Program-made: the position numbers and the translations under genes
The notes under the pieces: generated by a model
What the model was told of the DNA's origin: nothing
The model's database searches: none
Seen by the model: the letters and a program-made list of their open reading frames with translations, nothing else
DNA from: Parachryseolinea silvisoli
Lineage (GTDB): Bacteria; Bacteroidota; Bacteroidia; Cytophagales; Cyclobacteriaceae
Direction of reading: 5' to 3'
Assembly (NCBI RefSeq): GCF_021190955.1
Contig: NZ_JAIOAO010000001.1
Coordinates: 372,001 to 436,000 of the forward strand
Length of the DNA: 64,000 bases
Shown: positions 1 through 64,000 of the stretch, piece by piece
Layout: each line of letters opens with the position of its first letter
Numbering within the stretch: the first letter of the stretch is position 1

Positions 1-1069
1 CGAGATCTGGGGGCCTATTCAAGCACCGGATTGGGTACAGGATTACATCAGCAAGGAGATGAATTTGCCGCGTGAGAACGTCATCGTGAACATGACCTTC
101 CTGGGTGGCGGCTTTGGCCGGAAGGCGTTTATGGATTATCCGCATGAAGCGGTGGTAATCTCGAAAGTGATCGGTGCACCGGTGCAAGTAGTCTGGACAC
201 GGGAAGACGACATGACCCAGGGACCTTACCGTCCGGGCATCTCCTACCGGTGCGAAGGCGTTGTTACCAATGGTGAAATAAGCGCCTTCAAAGTAAAGAT
301 GGCAGGGCAAAACAACGACCATTGGCGTGGTGGACCGAAGGACAAGCCGAACCGCAGCACGTCGGAAGGTCTGCTGAAACCGTACTTCGACTCGATAAAA
401 AATCTTAGCATACAGGATATACCGTTCGAGACACCCATTCCCACGATGTGGTGGCGATCGGTGTATGCGTCTACGAACGGCTTTGCGTACGAGAGCTTCC
501 TGGACGAGCTGGCCGTGGCCGCAGGGAAAGATCCGCTGGAGTTCAGAAGGAGTTACTTGAAAGACGAACGTGCGCAAAAGCTCATCGATCGCATGCAAGA
601 AGTTTCAGGATGGAAGAAACGCAAGAAGGGAGACGGCTTTGGCGTGGCGATCACCGAGTGTTTTAACAGCACGGTGGGTCAGGTTGTAAAAGTATCGAAG
701 CAGCCATCGGGTGGCGTGAAGATTGACCGTGTGTGGGCGGTCATGGATTGTGGCTGGTATGTGAATCCGGATACGATCAAAGCGCAGGTGGAAGGATCTA
801 TTGTGATGGCGCTGGGCGCTGCGACGATGCATGAGATCAGGTTCGAGGACGGACTGACCGTTCAGAAGAACTTTTATGCTTACCCGATGCCGCGCATATA
901 CGATATACCACCGATCGAAGTATACATCATGGAGAATGATGCCGACGCAGGCGGTGTGGGTGAGCCCGGGTTGCCGGCATTTGCACCAGCGCTGACGAAT
1001 GCTATCTTTGATCTGACGGGAAAACGCATTCGGAAGTTGCCGTTTGATCTGAACACCGTTTCGTCATAA
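1..1069 (+). CDS. Molybdopterin-binding subunit of a xanthine dehydrogenase / isoquinoline 1-oxidoreductase family enzyme (3' part)
   Basis: The frame is open from the left edge of the window, so the N-terminal half of this gene lies outside; about 355 residues are visible. The visible part has the GGGFGR motif of the molybdopterin cytosine dinucleotide binding region soon after the start, and the GVGEPG motif near the end, whose glutamate is the catalytic base in molybdenum hydroxylases. The closing segment (ALTNAIFDLTGKRIRKLP) matches the isoquinoline 1-oxidoreductase beta-subunit subgroup, in which the large subunit is usually exported by Tat and works with a small 2Fe-2S subunit. That partner would be upstream and cannot be seen. 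The substrate cannot be told from sequence; N-heterocycles and aldehydes are usual in the family. Confidence 0.88.
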   Translation, partial: EIWGPIQAPDWVQDYISKEMNLPRENVIVNMTFLGGGFGRKAFMDYPHEAVVISKVIGAPVQVVWTREDDMTQGPYRPGISYRCEGVVTNGEISAFKVKMAGQNNDHWRGGPKDKPNRSTSEGLLKPYFDSIKNLSIQDIPFETPIPTMWWRSVYASTNGFAYESFLDELAVAAGKDPLEFRRSYLKDERAQKLIDRMQEVSGWKKRKKGDGFGVAITECFNSTVGQVVKVSKQPSGGVKIDRVWAVMDCGWYVNPDTIKAQVEGSIVMALGAATMHEIRFEDGLTVQKNFYAYPMPRIYDIPPIEVYIMENDADAGGVGEPGLPAFAPALTNAIFDLTGKRIRKLPFDLNTVSS

Positions 1070-1111
1070 TCGCGGCTGACACTCGTTTCAATTGATCAAC
1101 TATAGTACTTT

Positions 1112-1513
1112 ATGCAGATTACAAAAGTAGGTTCTAAACCTTCGGGCAAGGGACCGGAAGATTGGTTTACCGGGTCGGTCAGAATTGACTCGTTGTTTGA
1201 TCCGAATGCAGCCAGGCGCGCAGCGGCAGCAAGCGTTACGTTCGAGCCGGGCGCACGGACAGCATGGCATACGCATCCGTTGGGCCAAACGTTGATCGTA
1301 ACGGCCGGTTGCGGCTGGGTGCAGCGCGAAGGCGGACCTGTCGAAACGATATATCCGGGCGATGTCGTGTGGTTTGAACCGAACGAGAAGCACTGGCATG
1401 GTGCCACGGCAACGAATGGAATGACCCACATTGCGATTCAAGAAAGTGTTAACGGAAAGGTTGTGGATTGGATGGAGAAGGTGACAGACGAGCACTATAG
1501 CGGCGGAAGGTAA
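1112..1513 (+). CDS. Cupin protein of the hydroxynitrile-lyase-like group
   Basis: This is a 133-residue single-domain cupin. The metal-binding set is visible as His53, His55, Gln59 (in HTHPLGQ) and His94 (in EKHWHG). From memory these positions and the surrounding sequence match the manganese-dependent cupin hydroxynitrile lyases first described from Granulicella, which interconvert cyanohydrins and aldehyde plus HCN. Many close relatives are unstudied and may have other roles, such as carboxymuconolactone-type chemistry, so the activity is an inference. It follows the molybdenum hydroxylase gene by 42 bases on the same strand and may share its transcript. There is no signal peptide, so it is probably cytoplasmic. 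Confidence 0.75.
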
Positions 1514-1537
1514 AGCGAGGATGTCTCCGTGTTGAGT

Positions 1538-1570
1538 CCGAGTATAGCCCGAGTTTAGCCCGAGTTTAGT
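1538..1570. repeat. Three tandem 11-bp units
   Basis: Three consecutive copies of the unit CCGAGTTTAGC lie just after the cupin gene, with one or two changes in the first and last copy. No open frame uses them. Function unknown; they could simply be replication slippage. Confidence 0.5.
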
Positions 1571-1708
1571 CTGTGCTAAGGGACAGAGATAAGGCACGGT
1601 CATCCGTGTAAATAGGCAGTTTTTGCCTCGCTAATCGTATACCTCCAAACGTTTTTGATGGACTGTACGTTAAGCCGGAGACTAAAAAAGAACTGTCTAC
1701 TTGTCTTT

Positions 1709-1728
1709 ATGTAAAGTAAACTTTACAT
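1709..1728. promoter_or_regulatory. Perfect 8-bp dyad, likely operator of the following membrane protein/XRE pair
   Basis: ATGTAAAG and CTTTACAT are perfect inverted repeats separated by TAAA, ending 20 bases before the ATG at 1749. A short two-fold symmetric site of this kind is the expected target of a small dimeric XRE repressor, and one is encoded by the second gene of the operon, so autoregulation is likely. The regulator assignment is inferred from position. Confidence 0.55.
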
Positions 1729-1748
1729 TTGGTCAAACAAACAAGACT

Positions 1749-2108
1749 ATGATCAAAACCCTGTTTCCGTATCATCCAGCCGTCAAATTGCTGGGCGTGG
1801 GACTCTTTCTCTTCGCTTTTAGCGGTTTTATCTACAAAACCCTGCATCAACACGACTTTGTCTCGTTTGCTCCAGCATTTCAGATCGCTTCTCTTGGTTT
1901 GGTATTTATTTTCTTCTCAAAAGAGAAGTACGACGATGAACGGGTGCATCAGATAAAATTCCGGTCGCTTACCTGGGGCGTACTGACAGCCTACTTCCTG
2001 ACGCTTGCCGTTACGTATCTTTTCCGCTCGCTGTCCGCGCACGAGTTTCTCTGCCTTGCGTTACTATTGACAACGGGTATGTTCTATGTTCTGAAACAAC
2101 GGGCATGA
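1749..2108 (+). CDS. Small multi-pass membrane protein, partner of an XRE regulator
   Basis: This 119-residue protein has about four hydrophobic segments and short polar loops. No catalytic motif is recognised. The frame extends upstream to a TTG at 1701, but the ATG at 1749 is preferred because the extension runs through the operator-like palindrome. Its last codons overlap the ATG of the following XRE regulator gene (ATGA), so the two are translationally coupled. Pairs of a small integral membrane protein and a 65-70 residue XRE regulator are common in Bacteroidota and Firmicutes; the membrane partner's function is generally unknown. A second pair of the same design is at 51.9-52.6 kb. Confidence 0.7.
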   Translation: MIKTLFPYHPAVKLLGVGLFLFAFSGFIYKTLHQHDFVSFAPAFQIASLGLVFIFFSKEKYDDERVHQIKFRSLTWGVLTAYFLTLAVTYLFRSLSAHEFLCLALLLTTGMFYVLKQRA

Positions 2109-2314
2109 AGAACCTGATCAAAGTGGAACGCGCCCGACACAATATCACCCAAGCGGAACTGGCAGACCGTGTGCAGGTATCCCGTCAGACCATCAATTCT
2201 ATTGAACTGCAACGGTTCACTCCATCGGCTGTGCTGGCCCTCAAGATCGCGAAGGTTTTAGAGATTTCGACCGATTCATTATTTCTGCTCGAGGAGTCCG
2301 ATTGGAAAAACTAG
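2105..2314 (+). CDS. Short XRE/Cro-type helix-turn-helix regulator
   Basis: At 69 residues this is a bare helix-turn-helix domain of the Cro/CI type. The recognition region reads TQAELADRVQVSRQTINSIE, followed by the typical SLALKIAKVLEIS-like segment. It lacks any sensor domain, so signal input is probably through the coupled membrane protein or through expression level. It overlaps the upstream gene by four bases. The perfect dyad at 1709-1728 is a plausible binding site. Confidence 0.88.
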   Translation: MKNLIKVERARHNITQAELADRVQVSRQTINSIELQRFTPSAVLALKIAKVLEISTDSLFLLEESDWKN

Positions 2315-2325
2315 CGTGCCGGATG

Positions 2326-3651
2326 CTATACGTTCTGTATGCGAAGCTCAACCCGGTCGGGCCGTAGGGTAACAAGCGGACGAATCACCGGCGCAGCGTT
2401 GCCGGGATGAACATCATATTGTTTTAAGAAGGCTTGCAGAAATATACACATCTCCGCCATTGCGAAGTTGTTGCCGATGCAGAGCCTCGGGCCAGCCCCG
2501 AAGGGGTAAAATATTTTCTTCGTGCTCTTTTCTCCTTCGCCTAAAAAACGTGCGGGCAGAAATGTCTGTGCCGCGTGCCAATGTTTAGGGTCGCGGTGAA
2601 GCCCATAGTAAAATGATACAACGACCGTTCCTTTCGGAATGACATAATTGTTGTAAACATCATCTTCCAGCGCTACGCGATCACTGATCCAGGCAGGCGG
2701 ATATAGTCGCATGCTCTCCTTGATAACGGCTGACAAGGCAGGATTCACGGCGACTTCGTGAAGGGTGAGCCCGGCGGTCGCGTTGCGGAGGTTCAATAGC
2801 TCTTCCCGGTTGTGGGCGAGTAAGTATAGCGACCATGACAGTGCATTGGCAGTCGTCTCATGGCCGGCAATGAGCAGGATGAGAATCTCATCGATGACCT
2901 GGATTTCGGTCATAGGCTCACCGTTATCCTCATAGCGGGCGTCCAGCAGCATGTCCAGCAGGTCATTGTGCTTCGTGTTGCTGGCGGTGCGCTGACGAAT
3001 CAGAAACCGGATCACTTCGCGGGCACCTTCGGCTTTTTTGAGGTTCGCGCCCATTTCCCCCGAGAGGCGAAACCACCAGCGGTTATAGGGCTGGCGTACA
3101 TCTTTGATGACAAACTCCTGAACCTCACTGATGAAGTTTCCGAGCTGCGTACGTTTTTCCGCCGGCACGTCGACGTTAAAGAGTGTGTCAATCACCATAT
3201 CAAACGCCAGGCGGTGCATGAGCGGGTATATATCTATCGTGCCTACCGGAAAGTTGGTCAGAAAACGGCTGACGGTATTTTCCATGATGGCATACAGTGC
3301 CTGGATCTTATCCATATGGAAACCAGGCTGAATCAGGCGCCGCTGCTTGAGCCAATAGTCTCCGTTGGCGGTTAGTAACCCGCGGCCCAGGAAGCGGCCC
3401 AGGTAGTCTGTTTGTATGGAAGATTTTTGATAATTACGATGGTTGTTCTTGAGCACGTGCTCGATTAGTCCGGGGTCCTGTGTGGCGATTACCCGCATCA
3501 TGCCGAGGTTCACAGCGTAGGTTCCCTGGAACCGTGCCATGCTTTCCTGCATGGTCTCGATGGGCTTCCTGGCGGACTTGTACGTCCGCACCAACGATCG
3601 TAAAAAACCGTAGCCAGGGTGCAGGACTGTTGTATTCGTTGTTGTTGCCAT
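2326..3651 (-). CDS. Cytochrome P450
   Basis: This is a 441-residue complete P450. The oxygen-activating I-helix motif AGHETT is at residues 262-267, the K-helix ExxR pair at Glu312 and Arg315, and the haem loop FGAGPRLCIG at 384-393 with Cys391 as axial ligand. No membrane anchor is visible, so it is a soluble class I type that needs ferredoxin or flavodoxin; no electron-transfer partner lies next to it. The ATG at 3651 (MATTTN) was chosen over a longer in-frame start at 3693 because family members start close to this point. It converges on the XRE gene with an 11-base gap. The substrate is unknown. Confidence 0.93.
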   Translation of the reverse strand: MATTTNTTVLHPGYGFLRSLVRTYKSARKPIETMQESMARFQGTYAVNLGMMRVIATQDPGLIEHVLKNNHRNYQKSSIQTDYLGRFLGRGLLTANGDYWLKQRRLIQPGFHMDKIQALYAIMENTVSRFLTNFPVGTIDIYPLMHRLAFDMVIDTLFNVDVPAEKRTQLGNFISEVQEFVIKDVRQPYNRWWFRLSGEMGANLKKAEGAREVIRFLIRQRTASNTKHNDLLDMLLDARYEDNGEPMTEIQVIDEILILLIAGHETTANALSWSLYLLAHNREELLNLRNATAGLTLHEVAVNPALSAVIKESMRLYPPAWISDRVALEDDVYNNYVIPKGTVVVSFYYGLHRDPKHWHAAQTFLPARFLGEGEKSTKKIFYPFGAGPRLCIGNNFAMAEMCIFLQAFLKQYDVHPGNAAPVIRPLVTLRPDRVELRIQNV

Positions 3652-3757
3652 GCGGACTGTTCTGCCTGCGAAGATACGTACTCGAGGCATCAAAGCCCAC
3701 CTCGGGGTTGGCCTGAATTTTAGGTATTAAAGTAAGAAACAGATAACGACTTTAGTC

Positions 3758-4246
3758 ATGAAAACGGATCAACCTATTATCCCCAGTCCACCGCGTGCGG
3801 GCTTTTTCGAACGATTTGCGAGCGCTGTAACACATGCGACCGGAAGTACACCGGCCTTTATTATCGCTGTGACCTTAGTGCTTGCCTGGGCTCTTACAGG
3901 GCCGGTGTTTAACTTCTCGGAGGAATGGCAGCTGGTGATCAATACCGGCACGACGATCATTACCTTTTTGATGGTGTTTATTATTCAGAAATCACAAAAC
4001 AAAGACTCGCTGGCAATTCAATTAAAGCTGAACGAGCTCGTGGCGGCGCACAAGCACGCCAGTAACCGTCTCGTGAATGTGGAGAATATGACCGAGGATG
4101 AATTGAAGGTGATTAAAAAGTATTACGCGTATCTGAGCCAATACTCTAAGCAGGAAGAAAGCCTGCAACAGTCCCACTCGATCGACGAGGCCGCCGCTGC
4201 ACATAACTTCAAAAAGCATCTCGAGCAGGATCTCGAAAACTGTTAA
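3758..4246 (+). CDS. Low-affinity iron permease family membrane protein
   Basis: This 162-residue protein begins with a polar tail, then has two membrane segments (about residues 34-52 and 62-80) followed by the conserved stretch IIQKSQNKDSLAIQLKLNEL and an acidic amphipathic C-terminal half. That layout is typical of the bacterial low-affinity iron permease family related to yeast Fet4. The bacterial members are shorter than Fet4 and their transport activity is not proven. It stands alone and is divergent from the P450 gene. Confidence 0.75.
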   Translation: MKTDQPIIPSPPRAGFFERFASAVTHATGSTPAFIIAVTLVLAWALTGPVFNFSEEWQLVINTGTTIITFLMVFIIQKSQNKDSLAIQLKLNELVAAHKHASNRLVNVENMTEDELKVIKKYYAYLSQYSKQEESLQQSHSIDEAAAAHNFKKHLEQDLENC

Positions 4247-4384
4247 TTGTACAGAACCAGGGAGACCCTGAAGATCGTGTTACACACACAATCGGCTACT
4301 GTTGCTTTTTGTCAACAATTGCGCAGCGACGCCTCTTTTTATTGTATAGCCAGAAGGTCACGGGAAGGGCTTCCACCCTCTGCA

Positions 4385-5254
4385 CTAAGTATTGACGACA
4401 GTACCTCCATTGGGATGAAGTACCTGGCCTGTGATAAAGGCGCTTTCCTTGGACGCCAGAAAGACGTAACAGGGCGCGATCTCGATCGGTTGGGCCGGGC
4501 GCTTTAAGGTCGTGTCCTTACCAAATTTAGCAACTTTCTCTTCGTCGAACGATGCGGGGATGAGGGGCGTCCAAACGGGACCGGGCGCTACCGCGTTTAC
4601 GCGTATACCACGATCGGCCACGGCTTGCGAGAGACTGCGCGTGAACGCTACGATGGCTCCTTTGGTGGACGAGTAATCGATTAGTGAGGGATTGCCGCGG
4701 TACGCGGTGATGGAGGCAGTATTGATGATAACACTACCGGGCTTCAGGTGTGGCAGCGCGTACTTACAAAGGTGGAAGTGCGCGAAGATGTTTACCTTGA
4801 AGGTGTGTTCGAGCTGGTCGGCTGAAATGTCTTCGACACTCTTCTGCTCGTACTGCACGGCAGCATTATTGACGACAATGTCAATTTTTCCAAAGCGGTT
4901 TATCGTTTCTTCGACGATCAATTTACATTCGCTTTCTTTGGAGACGTCTGCGGCAATGAGCAAGGCTTCTTTGCCATATTTGCGCATAGCCTCTGCGGTC
5001 TCTGCAGCGTCCAAATTCTCGTCGAGGTACGCGATGGCTACATCAGCACCTTCCTTGGCAAATTGCACTGCGACGGCGCGGCCAATGCCGCTATCGCCTC
5101 CCGTGATGATGGCTACTTTGCCGTTGAGCCGGCCGAGACCGGGATCGTCGTTATCGTATACGGGTGCTGGTATCATTTCGGCTTCTATGCCGGGCTGCTG
5201 CTCCTGGTGCTGCGGCGGAATGTTCTTAGGCATTTTTACGTGAGTCGTTTCCAT
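4385..5254 (-). CDS. SDR-family oxidoreductase (YhdF/YghA-like)
   Basis: This short-chain dehydrogenase has about 289 residues. The Rossmann motif TGGDSGIGRA, the NNAA motif, the catalytic serine in INTASI and the YSSTKGA tyrosine/lysine pair are all present. The N-terminal extension rich in Pro and Gln (PPQHQEQQPG) is the hallmark of the YhdF/YghA subgroup, often annotated as glucose-1-dehydrogenase-like or general stress dehydrogenase. The start at 5254 or at 5233 is possible; the latter begins directly with MPKNIPP as many relatives do. The next gene upstream is the H1-like basic protein gene on the same strand, beyond a terminator. Confidence 0.88.
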   Translation of the reverse strand: METTHVKMPKNIPPQHQEQQPGIEAEMIPAPVYDNDDPGLGRLNGKVAIITGGDSGIGRAVAVQFAKEGADVAIAYLDENLDAAETAEAMRKYGKEALLIAADVSKESECKLIVEETINRFGKIDIVVNNAAVQYEQKSVEDISADQLEHTFKVNIFAHFHLCKYALPHLKPGSVIINTASITAYRGNPSLIDYSSTKGAIVAFTRSLSQAVADRGIRVNAVAPGPVWTPLIPASFDEEKVAKFGKDTTLKRPAQPIEIAPCYVFLASKESAFITGQVLHPNGGTVVNT

Positions 5255-5410
5255 AACTATAAGCGTTGATACTGCCAGCATAGGCTAAATTATTATTCCT
5301 CCCCGGGTCGCCGGCATGATCCGGTCCGTTATAAATAGCGTGGGCAAAAACATTCCCTTACCGTGAGATCCTTTGAAACAAGCGTTTTTACAATCCACAG
5401 CGTGTGCTCT

Positions 5411-5447
5411 AAAAAAGAACGGCGACCATCTGGCCGCCGTTCTTTTT
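5411..5447 (-). terminator. Rho-independent terminator after the H1-like gene
   Basis: The hairpin pairs GAACGGCG and its partner CGCCGTTC around a CCA/TGG inner stem. It has an A-run on the left and a T-run on the right, so it could work in both directions. On the minus strand it directly follows the stop codon of the basic protein gene. Confidence 0.85.
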
Positions 5448-5663
5448 TTACTTCGTGCTTTTCGATGAACCGAACTTCTTCGCCGGTGTCTTTCGGCTGG
5501 GTTCGTACGCGACCTCGTATTTTTGCTTTTTATTTACGTACTCGCGGTCTTTCGGCCCGGGTTTAGCCGATGCCTTTTTAGCGGTTTTCTTAGCCGTTTT
5601 TTTTGCAGCTGGCCTGGCTGTCTTACCAGCTTTCTTTGCTGTTTTTTTCGCTGTCTTTGCCAT
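5448..5663 (-). CDS. Lysine/alanine-rich histone H1-like basic protein
   Basis: This 71-residue protein has an N-terminal half made of repeated Ala-Lys-Lys-Thr units (MAKTAKKTAKKAGKTARPAA) and a more complex C-terminal half with a PGPKDREYVNKKQKYEV segment. The composition resembles bacterial H1-like DNA-compaction proteins such as the Hc1/AlgP group, which bind DNA non-specifically. The tail is not a known catalytic domain. The ATG at 5663 was chosen because the 13 residues before it are unlike the rest. Role as nucleoid protein is inferred from composition. Confidence 0.7.
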   Translation of the reverse strand: MAKTAKKTAKKAGKTARPAAKKTAKKTAKKASAKPGPKDREYVNKKQKYEVAYEPSRKTPAKKFGSSKSTK

Positions 5664-5767
5664 AGCGTTACTTGTTATTTTGTATATGGCGTAAATTTCC
5701 ATGCCTGCGGCGTGCTATAGCTGGCGAAGCCTGTGCATATGACCTCGACGCGAACGGTTGCTCTCTA

Positions 5768-6331
5768 TCAAGCTGTTTCCAATACGCCGCGTATTACCGG
5801 CCATACCTTCGTGGCAATGACGTCGTAGCCTTTCTTTGATGGATGCAGGCCGTCGTTTTGGTTCATCTGTTTTATACCCGCCACACCTTCCAGGAAGAAG
5901 GGCACCAGCGTGGCATTATGTGCTTCTGCGAGCCGGCGGTAAATGGAGGTAAATTCCTCCAGCCGGGCCACGTTGGCATAGCCGGGCACTTCCATGCCCA
6001 TGACAATGATTTTGCACTGCGGGTGCTTCCTGCGGACTTTCTGTAACAAGGTGTCGAGGTTACGATGAATGGACGATAGCGGCAAGCCGCGCAGAATGTC
6101 GTTGATGCCGAGTTCCAGTATAAACACGTCGACGGGCTGGCTGATCCAGTAGTCTAACCGGCTGAGCCCACCAGACGACGTATCGCCACTAATGCCCGCG
6201 TTGATCACTTCATAGAGAAGATTCTCTTGCTGCAGCTTGTCTTTGATCAATGCTGGATAAGACTCGACCGACGGGTTTTGCAAACCGTGGCCGGCCGTCA
6301 GACTATCTCCAAAAAATACAATTCTTCTCAT
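5768..6331 (-). CDS. SGNH/GDSL-family esterase (TesA-like arylesterase)
   Basis: This 187-residue hydrolase has all SGNH blocks: GDSLTAGHG with the nucleophile serine near the N-terminus, the glycine block in SGDTSSGGLSRL, the GIND block with the oxyanion asparagine, and the C-terminal DGLHPS with the Asp and His of the triad. The closest described group is the TesA/arylesterase branch. TesA homologues are usually periplasmic, but no signal peptide is visible here if translation starts at the ATG at 6331. That start has a GGAG six bases upstream, which supports it over the in-frame codon seven residues earlier. Confidence 0.9.
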   Translation of the reverse strand: MRRIVFFGDSLTAGHGLQNPSVESYPALIKDKLQQENLLYEVINAGISGDTSSGGLSRLDYWISQPVDVFILELGINDILRGLPLSSIHRNLDTLLQKVRRKHPQCKIIVMGMEVPGYANVARLEEFTSIYRRLAEAHNATLVPFFLEGVAGIKQMNQNDGLHPSKKGYDVIATKVWPVIRGVLETA

Positions 6332-6674
6332 AACATCTCCCTCCAGGTACACCGTGATTGTATTGGTGCTCCTATCCGAGTCGAAAAATACAGCTGCTGG
6401 CTGGTTATCGCAAATCTAATTATCGCGCCTGCGCGCCCTACCGCGGGGAAAAGTGGGACGTTTACACCGATTGTCTGGAATACACGGGCAAAGAAGCCTT
6501 TGCAAAGGCATTCATATTCAAGCATAACACCCCGTGAGCACTACACTGGCGTCTTCATTCACGGCTTAACCCACCTTCGCCCCATCGGGCAGGTTGTTTT
6601 TCTGACAGGCGTCCGGCATCACTTCTCAACAAGGTAGTGGACGCGGGAATGGACGATCGGGCAGTGGCCCGGAA
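6332..6674. other. Gene-free stretch between the esterase and AraC genes
   Basis: About 340 bases carry only short frames without protein-like composition. The left end must hold the promoter for the minus-strand esterase gene. I see no repeat, hairpin or RNA gene here. Confidence 0.5.
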
Positions 6675-7523
6675 TCAGCTCAATTTTTGCTGCTGATATT
6701 GTTTCGGGCTGACGCCGTATACTTGTTTGAACGATTGTGAAAAACTCGAGTGGTTTTCAAAACCTACTTTGTAAAAGACTTCGCTGGGGTTTTCATTTTG
6801 TAATAACAACGATGTTGCTATTTCCATCTTGCGCATCAGAAAGTATTGGCGCGGCGGGACATTGTAGAGCTTCAGAAACCTTCGTTTAAACGTCGAGACG
6901 CTTGTGCTACACAAAAAAGCCAGCTCTTCCAATGTAAGGTTACTGGTAATATTCTGTTCTACCGCTTTTCTCACTTCCAGGTCCGAGTATTCTTTCCGGG
7001 TTCGGGCCTGAAACGAGCGCATTTCACCCGGATATTTCTCGACCAGGTAAAGCATGAGCTCTTCAAATTTTAGTTCTACCCGCTTGTCTGAAAAAGAAGT
7101 CTGGGGGTGAATGAATTGGAGAGATGCTATGTAGTTTCTGACGAACGCATCTTTCCCGAAAACGAGGAACGGCTTTTCATATTTATCCGCGGTGGACGCG
7201 AGCTTGTCAATGATCGCCGCATATTTCACAAAGAACTTCGTCAACGCCGTATTGTCGAAAAACAGCATGGTGCTGCGATAGTGATTGTCAACAGGAAGCT
7301 TTTCTGTCATCAAACAATTTCCAGCAGAAAGCAATGCAAATTGCGTGTCTTTAATTATGGTGGCGTTGTTAGCGTAATGCACTACTTTTTCGCCCTGCTC
7401 CAATAGCGTAATTAGATTGTGTTGAAGAAATATTTTATTTCTACCAACCTGCTTTTCGGATACATAGTTGTATATGAACAAATCTTCCCGCTCCTTTTCC
7501 CCCGCCTGTTGTTGTTGCTGCAT
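6675..7523 (-). CDS. AraC-family transcriptional regulator
   Basis: This 282-residue protein has a cupin-like N-terminal half and a two-helix-turn-helix AraC domain in the last 100 residues. Recognisable are LEELAFLCSTSVSTFKRRF for the first motif and the VGFENHSSFSQSFKQVYG consensus at the second. It begins with MQQQQQ. It resembles the ExsA-type Bacteroidota regulators with a ligand-binding N-terminal domain; the ligand is unknown. It is flanked by unrelated genes, so its target may be itself or a distant gene. Confidence 0.88.
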   Translation of the reverse strand: MQQQQQAGEKEREDLFIYNYVSEKQVGRNKIFLQHNLITLLEQGEKVVHYANNATIIKDTQFALLSAGNCLMTEKLPVDNHYRSTMLFFDNTALTKFFVKYAAIIDKLASTADKYEKPFLVFGKDAFVRNYIASLQFIHPQTSFSDKRVELKFEELMLYLVEKYPGEMRSFQARTRKEYSDLEVRKAVEQNITSNLTLEELAFLCSTSVSTFKRRFLKLYNVPPRQYFLMRKMEIATSLLLQNENPSEVFYKVGFENHSSFSQSFKQVYGVSPKQYQQQKLS

Positions 7524-7626
7524 AGTCAGAATGTTGGACGCCGCTCCCGGCTACGAAATTAAGAAACTCCGACCAAGCCATCAACTTAAAGCATTTGATG
7601 GCTGGATTTACCGGGCTTTGCGATGC

Positions 7627-7660
7627 AAAAAAACCAGCCAGGTGGTAGCCTGGCTGGTTC
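7627..7660 (-). terminator. Rho-independent terminator of the sugar dehydrogenase gene
   Basis: A perfect stem AACCAGCCAGG/CCTGGCTGGTT with a six-base loop is followed on the minus strand by seven T residues. It lies 24 bases after the stop codon of the upstream minus-strand gene. Confidence 0.9.
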
Positions 7661-7683
7661 ATGATGTTGTGTTAAATTGATGC

Positions 7684-8925
7684 TTAGTCCTTAGCATCTG
7701 TCTTTCTATCGATCCGATAGAGTCTGCCTTCGTCTGTGACAGCGTACAACGCATTATCAGTACCCTGGGTGATGTCGCGGAAGCGTTGCCCTTCGGATGC
7801 CAGCAGCCTTTCTTCGCCTACAACCCGATTGTCGTCAATTACCAGACGAATAATATGCTTCCCGCTCAATGAGCTAAGGAAGAGATTGTTCTTCCATTCC
7901 GGTACGCGATCGCCTTTGTAGAACGTGATGCCGCTGGGCGATATCACGGGATCCCAGTAGTATACAGGCTGTTCCATGCCGTCTTTTTGCTGGATGCCGT
8001 CACCAATGGTTTCGCCGCTATACTCTATACCATAGGTGATCGTAGGCCAGCCGTAGTTGGCACCCGCGCGTACGCGGTTCAACTCGTCGCCACCACGGGG
8101 TCCGTGTTCAGCCTGCCACAAATCACCGGTTTCAGGATGCAGCGCGATGCCCTGCGGGTTTCGATGTCCGATACTATATAGCTCGGGTAGTGCTCCATTG
8201 CCACTGAATGTCGGATTGCCAGACGCGGGTTGACCGTCTGTCGTGATGCGGATGATCTTTCCCAGAGCCGCTTCTACCGATTGTGCCAACGGCCGTGTCG
8301 GCAGAACAGAACGCTCGCCGGTACTTATAAACAAGTTGCCTGAACGATCGAATATCACGCGGCCACCATAGTGCAAATCGCTCGGGTATGCAGGGTTAGC
8401 GCGGTATATTACGGTTGCATTTTCAATGCTCTTCTCGTCATCGGCCAGCCGGCCTTTTGCTACTGCAGTAAGTGTACCACCCCCTACGTTTTCTGAGAAG
8501 GCCCAATATACCATTCTGTTAGAGGCAAACTGCGGATCGATACATAGTCCTAACAACCCTCCCTGCCCTGCAGCGTTAACCGCCGGGATGCCAGTGATGG
8601 CACTGCTTACAGTACCAGTAGTGGTAACAATGCGCATGTTACCTTCCTTCTCGGTTATCAACAAACGTCCGTCGGGCAGGCTGGTGACGCCCCAGGGGGC
8701 TTCCAGATTGGAGGTAACGACGCGTGATTCATAATCAGTAGTGGTGATCACGCCATCAATCCGCGTTTGACCTTCGAACGCAGGTTCGTAGTCTGTATTG
8801 GCTGGAAGAGTCTCTACTGGTGGTCCGGTTTGGTTACCGTTGCCGTCTCCATCATCATCGTCCGAACAGCTCAACACTATAGCCGACATGGCGGCCAGTA
8901 TAAAAAGATAATTTTTGATTTTCAT
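7684..8925 (-). CDS. PQQ-dependent sugar dehydrogenase, lipoprotein
   Basis: This 413-residue protein belongs to the glucose/sorbosone dehydrogenase beta-propeller family (Asd/Yli type). The N-terminus is a lipoprotein signal ending in the lipobox IVLSC, followed by an acidic linker (DDDDGDGN). Conserved signatures include APWGVTSLPDGRLLITEKEG, GGRVIFD, HRNPQGIALHP and EHGPRGGDELN. Soluble family members oxidise aldose sugars with PQQ and calcium and pass electrons to the respiratory chain. The ATG at 8925 was chosen because it starts the signal peptide. The export of the protein to the cell envelope is predicted from the lipobox. Confidence 0.92.
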   Translation of the reverse strand: MKIKNYLFILAAMSAIVLSCSDDDDGDGNGNQTGPPVETLPANTDYEPAFEGQTRIDGVITTTDYESRVVTSNLEAPWGVTSLPDGRLLITEKEGNMRIVTTTGTVSSAITGIPAVNAAGQGGLLGLCIDPQFASNRMVYWAFSENVGGGTLTAVAKGRLADDEKSIENATVIYRANPAYPSDLHYGGRVIFDRSGNLFISTGERSVLPTRPLAQSVEAALGKIIRITTDGQPASGNPTFSGNGALPELYSIGHRNPQGIALHPETGDLWQAEHGPRGGDELNRVRAGANYGWPTITYGIEYSGETIGDGIQQKDGMEQPVYYWDPVISPSGITFYKGDRVPEWKNNLFLSSLSGKHIIRLVIDDNRVVGEERLLASEGQRFRDITQGTDNALYAVTDEGRLYRIDRKTDAKD

Positions 8926-9038
8926 ACGGTGATCAATTACGTTATGTTTTCTCACGGATAAAAAACCATACCGTTCTTAGGGGGATTCCCTGCGATGAAT
9001 GAACAAAATCTACACATGGGAATACGTGCCACATAAAC

Positions 9039-9072
9039 AAAAAAAAGCCCTCTCTGTAAGACAGAAAGGGCT
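9039..9072 (-). terminator. Rho-independent terminator of the M13 peptidase gene
   Basis: The stem AGCCCTCTCTGT/ACAGAAAGGGCT has one mismatch and a three-base loop, and is followed on the minus strand by eight T residues. It lies 20 bases downstream of the peptidase stop codon. Confidence 0.9.
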
Positions 9073-9091
9073 GAAAGGTTCTAAAGTTTGA

Positions 9092-11107
9092 CTACCAGAC
9101 CGTTATCCGTTCATTCTCGGGCTTATACATTTTATCGCCCGGCTGTACATTAAATGCGTTGTAGAACGGTGTAAAATTCATGAGTGGCCCATTTACGCGC
9201 CACTTAGCGGGCGAGTGTGGATTCGTGTTTACATACATGCGTAAAAATGGGGCGGTAGTTTTCACACGCCAGATTCTTGCTACAGAAATAAAGAAACGTT
9301 GGTCCGGTGTAAAACCATCCAGTTTCGTCGTGTCTTTACCTTGTTCAGTCAATTTAAAGGCATCGTATGCGATCGCGACACCGGCAATGTCTGCGGTGTT
9401 CTCTCCTACTGTCAGTGCACCTTTTATATGTACTGAGTCGAGTACTGTAAATGAATTATATTGATCAATTACCTGTTGGGTTTTGGCTTTAAACTTTTCA
9501 TAGTCCGCTTTTGCCCACCAGTTTTTTACGTTGCCTTCTTTATCAAATTGCGCTCCCTGGTCGTCGAACGAGTGTGTGATTTCGTGGCCGATCACCATAC
9601 CAATGCCGCCATAGTTCAACGCATCATCCGCACTCAAATCAAAATAGGGAGTCTGTAAAATACCTGCCGGAAAGACGATTTCATTCAATGGCGGATTGTT
9701 GTATGCCGTGACCGTTGGCGGAGTGGTATACCATTCCGTTCTATCAACCGGATGTCCGACTTTCGCAACAGCATAGCGGTATTCATTTTTATTAGCGGAT
9801 AAGCAGTTTTCAAAATATGTATCTCTCTTCACCTCTACGTTGGAGTAGTCTCTCCATTTATCGGGGTATCCGATCTTTTCCGTAAAGGCATATAATTTCT
9901 CTTTTGCCTTAGCCTTGGTGGAGTCGCTCATCCAATCCAGCTTATTGATACGTGCTTCAAAGGCTGTCTTGAGATTACCGATCAACACCGCCATACGTTT
10001 CTTGGCGGCTTCGGGAAAGTACTTCTTTACATACAGCTGTGCCAGCGCTTCTCCCAGCGACTGATCTACGGCTTGCGTCATTTCTTCCGCGCGTGTTTTC
10101 TTAACGGCTTGTCCTGTCAGCACTTTTGTATACGCAAAAGTGGCATCGGCAAAAGGCCGGCTCAATAAGCCTGCGTAGCTGGTGAGGGCATTGGCCTTCA
10201 GATATGCCTTCCAGTCGTTGATGGAGACTGACTTCAACATCGCGTTCAGCTTATCATAGTAAGGAGGCTGGCCCATGTTAACCGAGTCAACGTTCACCCC
10301 GAGATCGTTCAACAATGTTGTCCACTGAAGATTGGGATGTTTCTTTGCTATATCTGCCACGGCCAACTTATTGTAGTTCACCTTCACGTCTCTGAGCTCA
10401 ATGTTCGTTCTGTGCGCACCTGCCAACTGTTTTTCCACCTCGTAGGCCGCGGATGCATTTTTCTCCGCCGTCACAACGTCGCTTCCTGTCAGCTGAAATA
10501 ATTGGGCGAGGTATGCTTTATAAGCTTTTTGAATCGCGAGTGTTGCCGAGTCTTTCTGGAAATAATAATCCCGCTCTGGTAGGCCTATACCGGTTTGATA
10601 GAGCTGCAGAATATTGACTGTGCTCTTTTTATCATCTGGGCCTACACTAAAGCCAATGATGGAACCCGTGCCCACCGTTTGTTCTTCGGCCACCAGCTTC
10701 AGCAACGAGGGCACGTCGGTCAGCGCGTCGATGCGCCCCAGCAAGGGCTTGATCGGGTCATAGCCGCGCTTGTTGATCGTGACGGTGTCCATACCGGAGG
10801 CATAGAAGTCGCCCACTTTCTGTTCGATGCTTCCGGCGGGATTGTTGCTGTTGGCAACGCTATCCAGAATGCCTTTCAGGCGTATGCGCTGCGGGAAGTT
10901 CAAAAAAGAATATGAACCTACGCCGGTTTGACCGGCGGGGATCTGCGCCGTGTCATACCAGATGCCGTTGACATACATAAAAAAGTCGTCACCAGGTTTC
11001 TTTCCGGAGTCTATACCGGTAATGATGATATGTTTTGGCTCCTGAGCTTTTTGCTTACAGGCGCCGGCGACCAGTAACGCGAGTGAAAAGTAAACGAGTT
11101 TTTTCAT
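9092..11107 (-). CDS. M13-family zinc metallopeptidase (PepO/neprilysin-like), lipoprotein
   Basis: This 671-residue protein has a lipobox (LLVAGAC) and the full M13 peptidase architecture. The zinc motif is in GHEITHSFDDQGAQFD (HExxH), and the third zinc ligand is in GENTADIAG (ExxxD). The C-terminus has the NGPLMNFTPFYNAF block and ends in ITVW, the usual family ending. M13 enzymes cut oligopeptides of limited size. The ATG at 11107 starts the signal peptide; the longer frame to 11209 has no coding character and runs through a terminator. It is predicted to be anchored in the envelope and is monocistronic. Confidence 0.95.
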   Translation of the reverse strand: MKKLVYFSLALLVAGACKQKAQEPKHIIITGIDSGKKPGDDFFMYVNGIWYDTAQIPAGQTGVGSYSFLNFPQRIRLKGILDSVANSNNPAGSIEQKVGDFYASGMDTVTINKRGYDPIKPLLGRIDALTDVPSLLKLVAEEQTVGTGSIIGFSVGPDDKKSTVNILQLYQTGIGLPERDYYFQKDSATLAIQKAYKAYLAQLFQLTGSDVVTAEKNASAAYEVEKQLAGAHRTNIELRDVKVNYNKLAVADIAKKHPNLQWTTLLNDLGVNVDSVNMGQPPYYDKLNAMLKSVSINDWKAYLKANALTSYAGLLSRPFADATFAYTKVLTGQAVKKTRAEEMTQAVDQSLGEALAQLYVKKYFPEAAKKRMAVLIGNLKTAFEARINKLDWMSDSTKAKAKEKLYAFTEKIGYPDKWRDYSNVEVKRDTYFENCLSANKNEYRYAVAKVGHPVDRTEWYTTPPTVTAYNNPPLNEIVFPAGILQTPYFDLSADDALNYGGIGMVIGHEITHSFDDQGAQFDKEGNVKNWWAKADYEKFKAKTQQVIDQYNSFTVLDSVHIKGALTVGENTADIAGVAIAYDAFKLTEQGKDTTKLDGFTPDQRFFISVARIWRVKTTAPFLRMYVNTNPHSPAKWRVNGPLMNFTPFYNAFNVQPGDKMYKPENERITVW

Positions 11108-11141
11108 GGTTTGTAGGTTGCGATAATGCGCAAATATATTC

Positions 11142-11171
11142 AAAAAAAAAGCACCGTCGCCGGTGCCTTTT
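11142..11171. terminator. Terminator between the transporter and M13 genes
   Basis: A compact GCACCG/CGGTGC stem with a TCGC loop has nine A residues on the left and a T-run on the right. It ends the minus-strand transcript of the catabolic locus and isolates it from the M13 gene. Confidence 0.8.
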
Positions 11172-11230
11172 TCCTTAACCTCAATCAAAAATCCCGTGTC
11201 ATAATGCAAATCGTGCCACGGTATATCCTG

Positions 11231-12325
11231 TTATGCCGTTACTACGGCCTTTTTGTCTTCAATGGGTTTACGATGCCACCACGATGCAAGGATGGAGCCG
11301 GTAACGTTCATGAGCGGACCGAAGATGGCGGGTGCCAGGCCTACCGTCGCGGCTTTTCCCATTTCTTTGGCAATGCCCGAGGCCAGGCCTCCGTTTTGCA
11401 TTCCTACTTCGATGGCGATGGTGCGACAGTCCTGTTCGTTCATCCGAAAGAGACGCGCAGACCAGTAACCCAGCAGGTAACCCATGGTATTGTGAATCAG
11501 CGATGACACGATCAGCAACAAACCTATAGCCATAAGGTTGTCGCGGCCGTTCGCCGTAATGATGAGAATGATAAAGGCAATACCGGCCATAGACACCAAC
11601 GGCATGGCTTTGTCCAGCCACGCTGTCTTGCCCCGGAAAAAGCGGTTGAAAAGCAAACCCGCCACAACCGGTAGGATGACGATCTTTGTGATGTCCCACA
11701 TCATCTTGGTGACCTCTATTTCCACGAACTGTCCGGCCAGCAGCTTCATGAGCAGTGGCATAAGGATCGGCGCGAGAAAGGTAGAAACCGTGGTGAGAGT
11801 AATAGACAGGGCCAGGTTGGCTTTTGCCAGATACGAAATGACATTAGAGGCCATGCCACAGGGCGAGCAACCAATCAGAATCACGCCGGCCGCAATCTCG
11901 GGCGGAAAGTCGAAAACGTTTGCGAGTGTAAAGCCCAAAAGCGGCATGATAGTGAAGTGATTCACCGTGCCGATAATTACGCCTTTGGGCATTTTGACAA
12001 CCCCCACAAAGTCTTTAACGCTCATTTCTGTGCCCATGCCGAACATAATGATCTGCAGCAGCGGTGTAAAGAGATTGTCGAGCCGGAAACCGTTGACTGA
12101 GATGAAGTACTGCGGAAAGTACATAGACGTCGTCACGGCCGCCAGAATCATGATGGTGTAGGAGAACCCCTTCAATGCTTCGTAGCCACGGACACCGATA
12201 GCCAGCGACAGAAAGAACAGGACAAATAGGATACCCGAGGCGGGTATCTGGTCCGCGAGGACCAGGGAAACCGCCGCTATCAGGAACGCAGCCGCGGCAT
12301 ATAGTAAGAGCTTGTGTTTTGTCAT
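11231..12325 (-). CDS. BASS-family (bile acid:sodium symporter) transporter
   Basis: This 364-residue protein has about ten membrane segments. The signature segments of the BASS fold are present: the sodium-site region MGTEMSVKDF, GCSPCGMASNVISYLAKAN and EVGMQNGGLASGIA. Characterised bacterial and plastid family members move bile acids, pantoate/ketopantoate or pyruvate with sodium. It is the last gene of the catabolic locus, 92 bases after the RraA-type gene, which suggests it carries a product of the exported enzymes into the cytoplasm. The substrate assignment is an inference from context. Confidence 0.9.
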   Translation of the reverse strand: MTKHKLLLYAAAAFLIAAVSLVLADQIPASGILFVLFFLSLAIGVRGYEALKGFSYTIMILAAVTTSMYFPQYFISVNGFRLDNLFTPLLQIIMFGMGTEMSVKDFVGVVKMPKGVIIGTVNHFTIMPLLGFTLANVFDFPPEIAAGVILIGCSPCGMASNVISYLAKANLALSITLTTVSTFLAPILMPLLMKLLAGQFVEIEVTKMMWDITKIVILPVVAGLLFNRFFRGKTAWLDKAMPLVSMAGIAFIILIITANGRDNLMAIGLLLIVSSLIHNTMGYLLGYWSARLFRMNEQDCRTIAIEVGMQNGGLASGIAKEMGKAATVGLAPAIFGPLMNVTGSILASWWHRKPIEDKKAVVTA

Positions 12326-12417
12326 GGTTGTTCAGGTCAGGAAAAAGACCTCCACGGTCCGTAGCCCACAGCTCCCGGCCAAACCTCCGTGAACCATGAA
12401 CTACAGACCCTGGATGT

Positions 12418-13347
12418 CTACCACGTTCTGTTTTTCATATACTCGTCGAGCTCGGCTCGTTTCATGGGAATCTCGTTCGGGTGCTTATCGAGCCATTGCA
12501 GAAAAGCTTCTTTCACCTTGTCTGTCCATTGGTTGTCGATCTCACCGGGGGTGAACTTCTGCTCGCGCAGCATGTCAAAAGCAAACTTGTCACGCAGCTG
12601 CAGGAACTCGGCTGTCACGACAACCTTCTGAGCCAGGTGAGCGGGTATAAAAATTACACCTTCGTCGCGCGCCAGTACCAGGTCGCCCGGCAGCACCATT
12701 ACCTTGCCGATGCGAATGGGCGTGTTGAGCCCCATCAACACCGAGTTTTCGAGGAAGGTCGGATCCCACTCGCGCACCCAGGCATTAAAGCCTTTGATTC
12801 TCGCGAGGCCTTCGGGATCGCGGGCGGAGCTGTTAAATACCACGCCGTTACCCGACTTGGCATAGATCGAGTTACCGAGGTTGTCACCGATCAGCGTGCC
12901 TGCTTCAATCTTGCCAAATCCATCGGCCACATAGATGTCACCTTTCGAAAGTTTGTCGATGGGCCAGGAGTTGGTGTTGCCGATGCGTCCGTCTTTTTTG
13001 CCGCGGTCTTTAATATTCTTCTCTACGTCCGGGCGGCTGGGCATAAACATCGCCGTGTAGGCGCGCCCGGCCATGGGTTGGCTGCTGTTCAATACTTTAA
13101 AGTTACCCTCAAACTGCGAGGTATAGCCTTCGTTGCGCAGCACGAGCCAGGCTTCTTCGATAGACACGTTTTTGGCGCGGGCCACGAGCTCATCGGGAAT
13201 GCGGGGGCGGCCATCAGGAAACCGCTCCCCTTTCCATTCCGATGTAAGAAAGATGAGCTCCTCTTTCGGTATTGTTTGAGCCTGCACAGAGGCAGTAAAA
13301 GCTCCCGCCACGAACAGCAGGCCCAGTATCACGTTCTTTTTTTTCAT
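12418..13347 (-). CDS. Exported RraA / HMG-CHA aldolase-like protein
   Basis: This 309-residue protein has a Sec signal peptide (MKKKNVILGLLFVAGAFTASVQA) and then an RraA-fold domain. The GDNLGNSIYAKSGNGVVFNSSARD region matches the substrate- and metal-binding segment of 4-hydroxy-4-methyl-2-oxoglutarate aldolases, including the Arg-Asp pair. Related enzymes cleave 4-hydroxy-2-oxo acids or decarboxylate oxaloacetate. RraA-type proteins are normally cytoplasmic, so the export signal is unusual. It starts 13 bases after the amidohydrolase stop codon. Its C-terminal extension of about 60 residues (helical, charged) is not part of the core fold. The ATG at 13347 starts the signal peptide. Confidence 0.82.
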   Translation of the reverse strand: MKKKNVILGLLFVAGAFTASVQAQTIPKEELIFLTSEWKGERFPDGRPRIPDELVARAKNVSIEEAWLVLRNEGYTSQFEGNFKVLNSSQPMAGRAYTAMFMPSRPDVEKNIKDRGKKDGRIGNTNSWPIDKLSKGDIYVADGFGKIEAGTLIGDNLGNSIYAKSGNGVVFNSSARDPEGLARIKGFNAWVREWDPTFLENSVLMGLNTPIRIGKVMVLPGDLVLARDEGVIFIPAHLAQKVVVTAEFLQLRDKFAFDMLREQKFTPGEIDNQWTDKVKEAFLQWLDKHPNEIPMKRAELDEYMKNRTW

Positions 13348-13360
13348 GTGAGCAGTGGCA

Positions 13361-14635
13361 TTATTTCTTGTTGGCGAAGGCGGCCGCATTGGGGTCGGTC
13401 GTCCACGACGGTTTTGATATACCGTTCAGGTCGTATACGATCTCGCCTGCGCGCAGCGTCAGCTCGCACTCCAGCTTCTTTGTCCCTTCCAATTTATATC
13501 CTTTCGAGTCGACAAATCCATACTTGCCCGTCAGCATGCTGAATACGGCTACGTCCGCTACCGCACCGGCGGTAAGATGACCCAGGTCATCGCGATGAAT
13601 GACCGATGCCGGCGACCACGTAGAAGCTTTGAACACGGCTTGCAGCGGCATGCCCAGGTTGACAAACTTTGACATGACATTGAGCTGATCTTTCATACCC
13701 GCATTCATGCTGGCGGTGTGAATGTCCGTGCTGATGGTGGTGGGATAGAATCCTTGCTTGATGGCCGGTATAGCCTGTGAGAACATAAAGCTGCCGCCTC
13801 CGTGGCCTACGTCGAAGACAATGCCGCGCTTGATGGCTTCCTGCACATATGGAAAGGGATTGCCCTGGTCGTCCATGACCGGGCCACGACCTGTGAGACG
13901 AGCATAGGTATGGGTGAAGATGTCGCCGGGACGCAGGTGCGTCAGCAGCAGGTCGCGCAGGGGCAGCGGCGGCACATGGCCACCGAAATCGATCATGACG
14001 GGCACGTTGGCAATCTTGCCGGCCTCTACGGCACGATCGACCGGGTCCCACTCAGTGCCCGAGAAATGTGCTACTTTAACGCCGACGATCTCGCTGTTCT
14101 GACGTACGACCATGGCGGTCATGCGGCTGTCCATGTCAGCCAGGTTCTGCTCGTACGGGCCACCGCGCATGCCTTCGCCGACGATGTTGAGGAACGACAG
14201 CACACGTGTTTTCGAATGCTCGATAGTCTGGCGTTTGAAGGTGCTGAACGTTTTCCAACCGGCACCACCGGCATCCACGACCGTCGTTACACCGACACGG
14301 AACGTAAAGCCGTCGGGCGGAAGCGCCTCGAAGCCGTCGCTCAGGTAGTGGTCGGGTTGTGTGCCGAAGAAGTTGTGTGAATGTATGTCGATCAAGCCAG
14401 GCGTTACATACAGGCCTTTGGCATCGACCACCAGGGTAGCTTTTTTGGGGTCTATATTTTTAGCGACGAGCGCGATCTTGTCGTCTTTGATGGCGACGTC
14501 CATGACATCATCGATGTTGTTTTTGGCGTCGACTACGTGGCCGCCTTTCAGCAGCAGGGTGTACTCCTGGGCCAGGGCCGCACCGGCACACAGCAGGAGC
14601 AGGCAAAGGAGATACAGTTTACGAGTTACATACAT
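13361..14635 (-). CDS. Exported amidohydrolase/deacetylase-type metallohydrolase
   Basis: This 424-residue enzyme has a Sec signal peptide with cleavage expected after ALA at residue 22. The amidohydrolase-superfamily metal ligands can be followed: HSH at residues 85-87, the probable bridging lysine in VGVKVAH, the histidines in FGGHVPP and FTHTYAR, and the aspartate in STDIHT. It matches the EF_0837-like amidohydrolase/deacetylase subgroup, which frequently sits beside SelA/DgaE-like PLP enzymes, as here. Family members deacylate N-acyl or hydrolyse cyclic amide substrates; the true substrate is unknown. It lies between the RidA and RraA genes. Confidence 0.88.
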   Translation of the reverse strand: MYVTRKLYLLCLLLLCAGAALAQEYTLLLKGGHVVDAKNNIDDVMDVAIKDDKIALVAKNIDPKKATLVVDAKGLYVTPGLIDIHSHNFFGTQPDHYLSDGFEALPPDGFTFRVGVTTVVDAGGAGWKTFSTFKRQTIEHSKTRVLSFLNIVGEGMRGGPYEQNLADMDSRMTAMVVRQNSEIVGVKVAHFSGTEWDPVDRAVEAGKIANVPVMIDFGGHVPPLPLRDLLLTHLRPGDIFTHTYARLTGRGPVMDDQGNPFPYVQEAIKRGIVFDVGHGGGSFMFSQAIPAIKQGFYPTTISTDIHTASMNAGMKDQLNVMSKFVNLGMPLQAVFKASTWSPASVIHRDDLGHLTAGAVADVAVFSMLTGKYGFVDSKGYKLEGTKKLECELTLRAGEIVYDLNGISKPSWTTDPNAAAFANKK

Positions 14636-14758
14636 ATAGCGTAAGGTCCGTTTCGGGTGTTGGGTGTCTGGTATTTTTTCTTTACTGCAGGCATTACAAT
14701 AACGTCTGATCGATTTATTTATCCCGGTCAGCCCTGATGCGCTTCCTGTGTAAGAAGG

Positions 14759-14781
14759 CGCTGCCGGTGGTGCCGGCAGCG
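14759..14781 (-). promoter_or_regulatory. Strong intergenic hairpin between RidA and amidohydrolase genes
   Basis: A perfect nine-base stem CGCTGCCGG/CCGGCAGCG with a five-base loop follows the RidA-type gene. The minus strand has only a weak T-stretch after it, so it looks more like an attenuator or mRNA-stability hairpin inside the operon than a full terminator. Confidence 0.55.
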
Positions 14782-14788
14782 TTATCCA

Positions 14789-15250
14789 TTAAATATAGGC
14801 GATGCAATCCATCTCCACGAGCGAGTCGCCCGGTACGCCACCGTATACGGCGACCGTCGTACGTACGGGGGGCTTGTCACCGAACTTGCCTTTATAGGCC
14901 TCGTTCATAGCTTTGTAGTCATTCAGGTCGTGCAGGAACACACTTACCTTCAGTACTTTTTTCATTGAAGAACCTGCTTTGACAAGCTCTTTCTCCAGTT
15001 CGTCAAGCACGTGGAGGGTGTGGGCAGTGATATCGCCATCGAAGTGGGCGCCTTTGCCTGCCACAAACACCAGGTTACCGAACTTGGTAGAACCGGAAAA
15101 CAACGGTACATCCTGATCATCCTTCACGACATTGAATACCTCTTTCTCCGGTGTGGCGTCGCTCTTCGCGTTCGCTACCATGCCGAGACCTACGACGCCG
15201 GCAGCGGATGTAAAGATTTTCTTCAGGATCGATCTTCTTTGTTCTTTCAT
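14789..15250 (-). CDS. RidA (YjgF/YER057c/UK114) family protein with Tat-type signal
   Basis: This is a 153-residue protein. Residues 1-28 form a twin-arginine signal (RRSILKK followed by a hydrophobic stretch and ANA), and the rest is a single RidA domain. The conserved Arg that binds the substrate carboxylate is Arg130 (in PPVRTTV), followed by the VEMDCIAYI ending. RidA proteins hydrolyse reactive enamine/imine intermediates released by PLP enzymes to 2-oxo acids and ammonia. A Tat-exported RidA is unusual. It starts 53 bases downstream of the PLP enzyme gene, which fits processing of that enzyme's product. Confidence 0.9.
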   Translation of the reverse strand: MKEQRRSILKKIFTSAAGVVGLGMVANAKSDATPEKEVFNVVKDDQDVPLFSGSTKFGNLVFVAGKGAHFDGDITAHTLHVLDELEKELVKAGSSMKKVLKVSVFLHDLNDYKAMNEAYKGKFGDKPPVRTTVAVYGGVPGDSLVEMDCIAYI

Positions 15251-15303
15251 GGCTGTTTATACAAATAGTGAAACAATTATTTTTGGGGTGTCTTCAATCT
15301 CAT

Positions 15304-16533
15304 TTATGCCACTGCTTTGCTTAGCTCTTCCTTCAAGCGTGTCGCCACGATCTTCTCCTGTCCGGGCTTCAACATAAACACCGTCACCGATACACTGTTG
15401 GCCTCGCTGCCGCCGGCAATCTCAATCGACGGGCTGGCGTTGCGCAGGTTTTCTTTGAGCTTGGTACTCGTGATCTTTACCGACTCGTTCCAGGTGATGT
15501 GCAGTGTCGGCGTGTGATTGCCTAGCTCCGGCACCTTTACTTCCGTTGTTACGCCAGAGACGCCTTTGACCGCGCTCTGAATATGCGCGATACCTGCCTC
15601 CCACTCTTTCCATTCTTTGTCATGGTCGGCCTTGATATAGGTGTCGATGGCTACATACATACCCAAGATCTCTTCTTTGTTGATCTTAAATCCGCGGCCA
15701 ATGTTAAAGCCCCGTGGCGGCATATGCAATCGCGCAGCGGCAATAATTTCTTTTTTCCCCATCAGCAACCCCGCGCTTTGCGGGCCGCGAATGGCTTTTC
15801 CCCCGGAGATCACAACAAAGCTAAAGCCGAGGTCATTGAAACGCCAGAGGTTTGATACAGGCGGTACGTCGGCGGCAATGTCGATGGAGGTGGGAACATT
15901 ATATTTTTTACCCAGCGCCACCCATTCTTCGTGCTGGATCTTGCCGAGGTCCGATTGTATGTGCAGGAAGTGCATAAGTGCCGTGCGTTCGTTCACGGCT
16001 TTGGCCACGTCTTCGGCAGTCTCTACCCAAACGATCTTGCACCCTGTATTGGTCAGGGCGTGGTTATAAACAATATCGTGCGCCTTCTGGATGATCACTT
16101 CCGACTTCATGCCGGTGTACTCCAGGTGCGGCAGTTGCTCTACTTTCTTTACATCCATGCCGGTGAGGACGCCGGCCAGGCCCAGGGTCATGCCGGAGAA
16201 CGCGCCGGAGGTTACAACCACGGCCTCGGAGTGTACAAGCTTGGCGAGCTTCTCACCAACTTTGTCTTGTACTTCGTCCAGCATGCAAAATTCTTTGGAA
16301 GCGAAATTGATGGCGTCCATCACTTCATCGCGCATCAGCGAACCGGTCATTGCAGTATACGTACCTGCGGCATTGATGAAGGTACGTACGCCCAGCTCTT
16401 TAAATACGTCACGTTTCGGTGGGGTCTTTTGCGCAGGCGCGGCCAGCACGGAAAAAGGTGCGACGCTGCCTACGATGCCACCGATCACGGGAAAAGAAGA
16501 AAGGCGGCGAAGGAGTTCTCTACGGTTCAGCAT
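15304..16533 (-). CDS. SelA/DgaE-like PLP-dependent enzyme with Tat signal
   Basis: This 409-residue fold-type I PLP enzyme starts with a clear Tat signal: NRRELLRRL, a hydrophobic core, and an Ala-Ala-Pro end near residue 33. The mature part has the family opening INAAGTYTAMTGS (near residues 54-65), the aspartate that pairs with the pyridine ring in SIDIAAD (Asp218), and the Schiff-base lysine Lys246 in SGGKAIRGPQS. It groups with the SelA-like DgaE ammonia lyases, which dehydrate or deaminate sugar-acid phosphates or amino acids. Tat export would let the enzyme fold with PLP in the cytoplasm before crossing the membrane. It is the first enzyme gene after susCD. Confidence 0.88.
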   Translation of the reverse strand: MLNRRELLRRLSSFPVIGGIVGSVAPFSVLAAPAQKTPPKRDVFKELGVRTFINAAGTYTAMTGSLMRDEVMDAINFASKEFCMLDEVQDKVGEKLAKLVHSEAVVVTSGAFSGMTLGLAGVLTGMDVKKVEQLPHLEYTGMKSEVIIQKAHDIVYNHALTNTGCKIVWVETAEDVAKAVNERTALMHFLHIQSDLGKIQHEEWVALGKKYNVPTSIDIAADVPPVSNLWRFNDLGFSFVVISGGKAIRGPQSAGLLMGKKEIIAAARLHMPPRGFNIGRGFKINKEEILGMYVAIDTYIKADHDKEWKEWEAGIAHIQSAVKGVSGVTTEVKVPELGNHTPTLHITWNESVKITSTKLKENLRNASPSIEIAGGSEANSVSVTVFMLKPGQEKIVATRLKEELSKAVA

Positions 16534-16672
16534 GTATACTTAGGGTGTTATGGGTGTCTTATAGGTTAGGCTTCCGGTGCGTTATCGAAAGATAGCGGTT
16601 AGGGCAGGTGGAGAAAATATAAAAGCTTGTAGCGGTATGATGGGTATATAAATGGTAAGGCAGGTTGGATAT

Positions 16673-16708
16673 AAAAGGGCCGGTGTGCGTGTGTGCACAC
16701 CGGCCTTT
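16673..16708 (-). terminator. Terminator-like hairpin between susD and the enzyme genes
   Basis: The stem AAAGGGCCGGTGTGC pairs with GCACACCGGCCTTT with one bulged G. On the minus strand a short T-run follows. It lies 15 bases after the susD stop codon, so most transcripts may stop here and only some continue into the enzyme genes. Confidence 0.75.
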
Positions 16709-16722
16709 ATTTTTAGGTGTTA

Positions 16723-18285
16723 TCACCGTCCGTTAACATCCCACCACACGTGGCCGTTCAGGTTATCTGTAACCCAACCGTTCTCGCTGATTTGACGCTG
16801 CACCGCCTCACTATAGGAGGTCGTGTTCAGGGTCTGCTCAGAAGTGGGATACATAAACCGCCGGATCAGTTTGTTGCCGGTGGCATTGCCGCCGTAAGTA
16901 TTCGGCGTAAGCGCCGGATAACCCAGGCGGCGATAGACGTTATACACTTCGGTTGCGTCGGGGAAGGCACCCATCCAAAACTGCGTATAGATTTGTTCCA
17001 GTTGAGAGTCCATATCGCCGGTCGTTACCAGCGGATGTGCGTCAACATAATCATCTACATCTTGTGAGCCAATGGCGCCTGCGGCACCGACAGCGATCTG
17101 CCACTGGCGCATGCCGGCGCGTATACCGTCTTCATAAAGGTCGGCCGGCGTGCCGCTATACCAGCCACGCAGGGCAGCTTCTGCCAACAGGAAGTTAACC
17201 TCCTGCGTAGTGAATATCAACTGCAAACCGGACTGCAAAAGTACCGTAGCAGGATTAGGCTCAGACAGATCGCCGAAGTTCGCGGGCGCAGAGCCGTTGA
17301 TATCATCGGCCATGCCCTGCTGAATGTCTGGATCATTGTTCGGCGTGCCGCCCACCCACACGATCGAAAGGATTGGCAGACGCGGGTCGTCATTAGCCTT
17401 TAGCGAATCGATAAAAGTCTCCTGATACTTACCCCCCTCCGGATTGGTTTTGCCGTTGGCTGCGATATAGTCGCTTTGGAACAGGCTATAGGCAATCGGA
17501 TTTCGCGTAATGGTCTGACCGGTGGCGTTATAGTTCCGTATCGCAGCGATATCGGCATCTTGCATAATCACACCGCCGGCGATGGCACGTTTCACCCACT
17601 CCTCGGCCATGCTGTTCGACACCTCGGTCAAATGCATGCCGAGGCGCAACATCAACGAGTAACCAAACTTTTTCCACTGGTCGGTGTTACCGCCGTAGAT
17701 CACGTCGGCCGCGCCAAACGAAACGTCGCTTGTGTTCAGGGCGGCAGTAGCCTCCTGCAGTTCCTTAAGCATGTCGGCATAGATTTCCGATTGGGGCGTA
17801 TACACAGGTTGATATATACCTTGAATATATCCTTGTGCACCTTGAATATACGGAATGTCACCGTACAAATCCGTGAGACGGGAGTAGCAGAACACACGCC
17901 AGATCCGGGCGATCGACAGCTTGTTGACATTTGCCGGCTCATCTTGCACGGCATTGATCACTTCGGTGATCTCGTTAATCTGGTTCGGATAGCTGTCGGT
18001 GAATACCGACGCCGAGCGCAGTTGCTGCGCCGCCACATATTTCGAACCAAAGCCCGCTACGTCGTTGTAGCTGGTCGTGTATTGCATGTTCCCCAGCAAC
18101 AGAGAAGCGTGATTAGCCAGGACCGCTGTACCGTCATAAAGTGATTTGCTGAAGATATAATCCGGTGTGGGCGTCGAAATAGCGTTGGGATTGACATTCA
18201 CATCGCCAAAATCGTCGCAAGCGTTTACCAGCAGCATGCCAGGCAAAAGCAGCAGTGAAGCGTATTTTTTGATGAATATTTTCAT
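16723..18285 (-). CDS. SusD/RagB-family nutrient-binding outer-membrane lipoprotein
   Basis: This 520-residue lipoprotein has a lipobox (LLVNAC) and the SusD_2-type opening DVNVNPNAIS, a helix-rich tetratricopeptide-like body, and the conserved segment TTQEVNFLLAEAALRGW. It acts as a cell-surface lid that captures nutrient for the SusC channel. The start follows the SusC stop by 19 bases, the standard pairing. The subgroup with DVNxNPN is often found with peptide or amino-acid-like ligands rather than glycans, but that is only a tendency. Confidence 0.95.
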   Translation of the reverse strand: MKIFIKKYASLLLLPGMLLVNACDDFGDVNVNPNAISTPTPDYIFSKSLYDGTAVLANHASLLLGNMQYTTSYNDVAGFGSKYVAAQQLRSASVFTDSYPNQINEITEVINAVQDEPANVNKLSIARIWRVFCYSRLTDLYGDIPYIQGAQGYIQGIYQPVYTPQSEIYADMLKELQEATAALNTSDVSFGAADVIYGGNTDQWKKFGYSLMLRLGMHLTEVSNSMAEEWVKRAIAGGVIMQDADIAAIRNYNATGQTITRNPIAYSLFQSDYIAANGKTNPEGGKYQETFIDSLKANDDPRLPILSIVWVGGTPNNDPDIQQGMADDINGSAPANFGDLSEPNPATVLLQSGLQLIFTTQEVNFLLAEAALRGWYSGTPADLYEDGIRAGMRQWQIAVGAAGAIGSQDVDDYVDAHPLVTTGDMDSQLEQIYTQFWMGAFPDATEVYNVYRRLGYPALTPNTYGGNATGNKLIRRFMYPTSEQTLNTTSYSEAVQRQISENGWVTDNLNGHVWWDVNGR

Positions 18286-18304
18286 TTGTCGTGGAATTTT
18301 ACGA

Positions 18305-21300
18305 TTAGAACTTAACGATCAGGTTGACGCCATAAGACCGGGTGCGGGGCAAGCCGATCGATTCGATGCCTTGCGCAGCGCCGTTAGTCAAACTTTGCTC
18401 AGGATCGAAGTTATCCGTCTTCTTATACAGGATCGCCAGGTTGCGGCCTACCAGCGACAAGGTCGCCGACTGTATCTTAACGAACTTCAATTTCTCTACC
18501 GGCAGGCGGTATGACAGGATTACTTGGCGCAGTTTAACAAAGCTGGCATCGTGTACAAACATTTCTGTATACCGGTTCACGCTGTTATAGTATTGCGAAC
18601 GCAGGTTGGCTACTGCAATGGTCCGTTCGTGCGGGGTACCTTCAGGTGTAACGCCTTTGAGCACCAGGCCATTTTCACGACCTTCCAGGGTCATTTTATG
18701 GAGCCCCAGACGTGCGGCATATACTTCTGTTACCGAGAAGACGTCGTGACCGAATTTACCGTCGAGCAGTACGTTCAGGCTGAAGTTCTTGTAACGGAAA
18801 TCGTTGGTCAAACCCATCGTAATAGGTGGTACACCGTTGCCAAGCTTTTGGTTGATATCCGTCTGGCCGGGTAGGTTGGCAGTCATATCGAAGATTGGCA
18901 CACCTTGTGCGTTGCGGAGCATACGGTAGCCGTAGATGCCGCCATAAGGTTGGCCGACATTATTGCGGATGGTTGCGTTACCGTTCGCTGACGCACCAAT
19001 TTGCAGCGTTTGAATACCGTCGGCGAGTTTCAACACTTCGCTCTTGTTGTAGGCAAAGTTATAGCTCATATCCCAGGTAAAGGCGCCAACTTTTGCGGGG
19101 GTGGCGTTGACCAACACTTCAATACCGCGGTTGCTCAACTCGCCGGAGTTCAGCACAGCGTTATTATAACCCGTGGCCAGGGAGACAGGCACCGATACGA
19201 TGTCGTCTGTAGAACGGCGATCGTATAACGCCACGTCGAAGCCGAGGCGGTTGTCGAGGATTTGCACATTGAAGCCAACTTCTGTAGTAGTAGACGTGAA
19301 CGGCTTGAGCTGTGCGTTAGTGATGTTCTTGACACCTAGCTGTGCTTCTGTCACGTTCTGCAACGGTACAGTGCTGCTCGGTACTGCGCTATAGGTCAGG
19401 TTGATCTGATATGGATCAGGGGAACCACCACCCACTTGCGCCCACGAAGCGCGGAACTTCACGAGATTAAATGCGGTCGGCATTGTGATCGCGTCCGACA
19501 ATACGAAGCTCGCACCAACGCTGGGATAAAAGATGCCGTTGTCCTTTGGGCTGAGCGTCGAGAACCAATCCTGGCGTGTGGTGGCCGTTAGGAAGAGGTA
19601 ACCCTTATAGTCCAAATCGATGGATCCAAACACCGAGTTCGTTTCTGAGCGGCCATCAAACGGTATTACTGACGACTGGTTCAGGTTGGTGAAGGCATAA
19701 AAGTAGGGTTGTGTAAATTCGGTGCCTCTCATGTCTAAACGCTTTTCTACAGCGCGACGGGTATTGAAACCACCCAGCAAGGACATGCCAATGCTTTCGC
19801 TGAGCTGGGCCTTATAGCTCAGCGTCACCATCGAGTTGGTTTCTGATACCTCCGCTTCCATGCCGGTATATTGTCCCCTCAGCTGGTACAGCGTACCGGT
19901 AGGCAGGATGTGCTTAAAATCGTACGAATAGAAGTCCCGTGTAATAATAGCCTTCGCAGTCAAATTCTTGAGGATATCATAGGATACCGATGCCTGGCCG
20001 ATGAAACGGTTTTTATCATCGTTTTCCTTTACTTTGTTGATAACAAAATATCCGTTAGTAGCGATGGGTGCATCGTTCCATGCCAGTTCGTTGTTGTTCG
20101 CGTCATAACCTGGATCGAGCCAACGTACGTCTACAGTGTTCGCTACCTCGTAGGGAGTCCAGTTGGGGTTGCCCAGCGCGTCGCCCGCGTTAGGACGATT
20201 CTGGCCTACTTCACGTGTATATTGTGCGACAGCCTCTACCCGCAGTTTATCGCTTAACTTACCGCTAAGGTTCAGGTTGGCTGTTTTACGGTTATATTTC
20301 GTATTGGGCAAGATGCTCTTCGAATCGAGATCGGAAAGCGACAATCGATAGAGGATTGCTTCGTTACCCCCTGAGAAAGCTAGGGTGTTCGTGAATGTCT
20401 TACCGGTTTCGTAGAAATTCTTCAGGTTGTCCTTCTGTGCTGAATATGGGTGATTCTTGCCATCTGCAGCCACGTAGTTGGTATTACCGTCAATGCGGGC
20501 GCCAAACGAGCGGCGGCCACTGCTAATGGCTTCTGCCTGGGTAGTAGGCATGACACCGCCTTCACCCTGGCCATATTCATATTGCCAATCGGGGAATACT
20601 GCCACGCGGTCGAGAGTATAGGTCGAGTTATATTCTACACCAATGCCTTTGCGGGCCGTCCCTTTCTTTGTTGTGATAAGGATAACACCGTTGGAACCAC
20701 GTGAGCCGTAGAGGGCGCCAGCCGTACCGCCTTTCAGTACCGTGATGGATTCAATATCATCGGGATTGATCGCGGCAATACCATCACCACGATCGATGTT
20801 CGTTGCCAGGTTACCGTTAGCACCGTTAGGTGACGTTGAACCTCCAGGTACAGAGTTGTCGATCGGCATACCGTTAATTACATACAGCGGCTGACTGTTA
20901 CCTGTGAGTGATCCGTTACCACGGATCAGAACACGGCTGGAACCACCAGGTCCAGTGGAAGCACCGGTGACATTCAGACCGGCGATCTTACCACTCAACG
21001 AATTGGCCACGTTTACTTCGCGGGCTTGTGTGAACTCCTCGCCTTTTACTTCGGTTACAGAATATCCCAGGGCATTTTTATCTTTCTCAATACCAAGGGC
21101 CGTTACGACCACTTCACCAAGGGTGGATAATTCCACCTGCATGGTGACGTCCACAACCGTCTGCGCCGAGGTGAAGGGGACCTCCTGTGTGGCATAGCCG
21201 ATGAACGATAATACCAGCACCCCGCCTTCATCGGGTACGGACAGTGTATATTTACCGTTGCCGTCAGTAGTAGTACCAATGGTGGTGCCTTTTACAACAA

Positions 21301-21823
21301 CGTTTACGCCCGGCATGGTCGTGTTATCATCGCCGGAGATAACGGTACCGGTAAGCGTGAAGTTAGGCGCTACGGCAGTTGTCGTTACCGCTGCTAATGC
21401 AGTAGCCGCTACCGGCTGCGCGTTTTCGAATGGTGTGGCCGGTTCTTCTCCGGCAAAGATGCTGAACTGCTTTTTATTGATCTTCTTGAACTGAAGCTTG
21501 CAGTGATCAAGCATTTTCTCCAACGTCTCTTCCGGCGTCAGATTTTCTGACAACAGCGCGGCAGAAACGGTCTTGCCCTCTAGCAGACCTGCGCGGTATG
21601 CAAAGCGGATATTGTAACGTTTTTTTAAGTCATTCAATGCTTCTTTCAGGCTAACCTGCTGGTCATCTACAAACCCTGGGTCTGAGTTGACCTGCATACC
21701 CCGCAGCGCTCGCGCGCTTGCAGTAGAAGCAAACTGCTGTGCAAAGCTGGCGGGGACGGAGGCTCCCACCATGTACATCAGTAGCGTACCCTTAGCCAGT
21801 AAGCTGGAGTTAAAATGTTTCAT
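18305..21823 (-). CDS. SusC/RagA-family TonB-linked outer-membrane transporter with STN domain
   Basis: This 1172-residue protein has a signal peptide, then an STN (secretin/TonB N-terminal) domain at about residues 57-127. Next come a carboxypeptidase-like beta sandwich (about 155-230), the plug domain with LIRGNGSLTGNSQPLYVINGMP-like residues, and a large beta-barrel ending in Phe. The STN domain in SusC proteins signals to a FecR anti-sigma factor, and one is encoded just upstream. Import is powered by TonB. It is predicted to form a complex with the SusD protein encoded 19 bases downstream. Confidence 0.96.
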   Translation of the reverse strand: MKHFNSSLLAKGTLLMYMVGASVPASFAQQFASTASARALRGMQVNSDPGFVDDQQVSLKEALNDLKKRYNIRFAYRAGLLEGKTVSAALLSENLTPEETLEKMLDHCKLQFKKINKKQFSIFAGEEPATPFENAQPVAATALAAVTTTAVAPNFTLTGTVISGDDNTTMPGVNVVVKGTTIGTTTDGNGKYTLSVPDEGGVLVLSFIGYATQEVPFTSAQTVVDVTMQVELSTLGEVVVTALGIEKDKNALGYSVTEVKGEEFTQAREVNVANSLSGKIAGLNVTGASTGPGGSSRVLIRGNGSLTGNSQPLYVINGMPIDNSVPGGSTSPNGANGNLATNIDRGDGIAAINPDDIESITVLKGGTAGALYGSRGSNGVILITTKKGTARKGIGVEYNSTYTLDRVAVFPDWQYEYGQGEGGVMPTTQAEAISSGRRSFGARIDGNTNYVAADGKNHPYSAQKDNLKNFYETGKTFTNTLAFSGGNEAILYRLSLSDLDSKSILPNTKYNRKTANLNLSGKLSDKLRVEAVAQYTREVGQNRPNAGDALGNPNWTPYEVANTVDVRWLDPGYDANNNELAWNDAPIATNGYFVINKVKENDDKNRFIGQASVSYDILKNLTAKAIITRDFYSYDFKHILPTGTLYQLRGQYTGMEAEVSETNSMVTLSYKAQLSESIGMSLLGGFNTRRAVEKRLDMRGTEFTQPYFYAFTNLNQSSVIPFDGRSETNSVFGSIDLDYKGYLFLTATTRQDWFSTLSPKDNGIFYPSVGASFVLSDAITMPTAFNLVKFRASWAQVGGGSPDPYQINLTYSAVPSSTVPLQNVTEAQLGVKNITNAQLKPFTSTTTEVGFNVQILDNRLGFDVALYDRRSTDDIVSVPVSLATGYNNAVLNSGELSNRGIEVLVNATPAKVGAFTWDMSYNFAYNKSEVLKLADGIQTLQIGASANGNATIRNNVGQPYGGIYGYRMLRNAQGVPIFDMTANLPGQTDINQKLGNGVPPITMGLTNDFRYKNFSLNVLLDGKFGHDVFSVTEVYAARLGLHKMTLEGRENGLVLKGVTPEGTPHERTIAVANLRSQYYNSVNRYTEMFVHDASFVKLRQVILSYRLPVEKLKFVKIQSATLSLVGRNLAILYKKTDNFDPEQSLTNGAAQGIESIGLPRTRSYGVNLIVKF

Positions 21824-21849
21824 AATTTAAGATTTAGGTAAGGTCGTAT

Positions 21850-22887
21850 TTATTTTTTCGATAGCACGATATGTTTTTCTGATTTCTGTTCTACATCCAG
21901 GTCAAGCGTTGCGGAGATGGTCGCCAGCAGCTCGGGAATACTGGATACACTGATCTCGCCTTCGATCTTTAAGTTCAGCAACTTGTCGTCTTTCACGTCT
22001 ACTTTATAGCCATGATATTGAACAAGTGTCTTCACGATGTCTTTCAGCAACGCGTCGGTGAATACAAAGTCCTGGTTGATCCACGCGATGGATTGCTGCG
22101 GTTTCTCTATTTTCTTCTTGGCGATCAGGTTTTGGTTGGCAAATTCGGCATAGTCGCCGGGTAACATAATTACGTCTGTCACGGTATCTTTTGACAGGCT
22201 GGCTAACACAACCTTTACCTTACCGGTAATAAGTGTTACGTCCGTCTTTTCAGCCTGGTCACGTACATTAAAAGAAGTACCCAATACTTCGATCTCTACA
22301 TCGCGACCATGCACCAAAAAGCGTTCCCCCTCTCGAATGTTCAACGTGTCTTTATTGATATGCTTTACATTGAAGAAGGCCTCCCCTTCGAGCCACACTT
22401 CACGAAGTGTCCCGTCAGTCCAGTTGTCCTTATAATATAGTGTCGAGTTGCCGTTTAGTGTCACCACGGAGTGATCGGGCAGCACGACCTTTGTTACCTC
22501 ATTATAGGCGGTATGTACACTTTCACGATGATCAGCGAAGAACCAGTATACAGCCGTGGCGGCGACCAGCAACGAAGCCGCTGCTGCCACTTTCATATAG
22601 AGCGGCATACTTTTAACGCGTGTTGCTGCCGGCTCCTCTTCGCGCGTAATTTCAGCTTGAATCCGGTTCCACAGCTGCTGACGGCCCATTTCGTTGGTAA
22701 AAGTGTCCTGGCTGCGGTACGCTGTAATTATCTCCACCGCCTGCGTCATAATCGCCTCCTTCTCAGGATAGATTTTGATCACTTCCTTCCAAAACACGTT
22801 AGCCTCCGGCTCGGCATTGGTCGCCCAACGCACAAACGAGTCATCTTCCAGAAAATCCGATAACGTGTACTTTTCGTATTCCTCCAT
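21850..22887 (-). CDS. FecR-family anti-sigma factor
   Basis: This 345-residue protein has a cytoplasmic N-terminal part that would bind sigma, one membrane segment at residues 98-117, a periplasmic FecR domain (about 125-230, with LPDHSVVTLNGNSTL), and a C-terminal DUF4974 domain. The DUF4974 part resembles the STN fold and is expected to contact the SusC STN domain. Its gene lies 26 bases upstream of susC and downstream of the ECF sigma gene, so signalling from the outer membrane to transcription is complete within the locus. Confidence 0.93.
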   Translation of the reverse strand: MEEYEKYTLSDFLEDDSFVRWATNAEPEANVFWKEVIKIYPEKEAIMTQAVEIITAYRSQDTFTNEMGRQQLWNRIQAEITREEEPAATRVKSMPLYMKVAAAASLLVAATAVYWFFADHRESVHTAYNEVTKVVLPDHSVVTLNGNSTLYYKDNWTDGTLREVWLEGEAFFNVKHINKDTLNIREGERFLVHGRDVEIEVLGTSFNVRDQAEKTDVTLITGKVKVVLASLSKDTVTDVIMLPGDYAEFANQNLIAKKKIEKPQQSIAWINQDFVFTDALLKDIVKTLVQYHGYKVDVKDDKLLNLKIEGEISVSSIPELLATISATLDLDVEQKSEKHIVLSKK

Positions 22888-23139
22888 TTGCTCCCAGCAG
22901 TTTCTTACAAGCCCTACTACGCTATTCGTTCGGCAAATTATCCCTTGCGAAACGACAGAATTGCAGAAACTTATTAAAGTTCTTACATGCGACAGCCTAA
23001 TTAAATATTAGTCGATCGCATTTCACTAAACACAGTAAAAGGTTGTTGATCCCGGAAATCGGGACCATTTCGGATGGGTTCGGGGTTGATTAACTTCGGG
23101 TGTGAGCGTGTGTGCGGGTGCTGCGAGGGTTTGCGGTGG
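22888..23139. other. Spacer between sigma and FecR genes
   Basis: About 250 bases without an open frame separate the sigma gene from the FecR gene on the minus strand. The FecR-susCD transcript probably starts here, and it is the likely place for the ECF sigma factor's own promoter. I see no convincing palindrome. Confidence 0.4.
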
Positions 23140-23742
23140 CTATGATAAAACTGCCGGATCAGGTTTCGGCAAGCATAGGCACCAGAGAAGGCAAACCAAA
23201 TAGTGCAGCGTATCTTTCAGGTTGTCAAGGGCTTTGTACCACAGTTTATAGACTGAGTTTATATGTATCGACATGACTTCGCCAACTTCTTCATACGATA
23301 GTCCTTCATAAAACCGCAGGTACACTATTTCCTGCTGGCGAGGCGGCAGCTTACTGACGACCTCTTTAATCATGTCCTGCATATGCTGTTGCTCTTCGCG
23401 TAAGATCAACTGGTGGTCATACGAAACTTCAAACGTATAATCATAGTCGTCAGCAGCCGAAAACGAGAGCTTGGACCGGGTTTTCAGCTTTCTGAACAGC
23501 GAATGGCGCAACGCCTTATATAAATAATTCTTAACCGAGGGCGGCGTACTGAGCGTTTCGCGATTGGTCCACAACTTCACGAAAAGATCCTGTATGGTAT
23601 CTTCGATCAGTGCGACGTCACGGGTGAATTTATAACCATAGTTATTCAACCGGCGGTAGTACTCCTCGTAGAGGCGGCTATACGCATGCCATTCTCCACG
23701 TTTAAATGCGTTCCAAATACTTTGTTCCTGTTCAGCGTGCAT
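23140..23742 (-). CDS. ECF RNA polymerase sigma factor (Bacteroidetes family)
   Basis: This 200-residue sigma-70-type protein has region 2 (EDTIQDLFVKLWTNR) and region 4 (LPPRQQEIVYLRFYEGLSYEEVGEVM). The C-terminal 20 residues are unusually hydrophobic (LVCLLWCLCLP), which is uncommon for a soluble sigma factor and may tether it to the membrane. It is the first gene of the sigma/FecR/SusC/SusD cascade and would switch the locus on when its substrate docks at the SusC protein. Confidence 0.93.
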   Translation of the reverse strand: MHAEQEQSIWNAFKRGEWHAYSRLYEEYYRRLNNYGYKFTRDVALIEDTIQDLFVKLWTNRETLSTPPSVKNYLYKALRHSLFRKLKTRSKLSFSAADDYDYTFEVSYDHQLILREEQQHMQDMIKEVVSKLPPRQQEIVYLRFYEGLSYEEVGEVMSIHINSVYKLWYKALDNLKDTLHYLVCLLWCLCLPKPDPAVLS

Positions 23743-24372
23743 TCGAAAACCTGATAAGTAACTAATTCATCCACCCCACACGTAAATCTATACATACACT
23801 ATACACTACTGTACAGCTCGTCGGTATCTTGTCCTGTTACTTCGTCCCGTAAGGCGAAGTACGTGTTTCAATTACGCTGCATCAAGAACGGTACTTTACA
23901 CCATAACCCTGATCATCGCAATCAAACAAGGGGTAATCTTTAGCTGTCCTGCGACATCTCACTTAAAACTTAAAATGAAGAGGCTTTGCACAATCACCGG
24001 CGCGTCTTCCGGTTTTGTTCGATCGTCTTGAGCCGCCTCGTCATCATGATCTTTCTCACTTAGCTCAGGTCGTTTAGTAGCTGAGGCGCTAAGGCCAACA
24101 GTTATTAAGCACTACCAAATTGATACTTTTTGATCATATCAAAAAATTTATCACAATTAATTTTAACAGTCCCCAACAATATTCCGCGATCACGGCGCCA
24201 CTGTGTAAAACCTCCCACAGTCTGTTCCTTTCCCTTTTTACCGGATTTTTCCGGGTATTAATGTGCTTTTATCCTGTTTAATGGACCATTCCGGCGGCTT
24301 TTCTACTTATAAAGGGCTGCATCACATGTAGCTTCTCACGCTTCATCCTAAATTGCCGTCAGATTTTTACTG
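23743..24372. other. Long gene-free divergent promoter region
   Basis: About 630 bases between the divergently transcribed sigma and HTTM genes hold no protein-like frame. Promoters for both genes must lie here. The middle is AT-rich. I see no RNA gene or strong palindrome. Confidence 0.5.
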
Positions 24373-25695
24373 ATGATGTCATTAGCAAGTATACACCGCT
24401 ATCTCTTTGAGCGGGTCGACAACAGCGGGCTGGTTTTATTCCGTATATTTTTTGGCCTACTGATTTTCCTGGAGGTGGTGGGTGCCTTTGCCACCGGCTG
24501 GATACACGAAACGTTTGTGGCCCCCCAGCATGCCTTGCCGTTTATAGGTTTTGAATGGCTGACGTTACCCTCCCCCACTGCCGTATATAGCTACTATGGT
24601 TTGATCGCCGTGGCCGGCCTCTGTATCATGCTGGGGTTTTATTACCGGGTTGCCACCATCGCCTTTGCCTTTCTGTGGTGGGGATGCTACCTGATGCAGA
24701 AGGTGCATTATAATAATCACTATTATCTGTTGATCCTGCTGGGGGTCTTTCTGGCCGTCGTACCGGCCCACCGGTATCGCTCACTGGATGTGCGTCGTAA
24801 CCCGGCGATCTTGCAGCATACCTGCCCCCGGTGGTGCGTGTTGATCTTTTGTTTGCAAGTAGCGCTCGTATTTACCTATGCATCGCTGGCCAAGCTATAT
24901 CCCGACTGGCTGGCAGGAAAGCCGATTGCCATTTGGTTTGATGCCAAGGCACACTACCCCGTGCTCGGGCCGCTCTTTGGTCAGGCATGGTTCCGAACCT
25001 TTATCATTTACGGTGGTATCTTCTTCGACCTGCTTATTACCCCCCTGCTGTTGTGGCGCCGTACGCGGGTGCTCGGGTTTGTGCTTTGCATCATCTTCAA
25101 CGTTTTCAACTCGATCACCTTTCAGATCGGCGGCTTCCCATACCTCATGATTGCACTTACCATCTTCTTCTTCCCACCAGAAACGATACGCAAGATTTTC
25201 TTCCGGAAGAAGGAGCTTGTTCAACCCGTCTCTAAGGTCTATACCCCCCGTTATAAAAACATTGTTACTGCTGCGTTGGTGTTATACTTCGCGGTGCAGC
25301 TGTTGTTGCCTTTGCGGCATTTGCTTTTCCCAGGCTCTGTATTCTGGACGGAAGAAGGCCATCGCATGGCATGGCACATGATGTTGCGCACGAAGAGTGG
25401 GCATTTGTCCTTTGAAGCACGAAGGGCAGACGGCCAAACAATTCCTGTACAACTGCGTGACTATTTCACGACTCTGCAGATCCGCGCGATCTCGCGCAGC
25501 CCAGACATGATCTGGCAGGCTGCGCAAATTATTCTACGTGACCTGCGGTCGAAAGGCTACACGGATGTGGCGCTGTATGCACAATCCAAAGTAAGCCTGA
25601 ACGGCGGCCCATTAAAATCGTTCGTGGATCCGAAGGCAGATTTTGCTACGATATCCTGGGATCCCTTCCAACGCTCGCCCTGGATTCTCGATTAA
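24373..25695 (+). CDS. HTTM-domain membrane protein (vitamin-K-dependent gamma-carboxylase-like)
   Basis: This 440-residue membrane protein has many hydrophobic segments. The N-terminal GLVLFRIFFGLLIFLEVV, the central VHYNNHYYLLILLGVFLAVVPA with its His-Tyr cluster, and the LAKLYPDWLAGKPI stretch are typical of the HTTM family, which contains the vitamin-K-dependent gamma-carboxylase. In bacteria the biochemical role is unknown. Two adjacent ATG codons at 24373 and 24376 are possible starts. The C-terminal 150 residues are soluble and include a compact domain that may face the periplasm. Confidence 0.87.
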   Translation: MMSLASIHRYLFERVDNSGLVLFRIFFGLLIFLEVVGAFATGWIHETFVAPQHALPFIGFEWLTLPSPTAVYSYYGLIAVAGLCIMLGFYYRVATIAFAFLWWGCYLMQKVHYNNHYYLLILLGVFLAVVPAHRYRSLDVRRNPAILQHTCPRWCVLIFCLQVALVFTYASLAKLYPDWLAGKPIAIWFDAKAHYPVLGPLFGQAWFRTFIIYGGIFFDLLITPLLLWRRTRVLGFVLCIIFNVFNSITFQIGGFPYLMIALTIFFFPPETIRKIFFRKKELVQPVSKVYTPRYKNIVTAALVLYFAVQLLLPLRHLLFPGSVFWTEEGHRMAWHMMLRTKSGHLSFEARRADGQTIPVQLRDYFTTLQIRAISRSPDMIWQAAQIILRDLRSKGYTDVALYAQSKVSLNGGPLKSFVDPKADFATISWDPFQRSPWILD

Positions 25696-25865
25696 TCAAA
25701 AGACGTGTCATTATAGCCTTTATCACTACAAGGTAGTACGTATAGGAATATACGTAGTTATATCACTGTGCGCATCACAAGTTGTATTCATACGGAATAT
25801 TTTTTTATATTAATCATGATGCTTCATAGAAGCGTTTCTGGTCCGTATTCATCAACACACACTGT

Positions 25866-28154
25866 ATGGCTGCAATCACCGTTCTCCTGCGATCCCTGCT
25901 TTTGCTGTTGGTGCTTATTATCAATTTTCGTGAAAGCACAGCACAGAAGATCGTTCATTTTCGCGACGACGAAACAGTAATCCCCATTGGACGCTCTGTG
26001 TACTATTATAAAGACGAAAGTACGGCGCTGAGTCTTGAAGATGTTCGCACCGGGCCGGTAGCCCGGCAATTTCAACGATCGGAAACTTCGTGGCCTCACT
26101 TTGGTACTACGCGCGCGGCCATCTGGCTTCGTTTTACTGTGGTGAATCACACGCCGTCGGCTTGCGTGCTGGAAATCGCGGAGCCCGGCCTGCAACATGT
26201 CCAACTCTTTGCTCCAACGGCCAACGGCGGCTACGAAGGCCATACGTTTGGCCTGCTTCACCCCATGAGCGCCCGCCCGATCAAAAACAACTATTTTTTA
26301 TATCGTCTCGCGGGTGCAGGCGACAGCACGCAGCACACATTCTATCTTCGCATTAAGACCGACGTAAACCTGGATGTGCCGATGACCATCAGCAGCTTCA
26401 AAGGTATATTGGACGCGCAGCGCGCGCGGAATCTCTCCTTTGGCTTTCTGTGTGGGTTGTTGGTCATCATGACATTCTCGTGCCTCATCACGTACTTCAT
26501 TGTACACGAACGCTGCTATCTATACTATGCGCTGCACCTGTTTTCGGTGCTGGTCTTTATCGACATTCTTTACATAGGCTCCGGATTTGAATATCTGTGG
26601 CCGGAGACGCCGTGGATAAACCAATACCCGATGTTGTTTGGTGGCATCTCCAGTTTCCTGATCCTGTTATTCTCCAGTAGCTTTCTGCAATCTGCTACCT
26701 ATATGCCGCGTCTTCACCGGGGCTTACGTGTATTCTATATATTATTGGCCTTGTCCGGGGTACTATTCCTTATGGGTGCACCACTTATTGGTAATGCTGT
26801 GATGCAGCTCGTCGCACTGTTGGTAACGCCGTACCTGGTGGCGATGGGCGTGAAGGCATACAGGCAACAATACCCGCAGGCCGGTATTTTCATTGCTGCA
26901 CTGTCCTTCTTCCTGACAGCCGTGCTTGTGTTTCTCTTATACATAAATGGCGTTCTGCCGCCAGGCTTTTATACACGCAGCTCATTTATGATCGGAGCAA
27001 TAGGCCAAAGCGTTTTGCTGGCATTTGGCCTAGCCGGCAAAATTGACTTGCTGAAGCAGCAAAAGGAGCAAGCACAGGCCGAAATGCTGAATGTAATGAA
27101 GCGGCAGAACATAGAGTTAGAGAGACTCGTGGTGGAACGCACACAGGAGCTCATTTCGCAAAATGAAGAAATTGCCGCACAAAATGAAGAAATCTCATCG
27201 CAGGTAGAAGAGCTCACGACCCAGCAGGAACAGATCGAATTGCAGAACCAGGAGCTGCAACAAAACAATCAGGCGCTGCATGACGCACGTAAGACAGTAG
27301 AAAAACAACACGACCTGCTTCAGCACCATACAGAGGAGCTTGAAAAACAAATCAGCGCGCGCACAGAAGAGCTCCTGGTCACGAATACCGAACTGCTGGA
27401 CCAAAACAAACAACTCGAACAATTCGCCTTTATCGTTGCGCATAATCTGCGATCGCCCGTAGCCCGCCTGCTAGGATTAACAAACCTGGCCAAGCTCGTT
27501 GATCCACACGGTAACGAAGTGGAGGTGGTCTTACAGAAGGTGGCCGAGTCGGGCAAAGAACTGGATACCGTCATTCATGACCTGTCTAACATCCTGGAAA
27601 TACGAAACGGCAAGGACAAACAGTTCGAAACGGTAAGCCTGACGGTGCGATTGGCGAGCGCCTGTATGAGCCTCAAGGAAGAGATCAATACGAATCACGC
27701 GCGCATCACGCAGGATCTCTCCGCCGCCGATGCCTTGTATACTATCTCGCCCTACATTGAAAGTATTCTATACAACCTCATCAGCAACGCCATTAAGTAC
27801 CGACATCCCGACCGCATACCGGTGATCAGCATTCGCACCACGGTAGTCGAGGGCGTCGTGCACCTGATGGTGAAAGATAACGGACTGGGGCTCGACATTC
27901 AAAGACATGGCGACAAGCTCTTTCATTTGTACCAACGCTTCCACCGCGATGGTGAAGGACGCGGCATCGGACTTTATTTGGTTAAGACGCAGGTAGAAGC
28001 TATCGGTGCACACATTTCCATGCAAAGCACACCACAGAAAGGAAGCGAGTTTACAATTGTATTTGATAATGTACCCGTACCGCCTGCATCACGGCCGGTG
28101 CCGACCGCGCTTGTCAGGGCCTCGGGTATTGTGCCCAACGCAAAGCCGGGATAA
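25866..28154 (+). CDS. 7TM-DISM sensor histidine kinase
   Basis: This 762-residue kinase has a signal peptide, a periplasmic 7TMR-DISMED2 beta-sandwich (about residues 30-165), a seven-helix membrane domain (about 175-390), and a long Gln/Glu-rich coiled coil (about 395-510). The dimerisation domain has its phospho-acceptor His526 in FIVAHNLRSP, and an ATPase domain carries the DNGLGLD and GRGIGLYLVKTQ motifs. The DISM sensory domain is thought to bind small carbohydrates or similar ligands. No response regulator lies next to it, so it may signal to a regulator elsewhere. Confidence 0.93.
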   Translation: MAAITVLLRSLLLLLVLIINFRESTAQKIVHFRDDETVIPIGRSVYYYKDESTALSLEDVRTGPVARQFQRSETSWPHFGTTRAAIWLRFTVVNHTPSACVLEIAEPGLQHVQLFAPTANGGYEGHTFGLLHPMSARPIKNNYFLYRLAGAGDSTQHTFYLRIKTDVNLDVPMTISSFKGILDAQRARNLSFGFLCGLLVIMTFSCLITYFIVHERCYLYYALHLFSVLVFIDILYIGSGFEYLWPETPWINQYPMLFGGISSFLILLFSSSFLQSATYMPRLHRGLRVFYILLALSGVLFLMGAPLIGNAVMQLVALLVTPYLVAMGVKAYRQQYPQAGIFIAALSFFLTAVLVFLLYINGVLPPGFYTRSSFMIGAIGQSVLLAFGLAGKIDLLKQQKEQAQAEMLNVMKRQNIELERLVVERTQELISQNEEIAAQNEEISSQVEELTTQQEQIELQNQELQQNNQALHDARKTVEKQHDLLQHHTEELEKQISARTEELLVTNTELLDQNKQLEQFAFIVAHNLRSPVARLLGLTNLAKLVDPHGNEVEVVLQKVAESGKELDTVIHDLSNILEIRNGKDKQFETVSLTVRLASACMSLKEEINTNHARITQDLSAADALYTISPYIESILYNLISNAIKYRHPDRIPVISIRTTVVEGVVHLMVKDNGLGLDIQRHGDKLFHLYQRFHRDGEGRGIGLYLVKTQVEAIGAHISMQSTPQKGSEFTIVFDNVPVPPASRPVPTALVRASGIVPNAKPG

Positions 28155-28209
28155 CCGGTGGCATGACGTAGCATGACTGTTTGTCGTGTATTGTTGTATC
28201 GTCCTGTTC

Positions 28210-29184
28210 TCAGGTATATACTTCAGGATTTACGACGGTCGGCAGCCGCTCGCCGCGCAAGCCGGCAATAACATTACGCGCAGCAAGGATAGCCATGGCA
28301 CTACGGGTTTCCTGCGTGGCGGAACCAATGTGCGGCAGCACGGCGACGTTTTCCATCGACAGCAGCGGGCTGTCGGCAGCCATCGGCTCGGGGTTGGTCA
28401 CATCGAGTCCGGCGCCCCAGAGCATACCTTGCTGCAAGGCAGCAATCAGGTCAGGCTCGTGGTGTATGCCCCCGCGCGCGGTGTTGATAAATATGGCGGT
28501 GGGCTTCATGCGCCGGAAAGTACGGGCATTAAATGTGCCGGCCGTCTCGGGGGTGAGCGACGTATGTACCGACAGCACGTCGCTTTGCGCAAGCAGCTCA
28601 TCAAACGAAACACGCACCGCACCAAGGTTGCGCTCGGCCTCCTCGTTGTGGCCGCGATTGTGGTACACAATGCGCATACCGTATACAGCCTGAGCACGAC
28701 GTGCCATTTCATAGCCGATCTTGCCAAGGCCCCAAATACCGAGCGTCTTGCCATTCAGGTCTACCCCCAGGTCGGCCGTAGGATCTGAAAAGCCCCAACC
28801 TCCCCGAAGTATCTTTTTGTGCATGTAGAGCGCCTTGCGCGCGACGGCGGCCATGAGCAGAAAGGCAGTGTCAGCGGTGGCACCGCTCAACACGCCGGGC
28901 GTATTACCAATGGGTATTTTGAGCCGCGTGGCTGCCGCAACGTCGACGTTGTCATAGCCCACCGAGTGCAGGGATACTACTTTGAGGTGTGCGCAAGCTT
29001 CCAAAAACTCCGCACCGATCTTGTTGTGGCCGGCACTGAGCAGCGCCTGGTGGTCCTGGCAACGTTCGACCAGCTCGGCGGCCGTCAGATCGCGTTTTTC
29101 GGTCCACTCGGTTATCTGTATAGACGCTTCGCGCAGCAACTGCAGGCCGGCTTCCGGTATCTTGCGTGTGATAAAAACGTTCAT
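28210..29184 (-). CDS. D-2-hydroxyacid dehydrogenase (glyoxylate/hydroxypyruvate reductase type)
   Basis: This 324-residue enzyme has the NAD(P) Rossmann motif GIWGLGKIG and the three catalytic residues of the family: the Arg in INTARGG, the Glu in NPEPM and the His in PHIGSAT. It resembles GhrB-type enzymes that reduce glyoxylate or hydroxypyruvate. The gene starts two bases after the stop of the beta-lactamase gene, so they are almost certainly cotranscribed, although no shared function is obvious. Confidence 0.93.
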   Translation of the reverse strand: MNVFITRKIPEAGLQLLREASIQITEWTEKRDLTAAELVERCQDHQALLSAGHNKIGAEFLEACAHLKVVSLHSVGYDNVDVAAATRLKIPIGNTPGVLSGATADTAFLLMAAVARKALYMHKKILRGGWGFSDPTADLGVDLNGKTLGIWGLGKIGYEMARRAQAVYGMRIVYHNRGHNEEAERNLGAVRVSFDELLAQSDVLSVHTSLTPETAGTFNARTFRRMKPTAIFINTARGGIHHEPDLIAALQQGMLWGAGLDVTNPEPMAADSPLLSMENVAVLPHIGSATQETRSAMAILAARNVIAGLRGERLPTVVNPEVYT

Positions 29185-29186
29185 GG

Positions 29187-30089
29187 CTATTTTCTTTTCG
29201 ATGACGATAGGAAATGATCCCAGGTTGCCTTGCTAATATCGGCAATGATCTTTTCGTTTACTGCCGGTTTTTCGTGCGAGTCGGACACAAATACGGCGAT
29301 GGTATAGGTGCGGCCATCAGGCAATACCACCACGCCCACGTCATTGACGGCGGCGGTGACGCCTTGCTCGTTGGTGTTGGATGTACCCGTGCGATGCCCC
29401 ACCGCCGTGCCGGCAGGCAGTTGGCCCTTCAGGCGGTTGGCTCCCGGCACCGTCTCTAGCATCATCTTCCACAGCACCGCGCGACTGCCGGCGGCCAGGT
29501 GTTTTCCTTCGTAGCATTCGGTTAACAATCGTGCCATGGCCACGGGCGTGGTCCAGTTGGTATATTGTACATCCCACGCGCGGCTCATCTCTTCCTCCGT
29601 GGCGACAATAGCGATGTCGGCAATACCCAGGGTATGGATGTAGCGATCGGCCACCACTGTACCGCCGATCAGGCGGAACAGGATGTCGCATGCGTTGTTG
29701 TCGCTATAGGTGACAGTATATTTCAACAGCTCCTGGACCGTGACATCTACGTCGCCTTCGGGGTATTGCTCGCGCAACGGGCTATACGTAGGCAACATAT
29801 CGGCCTTTGTCAGGTGTACCTTTTGGTCAAGACGCAATTGCCCATGATCAATCTGGTGAAAGACCGCCAGCGCCAACGGGAACTTATAGGTGCTTTGCAT
29901 GGGGTAATGTTGCTGGCCATGCAAGGTAAGTGTATCGTGCCCGAAAGGGCCGACGATGGCTACGCCAACGTTTGCCTGGCGAGCCTCGACAAGGGATCGG
30001 ATCTTTTTTCGCAAGATGTCTGTTTGTCCATGAACAACGAACGTTAGCAGAAAAAAGAGAACGGCGGTGGTGGTGGCTTTAAGACGCAT
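29187..30089 (-). CDS. Class A beta-lactamase
   Basis: This 300-residue serine beta-lactamase has a signal peptide and all class A motifs: SxxK as STYK at residues 66-69, SDN at 129-131, an omega-loop glutamate within EEE at 165-167, and the KTG-equivalent RTG at 233-235. The ELLKYTVTYSDNNACDILF context is that of the subclass A2 enzymes found in Bacteroidota (CfxA, PER and VEB types), some of which are extended-spectrum. The ATG at 30089 was chosen because it starts the signal peptide. The gene is chromosomal and not next to a mobile element, so it may be intrinsic. It is divergent from rpiB. Confidence 0.93.
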   Translation of the reverse strand: MRLKATTTAVLFFLLTFVVHGQTDILRKKIRSLVEARQANVGVAIVGPFGHDTLTLHGQQHYPMQSTYKFPLALAVFHQIDHGQLRLDQKVHLTKADMLPTYSPLREQYPEGDVDVTVQELLKYTVTYSDNNACDILFRLIGGTVVADRYIHTLGIADIAIVATEEEMSRAWDVQYTNWTTPVAMARLLTECYEGKHLAAGSRAVLWKMMLETVPGANRLKGQLPAGTAVGHRTGTSNTNEQGVTAAVNDVGVVVLPDGRTYTIAVFVSDSHEKPAVNEKIIADISKATWDHFLSSSKRK

Positions 30090-30202
30090 ACGGTTAACAG
30101 GTTCTGTCAAATGTAACAACAAGGAACGGTTGGCTCACAGGATTTTGAGCGATCAATTTTTTTATGAACAAATGAGCATCGATATTTATATTTTAATACA
30201 CC

Positions 30203-30649
30203 ATGAAAATAGGAATAGCCGCAGACCATGGAGGTTTTGAACTGAAAGAGGTCCTTGCTTCCTTTCTCCGCACCCAGCACTATGACGTTCAGGATTTTGG
30301 TGCATTCGGACTCGATCCCACCGATGATTATCCCGACATGGTCGTGCCACTGGCACGGGCTGTCGCCGCCGGCGAAGTGGTCCGGGGCATTGCCGTGTGT
30401 GGCAGCGGCGTAGGCGCCTCCATCGCCGCCAATAAAGTGACCGGTGTACGGGCTGCCCTCGTGCACGACTATTTTTCCGCCCACCAGGGTGTAGAAGACG
30501 ACGACATGAACCTGCTCTGCCTGGGTGGGCGTGTCACCGGCAACGAAATGGCCAAGGAGCTCATCCTGGCGTTTTTAAAAGCAAACTACATTGGTGCCGA
30601 GCGGCACCAACGCCGGCTGGACAAAGTACACCGACTCGAAAAAGAATAA
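30203..30649 (+). CDS. rpiB: Ribose-5-phosphate isomerase B
   Basis: This 148-residue sugar-phosphate isomerase interconverts ribulose 5-phosphate and ribose 5-phosphate. The AADHGG opening, the catalytic cysteine in AVCGSGVGASIAANK and the HDYFSA segment identify RpiB/LacAB. Its product connects to the three following genes of the oxidative pentose phosphate pathway. The gap to gnd is 43 bases, so it is likely part of the same operon. Confidence 0.95.
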   Translation: MKIGIAADHGGFELKEVLASFLRTQHYDVQDFGAFGLDPTDDYPDMVVPLARAVAAGEVVRGIAVCGSGVGASIAANKVTGVRAALVHDYFSAHQGVEDDDMNLLCLGGRVTGNEMAKELILAFLKANYIGAERHQRRLDKVHRLEKE

Positions 30650-30692
30650 CATAATATTTAGTATTACTGCACAATATAATCAGCAACCAAAA

Positions 30693-32108
30693 ATGCAAGG
30701 CGATCAATATGTTTTAGGAATGGTAGGTTTAGGCGTTATGGGTCGTAACCTGCTGTTGAATATGGCCGACCACAGTTTTAAAGTGGCCGGATACGATAAG
30801 GATGCTTCGAAAGTAGAGGCGCTTAGTAAGGAGAAGGTGAAGGGAGAAGTAAAGGGATTTACATCGCTTCAGGAGTTTATCAGCAGCCTCAGCAAGCCGC
30901 GCGCGGTCATGCTGCTCGTGCCGGCCGGCAAGATCGTCGATAGCGCCATTGCCGAGATCACGCCCCTGCTGGATAAAGGCGACCTGATCATTGACGGTGG
31001 CAACTCGCATTTTATGGATACCAACCGCCGCGCCGAAGAATTGGAGGCCAAAGGCCTGCACTTTTTTGGCATGGGCGTTTCAGGAGGTGAAGAAGGCGCA
31101 CGCAACGGCCCGAGCATGATGCCGGGTGGTGACCCGAACGCTTACAAAGTCGTACAGCCCATCTTTGAAGCCATTGCAGCCAAAGTCAACGGCGAACCGT
31201 GTGTGACGTATATCGGTCCCGGTTCTTCCGGCAACTTTGTAAAGACGGTACACAACGGTATCGAGTATGCCATCATGCAGCTTATTGCCGAGACCTACGA
31301 AGTCATGCGCAAAGGCCTGGGCCTGACGGGTCAGCAAATGCACGACACCTTCCGCGGATGGAATGAAGGACGCCTGCAGTCGTTCCTGGTCGAGATCACC
31401 CGCGACATCTTTGCCTACAAAGAACCCGGCAGCAGCCAACTGTTGCTGGATAGCATTAAAGACGAAGCTAAGTCGAAAGGCACCGGCAAGTGGACCTCGC
31501 AGGTAGCGATGGATCTGCAACTGCCGATCACGGCCATCGATACAGCGGTGTCCATGCGGGACCTGTCTAAATACAAAGCCATCCGCACGCAGGCGGCGAA
31601 GCTGTACGCCGACAACGGCCTGAAGCTTTCGGTTGACCAGGCTAAATTTGTACAGGCGTTGGAAGAAGCGCTGTATTTCACAACCGTGATTGCCTACGCA
31701 CAGGGCATGCACCTGCTGTCGCAGGCGTCGAAAGAGTATGGCTACAACCTGCAGCTGGCAAACATCGCATTGATCTGGCGTGGGGGTTGTATCATACGCT
31801 CAACCTTCCTGCAATCCATCCACAATGCCTATAAGAAAGATAATACCCTGCCCCACCTGTTACTGGATGCTGACATTGCCGCACAGATGAAAGGTGCGCT
31901 GCCGGGCATGCGCCAGGTGGTTTCAACCGCCACGGCCACGGGCATTTCCGTGCCAGCCTTTGCCGCGTCGCTCAGCTACTTTGATGCGCTGCGCAGCGAG
32001 CACATGCCTTCAAATCTCATTCAGGCGCAACGCGATTTCTTCGGTGCGCATACGTATGAGCTGATCGGCAAAGAAGGCGTATTCCACACGCAATGGACCA
32101 AAAAGTAA
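30693..32108 (+). CDS. gnd: 6-phosphogluconate dehydrogenase, decarboxylating
   Basis: This 471-residue enzyme oxidatively decarboxylates 6-phosphogluconate to ribulose 5-phosphate with NADP. It has the nucleotide motif GLGVMGRN near the N-terminus, the catalytic region GVSGGEEGAR and the KTVHNGIEYAIMQLIAE stretch, and the full-length family size. The ATG at 30693 (MQGDQY) was chosen; the longer frame to 30591 overlaps rpiB. It lies between rpiB and zwf on the same strand. Confidence 0.96.
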   Translation: MQGDQYVLGMVGLGVMGRNLLLNMADHSFKVAGYDKDASKVEALSKEKVKGEVKGFTSLQEFISSLSKPRAVMLLVPAGKIVDSAIAEITPLLDKGDLIIDGGNSHFMDTNRRAEELEAKGLHFFGMGVSGGEEGARNGPSMMPGGDPNAYKVVQPIFEAIAAKVNGEPCVTYIGPGSSGNFVKTVHNGIEYAIMQLIAETYEVMRKGLGLTGQQMHDTFRGWNEGRLQSFLVEITRDIFAYKEPGSSQLLLDSIKDEAKSKGTGKWTSQVAMDLQLPITAIDTAVSMRDLSKYKAIRTQAAKLYADNGLKLSVDQAKFVQALEEALYFTTVIAYAQGMHLLSQASKEYGYNLQLANIALIWRGGCIIRSTFLQSIHNAYKKDNTLPHLLLDADIAAQMKGALPGMRQVVSTATATGISVPAFAASLSYFDALRSEHMPSNLIQAQRDFFGAHTYELIGKEGVFHTQWTKK

Positions 32109-32147
32109 TCGATCTTATCACGACGTAACCATTTTTGCCTTTACTAC

Positions 32148-33680
32148 ATGAGTGCAGCAACCGACGCCATTAAATCAACGCCCACGATTTTCTTCCTCTT
32201 CGGTGGTACCGGGGACCTTACCTCGCGCAAGCTTGTGCCGGCGCTATACAATTTGTATATCGACGGTCGGATGCCCACGCATTTCCAGATCGTGGCCATG
32301 GGCCGGACACAGTATAGTAACGACGCTTTCCGCGACGTGCTGTTGAAAGACCTCAAACAATTCTCGCGCAAACGGGCAGCGCAGGCTCCCCCGGAAACGT
32401 GGGATGAGTTTGCCAAACACATTTTCTTCCAGGTATCGGACATCAACAATCCGCAGACGTACCAGGAACAGTCCGACCGCATTGCCGAGTTCGGCAAAAT
32501 CTGCGGCGGAGAGCCCAACGTGGTGTATTACCTCGCCGTGGCTCCGCGCTTCTTCAGCACGATTGCGGAAAACATTTCGAAGTTCAAGCTCGCCACCAAC
32601 CCCGAGAAGGCACGCATTGTGATCGAGAAGCCTTTCGGCCACGACCTGGAGTCGGCACGCCAGCTGAATCAATTGCTGGGCGGCGTATTCTCGGAACAAC
32701 AGATCTACCGCATTGACCACTACCTGGGGAAAGAGACTGTGCAAAACATTCTGGCATTGCGCTTCTCTAACTCGATCTTCGAGCCGCTGTGGAACCGGAG
32801 TTATATCGATCACATACAAATCTCCGTGTCAGAGCAACTGGGTGTGGGTGGTCGCGGAGGCTATTACGACGAATCCGGCGCACTGCGCGACATGATCCAA
32901 AACCACATTTTGCAGCTTCTTTGCTTGGTGGCAATGGAACCTCCTACAAGCTTCCAGGCCGACGAGGTACGCAATAAAAAAGTGGACGTGCTGCACTCCA
33001 TGCGTAAGTTCACCGCCGAAGATGTCAAAAGGAACGCAGTACGCGGCCAGTATAGCAAAGGCTGGATGGAAGGCAAAGAACTTCCTGGTTATCGCGAAGA
33101 GCCCGGTGTTGCGCCAGACTCCAATACGGAGACATTTGCCGCCATCAAGTTCCACATCGACAACTGGCGTTGGCACGGCGTGCCTTTCTATCTGCGTACC
33201 GGTAAGCGCATGCACCAGTCATCATCGGTGATCATGATCCAATTTAAAGATGTGCCGCACCTCATCTTCCCGTCGGAAGCGATCGAGGGATGGCAACAGA
33301 ATCGCCTTATCATCAGCATTCAACCCGAGATGAGCGTGCGTCTGCAGATACAAGCAAAACGTCCCGGCCTGGACATGACACTGAACCCGGTGGACATGAT
33401 CTTTGACTACAACGGTACCTATACCGGAGACACACCCGAAGCCTACGAGACGCTGCTGCTCGACACCATGCTGGGAGACCAGACGTTGTTTATGCGCGGC
33501 GACCAGGTAGAGGCTGCATGGGATTTGGTCATGCCGATCCTCAATGCTTGGGGCGGTAAGAAAAGCATCAGCTTCCCGAACTACCCGGTGGATTCATGGG
33601 GCCCTGAAACCGCCGAGTCACTCATTGCCAAAGACGGTTTCCATTGGTTTACTTTACCCCTCAAAAACTCCAAGAAGTAA
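32148..33680 (+). CDS. zwf: Glucose-6-phosphate 1-dehydrogenase
   Basis: This 510-residue enzyme catalyses the NADP-linked first step of the pentose phosphate pathway. The N-terminal nucleotide motif FGGTGDLTSRKL and the active-site sequence RIDHYLGKETVQN are intact, and the length is standard. It follows gnd by 39 bases and precedes pgl by 7 bases, so the oxidative branch is encoded as one unit. Confidence 0.97.
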   Translation: MSAATDAIKSTPTIFFLFGGTGDLTSRKLVPALYNLYIDGRMPTHFQIVAMGRTQYSNDAFRDVLLKDLKQFSRKRAAQAPPETWDEFAKHIFFQVSDINNPQTYQEQSDRIAEFGKICGGEPNVVYYLAVAPRFFSTIAENISKFKLATNPEKARIVIEKPFGHDLESARQLNQLLGGVFSEQQIYRIDHYLGKETVQNILALRFSNSIFEPLWNRSYIDHIQISVSEQLGVGGRGGYYDESGALRDMIQNHILQLLCLVAMEPPTSFQADEVRNKKVDVLHSMRKFTAEDVKRNAVRGQYSKGWMEGKELPGYREEPGVAPDSNTETFAAIKFHIDNWRWHGVPFYLRTGKRMHQSSSVIMIQFKDVPHLIFPSEAIEGWQQNRLIISIQPEMSVRLQIQAKRPGLDMTLNPVDMIFDYNGTYTGDTPEAYETLLLDTMLGDQTLFMRGDQVEAAWDLVMPILNAWGGKKSISFPNYPVDSWGPETAESLIAKDGFHWFTLPLKNSKK

Positions 33681-33687
33681 ACCTATT

Positions 33688-34428
33688 ATGCTCCGCATCT
33701 TTGACAACACCGATACGCTGCTGACAGCACTGGCCGACTTCATCGTCGACAGCGCCAAACAGGCTATTCACAAGCACGGCCGTTTCTCCTTTGTACTTTC
33801 AGGGGGCAGCTCTCCTAAGAAATTATATACCTTGCTGGCCTCGGACGCATACCGGTCGAAGATCGACTGGACCAGGATTTTTTTCTTCTTTGGCGACGAG
33901 CGTTACGTGCCCGCCACGCATGCTGACAGCAACTACCGCATGGCGCAAGAGATGCTGTTTACACCGCTGAACATCACCCCCGGTCAGGTATTTCGCATGA
34001 ACACCGACCTCGCAGTAGACGCGGCAGCAGAAGGCTACGAGCAGGACATTCGCGGCTACTTTGTCGAGAAACCCATCTGCTTTGATTTTATCCTGCTGGG
34101 TCTCGGCGACAATTCACATACAGCGTCGCTCTTCCCTCACACGTCGGTACTCCACGAAAAGGAAGCGCTTGTAAAAGGCCTCTACATCGACGAAGTAAAA
34201 ATGAACCGCATTACACTGACGGCCCCGGTGATCAACCGGGGGGCAATCATTGCCTTTTTGGTGTACGGCGGTGGCAAAGCCGAAGCAATACACCATATTT
34301 TGGAGGATGCCCGGAACATTGATGAATACCCGGCTCAGCTCATTCACCCAGAAAAGGGCGAAATCGTGTGGTTTTTGGACGAACCTGCAGCCGCAAACCT
34401 GTCTGTTGACCTGAAAAAGCGCAATTAA
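33688..34428 (+). CDS. pgl: 6-phosphogluconolactonase
   Basis: This 246-residue protein hydrolyses 6-phosphogluconolactone, the product of Zwf. The LSGGSSPKKLYTLL and DERYVP motifs are those of the SOL/DevB family. The start at 33688 follows the zwf stop by seven bases; a longer in-frame start at 33544 lies inside zwf and was not used. It is the last gene of the rpiB-gnd-zwf-pgl operon and is followed by a terminator. Confidence 0.94.
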   Translation: MLRIFDNTDTLLTALADFIVDSAKQAIHKHGRFSFVLSGGSSPKKLYTLLASDAYRSKIDWTRIFFFFGDERYVPATHADSNYRMAQEMLFTPLNITPGQVFRMNTDLAVDAAAEGYEQDIRGYFVEKPICFDFILLGLGDNSHTASLFPHTSVLHEKEALVKGLYIDEVKMNRITLTAPVINRGAIIAFLVYGGGKAEAIHHILEDARNIDEYPAQLIHPEKGEIVWFLDEPAAANLSVDLKKRN

Positions 34429-34463
34429 CGCCTATCTGGCGGCTATGCCGATATTTCTGACAG

Positions 34464-34507
34464 GCCCGGGGTGACGACTTGCTGTACGCCCCGGGCTTCG
34501 TTATTTT
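34464..34507 (+). terminator. Rho-independent terminator after pgl
   Basis: A perfect GCCCGGGG/CCCCGGGC stem with an 17-base loop is followed by a T-rich tail. It ends the pentose phosphate operon and lies just before the glucosaminidase gene. Confidence 0.75.
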
Positions 34508-34513
34508 TACGGC

Positions 34514-35338
34514 ATGGCGCAACAGCTACGCAGAAACTGGGCGGCCTTCCTGGGTTCTATTTTGATCATCCTGATCATTGCCCACAACACCGGCCGTAAC
34601 AAGACCTTTCACGTACGCACGGAAACGATTCAGCTCCAATCGCTGAAAGAAGTTGCTGCTTTGACCGGCAGCCTGGTAAAACCGTTTCTGTACACCAATG
34701 TATCAGGACTGGCAAAGCTACCCAGCCGGGAAGCAAAGCGGACTTTCATCGCTACCGTATTGCCATCCATTCTGGTGGCCAAATACCAGATCGAGCAGAA
34801 CCGCGAGAAAATCTATATTTTACAGCGGAAGCGCTACTGGACAGCCAGCGACAGCGCCTTTTATTACGACATGCGCCGACGCTACCGTGCCGTGGGCCTG
34901 ACAGACCTGCCTGGCCGCATGGTGACGCTGCCCAACAGTGTAATCCTGGCGCAGACCGCCGTGGAGAGCGGCTGGGGCCAATCGCGTTTTTTTCTGCAAG
35001 CACGGAACCTGTTTGGCATCTGGTCTTTTAACGCCAAAGAGCCGCGCATGGCTGCCTCACGCAAGCGAAAGACCAGGCAGGTATATGTGCGTGCGTACGA
35101 TGACATGGCGCAGTCCATCGCCCACTACTTCGAGGTCCTGGCACGGTCCCGCTCCTATCGCGGGCTGCGCGAAGCCATGCAGCACACGCAAGACCCGTTT
35201 GAGCTTCTCCCCCATCTAAAGTATTATTCCGAACGCAGGTCGGCCTATACGCAACAGCTTAAGAAGATGATCATTGCCAACAACCTCACGCAATATGATA
35301 CGTACCAGCTGGACCCGGCCTACCTTTTCCCGGACTAA
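34514..35338 (+). CDS. Glucosaminidase-domain (Bax/FlgJ-like) peptidoglycan hydrolase
   Basis: This 274-residue protein has an N-terminal membrane anchor (residues about 13-25) and a lysozyme-like glucosaminidase domain with the signature AQTAVESGWGQSRF containing the catalytic glutamate, followed by NLFGIWSF. The Bax group of this domain cleaves the glycan strand of the cell wall. The gene is followed after four bases by the GTG start of a polysaccharide deacetylase gene, so the two envelope proteins are probably coexpressed. Confidence 0.88.
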   Translation: MAQQLRRNWAAFLGSILIILIIAHNTGRNKTFHVRTETIQLQSLKEVAALTGSLVKPFLYTNVSGLAKLPSREAKRTFIATVLPSILVAKYQIEQNREKIYILQRKRYWTASDSAFYYDMRRRYRAVGLTDLPGRMVTLPNSVILAQTAVESGWGQSRFFLQARNLFGIWSFNAKEPRMAASRKRKTRQVYVRAYDDMAQSIAHYFEVLARSRSYRGLREAMQHTQDPFELLPHLKYYSERRSAYTQQLKKMIIANNLTQYDTYQLDPAYLFPD

Positions 35339-35342
35339 CCCC

Positions 35343-36404
35343 GTGGCCTCCCGGATACCGGGACCGCTGTTCTACCTGTCATTTCTCCTTGTGCTGCTGG
35401 CGTGTACCAGTACCGCCGAAAAACCAGGAGGCGGGCCCCGCAAAGACATCGTCTGCTTTATATACCACCGCGTGGGCGATGGGCGCTATCCCACCACCAA
35501 CGTATCCGTGAAAGATTTCGAAGCACACCTGGCATACCTGGCAAAGAACAAGTTTCAGGTGCTTAACTTTTCCGACGCCATCGACTATTTACAATCAGAG
35601 GCACCGCCACAAAAGACCGCGGTCATTACCATCGACGATGGGTATGCCAGCTTCTTCCGCCACGGTCTGCCCCTGCTCAAGAAGTATAAAATGCCCGCCA
35701 CGCTGTTCATCAATACCAAAACAGTAGGCGGTGGCGACTTCATGGACTGGGACGAACTCAAAACGACGCTGGCCAGTGGTGTCGAAATCGGCAATCATAC
35801 CCACTCGCACGACTACTTCCTCAACCAAAGCGCTGACTCCCGCTACGAGACCTTCCGAAAAGAGATTATTCAAAGCCAGGACATCATTGAAAAGCATCTC
35901 AACAAAAAGCCTATCGTCTTCTCGTACCCGTATGGGGAGTTCGACGACAAGATGAAGCAGATCGTAAAAGATGCCGGTTTTAAAGCCGCGGCGGCGCAAC
36001 TCTCGGGCGTTTTATACAATGGCACCGACGTGTTTATGTGTCCGCGGTTTCCAATGGCCGAAGCCTATTCTGCTCCCGCCAGGTTTGCCGAGAAAGCTGT
36101 GATGCGTGCGCTGGACGTGACGACGCCCTTCGCGCCAATGCCCTTGCCCGATAAACGTCCTGCCTTGACGCTTACCTTCAAAGGCGACGAGATCCAGGCC
36201 AGGCGCCTGCAATGCTTTGCCCAGGGCAGCCCATGTTCGTGTCGCATTACCAAACAAGATACCACGGGCCTGGTGACAGTTTCGTTGCAAGCCGGCGCTG
36301 ACATTGCAGGAAGACGCCGGACACTGTACACGCTCACCGCCCCTGGAAAAAAAGGTGGTTGGTACTGGTACAGCCACCTGTGGATCAACACGAAGGTGAA
36401 GTAA
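35343..36404 (+). CDS. Polysaccharide deacetylase (NodB-domain) lipoprotein
   Basis: This 353-residue protein starts at a GTG that opens a lipoprotein signal with the lipobox VLLAC; the frame upstream overlaps the previous gene and gives no signal peptide. The NodB homology domain has the TIDDGY metal and base motif and the HTHSH metal motif. Enzymes of this family remove N- or O-acetyl groups from peptidoglycan or polysaccharides. A C-terminal domain of about 100 residues with an LTLTFKGDEIQA segment resembles a beta-sandwich. It is predicted to be an envelope lipoprotein acting with the adjacent glucosaminidase. Confidence 0.88.
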   Translation: MASRIPGPLFYLSFLLVLLACTSTAEKPGGGPRKDIVCFIYHRVGDGRYPTTNVSVKDFEAHLAYLAKNKFQVLNFSDAIDYLQSEAPPQKTAVITIDDGYASFFRHGLPLLKKYKMPATLFINTKTVGGGDFMDWDELKTTLASGVEIGNHTHSHDYFLNQSADSRYETFRKEIIQSQDIIEKHLNKKPIVFSYPYGEFDDKMKQIVKDAGFKAAAAQLSGVLYNGTDVFMCPRFPMAEAYSAPARFAEKAVMRALDVTTPFAPMPLPDKRPALTLTFKGDEIQARRLQCFAQGSPCSCRITKQDTTGLVTVSLQAGADIAGRRRTLYTLTAPGKKGGWYWYSHLWINTKVK

Positions 36405-36459
36405 GGCTGGGGGAATAGCGAAATGCTTTTATCTTTGCCGCATTTCAAACAAACGTGCC

Positions 36460-37707
36460 ATGAGCAAGCCCAAGGGATTTACCACCACTCTGCTTCACTC
36501 CGACCGCCTCTTAAAGCCTGAATTCGGCTCGCTGCACCAGCCGATCCATACCGCTGTTACCTGGGGGTATGAAGATGTACAAGGTCTGGTAGATGTCTTT
36601 CAAAACAAGACCAAAGGGTATGCATACTCACGTCAGGGCAACCCCACGACAACAGCCCTCGAGCACAAGGTAACACAGATGGAAGGTGGCATGGCCACCG
36701 TGAGCTTTTCAACCGGCATGGCCGCCATCACTGCCACGGTACTGGCGCTGATCAAAGCCGGCGATCACATCGTGGCGAGCTCATACCTCTTCGGCAACAC
36801 CCGCAGCATCATGCAAACCTTTATGGACATGGGGGTAGCCATCTCGTTTGTGGATGTCACCGACGCTAAGAACGTAGCCGACGCCTGCCGCGACAATACG
36901 CGCATGGTATTCGTAGAAACCATCGCCAACCCTGCCACGCAAGTGGCCGACCTGGCCAACATCGGCGAGCTCTGTTCGAAAAAGAACCTGATCTACGTGG
37001 TCGATAACACCATGACCTCACCGTACCTGTTCAAGCCAGTGTCGGTAAAAGCCAGCCTCGTTATCAACTCGCTGACGAAATATATCGGCGGCCACGGCAA
37101 CGCCCTGGGCGGCAGCGTGACCGACACCGGTCTGTATAACTGGGAGCAATTTCCGAACATCACGCCCATACTACGCGCACAGATCAAACCGGCCATGCTG
37201 GGCATTACACAAATCCGCAAGCGTGGCCTGCGCGACGGTGGAGGTACGCTTTCACCGGAGGCTGCGCACAGCATTTCCGTTGGTTCCGAAACCCTGGCCC
37301 TGCGTTTAGAACGCGCCTGCCACAACGCCAAGACGCTGGCGACTTTCCTGGAAGCACATCCACTGGTCAGCAAAGTATATTACCCCGGACTGGCCAGTCA
37401 TCCACAGCACGCCCTGACGTCATCGCTGTTTCACCGCCACGGCGGCCTGATGAGCTTTGTCGTCAACGAGAAAATTGATTGCCTGGCATTCCTCAACCGT
37501 CTGCAGGTAGTGATCAAGTCGAGCAACCTGGGCGACACGCGCACATTGGCAATACCCGTGGCACAGACCATCTTCTTTGAGCTGGGCGCTGAACGCCGTG
37601 CCGAAATGGGTATACCGGATACGATGATACGTTTGTCGGTTGGGATTGAGGATACAGAGGACCTGATGGAAGACTTCCGCCAGGCGTTGGAGGCTTCGAA
37701 ATCCTAA
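36460..37707 (+). CDS. Cystathionine gamma-synthase family PLP enzyme
   Basis: This 415-residue fold-type I enzyme of the Cys/Met metabolism group carries YSRQGNPT near the N-terminus, the SFSTGMAAI phosphate-binding segment, the VDNTMTSPYL motif and the cofactor lysine in SLTKYIGGHG. This family makes or breaks C-S bonds in sulfur amino acids; the exact reaction (cystathionine gamma-synthase, gamma-lyase or O-acetylhomoserine sulfhydrylase) cannot be fixed by eye. It is a single gene with a short 5' region and converges on the OYE reductase gene. Confidence 0.9.
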   Translation: MSKPKGFTTTLLHSDRLLKPEFGSLHQPIHTAVTWGYEDVQGLVDVFQNKTKGYAYSRQGNPTTTALEHKVTQMEGGMATVSFSTGMAAITATVLALIKAGDHIVASSYLFGNTRSIMQTFMDMGVAISFVDVTDAKNVADACRDNTRMVFVETIANPATQVADLANIGELCSKKNLIYVVDNTMTSPYLFKPVSVKASLVINSLTKYIGGHGNALGGSVTDTGLYNWEQFPNITPILRAQIKPAMLGITQIRKRGLRDGGGTLSPEAAHSISVGSETLALRLERACHNAKTLATFLEAHPLVSKVYYPGLASHPQHALTSSLFHRHGGLMSFVVNEKIDCLAFLNRLQVVIKSSNLGDTRTLAIPVAQTIFFELGAERRAEMGIPDTMIRLSVGIEDTEDLMEDFRQALEASKS

Positions 37708-37805
37708 TGACCGCGAACTTCGACCGGAGATTACCAGACCTTACAGTGCTTATCGGATGGCCGGTTGAACTACACAAGGGCTGTCGCATGGTATTATCTC
37801 TGTAG

Positions 37806-37838
37806 ATGATGCGCCTGGAAATACTCCGGGCGCATCAT
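37806..37838. terminator. Hairpin between convergent genes
   Basis: A perfect ten-base stem ATGATGCGCC/GGCGCATCAT with an inner GGA/TCC pair lies between the convergent PLP enzyme and OYE reductase genes. There is no clean T-run on either strand, so it may be a shared weak terminator. Confidence 0.5.
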
Positions 37839-37864
37839 GATAAAAATTTCTGTTAACAACTGTG

Positions 37865-38992
37865 CTATTGACAATCGGCCAGCGTGTCGGCCGTTGCATA
37901 TACGGGGTAATCGGTATAGCCGCGTGTATCGCCACCAAAGAACGTAGTCCGGTCGGCCTCGTTCAACGGCAGGTTGTTTTCCAGGCGCAGTGGCAAGTCG
38001 GGATTGGCAATGAACGGACGGCCAAAGGCGATGAGGTCGGCCCAGCCCTTCGTCAGCGCCTCCTGGGCGCGCGCCACGGTATACTTACCGGCATAGATGA
38101 GGGTGCCGCGAAAAGCCTTGCGATAAGCCTCTTTAAATGCTACCGGCATAACGGGAGCGTCTTCCCAATCAGCTTCAGCAATGTGAATGTAGGCTACACC
38201 CAGTTCGTCAAGTATGCGGGCGGCGGCGATATAGGTTTCTTCAGGGTTATCATCCACAGCGCCCATCAGCGTTGTCAGCGGTGCCTGTCGCACGCCCACC
38301 CGCTCGCGGCCGACGGCGTTGGCCACGGCTGTCACAACTTCTTTTAAAAAACGTAGCCGGTTTTCTAGCGAGCCGCCATACTCGTCGGTGCGCAGGTTGG
38401 TTTGAGAGTCCATGAACTGTTCAATGAGGTAGCCATTCGCACCGTGCAGCTCGACGCCATCGAAGCCCGCCGCGATGGCATTGCGTGCAGCCTGTGCGTA
38501 ATCCTGTACGATCTGGTGTATCTCCGGCACCGTCAATTCACGTGGTGTCGAGTGTTGTGCCATCGCACCTTTACCCGTAGCTGAACCTTTTCCCTCCGCG
38601 TCAACAAATACTTTAACACCCTCGGCCACCACAACCGACGGCGCCACCGGCGCCTGGCCATTCTCTTGCAGCGACGTATGCGACACACGCCCGACGTGCC
38701 ACAGCTGCGCGAAGATCAACCCGCCCTTTTCATGCACGGCGCGGGTCACCTGTTTCCAGCCTTCGATTTGAGCGGGTGTATAAATGCCCGGCGTCCAGGC
38801 ATAACCCTGCCCTTGCCGGCTTATCTGAGTGCCTTCGGAAATAATGAGGCCGGCGGAAGCCCGTTGGCCATAGTACTCGGCCATCAACGCGGTGGCCACT
38901 TCGCCCGTCGCCGCGCGTGAGCGGGTCATGGGCGGCATAACAATGCGGTTCTGAAGTTTCAGGTCTTGAAGCGTATAAGCTTGGAATAACAT
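37865..38992 (-). CDS. Old yellow enzyme-family alkene reductase (NemA-like)
   Basis: This 375-residue FMN enzyme has the typical MPPMTRSRA opening, the LWHVGRVSH segment, and the HGANGYLIEQFMDSQTN and RTDEYGGSLENRLRF signatures of the NemA/xenobiotic reductase group. Such enzymes reduce electrophilic alkenes, maleimides and nitro compounds. It is divergent from a LysR regulator gene with a 150-base intergenic region that holds a palindrome, so the pair probably responds to electrophile stress. Confidence 0.94.
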   Translation of the reverse strand: MLFQAYTLQDLKLQNRIVMPPMTRSRAATGEVATALMAEYYGQRASAGLIISEGTQISRQGQGYAWTPGIYTPAQIEGWKQVTRAVHEKGGLIFAQLWHVGRVSHTSLQENGQAPVAPSVVVAEGVKVFVDAEGKGSATGKGAMAQHSTPRELTVPEIHQIVQDYAQAARNAIAAGFDGVELHGANGYLIEQFMDSQTNLRTDEYGGSLENRLRFLKEVVTAVANAVGRERVGVRQAPLTTLMGAVDDNPEETYIAAARILDELGVAYIHIAEADWEDAPVMPVAFKEAYRKAFRGTLIYAGKYTVARAQEALTKGWADLIAFGRPFIANPDLPLRLENNLPLNEADRTTFFGGDTRGYTDYPVYATADTLADCQ

Positions 38993-39089
38993 AGCGATGT
39001 TTATTAAATGATGTTAATTTCTTTTCCTCTACTACGCGAAAATCCTCCGGATAGTGCTATTATCACAATAACTTAAATAGTAGGTTTGC

Positions 39090-39103
39090 ATCAGAAATCT
39101 GAT
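39090..39103. promoter_or_regulatory. Palindrome in the OYE/LysR intergenic region
   Basis: ATCAGA and TCTGAT form a perfect inverted repeat with a two-base centre, 39 bases before the LysR start codon. LysR proteins bind such dyads between divergent genes. The assignment is by position. Confidence 0.5.
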
Positions 39104-39142
39104 ACACCTTCTGGAGACTATTTTCACATAACTCGTACGGCT

Positions 39143-40042
39143 ATGCTTCTGAACCTGGAATGGCTACGAACTTTTAAAGCGATCTACGACACCGGCACGC
39201 TTACCGGCGCAGCCCAACAGCTCTACATCTCCCAGCCTGGCGTGAGCCTTCATCTTAGCTCGCTGGAAGCGTATACGGGATATAAACTCTTCGACCGGTC
39301 AGCCAAAAAAATGGTTCCGACCGAGCGCGGTAAAGTATTGTATAACTTTATCCTGGAGCCCCTTAGTAAACTCGAAACGGCAGAGCAGCTTTTCCACAAA
39401 AGCTCAAAGACCGAGCGATCGACGATCGGCATCGGCATGTGCTTCGAGACATTTCAATTTACGCTGGAGAAGCACATCAGCTCCCTGCCCTTCAATGTGA
39501 TTATCAAGTTCGGCGAGTATCCGCAGATGCAGCAAGACCTCGACAAGGGATTATTGGACTTGATCATCACACCACAGAGAGGCCAGCAAAAGAACCTGGA
39601 GTATGCACCGTTTTCGAAAGAGCGCATTGTACTCGTCTGTGGGAACAAAACGCGCACCACAGCGCTGGAGTCACTACTAAAAAAGAAAGATCTGGAAGGT
39701 GCTAAACAATGGCTGAAGCAGCAAATCTGGTATAGTACGGCCGCCGACATGGAACACCTGAAACGTTTTTGGTTTAACAACTTCAACGAGCATCCCGATT
39801 TTAAGCCCAACTACATTGTTCCCAACATCAGCTCGATTGTACGATGCCTGAGTGATAATGAAGGATTTTCTGTTATACCCGACTTTCTGTGCCGCGAAGC
39901 CGTGGCCATCCGCAAGATGCGCATCGTTTCAACCGGCACGAAAGTGATCGAGAACGTCCTATACTTCGCCACCCGCAAGAAAACAATCTATCAGCAGGAA
40001 ATCGCCCAGGTGAAATCAATCTTCGAGAAAGAAGAATTTTAA
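39143..40042 (+). CDS. LysR-family transcriptional regulator
   Basis: This 299-residue protein starts with a winged helix-turn-helix (TGTLTGAAQQLYISQPGVSLHLSSLE) and continues with a periplasmic-binding-protein-like effector domain. The ATG at 39143 gives the normal LysR N-terminus. It is encoded divergently from the OYE reductase gene and is its probable regulator. A related genome arrangement is common for nem-type genes, where the effector is an electrophile. Confidence 0.92.
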   Translation: MLLNLEWLRTFKAIYDTGTLTGAAQQLYISQPGVSLHLSSLEAYTGYKLFDRSAKKMVPTERGKVLYNFILEPLSKLETAEQLFHKSSKTERSTIGIGMCFETFQFTLEKHISSLPFNVIIKFGEYPQMQQDLDKGLLDLIITPQRGQQKNLEYAPFSKERIVLVCGNKTRTTALESLLKKKDLEGAKQWLKQQIWYSTAADMEHLKRFWFNNFNEHPDFKPNYIVPNISSIVRCLSDNEGFSVIPDFLCREAVAIRKMRIVSTGTKVIENVLYFATRKKTIYQQEIAQVKSIFEKEEF

Positions 40043-40101
40043 AGCTGACGGCCAGGCAAAAACTACGCCGCCTCCCGGATACACCCCATTGGAGAGGTCC
40101 G

Positions 40102-40139
40102 AAAAAAAATCTCCCCCCGAGAAAGTCGGGAGGAGATTA
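40102..40139 (-). terminator. Terminator of the DUF6600-type gene
   Basis: The stem AATCTCCCCCCGA pairs with TCGGGAGGAGATT with one mismatch and a GAAAG loop. On the minus strand eight T residues follow. Confidence 0.85.
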
Positions 40140-40165
40140 TAGGTGGTATTGCTTAATAGGATTGC

Positions 40166-41698
40166 TTAATCTCTTCGTCTGGAACCATTCCCGCGGCTCT
40201 CACGAGGTGACTCCGAGCGACTTGGAGCCTGCCGCTCCGGCTGCGTCATGCGCTGCTGGCGCATTTGCTGTTGCTCCTGACGTTGCTGCACACGCTGCTC
40301 CTGCTGACGTTGTTGCTGCTGCACACGCTCCTGTTGGCGCTGTTGTTCTTTCACACGTTGGTCTTGCTGACGTTGCTGATCCTGCATGCGCTCCTGCTGT
40401 TGTTGCTGACGCTGTTGCTCCTGGACGCGTTGCTCCTGCTGACGTTGCCGTTCCTGCATACGCTCCTGCTGTTGTTGCTGACGCTGATCCTGAACCCGCT
40501 GTTGATCTTGTTGACGTTGCTGGTCGCGTACACGCTCTTCCTGCATACGTCGATTATTGTCGTCCCGGTCGAACCGCTCGCGAGCCTCCTGTTGACGACG
40601 AGCATCCTCACGCTCGCGGTTTGGTTTGTCCGATGGCTGTCTCAAATCGTTCTTGTCGAGGGGCTGCTGGCCCTGCTGTTGACGCAATCGCTCCAGGGAC
40701 TGGTTGCGATCACGTTCCTGCTCCTGCCCTCGTCGGACATTTTCAGTTTCACGCGTGCGCCCATCGATCCCGGCATCTCCCTCACGGTTTGTTTCTGACC
40801 GTCGCACCGGCTGGTCGCGTACTTCGCGGCGCCGATCCTCAACCGACTGCCGGTTAGCAGAATTGTCGTCCAGACCATTGCGCAGATCAGTCGTCGAGCG
40901 CCTGTCTCTCCGCTCCATTCGCGAGGGTATTGCCCGGGCACGTGACTCCCGGTCATTGTCAATCTCAGGCTTATAGAAGCTCACGCGGTCGCGTTCAATC
41001 TCCGTCCTGCCCGGACGGCTGCGATCGTTGACCGCATACACCGGCACGCGGGTATTATTCACGCGCTCGATCTCCCGGCGTGACGGACCGGTAAAGTACG
41101 TGCGCCGACGACTGTCCGTATAGTGATGTGTTACTACTGTCGTCTGGTGAATGATTGTTACCACCTGCGGTCGCGGCACGCAGTGCCGGTAAACCGTGCG
41201 ATAAGTTATATAGCGGCACGGCACAAAGCTCCAGTAGCGGTCGGGAATGCGATCATAATAATTATACGATACACTCACCGTTATACCCGGCATGAGCGGC
41301 GCCCAGCCATAATAACCACCGCCACTGCGCCACGCTACCCAGGCCGGTCCCCAGACCGTATCGGGCGCCCACATCCACCCGTAAAAATCATCGTAAAACC
41401 AGCGCCCGTAGTGAAAGGGCGCCCAACCCCAGCCATAATCCGATACCCATGTATTACCATACTCTGTATTGATCCAATAACCGTTGGTAGCATACGGAAC
41501 AAAATCACGGTCGACGCGCGGTCGCCAGACATAACCGTAGTTTTCATACGCTATCCAGGTGCCATAGGGCTGCAGCTCGTCATAGAAGACTTGCAATGTA
41601 ACGCCTCCATCGTGGGCCATACTGACTGTCACGTTTAGCATGCTCACGAAAAAGGTCGCCGCGATCATCATGATCCATTTATTCCACACCTTTTTCAT
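40166..41698 (-). CDS. DUF6600-like exported protein with a long Gln/Arg-rich tail
   Basis: This 510-residue protein has a signal peptide and an aromatic-rich N-terminal region with recurrent YGxW patterns (PYGTWIAYENYGYVWRP, NGYWINTEYG, GWGWAPFHYGRW) typical of DUF6600. From about residue 230 the sequence turns strongly charged, and the last 150 residues are almost only Gln, Arg, Glu, Asp and Met, made of degenerate repeats such as ERMQERQRQQEQRV. The function of the family is unknown; envelope location is likely. The repeat tail may be variable in length between strains. Confidence 0.8.
   Translation of the reverse strand: MKKVWNKWIMMIAATFFVSMLNVTVSMAHDGGVTLQVFYDELQPYGTWIAYENYGYVWRPRVDRDFVPYATNGYWINTEYGNTWVSDYGWGWAPFHYGRWFYDDFYGWMWAPDTVWGPAWVAWRSGGGYYGWAPLMPGITVSVSYNYYDRIPDRYWSFVPCRYITYRTVYRHCVPRPQVVTIIHQTTVVTHHYTDSRRRTYFTGPSRREIERVNNTRVPVYAVNDRSRPGRTEIERDRVSFYKPEIDNDRESRARAIPSRMERRDRRSTTDLRNGLDDNSANRQSVEDRRREVRDQPVRRSETNREGDAGIDGRTRETENVRRGQEQERDRNQSLERLRQQQGQQPLDKNDLRQPSDKPNREREDARRQQEARERFDRDDNNRRMQEERVRDQQRQQDQQRVQDQRQQQQQERMQERQRQQEQRVQEQQRQQQQQERMQDQQRQQDQRVKEQQRQQERVQQQQRQQEQRVQQRQEQQQMRQQRMTQPERQAPSRSESPRESRGNGSRRRD
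40250..40560. repeat. Degenerate tandem repeat encoding the Gln/Arg tail
   Basis: The plus strand shows recurring TGCTGTTGCTCC- and ACGTTGCTG-like units for about 300 bases. On the coding strand they give Gln-Gln-Arg-Gln runs. Slippage-prone structure of this kind can vary in length. Confidence 0.7.
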
Positions 41699-41778
41699 AT
41701 TTCATGTTTGTTAGTACTACATGCTAAACGAAAAACTATGCCATTTTTTACATTACTTCGATTGCGGTGCTTTACGGG

Positions 41779-43002
41779 TTAATTCCGGCGACTGGCTTTG
41801 TCAAAAAACGGTGTAGTGTGCGTTTCCAGCTGCCAACTGCGGAAAACCTCTTTCAGTTTTGTGGCAAGCTCATCACCCCAGAGGTTTTTCGCCACAATAT
41901 GGCCACTGGGATCGATCAGATAGCTCTCCCGCATGTTACGTACACCATATAACATTGCGACGCGACTATTAAAGCCCTTCAGATCGGAAAGCTGAGCCCA
42001 TCTACTGATACCATCCTGGTGAATGGCTGCCAACCACGGTTCACGCACGGTATCCAGGGAGACCCCCAGTATAGTAAAGTTTCGATGGCGAAATTGCTCG
42101 TAGATATGCCTCAGTTTGCGGTGCTCTTCCCAGCAAATTCCGCAGTCGCTCGACCAGAATTCCAACAACACATAGCTACCACGATAGGATTCCAATGCGT
42201 GCATATCACCGGTATCATCGGGAAGACTAAAGATCGGCGCCATGGCACCGAGGGCCGTTCTGCCAAGCGCTTCGCGGTATAACCAGATATCTTCCGCCTC
42301 CGGTGCGTGCGCAACCGACGTACTCAACGACTTTAACAAGGTATCACTCAGACGCGGATCATCGCCGTTCCTCAATTGTATCGCGCGCAAGGCAAGTAAT
42401 GACACCACGGAATTTAGATGCGAGAGCACAAAGTTACGCAGGGTTATATTGTAATAATCCAGTTCCACCATGGCGTAGGTCAGCAGCAGACTCTTAAACA
42501 CGACCGAATCTTCCTTGAACACGCGTTCCAATTCCGGATAATAATAGTGGTCGCGACGCAATAGGAATTCATCTTCCATTTTTTTAAACTGGCGATAATC
42601 CTTGCTATACCGGCCGCCGGTAACAACGTAATTACTGAGAGAGTCCACACAGTAGATTGTCAGCGCGGCCGGCTCAAGGTAAAACTTTAACACGTCCCCT
42701 TTGGTATCCGGCAACAGACGATTAGCCGCGCGAAGCTCCGCCCGCGATACTTGCGCTAAGTATGCCTCTCCTGACATCGCAATAGTACCTTTAAATCGCG
42801 CCTTACCATGAATCACTGCGGCACTATCGTAGTATGCACGATTACGTCCACTCCCGATACCTTCATACCACAAGTACACCATTTCGGGTTTAGTCGACAC
42901 CTTGCTCACATCAACCTCTATTGTATATCGCTCGTTTCCGTTATATTGGGCGATAACAGCATGGACGCACAACATTAAAATACTCGCTATAATTGTTTTC
43001 AT
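41779..43002 (-). CDS. TlpA-like thioredoxin-fold protein with N-terminal DUF4369-type domain
   Basis: This 407-residue exported protein has a signal peptide and an N-terminal region typical of Bacteroidota DUF4369/TlpA fusions, which are proposed to act on cell envelope disulfides. The C-terminal thioredoxin domain has the redox motif CGIC (SSDCGICWEEH) and the VSLDTVREPWLAAI and YLIDPSGHIVAKNL segments. The ATG at 43002 was preferred over the GTG two codons earlier. It is downstream of the LytTR response regulator gene on the same strand but separated by about 160 bases. Confidence 0.87.
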   Translation of the reverse strand: MKTIIASILMLCVHAVIAQYNGNERYTIEVDVSKVSTKPEMVYLWYEGIGSGRNRAYYDSAAVIHGKARFKGTIAMSGEAYLAQVSRAELRAANRLLPDTKGDVLKFYLEPAALTIYCVDSLSNYVVTGGRYSKDYRQFKKMEDEFLLRRDHYYYPELERVFKEDSVVFKSLLLTYAMVELDYYNITLRNFVLSHLNSVVSLLALRAIQLRNGDDPRLSDTLLKSLSTSVAHAPEAEDIWLYREALGRTALGAMAPIFSLPDDTGDMHALESYRGSYVLLEFWSSDCGICWEEHRKLRHIYEQFRHRNFTILGVSLDTVREPWLAAIHQDGISRWAQLSDLKGFNSRVAMLYGVRNMRESYLIDPSGHIVAKNLWGDELATKLKEVFRSWQLETHTTPFFDKASRRN

Positions 43003-43162
43003 AATCACTCTATCTTGTGTGTTAGATTTAATTTACGCGCCGTACGTTACTCAACAGGCAATATTTTCCTGACGAGTCTGCCACGGCAGCTCATACGTGT
43101 TTCATACCGATAAAAAATTCGGGGTGTATACAGCCGTCTCGCGAGGCCAGCTATATAGATCT

Positions 43163-43846
43163 TTATTGCTTACTGATCGCTTCCAGGTTTGGCAAATAAG
43201 CGCCCCCTACGGGCAGTGCACGGCCGCGCAGGGTTACCTGATGTCGCTCGATCTTTTCTATTTTGGCTATGGCGATAACAAACGACCTGTGTATCCGCAC
43301 AAACTTGCCGGTCGGTAGCAGATTCTCTACCTCCACCATGGTCATACGCGACACAACCTCGCGGTCATGCAATTTGAACGTTATATAATTGCCGGCCGCT
43401 TCCAGGTATTCAATTTCATTAAACAGAACGCGTACCTGTTCGTAGCCGGTCTTGAGGAACATATACTCTTTACTATTTCCCGCATTCCGAAAACCATAGA
43501 GCTCATGGGCCTTGTTACAAGCCTTCATAAATCGCGCCAGGGAAAAAGGCTTGAGTAAATAATCCACTGCGTCGAGCTCAAAGCTGGCGACGGCATGCTC
43601 GGAATACGCCGTGGTAAAAATGACCAGCGGCATTTTGTTCAGGCTTTTGAGAAAATCTATACCTGTTATATCGGGCATCTTGATATCGAGAAACAACAAG
43701 TCCACGGTATTGCGTTGCAGGTAGTCCATGGCTGCAAAGGCATCGGTAAAACACTCCTGCATCACCAGGAATGGCACCTTGGCCGCCAGGCTTTTTACCA
43801 CGTCCAGGGCTATGGGCTCGTCGTCGACAGCAATGGCAGTCATCAT
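43163..43846 (-). CDS. LytTR-family response regulator
   Basis: This 227-residue protein has a receiver domain with the phospho-acceptor aspartate in LLFLDIKMPDI, and a C-terminal LytTR DNA-binding domain (FVRIHRSFVIAIAKIEKIE). It overlaps the upstream kinase gene by four bases (ATGA), so the two form a coupled LytS/LytR-type two-component system. In Bacteroidota these commonly regulate nearby envelope or transport genes; the target is unknown. Confidence 0.95.
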   Translation of the reverse strand: MMTAIAVDDEPIALDVVKSLAAKVPFLVMQECFTDAFAAMDYLQRNTVDLLFLDIKMPDITGIDFLKSLNKMPLVIFTTAYSEHAVASFELDAVDYLLKPFSLARFMKACNKAHELYGFRNAGNSKEYMFLKTGYEQVRVLFNEIEYLEAAGNYITFKLHDREVVSRMTMVEVENLLPTGKFVRIHRSFVIAIAKIEKIERHQVTLRGRALPVGGAYLPNLEAISKQ

Positions 43847-45360
43847 ACTTTTTCGGTTAATTGAACGGTTAAGTGAATAAAGAACTCAAGTGCCGTCTGG
43901 CGCACCACCAGCTCGTGCTTTTGCGGGTATAGCAATTGCAGCCGCAGTCGCACATTTTCCAGCCCAATGCCGTTCTTGTCGGCCTCGATGTCGTGGTCTT
44001 GTTTTTCATGCACCGTATTGCGGACATCAAAATACAACCTGCCCTCGCGAATCTGTAACGAAATGGCCAGCTGCGAAGGCTTACGCAGGCTGATGCCGTG
44101 CTTAAACGCGTTCTCAACAAATGGAATCAGCAGCATGGGTGCAATGCGAAGGTCGCTAAGGTCGTCTTCGATATGCTGCGATATAGTAATGTCCGGTGAC
44201 GCCTGGATGCGCAGGGTCTGCAACGCCACGTAATTCCGCAGGTATTCGATCTCGCGCGCCAACAGTATTTTTTCCTGGGTGTTCTCCCGTAGCATGAAGC
44301 GCATCATATCACCCAGCCGCTGAATACCCTCGCCCGTGCGTTCGGCTGATTCTTGCAACGCCGTGCCATAAAGTGTATTCAGGGCGTTGAACAGGAAGTG
44401 TGGGTTGATCTGCGAGCGCAGGAAGTCCAGGTTGGCCGATGAGCTTCCAAGTGCCGTTTGGAGCGAGGTGAGCTGCCGTCGGGTGTTCAGCCCACGCTGA
44501 TACAGCATCCAATACAGTGGCGCACATATAAACACCTGAAAGAACCCGTTGGCTGTCACGGCCAGCGTGGCATCCCGTTGCCGCCAAACCGTCCCCACAA
44601 TAACAAAAAGCATCAAGCCTACGCCGATACAGATAGCAGCAATCCGCAACAGATATGCCCAAAGTCCTTTCTGGAGAGTGTCTTCTATAAGCGTCGAAAA
44701 AGAAAGGCCATACAGCAGGATGCTGAACAGTATAATGCCCATAGCCAGTATAAACGGCTTCGTAACGGTAGTGACCATGACAATACCAACTCCCACCATT
44801 CCCCATACTATTAGCGCCAGAAATACGTTTTGCGCCACGGTACGATACTGAAGTGGCAATTGGCCGATGTGTACCAGTAGATTTGCAATAATCCGTTTGG
44901 CCAACAGGTAGCCGCCTAGTGCAAGCAGAATCCAAACAGCCGTCACCAACCCCTGCTTCATGAACAAGTTATACGCATAGTCGTCAGACTTGATGTAGAA
45001 TAGGTAACTCCGTAGCCAGGTATCGGTCACAATCAGCAACGACCAAAGGGCGCCCAGTAAAAACGCTATCAACACTATACCCCAGACCATTCGCCGCCGT
45101 ACCAGAAGGCACGGCACAATGACAAAGTTCCAAAGCAGGAATGCGCCGTAATAACCCGTGAAGCGGGCCACCTGGGGAAAGAAATAGTTTTTGGAATACG
45201 AGTAATGCAGGTGGTTTTGCTCGAAAAACTTCCGATAGGGTGTCCACACCCGAACCATGTTGCTGTCGGACACGTCCATCAGCAACAGAATGAGTGCAAG
45301 CGCGTATAGGGCGGTGGCGCCCCAGAATTCCATTCGTTTCAGATCGATCTTTTCTAACAT
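43843..45360 (-). CDS. LytS-like membrane sensor histidine kinase
   Basis: This 505-residue kinase has about eight membrane segments in the N-terminal 300 residues and a His_kinase domain with the phospho-acceptor histidine in SQINPHFLFNALNTLYG, followed by an ATPase domain with the NGIGLENVRLRL motif. The ATG at 45360 (MLEKID) was preferred over a longer frame. It is coupled to the response regulator gene by a four-base overlap. No sensor domain outside the membrane is recognised. Confidence 0.92.
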   Translation of the reverse strand: MLEKIDLKRMEFWGATALYALALILLLMDVSDSNMVRVWTPYRKFFEQNHLHYSYSKNYFFPQVARFTGYYGAFLLWNFVIVPCLLVRRRMVWGIVLIAFLLGALWSLLIVTDTWLRSYLFYIKSDDYAYNLFMKQGLVTAVWILLALGGYLLAKRIIANLLVHIGQLPLQYRTVAQNVFLALIVWGMVGVGIVMVTTVTKPFILAMGIILFSILLYGLSFSTLIEDTLQKGLWAYLLRIAAICIGVGLMLFVIVGTVWRQRDATLAVTANGFFQVFICAPLYWMLYQRGLNTRRQLTSLQTALGSSSANLDFLRSQINPHFLFNALNTLYGTALQESAERTGEGIQRLGDMMRFMLRENTQEKILLAREIEYLRNYVALQTLRIQASPDITISQHIEDDLSDLRIAPMLLIPFVENAFKHGISLRKPSQLAISLQIREGRLYFDVRNTVHEKQDHDIEADKNGIGLENVRLRLQLLYPQKHELVVRQTALEFFIHLTVQLTEKV

Positions 45361-45467
45361 GCCGTGTATATATTTCCCAATCGTACCCGAAAGATACTGG
45401 CGGGGGCTCCGTCCGCCAAGCAAATGGGGTGAATGCCTGTTTTCGTGGGATGGAAAAATACCGACGG

Positions 45468-46382
45468 CTAGCCTTTAAACGCTTGCCGGAATTCGAGGGG
45501 CGTCTGACTGGTCTTTTTCTTAAAGATCTTATTAAACGACTGGGGGTGCTCGAACCCCAGCTGGTACGCTACCTCGGCCACGGTCAATTGATCGGCCACC
45601 AGGTATTCCTTGGCCTTTTCGATCACCTTATGATGGATGTGCTGCTGGGTATTCTGGCCGGTCAGCGACCGTAGCAGGTCGCTCAGGTACCGCGGGGATA
45701 GATTGAGCTGGTCGGCCAGGTATTGCACGGTCGGCAAGCCGGCCATCAGGGTCTTTTCATCCCGGAAGTATACCTCCAGAAGCTCCTCAAACCGGCCGAG
45801 GAGATCGCTGTTAACAGCCTTGCGCGTGATAAACTGGCGGTTATAGAACCGATTGCTATAGTTCAGCAGCAGCTCGATCTGGTTTACGATCACGTCCTGG
45901 CTAAACGAGTCAATACGTTCGTTCAGCTCGTCCTGAATATGATTAAAAACCGTCAGGATGGTCTGCTTCTCTTTTTCTGACACATACAACGCCTCGGCTG
46001 CCGTATACGAAAAGAAACCGTAGTTCCGGATGGCCTTACCCAGCGCATACGGCCGAAGCAGATCAGGATGCACGTGCAACGACATGCCTTCGTAGTCAGC
46101 CTCTTCGTCTATGCCGCGAATGAGCTGGCCGGGCGCAATGAACGACATACCGCCCGCCTCGAAGTCATAGTATCCCTGGCCATACCGTATCCTTCCGCGA
46201 AAGTGCGTCTTGAAAGAAATCTTGTAAAAGCTCATGATCATGCCGTTCGCCAGGTGCGACAGGTCGCCGCCGACCGCGCCATAATTGACGATGCTGATCA
46301 GCGGATGCAGGGGCGCCGGCTGCCCGACCGCCCGGTGCAGCGCAGCAATGGATTCGAACAAGACAGGTTGATCGGTCTTCAC
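45468..46382 (-). CDS. AraC-family regulator (paralogue of the one at 56 kb)
   Basis: This 304-residue protein has an N-terminal cupin-like sensor with GRIRYGQGYYDFEAGG and a C-terminal AraC domain (VAEVAYQLGFEHPQSFNKIFKKKTS). The central segment LLLNYSNRFYNRQFITRKA is identical to the regulator at 55993-56907, and both are 304 residues long, so they are clear paralogues. The start codon is probably GTG at 46382. Targets are unknown; the gene lies 13 bases downstream of a small ORF transcribed in the same direction. Confidence 0.9.
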   Translation of the reverse strand: MKTDQPVLFESIAALHRAVGQPAPLHPLISIVNYGAVGGDLSHLANGMIMSFYKISFKTHFRGRIRYGQGYYDFEAGGMSFIAPGQLIRGIDEEADYEGMSLHVHPDLLRPYALGKAIRNYGFFSYTAAEALYVSEKEKQTILTVFNHIQDELNERIDSFSQDVIVNQIELLLNYSNRFYNRQFITRKAVNSDLLGRFEELLEVYFRDEKTLMAGLPTVQYLADQLNLSPRYLSDLLRSLTGQNTQQHIHHKVIEKAKEYLVADQLTVAEVAYQLGFEHPQSFNKIFKKKTSQTPLEFRQAFKG

Positions 46383-46395
46383 GGCACAAAGGTAG

Positions 46396-46713
46396 CTAAA
46401 TCTGATGCCGCACGGGCATTACGTTCCACGACACCGTGCCCTGGTCAATCATGCTGTGAATGGGCGAGTCGCGAAAGACGTCCATCAATCGGTGCATAGC
46501 CTGCGTACCCTGTTTGACACTTCCCCACAGCAACACATCTGAAATACGGCCATCCGTTTCCTGGGCAATGTGCCGGGAGATAAACCCAGGCTGTTCTTTT
46601 AGCCAGGCATCGATCGGTACATTGACCTCAATAAAGTCTTGTATCGAAAACTCTGCCTGTAACAAGAACGACGTGATCTCGATCGCGGAAAGCTCTTTGG
46701 TCTGTTGACGCAT
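46396..46713 (-). CDS. Small alpha/beta-barrel-like protein (antibiotic-biosynthesis-monooxygenase-like)
   Basis: This 105-residue protein has the size and rhythm of the dimeric alpha-beta barrel family: a strand-rich start, IDAWLKEQPGFISRHIAQE as helix and second strand, and a C-terminal VSWNVMPVRHQI strand. The family includes ABM-type monooxygenases and YgiN-like quinol oxygenases. I am not sure of the assignment. It is just upstream of the AraC gene, with 13 bases between them, and the two may form an operon. Confidence 0.5.
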   Translation of the reverse strand: MRQQTKELSAIEITSFLLQAEFSIQDFIEVNVPIDAWLKEQPGFISRHIAQETDGRISDVLLWGSVKQGTQAMHRLMDVFRDSPIHSMIDQGTVSWNVMPVRHQI

Positions 46714-46816
46714 GGTGTATTGTGATTTTTTGTATCACAAAGGTGCCGCTGCGCAATGAGCTGGGCGTAGCCGGAATGACGATTATTGTAGCCGGGATGA
46801 CGACCACAGGGCTACC

Positions 46817-47149
46817 CTATAAACTACGCTCGTGTAAGCACAAACTGTTCCCATCCGGGTCCTTCAGCCAGGCAAAACGCCCCCAGGGTGTATTGTCTAT
46901 CTTGCCTGTCTCTATACCTTGGGTTTTCAGCTGCTGAATTTCTTTCTCAATGTCATCGGTTTGGCAAATGATCGCATGAAACGCCGCCAGCGAAATACTC
47001 GTATCGCTACCGGGGAAGCCCATTTGGATCCAGGCGTCACCGTGCGGGTCGGGCGCCTCTACCAGCACATGAAAACCCATTCTCAAATAGAACTCTTTTG
47101 CCTGTTGCCTGTCCTTGACAGGCAACATAACGATCTCGACTGCCTTCAT
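46817..47149 (-). CDS. VOC-family (glyoxalase-like) protein
   Basis: This 110-residue single-module VOC protein has the MLPVKDRQQAKEFYLRMGF opening, the alternating beta-alpha-beta pattern, and the WLKDPDGNSLCLHE ending with the last metal-ligand glutamate. VOC proteins include glyoxalases, dioxygenases and antibiotic-binding proteins; a specific role cannot be told. The ATG at 47149 was chosen over a longer frame without coding character. Confidence 0.85.
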   Translation of the reverse strand: MKAVEIVMLPVKDRQQAKEFYLRMGFHVLVEAPDPHGDAWIQMGFPGSDTSISLAAFHAIICQTDDIEKEIQQLKTQGIETGKIDNTPWGRFAWLKDPDGNSLCLHERSL

Positions 47150-47257
47150 CTTTCTGTTAGTTTTACAACAAAAATACAGGCTGTGAGCAGCACAACGCCG
47201 TGTAAAAACGACAATCTTACCCGTTGATTGCGACACGCCGCCTTGTTACATTTCGAT

Positions 47258-48226
47258 ATGAAACACGTGTCTATCCTCCCACTGTATGACGCCACGCTAA
47301 CCAGTATTGATAGCAGTCATCAGCTGTTCTCGCGGGTAAACGACTTTATGCGCTACCAACAAAAGCCGTCTTTCTACGACGTCGAAATCGTAGCACTGGC
47401 AAAGAACACGAAGCTGGGGAATGGACTTTATCAGGTTTCGGCAAATAAAACCATCCACGATGTCACGAAGACCGACATCATCGTATTGCCGCTGCTCTGC
47501 GGTGATTTTAAGAAAGCCATTGAGGTAAATCAAAAATATACTTCCTGGATCACCACGCAGCACAAACATAACCATGCTGAAATTGTTTGTCTCTGTGTCG
47601 GCTCGTTTTACCTCGCCTCTACAGGATTATTGGACAATAAAAAATGCGCCGTGCATTGGGCCGCGCGGAACGAATTCCAGGAGATGTTTCCGCATATACA
47701 CGTTGTTGACGATACGATCATTACGGACGAGAACGGAATTTACACGTGTGGCGGTGGATATTCTTACCTGAATCTGCTATTATATATCATAGAAAAGCAT
47801 GCGGGCCGGGACCTGGCCATCCTGGCTTCCAAAATGTTTGAGATCGACATCGAGCGAAAGAGTCAAAATCCGTTCATGATCTTTATCGGCCAGAAACGAC
47901 ACGGAGACGAAGTAGTTTTAAAAGCGCAGGAATTTATGGAGAATCATCCTACCGAAACATTTACGGTAGAAGCCATCTGCAACAAACTAGGCGTTGGCAG
48001 AAGAACCTTCGAACGGCGGTTCAGGAAATGCACGGGCAACTCCGTACAGGAATATGTACAACGGGTAAAGGTTGAATTTGCCAAGAAACATCTTGAGGCC
48101 GGTCACAAAACGGTGAACGAAATAATCTACGAAACGGGATATAGCGACATTGACGCTTTCCGGAAGGTCTTTAAAAAGCTGACGGATCTGTCGCCTGTCG
48201 ATTATCGCCGGAAGTATTCGGCGTAG
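47258..48226 (+). CDS. GlxA-type transcriptional regulator (DJ-1/PfpI + AraC)
   Basis: This 322-residue protein has a DJ-1/PfpI-like N-terminal domain (about residues 1-190, with CVGSFYLASTGLLDNKKCAVHW) and an AraC DNA-binding domain (VEAICNKLGVGRRTFERRF; ETGYSDIDAFRKVFKKLTDLSP). Regulators of this architecture often control amino acid or quaternary amine metabolism genes. The ATG at 47258 (MKHVSI) was chosen. It stands alone on the plus strand. Confidence 0.9.
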   Translation: MKHVSILPLYDATLTSIDSSHQLFSRVNDFMRYQQKPSFYDVEIVALAKNTKLGNGLYQVSANKTIHDVTKTDIIVLPLLCGDFKKAIEVNQKYTSWITTQHKHNHAEIVCLCVGSFYLASTGLLDNKKCAVHWAARNEFQEMFPHIHVVDDTIITDENGIYTCGGGYSYLNLLLYIIEKHAGRDLAILASKMFEIDIERKSQNPFMIFIGQKRHGDEVVLKAQEFMENHPTETFTVEAICNKLGVGRRTFERRFRKCTGNSVQEYVQRVKVEFAKKHLEAGHKTVNEIIYETGYSDIDAFRKVFKKLTDLSPVDYRRKYSA

Positions 48227-48282
48227 TGTACAGCGACATCGGAGTACGCTATATTCGCTTGATCCGCAATGACGTTACCTGG

Positions 48283-48693
48283 CTAACGCCCGTCCGAAAA
48301 AGGAATTATCGTGGGGGGAGCGCCCCAGGTTTTAACGTGCGACGTCGTCAATATATTGAACGGCTCCACTGTCCCGCCGAGCTCGCCGGAGTGTTTGGCA
48401 AAGACAACTTCAGCAATGCGATGGTGGCGTATAACATACGAGCAAAGAATACAAGGCTCCACATTGGTATACAGGATTGCTCCTTCCAGGTTTCCGCCAC
48501 GTTGCCGTGCATCGAGTATCGCCAGTGTTTCGGCGTGCCGGGTAATATCTTGTAGCTGACGACTTTTCTCATACGCTTCGCCGATGATTATGCCGTCTTT
48601 TACAATCACGCTTCCCACCGGACTTTCGCTCTCACGGGCGGCAAGCTCAGCAAGTTCATAACAGCGCTGTATAAAGTGTTGATGGTTGTTCAT
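48283..48693 (-). CDS. Nucleoside/base deaminase (CDA superfamily, guanine deaminase/TadA-like)
   Basis: This 136-residue zinc deaminase has HAE (RHAETLAIL) and PCxxC (EPCILCSYVI), the complete metal and proton-shuttle set of the cytidine deaminase-like fold. Its start codon follows the stop codon of the rifampicin phosphotransferase gene directly, without a gap, so it is translationally coupled to a drug resistance enzyme. The link between the two functions is not explained. The substrate (guanine, cytosine, or a drug-related base) is unknown. Confidence 0.9.
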   Translation of the reverse strand: MNNHQHFIQRCYELAELAARESESPVGSVIVKDGIIIGEAYEKSRQLQDITRHAETLAILDARQRGGNLEGAILYTNVEPCILCSYVIRHHRIAEVVFAKHSGELGGTVEPFNILTTSHVKTWGAPPTIIPFSDGR

Positions 48694-51315
48694 TTACTCG
48701 CTTTTTAAAATCTCTACATACCCTTCCGTACCGTGCACACGAATTCTCTGTCCGTCCCTGATCAGCGTAGTCGCACGCTCCACACCAACAACGGCAGGCA
48801 GGCCGTATTCGCGTGCGATCACGGCGCCATGAGTCATCAATCCGCCCACTTCAGTAATCAGCCCCTTTATTGATAAAAACAATGGCGTCCAGCTAGGGTC
48901 GGTAAACGGAGTAACTAAAATGTCACCCTCTTCCAAAACGGCATCTTCCATCTTTACGATAACGCGTGCTCGTCCTTCCACAATTCCGGAGGAGACCGCC
49001 AGACCGATAATCGCCCCCGTCGGGAGATTCCCGCGTTTGTACGTACCTGTAATGATTTCACCCTCTGACGTAATAACCCGCGGGGGCGTCAATTTTTTAT
49101 ACAGTTCGTAGTCATCTTTCCGCTTCCTTATGATCTGATAATCCAGTGCATGACGGCGTACAACTTCGTGCAGCTCTTCAAATGTAAGATAATCTATATC
49201 TTCTGTGCTGTGAATAACATTCGCTTGCACAAGAGCTTCCGCTTCCCGCAGCAAGGCCTGCTTGTACACAAAATAACGACTCACAATATCGTATTTAGGA
49301 TACTCCCGATAGCCGGCAAAATTCCGAACCAGGCTGATCATACGTTTTGTCTCTTCGGCTTTTTGTTCACCATCCGGTAGTTGTTTAAGCCGATTCAGCA
49401 GTTCCGTTTCTTTTTTTAACGCTTCCTGCCGTCCTTGTTCAAATTTCCGTTGGCTGGCGTGGGGCTCAAAGTTTCTAATATTGCTAAGAATCAGAGGAAC
49501 CAATATCCTGGGATCTTCACTCCACCGCGTCCTCGTAATATCGATTTCACCGGTACACCGCATGCCATACATCTCAAGGTAAGCATCGATCGCCTTCCGA
49601 GCCTTCTCACCACCCTCGACGTTCACCAGTTCATCTAAAAAGTTTTTATCTTTTACCTGTTGTAAATATTCAATTACTGCCGGATACGGACGGATCACAT
49701 CGGCGACATCCAGCAGCGCCAGGCCCATTTCCGAGGTGACATTGTTCGGCACAGACTGCGACAACGTATCGGCTACATTTATCTCACCCAACCATTCGTT
49801 CATTTTCTCATTGATCCAGGCGGCAGCATCCATGGCGCCCATAATCGCGGCCATATTCTGCGAATCAAATAGACTCGTCTTTAACTGCGCGAGATCTTCC
49901 AGAATAAGATCAAGCAGCTCCGATCCCGATTTCGATTGGATGTTTTCACGTAAGGCTTTTATCGATGCCTGGCTGCGCGCAACCAGGCCAGCGGCAATGG
50001 CCGGATCATTTTTAAGTTGCGTACGGAAGCCCGCCATCGAAAGAACACGACCACCGTTACCTGGCTCATCGCCTGGCAGTAATTTTATAAAGTCATTCCG
50101 CTCAAGAACGGTCATCAGGGCGTCTTTTATAAGCGGATCGGATTGGCCGGCCATCTCCAGTATCGTTTTCCGGGTGGCCGGTGATGACAACCGGGCCGCA
50201 ACGTCAACAAACATCCGTCCTCCCGCAATAGCCATGGGCCCGGCAGAGGTTAACTGCCGCACCGATAGTCCCAGGGGTTTCATCGCGTCTGTCATCATTT
50301 GCTGATGTCCGACAGATATATACACATGATTCTCCCGATCATTCTCTTGGGGTATGGGAAATAATGTAGTGATCGGTCTACTCTGAACAATATAGATCCT
50401 ACCATCGGCCAAACACCACTCGATATCCTGCGGGTAGCCAAAGTGTTGTTCAATCCCGCTGCCAAGGTGTGCCAGCTGCACAATCTGCCCGTCCGTAAGG
50501 GCTGGCATGTTCTGCCTCGCGGCCTCAATCTCTTGCGTTTTTGTCCCGCCTTCCTTGATCGCATAAATCGCCAGCTTCTTGGCACTTATTTTTTTCTCGA
50601 TTACCTGGCCATCGCGTACTTTATAAACGTCGGCATTTACAAGACCTGAGACCAGCGCCTCCCCGAGGCCAAAACTGGCGTCGATAGATATGACCTTCCT
50701 GTTGCCCGTAACGGGGTCGGCAGTGAACATGATACCCGCCACTTGCGGAAAGACCATCTTTTGCACTACCACCGACAAACGCACCTTTCGATGATCAAAA
50801 TCATGTTGAACGCGGTATAGTACTGCACGCGCTGTAAATAGTGATGCCCAGCATTTGCTAATATGCTGTAAGATTGCTTCGACGCCGATAACATTTAAAT
50901 ATGTGTCCTGCTGTCCGGCAAAAGACGCCGTCGGCAGATCTTCTGCTGTTGCGCTCGACCGCACGGCAAACGCTTCTTTCGCATCAAACCTTGAAAGGAA
51001 GCGTGTGACCTCTTCACAAATATCCCGGGGAATGACTATACCTTCAACAATCCTACGAATCTCACCACTAACCTCACGGATCTTCTCCACGTCTGCCGCC
51101 CCGAAGGTTGACAATCGATTCAGTAACACCCTGATTGTGGAGTTCTCACCGAGCGCACGTGTAAAAGCTGCCGTCGTGATGCAAAAACCATCCGGTACGA
51201 GCACCCCTCCGATCTTCGCCAGCTCGCCGAGGTTCGCGCCCTTGCCGCCGACGATAGCAAGCTTAGTCCTGTCGCAATCCTGAAGACTTAATACAAATGA
51301 ACGTCCTCCGATCAT
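48694..51315 (-). CDS. rph: Rifampicin phosphotransferase-like enzyme (PEP synthase superfamily)
   Basis: This 873-residue enzyme has an N-terminal ATP-grasp domain (VGGKGANLGELAKIGG; AVRSSATAEDLP; QSRPITTLFP), a central rifamycin-binding domain opened by VYISVGHQQMMTDAMKPLG, and a C-terminal swivelling domain with the phosphohistidine His829 in GGLMTHGAVIARE. In Listeria and Paenibacillus RPH this domain order phosphorylates rifampicin at O-21 using ATP, and the central motif separates RPH from PEP synthases. The gene is flanked by a MarR regulator and a deaminase on the same strand. Resistance is likely but not shown. Confidence 0.87.
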   Translation of the reverse strand: MIGGRSFVLSLQDCDRTKLAIVGGKGANLGELAKIGGVLVPDGFCITTAAFTRALGENSTIRVLLNRLSTFGAADVEKIREVSGEIRRIVEGIVIPRDICEEVTRFLSRFDAKEAFAVRSSATAEDLPTASFAGQQDTYLNVIGVEAILQHISKCWASLFTARAVLYRVQHDFDHRKVRLSVVVQKMVFPQVAGIMFTADPVTGNRKVISIDASFGLGEALVSGLVNADVYKVRDGQVIEKKISAKKLAIYAIKEGGTKTQEIEAARQNMPALTDGQIVQLAHLGSGIEQHFGYPQDIEWCLADGRIYIVQSRPITTLFPIPQENDRENHVYISVGHQQMMTDAMKPLGLSVRQLTSAGPMAIAGGRMFVDVAARLSSPATRKTILEMAGQSDPLIKDALMTVLERNDFIKLLPGDEPGNGGRVLSMAGFRTQLKNDPAIAAGLVARSQASIKALRENIQSKSGSELLDLILEDLAQLKTSLFDSQNMAAIMGAMDAAAWINEKMNEWLGEINVADTLSQSVPNNVTSEMGLALLDVADVIRPYPAVIEYLQQVKDKNFLDELVNVEGGEKARKAIDAYLEMYGMRCTGEIDITRTRWSEDPRILVPLILSNIRNFEPHASQRKFEQGRQEALKKETELLNRLKQLPDGEQKAEETKRMISLVRNFAGYREYPKYDIVSRYFVYKQALLREAEALVQANVIHSTEDIDYLTFEELHEVVRRHALDYQIIRKRKDDYELYKKLTPPRVITSEGEIITGTYKRGNLPTGAIIGLAVSSGIVEGRARVIVKMEDAVLEEGDILVTPFTDPSWTPLFLSIKGLITEVGGLMTHGAVIAREYGLPAVVGVERATTLIRDGQRIRVHGTEGYVEILKSE

Positions 51316-51339
51316 AGTTGAAGTATTTACGTTTCAATT

Positions 51340-51795
51340 CTATTGGTCATTCACCTTGTTAACTGTCTCCTCCATTATTTTAATGGCCCCGGAGAAATAC
51401 GCCTCCAGCACGTTGAGATCTTTACCCGAGAAGGATGCAATCAATTTCTCGGAATTACTTCGAAACTCCTTATACAGGGGTTCAAAAAGCGCCATGATAT
51501 TTTTTGTATTCGGCTCGATGAAAACTTTCCGCCTGTCGTCCTCCGCAAATCGTCGTTTTACCAGTTTCTTCTTTTCAAATCTGTCTATTAACCCCGTCAC
51601 CGCGCCCGTCGTGAGGCCCGTGAGCGTGGCCAGCTCACCTGCCGTCATCTGCCCCTTCTCGATCAAAAAGCCCAGGTACTTATGGTCCGTACCGGAAAGC
51701 CCCGCCTTACGCCCAATAGCCTCGTGCATCTGAATAGAGATGTAGGCATATTGTTGGCTCAGCTTTCGGATGTGCCGTACGGTATCCTTATCCAT
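51340..51795 (-). CDS. MarR-family transcriptional regulator
   Basis: This 151-residue regulator has the MarR winged helix-turn-helix with MTAGELATLTGLTTGAVTGLIDRFEKKKLVKR and the conserved DDRRKVFIE wing. It is encoded 24 bases upstream of the rifampicin phosphotransferase gene and on the same strand, so it probably controls that gene and itself. MarR proteins typically respond to phenolic or aromatic drugs. Confidence 0.93.
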   Translation of the reverse strand: MDKDTVRHIRKLSQQYAYISIQMHEAIGRKAGLSGTDHKYLGFLIEKGQMTAGELATLTGLTTGAVTGLIDRFEKKKLVKRRFAEDDRRKVFIEPNTKNIMALFEPLYKEFRSNSEKLIASFSGKDLNVLEAYFSGAIKIMEETVNKVNDQ

Positions 51796-51902
51796 TATAT
51801 CTTATTTATTAATTATCTTAGTAACAAAGATAATTAAATATCGAACGCGTCCAAATAAATAGAAAACATCATTCGGCCGCCACTTCGGAGCATGGCGTTT
51901 AG

Positions 51903-52103
51903 TCACCGGTATTCCAAAATGTCACCTGGTTGACAGTCTAATGCTTTGCAAATTGCATTTAAGGTACTAAAGCGAATTGCTTTCGCCTTACCTGTCTTTA
52001 AGATAGAGAGGTTAGATAATGTCAAATCAACTTTTTCGGAAAGTTCATTCAGAGAAATTTTTCGTTTTGCCATCATCACGTCTAAGTTTACAATGATTGG
52101 CAT
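51903..52103 (-). CDS. Short XRE-type regulator paired with DUF2975
   Basis: This 66-residue helix-turn-helix protein has the ISLNELSEKVDLTLSNLSILK region and the FSTLNAICKALDCQPGDIL ending of the YozG-like XRE group. It starts three bases after the stop of the DUF2975 gene. It is the second membrane protein/XRE pair in this window, the other being at 1.7-2.3 kb. Confidence 0.88.
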   Translation of the reverse strand: MPIIVNLDVMMAKRKISLNELSEKVDLTLSNLSILKTGKAKAIRFSTLNAICKALDCQPGDILEYR

Positions 52104-52106
52104 GGC

Positions 52107-52586
52107 TTAAATGGTTAAGTCATTTTCAGATTTCATATCGATGGCGTTCTGCAAGATTTTTTCAAATATCGCCGCAGCCGTTGCCACTACGATGGAAGCA
52201 AACGTAGTCACAATACAAATGGCAAGAAAACCCGCGGGGTCATCGTCCTTATTATGGGATAACGTTATGTATAATCCTGCTATCACAATTAAAGTACTAA
52301 ATACGATTGCACAATACTTTATACTCTTTAAGGCCGCAACAGAGTTTGATGAGAACACTTTATTTTGGCCTATGTAGGCTAATAATTTGAACGCCTTATA
52401 CAGTGCAACAAAAAAGGCGATTGATGTTGCGTATCCGTATAAAATGAATGGGTCCGAGTAAATGCTCAACAAATCTAAGTTTACAGCTCTTCCCTCGGTT
52501 AAGGGAAGCCGAATCAGAACGGCAAGCACCACGATGCCGATAAGCACAATGACCGCCTGAAGAAATCCTGTCGAAATTCTTTTCAT
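52107..52586 (-). CDS. DUF2975 membrane protein
   Basis: This 159-residue protein has four membrane segments and the DUF2975 signature GQNKVFSSNSVAALKSIKYCAIVFS. DUF2975 proteins are regularly encoded with a short XRE regulator, as seen here with a three-base gap. The molecular function is not known. An AT-rich palindrome (AATAAATATTTATT at 52622-52635) lies just upstream and may be the operator. Confidence 0.85.
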   Translation of the reverse strand: MKRISTGFLQAVIVLIGIVVLAVLIRLPLTEGRAVNLDLLSIYSDPFILYGYATSIAFFVALYKAFKLLAYIGQNKVFSSNSVAALKSIKYCAIVFSTLIVIAGLYITLSHNKDDDPAGFLAICIVTTFASIVVATAAAIFEKILQNAIDMKSENDLTI

Positions 52587-52621
52587 AGCCTGTTTTATGA
52601 TTAATATCGTTCCGTAAATTT

Positions 52622-52635
52622 AATAAATATTTATT
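52622..52635. promoter_or_regulatory. AT-rich palindrome upstream of the DUF2975/XRE pair
   Basis: A perfect 14-base palindrome AATAAATATTTATT lies 35 bases upstream of the DUF2975 start. It may be an operator for the coupled XRE regulator, but AT-rich palindromes arise easily by chance. Confidence 0.35.
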
Positions 52636-52830
52636 GATAAACAACAAATATTAATCGTATTGCGAATAATATCGAAAAACAGCTGTTTTTGCCTTTTGAG
52701 GCGAAATAAGGCACTTTAGGTAGTTTGCGATGGATTTTCAGATCATCATGGGTCAATCCTAAAAACGGTATATACCCCCATACGCGCAACTATAGTTATA
52801 CGGCAAGCACTGGCTGCGCGCCAGTTTTGA

Positions 52831-53649
52831 TTATACCTGTTGCCGGGCAAACACCCGCACCGCGGCGATGGTCAGAAAGTAGGCCGCCACACCCGCAATA
52901 AGAAGGCCCAGCAGGAAGTCGGTAACATACATGAAATTCTGTTGCCAGGAAAAGAAGGAGAATATAAACATGGGAATCTTCCACAATGCCAGCCACATAA
53001 AAACGATCATGGCCACCATCATCACGATGCGCCTGGCGCCGGTCACTTCCCCATCGGTCGATGGAAGCATTTGGGACACCACGGGGCCAATGTTGATGAC
53101 AAGGAAAACAACGAGCAGTATCAGGAAAGCAATCATTACGGCACTATTTCCTTGCAGGATCTGCTGTGTTTGAGCGGCAAACGCTTCATGACTGACCTGG
53201 CTTGTAAACATGGCGCGTGCTCCATCGATTATATAATTAAACAATGCGCCCATCGGGGGCACGGCAGATGTTGTGATGCCGATGATGTAGGTAGCCAAAA
53301 AAAGTACGACAATAGTGACCGGGGAAACCAGTAGAAAAACGACCCTTAAATAGCCTGGCTTATTAAAGAAAGCATACGGCTGGTCTTCAGGGGCAATCTG
53401 GCTGCGTTCCTCCGCGTTGGCAGCCATACCCAGGGGTTTAATATAACTGCCTAAAGGGAGCCACCCCAGACTAAAATCGATTCCCGCGACTTTGGCGCGG
53501 TGAATACTGAAGCCTGATGTAAAGAAAACCGAAAACTCCATAATCCTGATGTTGTAAAGCCGGCATAGCACACAATAGAAAACGTTGCTGCCATAGATAG
53601 CGGTTATGGTCAGCGCGCCAAGGATAAAAGCGTTATAGTTAAAGTTCAT
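52831..53649 (-). CDS. Site-2-protease-like membrane protein lacking the HExxH motif
   Basis: This 272-residue integral membrane protein has about five membrane segments. The segment GIDFSLGWLPLGSYIKPLG is very close to the conserved stretch that follows the first zinc-binding helix in RseP/M50 proteases. A residue pattern corresponding to the next region, FFNKPGYLRVVFLLVSP, is also present. However, the first helix contains no HExxH, and the expected asparagine/aspartate metal site is not visible, so it would be inactive as a metalloprotease. The family assignment is by pattern only; it could be a pseudo-protease or an unrelated membrane protein. Confidence 0.5.
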   Translation of the reverse strand: MNFNYNAFILGALTITAIYGSNVFYCVLCRLYNIRIMEFSVFFTSGFSIHRAKVAGIDFSLGWLPLGSYIKPLGMAANAEERSQIAPEDQPYAFFNKPGYLRVVFLLVSPVTIVVLFLATYIIGITTSAVPPMGALFNYIIDGARAMFTSQVSHEAFAAQTQQILQGNSAVMIAFLILLVVFLVINIGPVVSQMLPSTDGEVTGARRIVMMVAMIVFMWLALWKIPMFIFSFFSWQQNFMYVTDFLLGLLIAGVAAYFLTIAAVRVFARQQV

Positions 53650-53969
53650 GCGGGGTTAGGTGTCTCGATAGCACAATAATATCAAAAAAACGTCCACAGT
53701 TACCGGGGTATGTAAGTTTAACGCAAAGGCTGAAGTTTTTAAACGTGAGGGTACTACGCCAGTGCCTTTAACGCTGCAAATTACACTGGCAATGGTAGGG
53801 CGGTCGCCAATGTTAAAGCATGTAGGATTTCTTGCCTTTTCCGATCCCGGTATAAGCTGTGCTCAGGATCTACCCCGAAAATAATTTGACTACAACAAAT
53901 ACCAATTCGGATACATTTCATCGGACGACAATCAAGAATTTCGTACTTGAAATTTAAGCCCGTGCAATA
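53650..53969. other. Intergenic region holding the first 66-bp upstream element
   Basis: About 320 bases without a gene lie between divergent genes. The right end carries copy one of the 66-bp element (53888-53953). Base composition changes here from mixed to AT-rich, which may mark the left edge of an acquired segment. Confidence 0.6.
53888..53953 (+). repeat. 66-bp upstream element, copy 1
   Basis: This segment aligns without gaps to 54791-54856 with 53 of 66 identical bases. It ends 16 bases before the first aldo/keto reductase start. It contains TTGAC followed after 20 bases by TACATTTC, close to a Bacteroidota -7 element (TAnnTTTG), and a shared block ACAATCA-GAATTT-GTACTTGA. It is a probable promoter/operator. 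Confidence 0.7.
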
Positions 53970-54773
53970 ATGGAAAATGTAACATTAAACAACGGAGTAA
54001 AAATGCCGCTACTTGGTTTTGGTACTTACTTGCTTCGAGACGGTTTAGAGTGTGAGCAGTCTGTGCTAAATGCTTTAAATATTGGCTACAGACTGCTAGA
54101 CACGGCTGCGGCATACTATAATGAGGAATCCGTTGGCAGAGCGATTAAAAAAAGTAATGTCAAACGAGAAGAAATTTTTGTGACAACAAAATTTCTTCCA
54201 GCAGATATCGGGTACGAAAAAGCAAAGCGTGCCTTTGAAGCATCGCTAAAAAAATTAGGTCTTGACTATATTGATCTATACTTGATTCATCTTCCGCAGG
54301 GAGACGTAAATTCTTCCTGGACAGCAATGGAAGAATTACATAGAGAAGGTAAAATAAGGGCGATAGGTGTGAGCAATTTCAATCTAAATCAGATTCAGAA
54401 TTTAGTAAAGCAGCATAGTGTGATACCCGCAGTCAATCAAGTGGAAACACATCCGTTTTCACAAAAAACAGAAATGCAGAAAATTATGAAATCTCAGGGC
54501 ATTCAGTTGGAGTCGTGGGCGCCTTTTGCTCAGGGTAAAAACAATCTTTTTAATAATGAGCTTTTAAAAGCACTTTCAATAAAATATAATAAGAGTATCG
54601 CCCAGGTGGTTCTGCGATGGTTAATTCAAAAAGAAGTCGTGGTTATTCCGAAATCAGCAAACGTAAAAAGGATAACTGAAAATTTTAATGTATTTGACCT
54701 TGAGTTGTCTGCCGGTGACATGGCAACTATCAAATCGTTGGACAAAGGTAGTGGTCTAATTTATAGCGTTTGA
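53970..54773 (+). CDS. Aldo/keto reductase (AKR5-like)
   Basis: This 267-residue enzyme has the NADPH aldo/keto reductase tetrad: the Asp in RLLDTAAAYYNE, the Tyr in the same motif, the Lys in VTTKFLP and the His in YLIHLPQG. The LESWAPFAQG and VIPKSANVKRI segments are typical of the AKR5 (2,5-diketo-D-gluconate reductase) group. Its codon use is AT-rich compared with the genes before 53 kb. It begins a three-gene plus-strand cluster with another aldo/keto reductase and an AraC regulator. Confidence 0.93.
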   Translation: MENVTLNNGVKMPLLGFGTYLLRDGLECEQSVLNALNIGYRLLDTAAAYYNEESVGRAIKKSNVKREEIFVTTKFLPADIGYEKAKRAFEASLKKLGLDYIDLYLIHLPQGDVNSSWTAMEELHREGKIRAIGVSNFNLNQIQNLVKQHSVIPAVNQVETHPFSQKTEMQKIMKSQGIQLESWAPFAQGKNNLFNNELLKALSIKYNKSIAQVVLRWLIQKEVVVIPKSANVKRITENFNVFDLELSAGDMATIKSLDKGSGLIYSV

Positions 54774-55868
<1,095 letters not shown>

Positions 55869-55992
55869 CCGCTACAGGTGCAAGCAGTAAAATGGCTGTA
55901 ATTTATGCAATAAGCTAACCAAACGATGTTGAAATTGGCGACATTGCTATTCTTCCGTCAAGACAAAATTGATTAAATTCGTAACAGAAAAA

Positions 55993-56907
55993 ATGCAGCA
56001 AAAGTCAGACATACATCACATTGAAAGTATATCGCAGCTTGCGCGGGAATTGGGACTTCCTGCGCCTTTGCACCCATTGGTTACATTGGTTGATTACAAT
56101 AATGTTTTGATTGAAATGTTTCCAAGAGGCCAAAAAGTAAGTCTTGATTTTTACAAAGTTTCTTTTAAGCCTACATTTAAAGGCCAAATAAAATACGGAC
56201 AAGGATATTATGATTTTGAAGAAGGTGGATTAGCATTTCTGAAACCTAAGCAAATTGTTTTTCCACCAGAAGACAGAGAAAGCTATGAAGGTATAGCTTT
56301 GTATTTTCATTCTGATTTTATACGAAATTATACATTGGGAAATACAATAAACCAATATGGCTTTTTCTCTTACGATGTTTCGGAAGCCTTATTTTTATCT
56401 GCAAAAGAAAAAGAAATTATAGCCAACTTATTTACATCAATAGCCAATGAATTAGACAATAACATTGACAGTTTCAGCCAGGATGTTTTGGTGTCGCAAA
56501 TAGAATTGTTATTGAATTACAGCAATCGTTTTTACAATAGGCAATTTATCACGAGGAAAGCAATCAATCACGACATCATAACTTCTTTGGACAAACTTTT
56601 AAACAACTATTTTGAAGAAGAAACCAGTTTGAAAAACGGTTTTCCGTCCGTAAAATATATTAGCACGAAATTAAAATTATCGCAACGCTATTTAAGCGAT
56701 ATGTTGCGTTCATTAACAGGATTGAACACACAACAATACATTCAGAACGCAATCATAGAAAAAGCCAAAGAAAAATTATCAACGACAAGTCTATCAATAA
56801 GCGAAATTGCTTATGAATTAGGCTTTGAACATTCACAGTCATTCAGCAAACTTTTCAAAACAAAAACAAAACTTTCTCCCTTGGAGTTCAGGCAATCATT
56901 TAACTAA
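55993..56907 (+). CDS. AraC-family regulator of the aldo/keto reductase cluster
   Basis: This 304-residue regulator has an N-terminal sensor with YGQGYYDFEEGG and a C-terminal AraC domain (ISEIAYELGFEHSQSFSKLFKTKTK). It is paralogous to the 45-kb AraC regulator and shares long identical stretches with it. The ATG at 55993 was chosen over a TTG eight codons upstream. The gene follows the second reductase gene on the same strand, and the probable binding sites are the two 66-bp elements. Confidence 0.92.
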   Translation: MQQKSDIHHIESISQLARELGLPAPLHPLVTLVDYNNVLIEMFPRGQKVSLDFYKVSFKPTFKGQIKYGQGYYDFEEGGLAFLKPKQIVFPPEDRESYEGIALYFHSDFIRNYTLGNTINQYGFFSYDVSEALFLSAKEKEIIANLFTSIANELDNNIDSFSQDVLVSQIELLLNYSNRFYNRQFITRKAINHDIITSLDKLLNNYFEEETSLKNGFPSVKYISTKLKLSQRYLSDMLRSLTGLNTQQYIQNAIIEKAKEKLSTTSLSISEIAYELGFEHSQSFSKLFKTKTKLSPLEFRQSFN

Positions 56908-57062
56908 CACTTTTAGAGCGGTTTTAAAAGTTTCAATAGAAGGATATTGATTGTTGTAGTTGTATATTCAACCTTAGCTGATTGCTGATATTCTTGGTAT
57001 AGATTGCTGCCGTTACATGACGGCCTGGTAAATGCTATTCAACTATATACCGATGGCACCTC

Positions 57063-58289
57063 TCAAGGCAGATCGATTTTATGCAAAGAGCCTCCCGTGC
57101 CATAGATATAATTTTCGTAAAACCCGATAGTTCCATACTCGTATTTCCCAACATCCAGGGAACGCGTAACGCCTTTCTTGGTCTCCATGTCATAGATCCA
57201 GAGGTCATTGCCTTTCATGGATCGTGTATCTCGCAGTTCGACGATCAGGTACTTTTTATAAAAGGAAGCGGAGTAGGCGTTATACCCTGCAATCGGGGTT
57301 ATCATCGTCTTAAATGTATTTCCATCCTCAGAAAAGAGCACCTTGTTATTAGCCGTGGTAATGGCGATACGGGTTCCGTCGAACGCCACGCCGGTAAGAA
57401 AGATAGTCGTGTCCACGATGGTCTTTGTCCATTTGTCATTTTCCAGGGTGAATAGGTTACCTCTTTGCGTGATGGCTATAGCTTTAGTTCCATGTTGCTT
57501 TAGCTTGATGAACTTGTCACCATCCAGGGTGGCGATGGTCGTGTCTGGCGTGGTGCCGTGCTGCAACTTCATTAACGTTTTATCTGCAATGATGTAACGC
57601 ACAGAATCGTTTTCGATATAAGCCCCTTGTACTGGCCCGTTATATTTTATATCAGAATGTGGTTTCCACGTTTTGCCGGAATCGTGGCTGACGTCAACCC
57701 CACGATACTCATCAAAATAGTACAACTTTCCCTGGTGTTCGTTGAGCTCCGGCCAGCCATTTCTGTTTCCGGATTTTACCCTGGTAAAGGTGCTTGCCTT
57801 GTCATCGCTAAAGAAAATGTTTCCATAGTTGTCGGCTATAACCATTGATTTGGTATCTGTCCAAAAGGAGGACACGGAATTGTAAGTGGCGCCATTGAGG
57901 ACTTTCCAGTATTTTCCGCTACGGCCAGCCAGCAATATATAGGGGGAACGATCGTCAGTTGTGCCTACATAAGCCGTATCTCCAAGCGGCGAGCGAGCCA
58001 GGAAATAGTTGCCCATGCGGCCATCCAATCGTATTTTTTTTAATGGGGGGACCGATTCAGCGGACTCAACGCCCGTGGCTATTTTTTTGACCCAGGTCTT
58101 CCCGCCGTCGGTGGTGGTAATGATCTCCTTTCCCCACCTGGTTTCCGCGGAACCTTTCAGGGCTGTTTTAAATTCCACTTTTTCCCAGTGATGATAGCCG
58201 GTCTTCGGTAAGATTCTTGTAATGGATTGACTGTGAGCAGCTACGGCCGTTAGCCCGAGTGCCAAACAAGACAATACGAACTTTTTCAT
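57063..58289 (-). CDS. Exported beta-propeller (BNR-repeat-like) protein, function unknown
   Basis: This 408-residue protein has a clear signal peptide (MKKFVLSCLALGLTAVAAHS) and several Asp-box-like motifs such as TTTDGGKTW, SHDSGKTW and FSEDGNTF spaced through the sequence. Such repeats form sialidase/BNR-type propellers. No catalytic residues are recognised. The ATG at 58289 starts the signal peptide. I do not recognise a specific function; it may be a lectin- or sortilin-like binding protein. Confidence 0.7.
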   Translation of the reverse strand: MKKFVLSCLALGLTAVAAHSQSITRILPKTGYHHWEKVEFKTALKGSAETRWGKEIITTTDGGKTWVKKIATGVESAESVPPLKKIRLDGRMGNYFLARSPLGDTAYVGTTDDRSPYILLAGRSGKYWKVLNGATYNSVSSFWTDTKSMVIADNYGNIFFSDDKASTFTRVKSGNRNGWPELNEHQGKLYYFDEYRGVDVSHDSGKTWKPHSDIKYNGPVQGAYIENDSVRYIIADKTLMKLQHGTTPDTTIATLDGDKFIKLKQHGTKAIAITQRGNLFTLENDKWTKTIVDTTIFLTGVAFDGTRIAITTANNKVLFSEDGNTFKTMITPIAGYNAYSASFYKKYLIVELRDTRSMKGNDLWIYDMETKKGVTRSLDVGKYEYGTIGFYENYIYGTGGSLHKIDLP

Positions 58290-58414
58290 GGTGGAATATA
58301 GGATTAATCTGGCGTTTTCAGGCGGCCGGGTGTCCTGGAACGCTGCCATCGCGTAACCGCGCAGTTTGGTCACCTCTGTTGAAGATCGCCTAGTATATAC
58401 GTCATGGCACTCAG

Positions 58415-58488
58415 GCTGACGCTGATCCCTTGGGGTGGGCCGGCAAAATCTCGAACCCGTTAGTGGCGGATTTGAAGTTGTTGTATCG
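58415..58488. repeat. Direct repeat flanking the hip/retron island, copy 1
   Basis: The block GCTGACGCTGATCCC (58415-58429) and the 57-bp segment 58432-58488 recur at 61954-61968 and 62122-62178. The 57-bp part has 48 identical bases of 57. In this copy the two parts are only two bases apart. Confidence 0.75.
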
Positions 58489-58604
58489 GGTGATTAACAA
58501 AAAACAGTTCATTTAAAGGCCGCGCGGCGTATTTTGTTCATATAATGGTTTGAAAAAGGAGGCTGAGGCCTCTTATGTATTAGCAGCGAACATAGCAATG
58601 AGCT

Positions 58605-58626
58605 AATATTCCCGATCAGGAATATT
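58605..58626. promoter_or_regulatory. Hip operator 1
   Basis: AATATTCC and GGAATATT form an eight-base inverted repeat around a CGATCA centre. It resembles the two other palindromes before hipB (GATC centre flanked by CC/GG). Confidence 0.7.
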
Positions 58627-58657
58627 TTCGTTTGAGCCGAAAGTTTAGACGAAAAAA

Positions 58658-58671
58658 TTACCGATCGGTAA
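58658..58671. promoter_or_regulatory. Hip operator 2
   Basis: TTACCGATCGGTAA is a perfect 14-base palindrome with the same GATC centre as operators 1 and 3. HipB repressors bind a pair or more of such dyads and control hipBA expression. Confidence 0.72.
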
Positions 58672-58705
58672 CATTTTCTCTATAATTCGCGTTTTAAAAG
58701 GTAAT

Positions 58706-58721
58706 ATTACCGATCGGGAAT
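58706..58721. promoter_or_regulatory. Hip operator 3, at the start codon
   Basis: ATTACC GATC GGGAAT is a palindrome with one mismatch that ends three bases before the hipB ATG. Binding here would block transcription and the ribosome site. Confidence 0.65.
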
Positions 58722-58724
58722 AAT

Positions 58725-58943
58725 ATGACTACAGAATTAACTGCTGAGGCAATCGGAAATCTGGTGAAAAATACGCGTAAAAATCTGGGAATCAACCAAA
58801 AAGACTTAGCACTCAGCGCCGGAACCGGCCTACGGTTTATTATCGATCTCGAAGGAGGGAAACCAACATGCCAATTGGGTAAAGTGCTGACTGTTTTAAA
58901 GACACTCGGCATTACGGCTCAATTGATTCCACCACTTTCATAA
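58725..58943 (+). CDS. hipB: HipB-like antitoxin/repressor (XRE)
   Basis: This 72-residue helix-turn-helix protein of the Y4mF/HipB type has the GNLVKNTRKNLGINQKDLALSAGTGLRFIIDLE region. It is encoded 12 bases upstream of the HipA-domain kinase gene. As antitoxin it would bind and silence HipA and repress the operon through the three GATC-centred palindromes upstream. Confidence 0.9.
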   Translation: MTTELTAEAIGNLVKNTRKNLGINQKDLALSAGTGLRFIIDLEGGKPTCQLGKVLTVLKTLGITAQLIPPLS

Positions 58944-58955
58944 TAAGCGCTTCTA

Positions 58956-60215
58956 ATGACTGGAACACTTAACGTATACCTGTATACAATTTTAATAGGT
59001 CATTTAACGCAAGACGAGCACGGTCAGACATTGTTTGAATACACACGCGAATGGCTTGCGAACGCAAACGCCATACCGCTCTCGTTGAGTTTGCCATTGC
59101 AAGAGGGAAAATTCGGGGAAAAACAATGCAAACCGTTTTTTGCCGGCGTGTTACCCGATATCGCTAAACGTAAACTTATTGCACAAAATCTAGGCATAAG
59201 CACAAACAACGACTTTGCCATGTTGGCACAAATTGGTGGTGAATGTGCCGGTGCAGTTACATTTACGATGAAGGATGCAGCGTTGGCTTCCGCAGAAGAC
59301 TACAAGCCGCTATCTACAGCAGCATTAGAGAAAATTCTGATGGATTTGCCCCGACGTCCGCTTATGGCCGGTGAAAATGGTGTGAGGCTTTCGTTGGCAG
59401 GTGCACAAGATAAAATTGCTATCTATAAAATGGACGACGACTTTTTTCTTCCGTTAGAGAACGCACCTAGTTCGCATATCATTAAACCGGACATCGAACA
59501 ATATAAAGGAATTGCCTTCAACGAGGCATTTTGTATGACCCTTGCTGCCCGCATAGGCCTTCCCGTAGCAAATGTCGAAGTAAAAAAAGCTGGTGAGATT
59601 GATTACTTACTCATCGAACGCTATGACCGAACTAAGGAAATAGACGTACTTAGCCAATTACGTCGGATTCACCAAGAAGACTTTTGTCAGGCCATGGGAA
59701 TCGTTGCGGAAAGAAAGTATCAGATTGAGGGGGGACCATCAATAAAGGACTGCTTTGAGTTAGTCAGAAAAGTTTCGAGTATACCGGTATTGGATTTGAA
59801 TCATTTACTCGATGCCATAATTTTTAATTTTTTGATCGGAAACCATGACGCTCATGGCAAGAATTTCTCACTACTATATCGGATGCCAAATGCTGCGACG
59901 CCCTCACCTGGAAAAGTACGCCTGGCACCTTTATACGACTTGATTTGCACATATGTGTATCCCGATCTAAGTAAAAGAATGGCCATGAATATTGGCAAAG
60001 CACATGAACTCGACGAAGTCGATCCACGACAATTCGAAAGGCTGGCCGACGATATTCAGTTCACGAAATCCCTAGTTAAAAAAAAGGTGACAGATCAGGC
60101 GAAGAAAGTATTAGAACATCTTGACCTGATCGAGTTACATCACCCCATTATAAGCGAAGTTCGACAATTCATTAGCAATCACTGTGATAATGTATTGAGA
60201 CGATTCTCAGCTTAA
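58956..60215 (+). CDS. hipA: HipA-family serine/threonine kinase toxin
   Basis: This 419-residue kinase has the HipA N-terminal coupling domain and C-terminal kinase core. The LAGAQDK motif (residues 147-153), the ERYDR segment (221-225), the catalytic GNHDAHGKNFS (295-305, with Asp298) and the APLYDL metal segment (324-329) are all intact. HipA toxins phosphorylate glutamyl-tRNA synthetase in E. coli and cause growth arrest and persistence; related HipT or HipA-like kinases target other synthetases. It is predicted active, so a functional antitoxin is expected. Confidence 0.92.
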   Translation: MTGTLNVYLYTILIGHLTQDEHGQTLFEYTREWLANANAIPLSLSLPLQEGKFGEKQCKPFFAGVLPDIAKRKLIAQNLGISTNNDFAMLAQIGGECAGAVTFTMKDAALASAEDYKPLSTAALEKILMDLPRRPLMAGENGVRLSLAGAQDKIAIYKMDDDFFLPLENAPSSHIIKPDIEQYKGIAFNEAFCMTLAARIGLPVANVEVKKAGEIDYLLIERYDRTKEIDVLSQLRRIHQEDFCQAMGIVAERKYQIEGGPSIKDCFELVRKVSSIPVLDLNHLLDAIIFNFLIGNHDAHGKNFSLLYRMPNAATPSPGKVRLAPLYDLICTYVYPDLSKRMAMNIGKAHELDEVDPRQFERLADDIQFTKSLVKKKVTDQAKKVLEHLDLIELHHPIISEVRQFISNHCDNVLRRFSA

Positions 60216-60499
60216 AGTAAAGTACCTGGCTATCCACAGATCTATTCCTTATTCTCGGGAAACGCTATCCATCTCGATTATGTTAACTATCAGCTTTATT
60301 TTATAATACCTAGAGATGTTTTGAGTCTCTTTAATAGGCCATCACTCTACATCTACGGATATATACAGTTAAATCAATGCAAGTATAAAATATTACGTCT
60401 ACTGAATATTTAATTCATTTTCACAAATACTCTAAATATTCATTATCTTACATCAGTAGTTCTTTGAAGGAATGGATTTCTGCTAAGTGGATACTCAAA
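60216..60499. other. AT-rich spacer between hipA and the retron leader
   Basis: About 280 AT-rich bases without a gene lie here, and the retron leader follows. No operator or terminator is obvious. The promoter for the retron unit is probably in the right half. Confidence 0.4.
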
Positions 60500-60657
60500 A
60501 TGTTAACGCGCAAATTGCGCCACCCAGTTGGGTTCGGAAGGCCGGACAACTGCTCATCACAGGAGCAGAAGAATAGGGGTGTGAACAAACGAAGACCGAT
60601 TATGAGTTAAGTAAAGCAGGTGTTTGCATCGGAGCAGGGCATAAGCCCGCTTTACTT
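60500..60657 (+). ncRNA. Structured leader, candidate retron msr/msd RNA
   Basis: This stretch is unusually rich in inverted repeats: GCGCAA/TTGCGC (60508-60520), CAGTTG/CAACTG around an inner CGG/CCG pair (60525-60552), CTGCTC/GAGCAG (60550-60568), GGGC/GCCC (60637-60648) and the perfect nine-base AAGTAAAGC/GCTTTACTT (60609-60657). Retron non-coding RNAs lie upstream of the reverse transcriptase gene and have this stem-loop style. A clear a1/a2 pair that would close the whole RNA was not found, so the exact limits are unknown; the end overlaps the possible start of a small ORF. Confidence 0.4.
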
Positions 60658-60658
60658 G

Positions 60659-60919
60659 ATGATCAAACAAGATCCAAGTCTTGATGAACTCACACGAGTA
60701 ATCAAGCGACTCCTACGGGAGAACCGGTTTTCGTTTTCGAAAGAAGAGAAAATCGCCTTAAATGAGTGTTTAAATCTCATACGGCGAACTGGGAACATTG
60801 AAAGCAAGGAAATTGCTCATCGTAGCAAGGGACTTGCTGTGAAAATCCTAGTCAATTTTTTTAGAGTCCTGTTAAGGATTTTGATGGAATTGAACACTTC
60901 TGACGACACCCCTATTTAA
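60659..60919 (+). CDS. Small helical ORF upstream of the retron reverse transcriptase
   Basis: An 86-residue predicted all-helical protein begins at the ATG at 60659 (MIKQDPSLDELTRV); the frame is open upstream to a GTG at 60620. No family is recognised. Its position between the structured leader and the reverse transcriptase is that of a retron accessory or effector gene. In-frame upstream, an ATG at 60602 is followed by AGT and a TAA stop before GTAAAGCAGGTG, so the N-terminus may be truncated by a nonsense codon. Translation start is uncertain. Confidence 0.55.
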   Translation: MIKQDPSLDELTRVIKRLLRENRFSFSKEEKIALNECLNLIRRTGNIESKEIAHRSKGLAVKILVNFFRVLLRILMELNTSDDTPI

Positions 60920-60956
60920 TGATTCAATGGAATAATGAGGAACTATATCTTTACAA

Positions 60957-61027
60957 CGTTAGGGCCAACAAAGCAAAGCTGGGTTCATTTTCTAGCTACT
61001 GAACCGAATATTATCACCTTACTAACG
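60957..61027 (+). ncRNA. Nested hairpin between the small ORF and reverse transcriptase
   Basis: The outer pair CGTTAG/CTAACG encloses GGTTCA/TGAACC (60982-60987 and 61000-61005). If the retron RNA lies directly before the reverse transcriptase gene, as in most retrons, this would be its msd-like stem. It is weaker than the upstream structured region, and a function is not established. Confidence 0.3.
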
Positions 61028-61086
61028 ACAAATATCCGGTGCTATTCTTAAAAGTATCTTTCCATCAATAAAAACTTTCCACGAAA

Positions 61087-61908
61087 ATGATAAGAAACAT
61101 TAAGCACTTGAAATATACCTTAAAGGTTTCTGAATCAGCTCTGTATGATGTCATCAACAATATTGATGATTACTATTACCGAAAAGAAGAAATAAAATAT
61201 TCAGCCGACGGAACGCCAAAACTGAGAAATGGTTTTTATAAGGTACGAGTACTCTATCCAAGCACTGGACTTTTAAAGGTAGTTCAGTCAAAAATCCTCG
61301 TCCGTATTTTACAAAAACTACCTAGCCGAAGCTATGTTCATGGTTCAACCAAAGGTCGTAGTAATATTACCAATGCCAAATCGCATCAAGGAAATAAGTA
61401 CTTCTTTACAACGGATATCAGTGGTTTTTTCCCTTACATAAGTCACAAGATGGTGTATGGCATGTTTTTATCAAATGGTTTTACAAATGAGACTGCGAGT
61501 ATTTTAACTAAATTGACCACATACAAAGGGCAGCTTCCGCAGGGCGCTCCAACTTCCCCAATGGTTGCTAACCTTGTTATGATAAAGACAGGTGATAAAA
61601 TTGCAAAATTGGCGGCGACCAACAATCTCACCTTTACTAGTTACATGGATGACATCACCTTATCTTCCGGAAAGTGTTTCAAAGAAAAAATACCACTTAT
61701 CATCGATTTACTAAACAGTAACGGATATAAAATTGCTCATAGCAAAACTCGTTATCGGACTAAGTTTCCTGTGGTTACAGGTGTTGTTGTCAAGAACAAT
61801 TATCTGGACTTACCTATTGCGTACAAAGACTCAGTAAATGACTCGTCAAAGTCAAAAGCTCAAGCAGATGGACTACGAGCTTACATTGATTTAGTATTAC
61901 GATCGTAA
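61087..61908 (+). CDS. Retron-type reverse transcriptase
   Basis: This 273-residue reverse transcriptase has the retron hallmarks: the NAxxH motif at residues 96-100 (NAKSH), the first catalytic aspartate in TTDISGFFPYI (Asp110), LPQGAPTSP (150-158), the catalytic YMDD (186-189) and the VTG motif (230-232). Typical retron enzymes have YADD; YMDD is a less common variant. Only about 40 residues follow the VTG motif, shorter than many relatives, so the thumb region may be reduced or the frame may be truncated. Retrons make multicopy single-stranded DNA and act as anti-phage systems. Confidence 0.9.
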   Translation: MIRNIKHLKYTLKVSESALYDVINNIDDYYYRKEEIKYSADGTPKLRNGFYKVRVLYPSTGLLKVVQSKILVRILQKLPSRSYVHGSTKGRSNITNAKSHQGNKYFFTTDISGFFPYISHKMVYGMFLSNGFTNETASILTKLTTYKGQLPQGAPTSPMVANLVMIKTGDKIAKLAATNNLTFTSYMDDITLSSGKCFKEKIPLIIDLLNSNGYKIAHSKTRYRTKFPVVTGVVVKNNYLDLPIAYKDSVNDSSKSKAQADGLRAYIDLVLRS

Positions 61909-61953
61909 TTCCCGTATTAGCGTTAGACGAGCTTCGGTTAGTGCAGGGGATTA

Positions 61954-62178
61954 GCTGACGCTGATCCCGTCGAAGGTTGGGCCTCAATCAAATCAATGCC
62001 CGTTCGCTGGCGCTCACCCCCATTTTTGTTCCAGGAAGGCCTCGCTCGAGTGAGACACTCGGACTCGACCTCCCTAAAACAAAAATGCCCTCCTTCGTCG
62101 GGGGGCATTGATTTGATTGGCGGGGAGGACCGGTGAAATCTCGAACCTTTTGGTGGAGGATTTGAGGTTGTTGTATCG
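61954..62178. repeat. Direct repeat flanking the hip/retron island, copy 2 (interrupted)
   Basis: The 15-base block is at 61954-61968 and the 57-bp part at 62122-62178. In copy 1 these are two bases apart; here they are 153 bases apart, because a palindromic segment lies between them. That suggests later insertion into this copy, or deletion from the other. Confidence 0.72.
61985..62119. repeat. 135-bp imperfect palindrome
   Basis: The ends CAATCAAATCAATGCCC and GGGCATTGATTTGATTG are perfect 17-base inverted repeats. Inside are the pairs CATTTTTGTT (62021-62030)/AACAAAAATG (62078-62087) and an apex CGAGTG-AGA-CACTCG (62047-62061). It has no open frame. It looks like a miniature inverted-repeat element or a repeat of the REP/BIME kind. 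Confidence 0.7.
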
Positions 62179-62320
62179 AATAAATGCTAGAGGCAATGAG
62201 GTTTGGCAGGGTCGGAGCGCAGATTGCTATGAAAATTATTACTAATTAGGCGAAACATCCCCAAACACCGGAAAGTGTCGTTCTCATTGCGCCGGATAGG
62301 GCAAGAATTATAGCGCCTGT

Positions 62321-63394
62321 TTATTTTTTCTCATCATCTGCATACGAATATTCAAATGTCGCTAAGTCCAGATCGACTCGGTATATTTTCGCGGATTTAT
62401 TAGCCGATGTGTTAACGGCATGATTAACAACCCCACCAACTATTCCACCAAATGCCATTGGAGCGCCAACGCCTACAACTGCCTTTTTTACCACATCACC
62501 ATTTGAAATCGGTCTCCCAAGCGAATTGAAATAGAGTTTACGTTGATCATCACAGTATGCTCGTAGGTAAATATCATTATTTGCCTCGTCCTTTCCATCG
62601 AGGATATAAATAGCTTTATCTTTTACAATGGCAAACGCTTGGTCAATTTTATAGTCAGGTGATTTTATCTCAGCACAACGAATAAACAGAGAGTCCCGAG
62701 AAGGCATTTCCCATCTTGTTAAATGAGCCGGGTTATTGAGATACAAATCCTTGGGGCTGAAATAAATTCCATCTTTCGCATTTGTCCAGTCCAGCACTTG
62801 TAAACGTTTGGCTGTCTTCCTGCTGAACAAGGAATCGCTCGGCACATCCCATTTTGATATTTGCCCTACTTTGCCAACCTCCAGATCGAATTGCTCAAAT
62901 CCCCTTTTTAACGCCTCCGAGAATGTCATATTTATTCCTTTGGCCGCACTAAAAACCGCGGCCATATTTTCTGTCCAACTAACATATTGCTGATACACGA
63001 GACTACAGACCCCATTATTTACTGAATAGTAATCCAATGCTATCGTCACCGTCTGAGGTTCCTGCCTTGACCCGAGCACCATGTACCTTAATGAGACTTG
63101 ATTGATAACTACAACAAATTTTGAATTCGAATTAAAGATGTCAGGTCTCGAATGAAGAAAAGAATTAAGGTGGTGCTCAAGTGTGTCATTGATAACATAC
63201 TCTTTGCCATATCCCCGTCTGATATAACCTATGGGCTTTGATGGGTCGAGTCGCGCGTCTATAAATTTCGAAATTCCAAAATTGTATTTCACTCCTTTGA
63301 AATTCTCCTCGCGAATCAAGCATGAGTGATTTTTTGCATTGGCTATAATTAGTGGGACTTGCAATACAAGCAAAAAAAGAAACCTTTGAATCAT
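62321..63394 (-). CDS. Secreted protein of unknown function
   Basis: This 357-residue protein has a signal peptide (MIQRFLFLLVLQVPLIIANA). The ATG at 63394 starts the signal peptide. I do not recognise the family. The C-terminal part has a glycine-rich hydrophobic stretch (VGVGAPMAFGGIVGGVV) that may be a membrane or zipper segment. The gene lies just outside the island boundary and shows no clear link to its neighbours. Confidence 0.6.
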   Translation of the reverse strand: MIQRFLFLLVLQVPLIIANAKNHSCLIREENFKGVKYNFGISKFIDARLDPSKPIGYIRRGYGKEYVINDTLEHHLNSFLHSRPDIFNSNSKFVVVINQVSLRYMVLGSRQEPQTVTIALDYYSVNNGVCSLVYQQYVSWTENMAAVFSAAKGINMTFSEALKRGFEQFDLEVGKVGQISKWDVPSDSLFSRKTAKRLQVLDWTNAKDGIYFSPKDLYLNNPAHLTRWEMPSRDSLFIRCAEIKSPDYKIDQAFAIVKDKAIYILDGKDEANNDIYLRAYCDDQRKLYFNSLGRPISNGDVVKKAVVGVGAPMAFGGIVGGVVNHAVNTSANKSAKIYRVDLDLATFEYSYADDEKK

Positions 63395-63589
63395 ATGAGA
63401 TTGTTTTAAAACGTTGGCCAAGAGGTCAAAATTTAATTGTTTTAAATTCGTAGTCCAATAGCGTCCCGAAAAATGGCTGCTAACACCGCTATATCTGAAA
63501 CTGATAACAAACGGTGCACATTCACGACACACGCACACCTAGTACAAAAAACGCAGCCACATTCAATATCGAACTGCCTTATTTTCAGA

Positions 63590-63757
63590 TTATTGCGCTA
63601 TTATCCTATCAATTTCTTTCGGGCCGTCTGGAAATGAAACATCACGATCACCCTTTCCAGTGGCATACAAGCTATCTACCTTCTGATCGATACGTAAGAA
63701 TGACTCCTCACCAAATTTATCCTGAATACTGTGGCCCATGACCCTGTTGTAGCACAT
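63590..63757 (-). CDS. Short possible ORF, 55 residues
   Basis: The reading frame MCYNRVMGHSIQDKFG and the following charged sequence to IDRIIAQ look protein-like and extend to a stop at 63590. The frame continues upstream to a stop close to the end of the next gene, so it could be a separate small gene or the frameshifted C-terminal part of that gene. No family is recognised. Confidence 0.35.
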   Translation of the reverse strand: MCYNRVMGHSIQDKFGEESFLRIDQKVDSLYATGKGDRDVSFPDGPKEIDRIIAQ

Positions 63758-63788
63758 ACCTTCGCCTGTTATCGCGTCGCCTACCCCT

Positions 63789-64000
63789 TTAACAGACTTT
63801 TATTTCGGACTCGAATTGGCGCAACGTCTGCATAATGCAACTCTTTTGAAAGGTATCGAGAACGCTGGCCTCTTCTGAAGACGTGTTTATGCTCTGAAAG
63901 CATTGACATAGTTTATCAGTGATTCTATCCTCCAATGACTGAGCTAAAGAGCCGGTGCTCAAACAGCCAAGAATCAAATTGAATAAAACTGGAATGAATC
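63789..64000 (-). CDS. Small secreted protein, 5' end outside the window
   Basis: The frame is open to the right edge, so the start codon lies outside. The visible N-terminal part is hydrophobic and ends in GSLAQ like a signal peptide, followed by SLEDRITDKLCQCFQSIN and an LRQFESEIKVC end with cysteines. No family is recognised. Confidence 0.5.
   Translation of the reverse strand, partial: FIPVLFNLILGCLSTGSLAQSLEDRITDKLCQCFQSINTSSEEASVLDTFQKSCIMQTLRQFESEIKVC

What the first reader, a model, noticed from the sequence alone, without database searches (positions are those of the whole stretch)
11231..16533. A complete catabolic enzyme set moved to the periplasm by Tat and Sec signals
Four consecutive enzyme genes each carry an export signal: Tat for the SelA/DgaE-like PLP enzyme (NRRELLRRL) and the RidA protein (RRSILKK), Sec for the amidohydrolase and for the RraA-type aldolase. 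All four families are normally cytoplasmic. A BASS-family importer ends the operon and SusC/SusD begin it. A consistent reading is: SusCD brings in an N-acylated or cyclic amino compound, the amidohydrolase exposes the amine, the PLP lyase releases an enamine, RidA hydrolyses it to a 2-oxo acid, the RraA enzyme cleaves this, and the BASS transporter imports a small oxo acid such as pyruvate. Signals and families are read directly; the pathway order is inference. Tat export of a PLP enzyme loaded with cofactor together with a Tat-exported RidA looks unusual and may be undescribed.
Basis: partly seen in the sequence, partly recalled or inferred. Interest (0 to 1): 0.85.

Follow-up and report, generated by a model that had tools for sequence, protein, structure and literature searches.

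The report
Exported pathway breaking down amino-sugar acids
A soil bacterium appears to send a whole sugar-acid breakdown line, including a vitamin-B6 enzyme and its clean-up partner that normally work inside cells, out into the space between its two membranes, probably to digest oxidised amino sugars such as those from chitin.

Summary
The locus (minus strand, 23742-11231) encodes sigma/FecR/SusC/SusD, then a DgaE-like PLP enzyme and RidA with twin-arginine signals, a cog3964 amidohydrolase and an RraA-type enzyme with Sec-like signals, and a BASS transporter. The twin arginines are nearly invariant in relatives (PLP 97 of 99, RidA 52 of 53), while kinase and KDPG aldolase in sister loci carry no signal.

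The pathway idea is supported and sharpened. Sister loci add lactonases, GH20/GH18 or a 2-keto-3-deoxysugar kinase and aldolase. DgaE's phosphate-site arginines are missing. RraA genes away from PLP sit beside Tat-type aldonate-dehydratase relatives (26 of 33). Best reading: N-acetyl-hexosaminate is deacetylated, deaminated to a 2-keto-3-deoxyaldonate with RidA's help, and cleaved by RraA in the periplasm; BASS imports the oxo acid.

Export is predicted, not measured; substrate and RraA's activity are inferred. Tat-exported PLP enzymes are known (PvdN, PtaA); a cytoplasmic analogue (ong) uses mostly different enzymes. A new variant of a known kind.

The parts
23140..23742 (-). ECF-type sigma factor gene at the head of the locus (252-base gap to FecR)
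   Evidence: ORF, gap; named a sigma factor from its sequence by eye, no family search run on it
21850..22887 (-). FecR anti-sigma gene
   Evidence: PF04773 and PF16344 over cut-off
18305..21823 (-). SusC/RagA TonB-dependent transporter, possibly with an N-terminal signalling region
   Evidence: TIGR04056 625 bits, over cut-off; N-terminal region only a sub-cut-off PF16344 match
16723..18285 (-). SusD-like outer-membrane lipoprotein
   Evidence: PF12771 254 bits
16678..16705 (-). GC-rich hairpin followed by T-rich stretch in the 189-base SusD-PLP gap; possible attenuator separating susCD from the enzyme genes
   Evidence: consensus match; 13 terminator-like sites in 6.1 kb against 6.5 expected
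15304..16533 (-). DgaE-like PLP enzyme (fold type I) with Tat signal (residues 1 to about 32, by eye); Lys246, Asp218, Arg280 invariant; DgaE's His162/His163 pair and Arg301/332/346 not kept
   Evidence: TIGR01437 162 bits, below cut-off; alignments; model pLDDT 88.8, best PDB match 7lc0, next 8t7j
14789..15250 (-). RidA protein with Tat signal (residues 1 to about 28, by eye); catalytic-type Arg130 kept in 53 of 53
   Evidence: PF01042 69 bits
13361..14635 (-). cog3964-type amidohydrolase (PRK09237), Sec signal; predicted deacetylase; metal-site residues H85, H87, K187, H242, D304
   Evidence: NF006689 439 bits, over cut-off; nearest PDB 8je0 'Amidase' and 2ogj for the single protein, 2ogj for the family profile
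12418..13347 (-). RraA/HMG-aldolase-fold enzyme, Sec signal; Arg-Asp pair (R177-D178 counted from base 13350) invariant
   Evidence: PF03737 56 bits; model pLDDT 82.6, the five models ranging down to 56.5; Foldseek first ranks 3noj (HMG/CHA aldolase) and 5x15 (RraAS2), nearly level
11231..12325 (-). BASS-family transporter, nearest named kin PanS (ketopantoate)
   Evidence: PF01758 154 bits; TIGR00841 and NF047939 below cut-off
11142..11175 (-). terminator-like hairpin plus T run after BASS, before the M13 peptidase gene

Best explanation
The locus encodes the periplasmic catabolism of N-acetylated 2-amino-2-deoxyaldonates (oxidised amino sugars, e.g. N-acetylglucosaminate or its galacto isomer). 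Proposed working: SusCD brings amino-sugar material into the periplasm under sigma/FecR control; a periplasmic cytochrome-c sugar dehydrogenase (unlinked here, in the locus in 42 of 77 relatives) and a lactonase oxidise HexNAc to N-acetyl-hexosaminate; the exported amidohydrolase removes the acetyl group; the Tat-exported DgaE-like PLP enzyme, delivered folded with its cofactor, eliminates water and releases an enamine that Tat-exported RidA hydrolyses to ammonia and a 2-keto-3-deoxyaldonate; exported RraA cleaves this retro-aldol to pyruvate and glyceraldehyde; BASS imports the oxo acid. Some relatives have, after PLP and amidohydrolase, an MFS importer, 2-keto-3-deoxygalactonokinase and KDPG aldolase without signals instead. 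Shown by computation: gene content, signal motifs, synteny, co-occurrence, residue losses. Inferred: substrate, reaction order, RraA and BASS activities, actual export.
For: Signals and their conservation; cytoplasmic steps without signals in the same loci. Synteny in 77 PLP-anchored loci: amidohydrolase 63, any Rid 56, sugar dehydrogenase (GDHc or GDH2) 45, RraA 26, BASS 27 (21 of 26 RraA loci have BASS). Lactonases: SMP30 in 13 of 77 loci and in 6 of the 7 cluster regions read from the other PLP genomes of the sample; a lactonase-Rid fusion before RidA-PLP-RraA-BASS in L062. Sugar-acid end: DgoK, KDPG aldolase and MFS all present in 6 loci, DgoK in 8. Amino-sugar context: GH20 in 5 loci (4 of them Aquiflexum/Cognataquiflexum), GH18 in 2 Chryseolinea loci. 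Phylogenetic profile in 394 genomes: all 8 PLP genomes have a close GDHc (1 of 386 others), amidohydrolase (4 of 386 others, one genus), RraA (16 of 386 others) (p values); in the window's genome and G134 GDHc is unlinked, in G134 one gene away from a PfkB kinase-KDPG aldolase pair. DgaE phosphate-site positions: Arg at the 301, 332 and 346 positions in 1, 1 and 0 of 99, which fits a non-phosphorylated substrate; no HH pair in 99 of 99, which fits a need for RidA (PMC9529869 part 1 of 3). RraA genes away from PLP: 26 of 33 directly beside a galactonate-dehydratase-like enolase-superfamily gene, a (lax) twin-Arg motif in 30 of 31 such genes, BASS within two genes of 12 of 33, no Rid gene found in these 30 regions. 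Same export pattern on an Acidobacteriota plasmid and a signal-less rhizobial version with an ABC importer (N-termini read by eye).
Against: No export, activity or growth data. Signals judged by a home-made rule. The substrate is not fixed: GH20/GH18 links are few and phylogenetically clustered. The window operon itself has no dehydrogenase or lactonase. RraA also occurs in 16 genomes without PLP, and this genome has three copies. 10 of 77 loci lack both amidohydrolase and Rid, and three (L042, L063, L071) combine the PLP gene with MlrC and gamma-glutamyltranspeptidase genes, though two of these keep amidohydrolase, SMP30 and GDHc. DgaE-fold homology is weak evidence for ammonia-lyase activity: Cap15 (8t7j) is an equally close structural match and an O2-dependent enzyme. 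A single His stands in the DgaE His162/163 loop in 26 of 99 proteins, the window's included (H191), and 23 of 99 have Arg two residues after the Arg301 position. The GDHc cut was set after seeing a gap in scores (689 to 545 bits). The loci are the best 80 of 81 found, close relatives only. Genomes and loci are related to each other, so p values overstate independence. Mapping of DgaE Arg332/346 and His162/163 passes through regions of lower alignment confidence, and the phosphate site in DgaE itself rests on manual docking in that paper.
Confidence: 0.6

Rival explanations
1. The exported set degrades N-acyl-D-amino acids or 3-hydroxy-D-amino acids (D-Ser/D-Thr type) from peptidoglycan or peptides, not amino sugars: the amidohydrolase deacylates, the PLP enzyme deaminates.
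For: OngC, the cytoplasmic analogue, also deaminates D-serine and D-threonine (PMC9537276 section 13); three loci join the PLP gene with MlrC and gamma-glutamyltranspeptidase genes.
Against: Sugar dehydrogenase, lactonase, CBM9 and 2-keto-3-deoxygalactonokinase partners and the 394-genome co-occurrence with GDHc fit sugar acids better.
Confidence: 0.15
2. RraA here is not an aldolase but a dehydratase/decarboxylase or other enzyme on the 2-keto-3-deoxy acid, and BASS imports a different product (or the intact 2-keto-3-deoxyaldonate).
For: FlDet, an RraA-like enzyme of a Flavobacterium, is a 2-keto-3-deoxy-D-glucarate dehydratase/decarboxylase (PMC8563752 passages); named aldolase models score far below their cut-offs; the Asp of the G-D motif varies; RraAS2 (5x15, named an RNase-inhibitor relative) matches the model as well as the aldolase does.
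Against: HMG/CHA aldolase 3noj is the first Foldseek hit; the Arg-Asp pair is invariant in 16 of 16. FlDet's reaction on a C6-diacid has no direct counterpart on an aldonate (own reasoning).
Confidence: 0.3
3. The PLP enzyme is an O2-dependent oxidase like Cap15 rather than an ammonia-lyase; RidA clears the imine it releases.
For: 8t7j (Cap15) matches the model as well as DGL does; the DGL His pair is not kept.
Against: Some sister loci lead into a 2-keto-3-deoxysugar kinase and aldolase; Cap15 keeps the arginines that the exported clade lacks.
Confidence: 0.1
4. The signals are real but the enzymes are secreted for scavenging or detoxification rather than as one pathway.
For: In 10 of 77 loci the PLP gene stands without amidohydrolase or Rid, including five acidobacterial MAGs.
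Against: Repeated operon structure across many Bacteroidota genera and one acidobacterial plasmid, with different downstream modules.
Confidence: 0.1

Closest known systems
ong pathway of Pseudoalteromonas prydzensis (GlcNAc1A catabolism; Jiang 2022, PMC9537276)
   Same: Deacetylase, PLP deaminase, RidA (OngD, essential, role unknown) and KDG formation from N-acetylglucosaminate; TonB-dependent uptake (passages)
   Different: OngB and OngC predicted cytoplasmic; OngB is a D-aminoacylase-like subtype V amidohydrolase, OngC a fold type III PLP enzyme, both of other families than the exported ones; no RraA or BASS in the passages seen
[quoted passage not shown]
   Same: PLP fold and family (7lc0 best match), elimination to a 2-keto-3-deoxy acid (proposed)
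   Different: Phosphorylated substrate, His162/163 pair and Arg301/332/346; pair and arginines not kept here
PvdN and PtaA (Tat-exported PLP enzymes of pseudomonads)
   Same: Folded, cofactor-loaded Tat export of a PLP enzyme (PMC6206403 passages)
   Different: Siderophore tailoring enzymes, not catabolic; no exported RidA or aldolase partner in the passages seen
cog3964 amidohydrolases (2ogj, EF_0837; the name cog3964 and the link of 2ogj to Atu3266 are recalled)
   Same: Over cut-off for PRK09237; HxH, Lys, His, Asp residues
   Different: Exported; Asp (75 of 79) or Glu (4) at 216 where 2ogj has His
HMG/CHA aldolase and FlDet (RraA fold)
   Same: Fold and Arg-Asp pair with the aldolase; FlDet known only from passages
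   Different: Exported, N- and C-terminal additions; equivalog scores below cut-off

Membership tests
Tat substrates | RRx-phi-phi motif before a moderately hydrophobic stretch | tested here: met
   PLP 97 of 99, RidA 52 of 53 keep both arginines
Tat substrates | Export blocked in a tat mutant | not testable with these tools
   TatC gene present; no experiment
[quoted passage not shown]
   K246 99 of 99; 7lc0 top Foldseek hit, TM 0.86 on target
[quoted passage not shown]
   HH in 0 of 99; Arg in 1, 1 and 0 of 99 at the aligned columns; a rhizobial signal-less relative keeps HH and two of three Arg
[quoted passage not shown]
   NF047797 125 bits against cut-off 600; TIGR01437 162 against 385
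RidA | Catalytic arginine | tested here: met
   R130 in 53 of 53; PF01042 over cut-off, TIGR00004 61 against 106, below
cog3964/PRK09237 amidohydrolase | Family score and metal-site residues | tested here: met
   NF006689 439 against cut-off 371; H85, H87, H242, D304 79 of 79, K187 78 of 79; one ligand position differs from 2ogj
RraA-fold class II pyruvate aldolase | Arg-Asp pair and fold | tested here: met
   Invariant in 16 of 16; 3noj first hit
RraA-fold class II pyruvate aldolase | Retro-aldol activity | not testable with these tools
   FlDet shows that other activities exist in the fold
ong GlcNAc1A pathway | OngB (subtype V) and OngC (fold type III) homologues | tested here: not met
   Window enzymes belong to other families (Ong families); PpOngB (9kb1) is only a distant hit of the amidohydrolase profile. 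Works like it, is not a member
BASS/PanS transporter | Family domain; PanS equivalog score | tested here: inconclusive
   PF01758 over cut-off; NF047939 239 against 400

The most novel reading that the evidence does not exclude
Bacteroidota run a non-phosphorylative Entner-Doudoroff-like route in the periplasm: heme-c dehydrogenase, lactonase, then one of two exchangeable Tat-exported enzymes that make 2-keto-3-deoxyaldonates (a DgaE-like PLP ammonia-lyase plus Tat-exported RidA for amino-sugar acids, an enolase-superfamily dehydratase for neutral sugar acids), then an exported RraA aldolase, with BASS importing the oxo acid. The window operon is the amino-sugar branch; this genome also carries a candidate neutral branch (L121).
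Probability: 0.45. Interest if true: 0.87.

Novelty: new variant of a known kind. Interest (0 to 1): 0.72.

Why it matters
Central sugar-acid catabolism, PLP chemistry and enamine clean-up by RidA are thought of as cytoplasmic. If this set works outside the inner membrane, electrons are drawn to the respiratory chain and carbon is cleaved before a small oxo acid is imported, and the cost of importing and phosphorylating sugars is avoided. It would give RidA a physiological task in the periplasm, name a substrate class for unannotated SusCD loci, and give exported RraA-type proteins, often annotated as RNase regulators, a testable enzymatic role.

Tried and rejected
Rejected: cyclic amino compounds or dihydropyrimidines as substrate (no partner gene that I saw supports it). 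M13 peptidase and the GSDH gene downstream as operon members: a terminator-like hairpin follows BASS, and in the nearest relative L004 the M13 gene lies about 2.5 kb beyond BASS. The window's own GSDH (8955-7684) as the missing dehydrogenase: its frame matches the GDHc query at only 19.8 bits, while a 58% identical GDHc lies on another contig, with no pathway gene recognised near it. Mutual exclusion of RraA and DgoK was tested and is not significant (1 locus with both, p 0.25). GH20/GH18 as proof of chitin: too few independent loci. A family tree of the PLP enzymes was not built.


Full report
The observation. Gaps are short (13 to 189 bases from SusC to BASS), a GC-rich hairpin sits between SusD and the PLP gene, and a terminator-like hairpin follows BASS. 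The RraA start is better placed at 13347.

Signals. SignalP was not available. By a home-made rule, applied alike to the genes of 77 related loci, RidA is Tat in 46 of 52 (5 called Sec, 1 none), the amidohydrolase Sec or lipoprotein in 80 of 88, RraA has a signal in 26 of 27; the strict rule finds Tat in only 63 of 102 PLP genes because it forbids proline in the hydrophobic stretch, but 97 of 102 show the motif; of the other five, L035 shows it under the first rule, L050, L058 and L078 look cut or start-shifted, and L073 has a long upstream frame. The rule cannot tell Sec signals from membrane segments. In alignments the two arginines are kept in 97 of 99 PLP proteins (77 of 77 in the main clade) and 52 of 53 RidA proteins, in otherwise changing signal regions. 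Kinase (0 of 8), KDPG aldolase (0 of 7), sigma factors (0 of 15) and NagB-like proteins (0 of 2) in the same loci have none; FecR 1 of 15; of the remaining genes 219 of 571 have some signal, 32 Tat. TatC is in the genome. Export itself is not shown.

Synteny. A scan seeded with the PLP protein alone returned 77 distinct loci, the best 80 of 81 matches. Of these 63 hold the amidohydrolase, 47 RidA, 56 any Rid gene, 42 a GDHc (sugar-dehydrogenase-like propeller plus cytochrome c), 26 RraA, 27 BASS, 13 an SMP30-type lactonase, 24 a CBM9-like protein, 8 DgoK, 5 GH20, 2 GH18; 10 hold neither amidohydrolase nor Rid (one representative of each cluster was scanned against Pfam). RraA and BASS go together (21 of 26 RraA loci). 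In the loci with DgoK, KDPG aldolase and an MFS gene, PLP and amidohydrolase genes still carry export signals where complete, while the kinase and aldolase carry none: the compartment boundary falls at the ATP-using step. L062 has a lactonase fused to a Rid domain just before RidA-PLP-RraA-BASS.

Unbiased sample. In 394 genomes of the phylum 8 have the PLP gene. A close GDHc is in those 8 and in 1 of the other 386; the cut lies in a score gap (689 to 545 bits) and was set after seeing it; at E 1e-100 the tally is 51 of 394. The amidohydrolase is in the 8 and in 4 genomes of one other genus; RraA in the 8 and in 16 others. Fisher p values are 6.7e-16, 3.7e-14 and 5.5e-11, without correction for relatedness. 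In the window's genome and in G134 the GDHc is not linked to the PLP gene; in G134 it lies one gene away from a PfkB-family kinase and a KDPG aldolase. Of the 7 cluster regions read from the other PLP genomes, 6 hold GDHc, 6 SMP30, 4 RraA and 4 BASS. This genome also has a kinase-KDPG aldolase-MFS cluster, beside an altronate-dehydratase-like gene.

Active sites. Against DgaE (7lc0), the exported clade keeps the PLP lysine (99 of 99) but not the His162/His163 pair (HH in 0 of 99; a single His in that loop in 26 of 99, the window's included) nor Arg301, Arg332 and Arg346 (Arg in 1, 1 and 0 of 99 at the aligned columns; 23 of 99 have Arg two residues after the first). Phillips and co-workers (PMC9529869, part 1 of 3 read) place the substrate phosphate near those arginines by manual docking and show that His163 protonates the intermediate, whose release they call potentially cytotoxic. 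Cap15 (8t7j) keeps the three arginines by the printed alignment, and a rhizobial signal-less relative keeps the His pair and two of the arginines. So a non-phosphorylated substrate and a leaked enamine, hence RidA, are the natural reading; it is inference. Amidohydrolase metal-site residues are kept, with Asp or Glu at 216 in 79 of 79 where 2ogj has His. RraA keeps Arg-Asp in 16 of 16.

What RraA does. This genome has three such genes. One search listed 38 RraA matches; 5 lie in PLP clusters. I fetched regions around the other 33 (30 regions). Of these 33, 26 lie directly beside an enolase-superfamily gene; BASS is within two genes of 12; no Rid gene was found in the 30 regions; a lax twin-arginine motif is in 30 of the 31 enolase-superfamily genes there. 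Five of these genes were scanned: nearest curated models are galactonate and gluconate/galactonate dehydratases, all below cut-off (Pfam of one). Exported RraA thus mostly partners an enzyme expected to make a 2-keto-3-deoxy acid, and Rid genes came only with the PLP version. Against an aldolase: FlDet, an RraA-like Flavobacterium enzyme, is a dehydratase/decarboxylase (PMC8563752, passages), and RraAS2 matches the model as well as the aldolase does.

Other phyla. A Granulicella plasmid carries RraA, PLP, RidA, a second PLP enzyme, amidohydrolase, lactonase and a BBE-type oxidase, with signals, read by eye, on all but the last; a Phyllobacterium plasmid has amidohydrolase, Rid and PLP genes with ABC transporter genes and no signals. 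The same chemistry seems to exist in both compartments.

Comparison. The ong pathway (PMC9537276, passages and section 13; PMC12017989, passages) does the same conversion in the cytoplasm with a D-aminoacylase-like deacetylase, a fold type III deaminase and an essential RidA of unknown role. PvdN and PtaA are Tat-exported with PLP bound (PMC6206403, passages). I found no exported RidA or exported DgaE-type pathway in the listings of searches, which cover open-licence papers only and of which few papers were opened; the 2015 Rid family survey has no mention of periplasm or signal in its main text (term counts).

Verdict. Ordinary families in an unusual compartment, conserved across genera and coherent as a pathway. 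My odds: export by sequence about 0.95, the amino-sugar-acid pathway about 0.6, the RraA aldolase step about 0.5.

Noticed in passing
L121:3282-14805 (window genome, other contig): Second candidate exported sugar-acid operon: heme-c/HEAT dehydrogenase-like protein, RraA, twin-arginine enolase-superfamily protein, SusC, SusD.
   Followed up: yes
window 7684-8955, minus strand: Glucose/sorbosone dehydrogenase (PF07995, 421 bits) with a lipoprotein-like start, two genes downstream of the operon, beyond the terminator-like hairpin; relation unknown.
   Followed up: partly
window 16678-16705: Strong hairpin with T-rich tail between susD and the enzyme genes, possibly an attenuator.
   Followed up: no
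L062:3228-4793; by similarity also L056:4972-6534 and L065:7905-9467: Seven-bladed lactonase fused to a Rid domain (Pfam run on L062 only).
   Followed up: partly
L055:12200-13807 and kin: A second PLP subfamily (about 520-570 aa, C-terminal extension) several times beside a DUF4440 protein in the same clusters; substrate unknown.
   Followed up: no
L042, L063, L071: PLP gene in another context: MlrC, gamma-glutamyltranspeptidase, Rid and BASS genes, pointing to a different or additional substrate.
   Followed up: no
L091 (Granulicella tundricola plasmid): Pathway version with export signals, with a BBE-type FAD oxidase and a beta-galactosidase-family gene and no cytochrome-c dehydrogenase annotated in the stretch.
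   Followed up: partly
L115:8349-9809: Amidohydrolase with a signal but no PLP gene in the genome sample: 4 genomes of one genus have it without the PLP gene.
   Followed up: no
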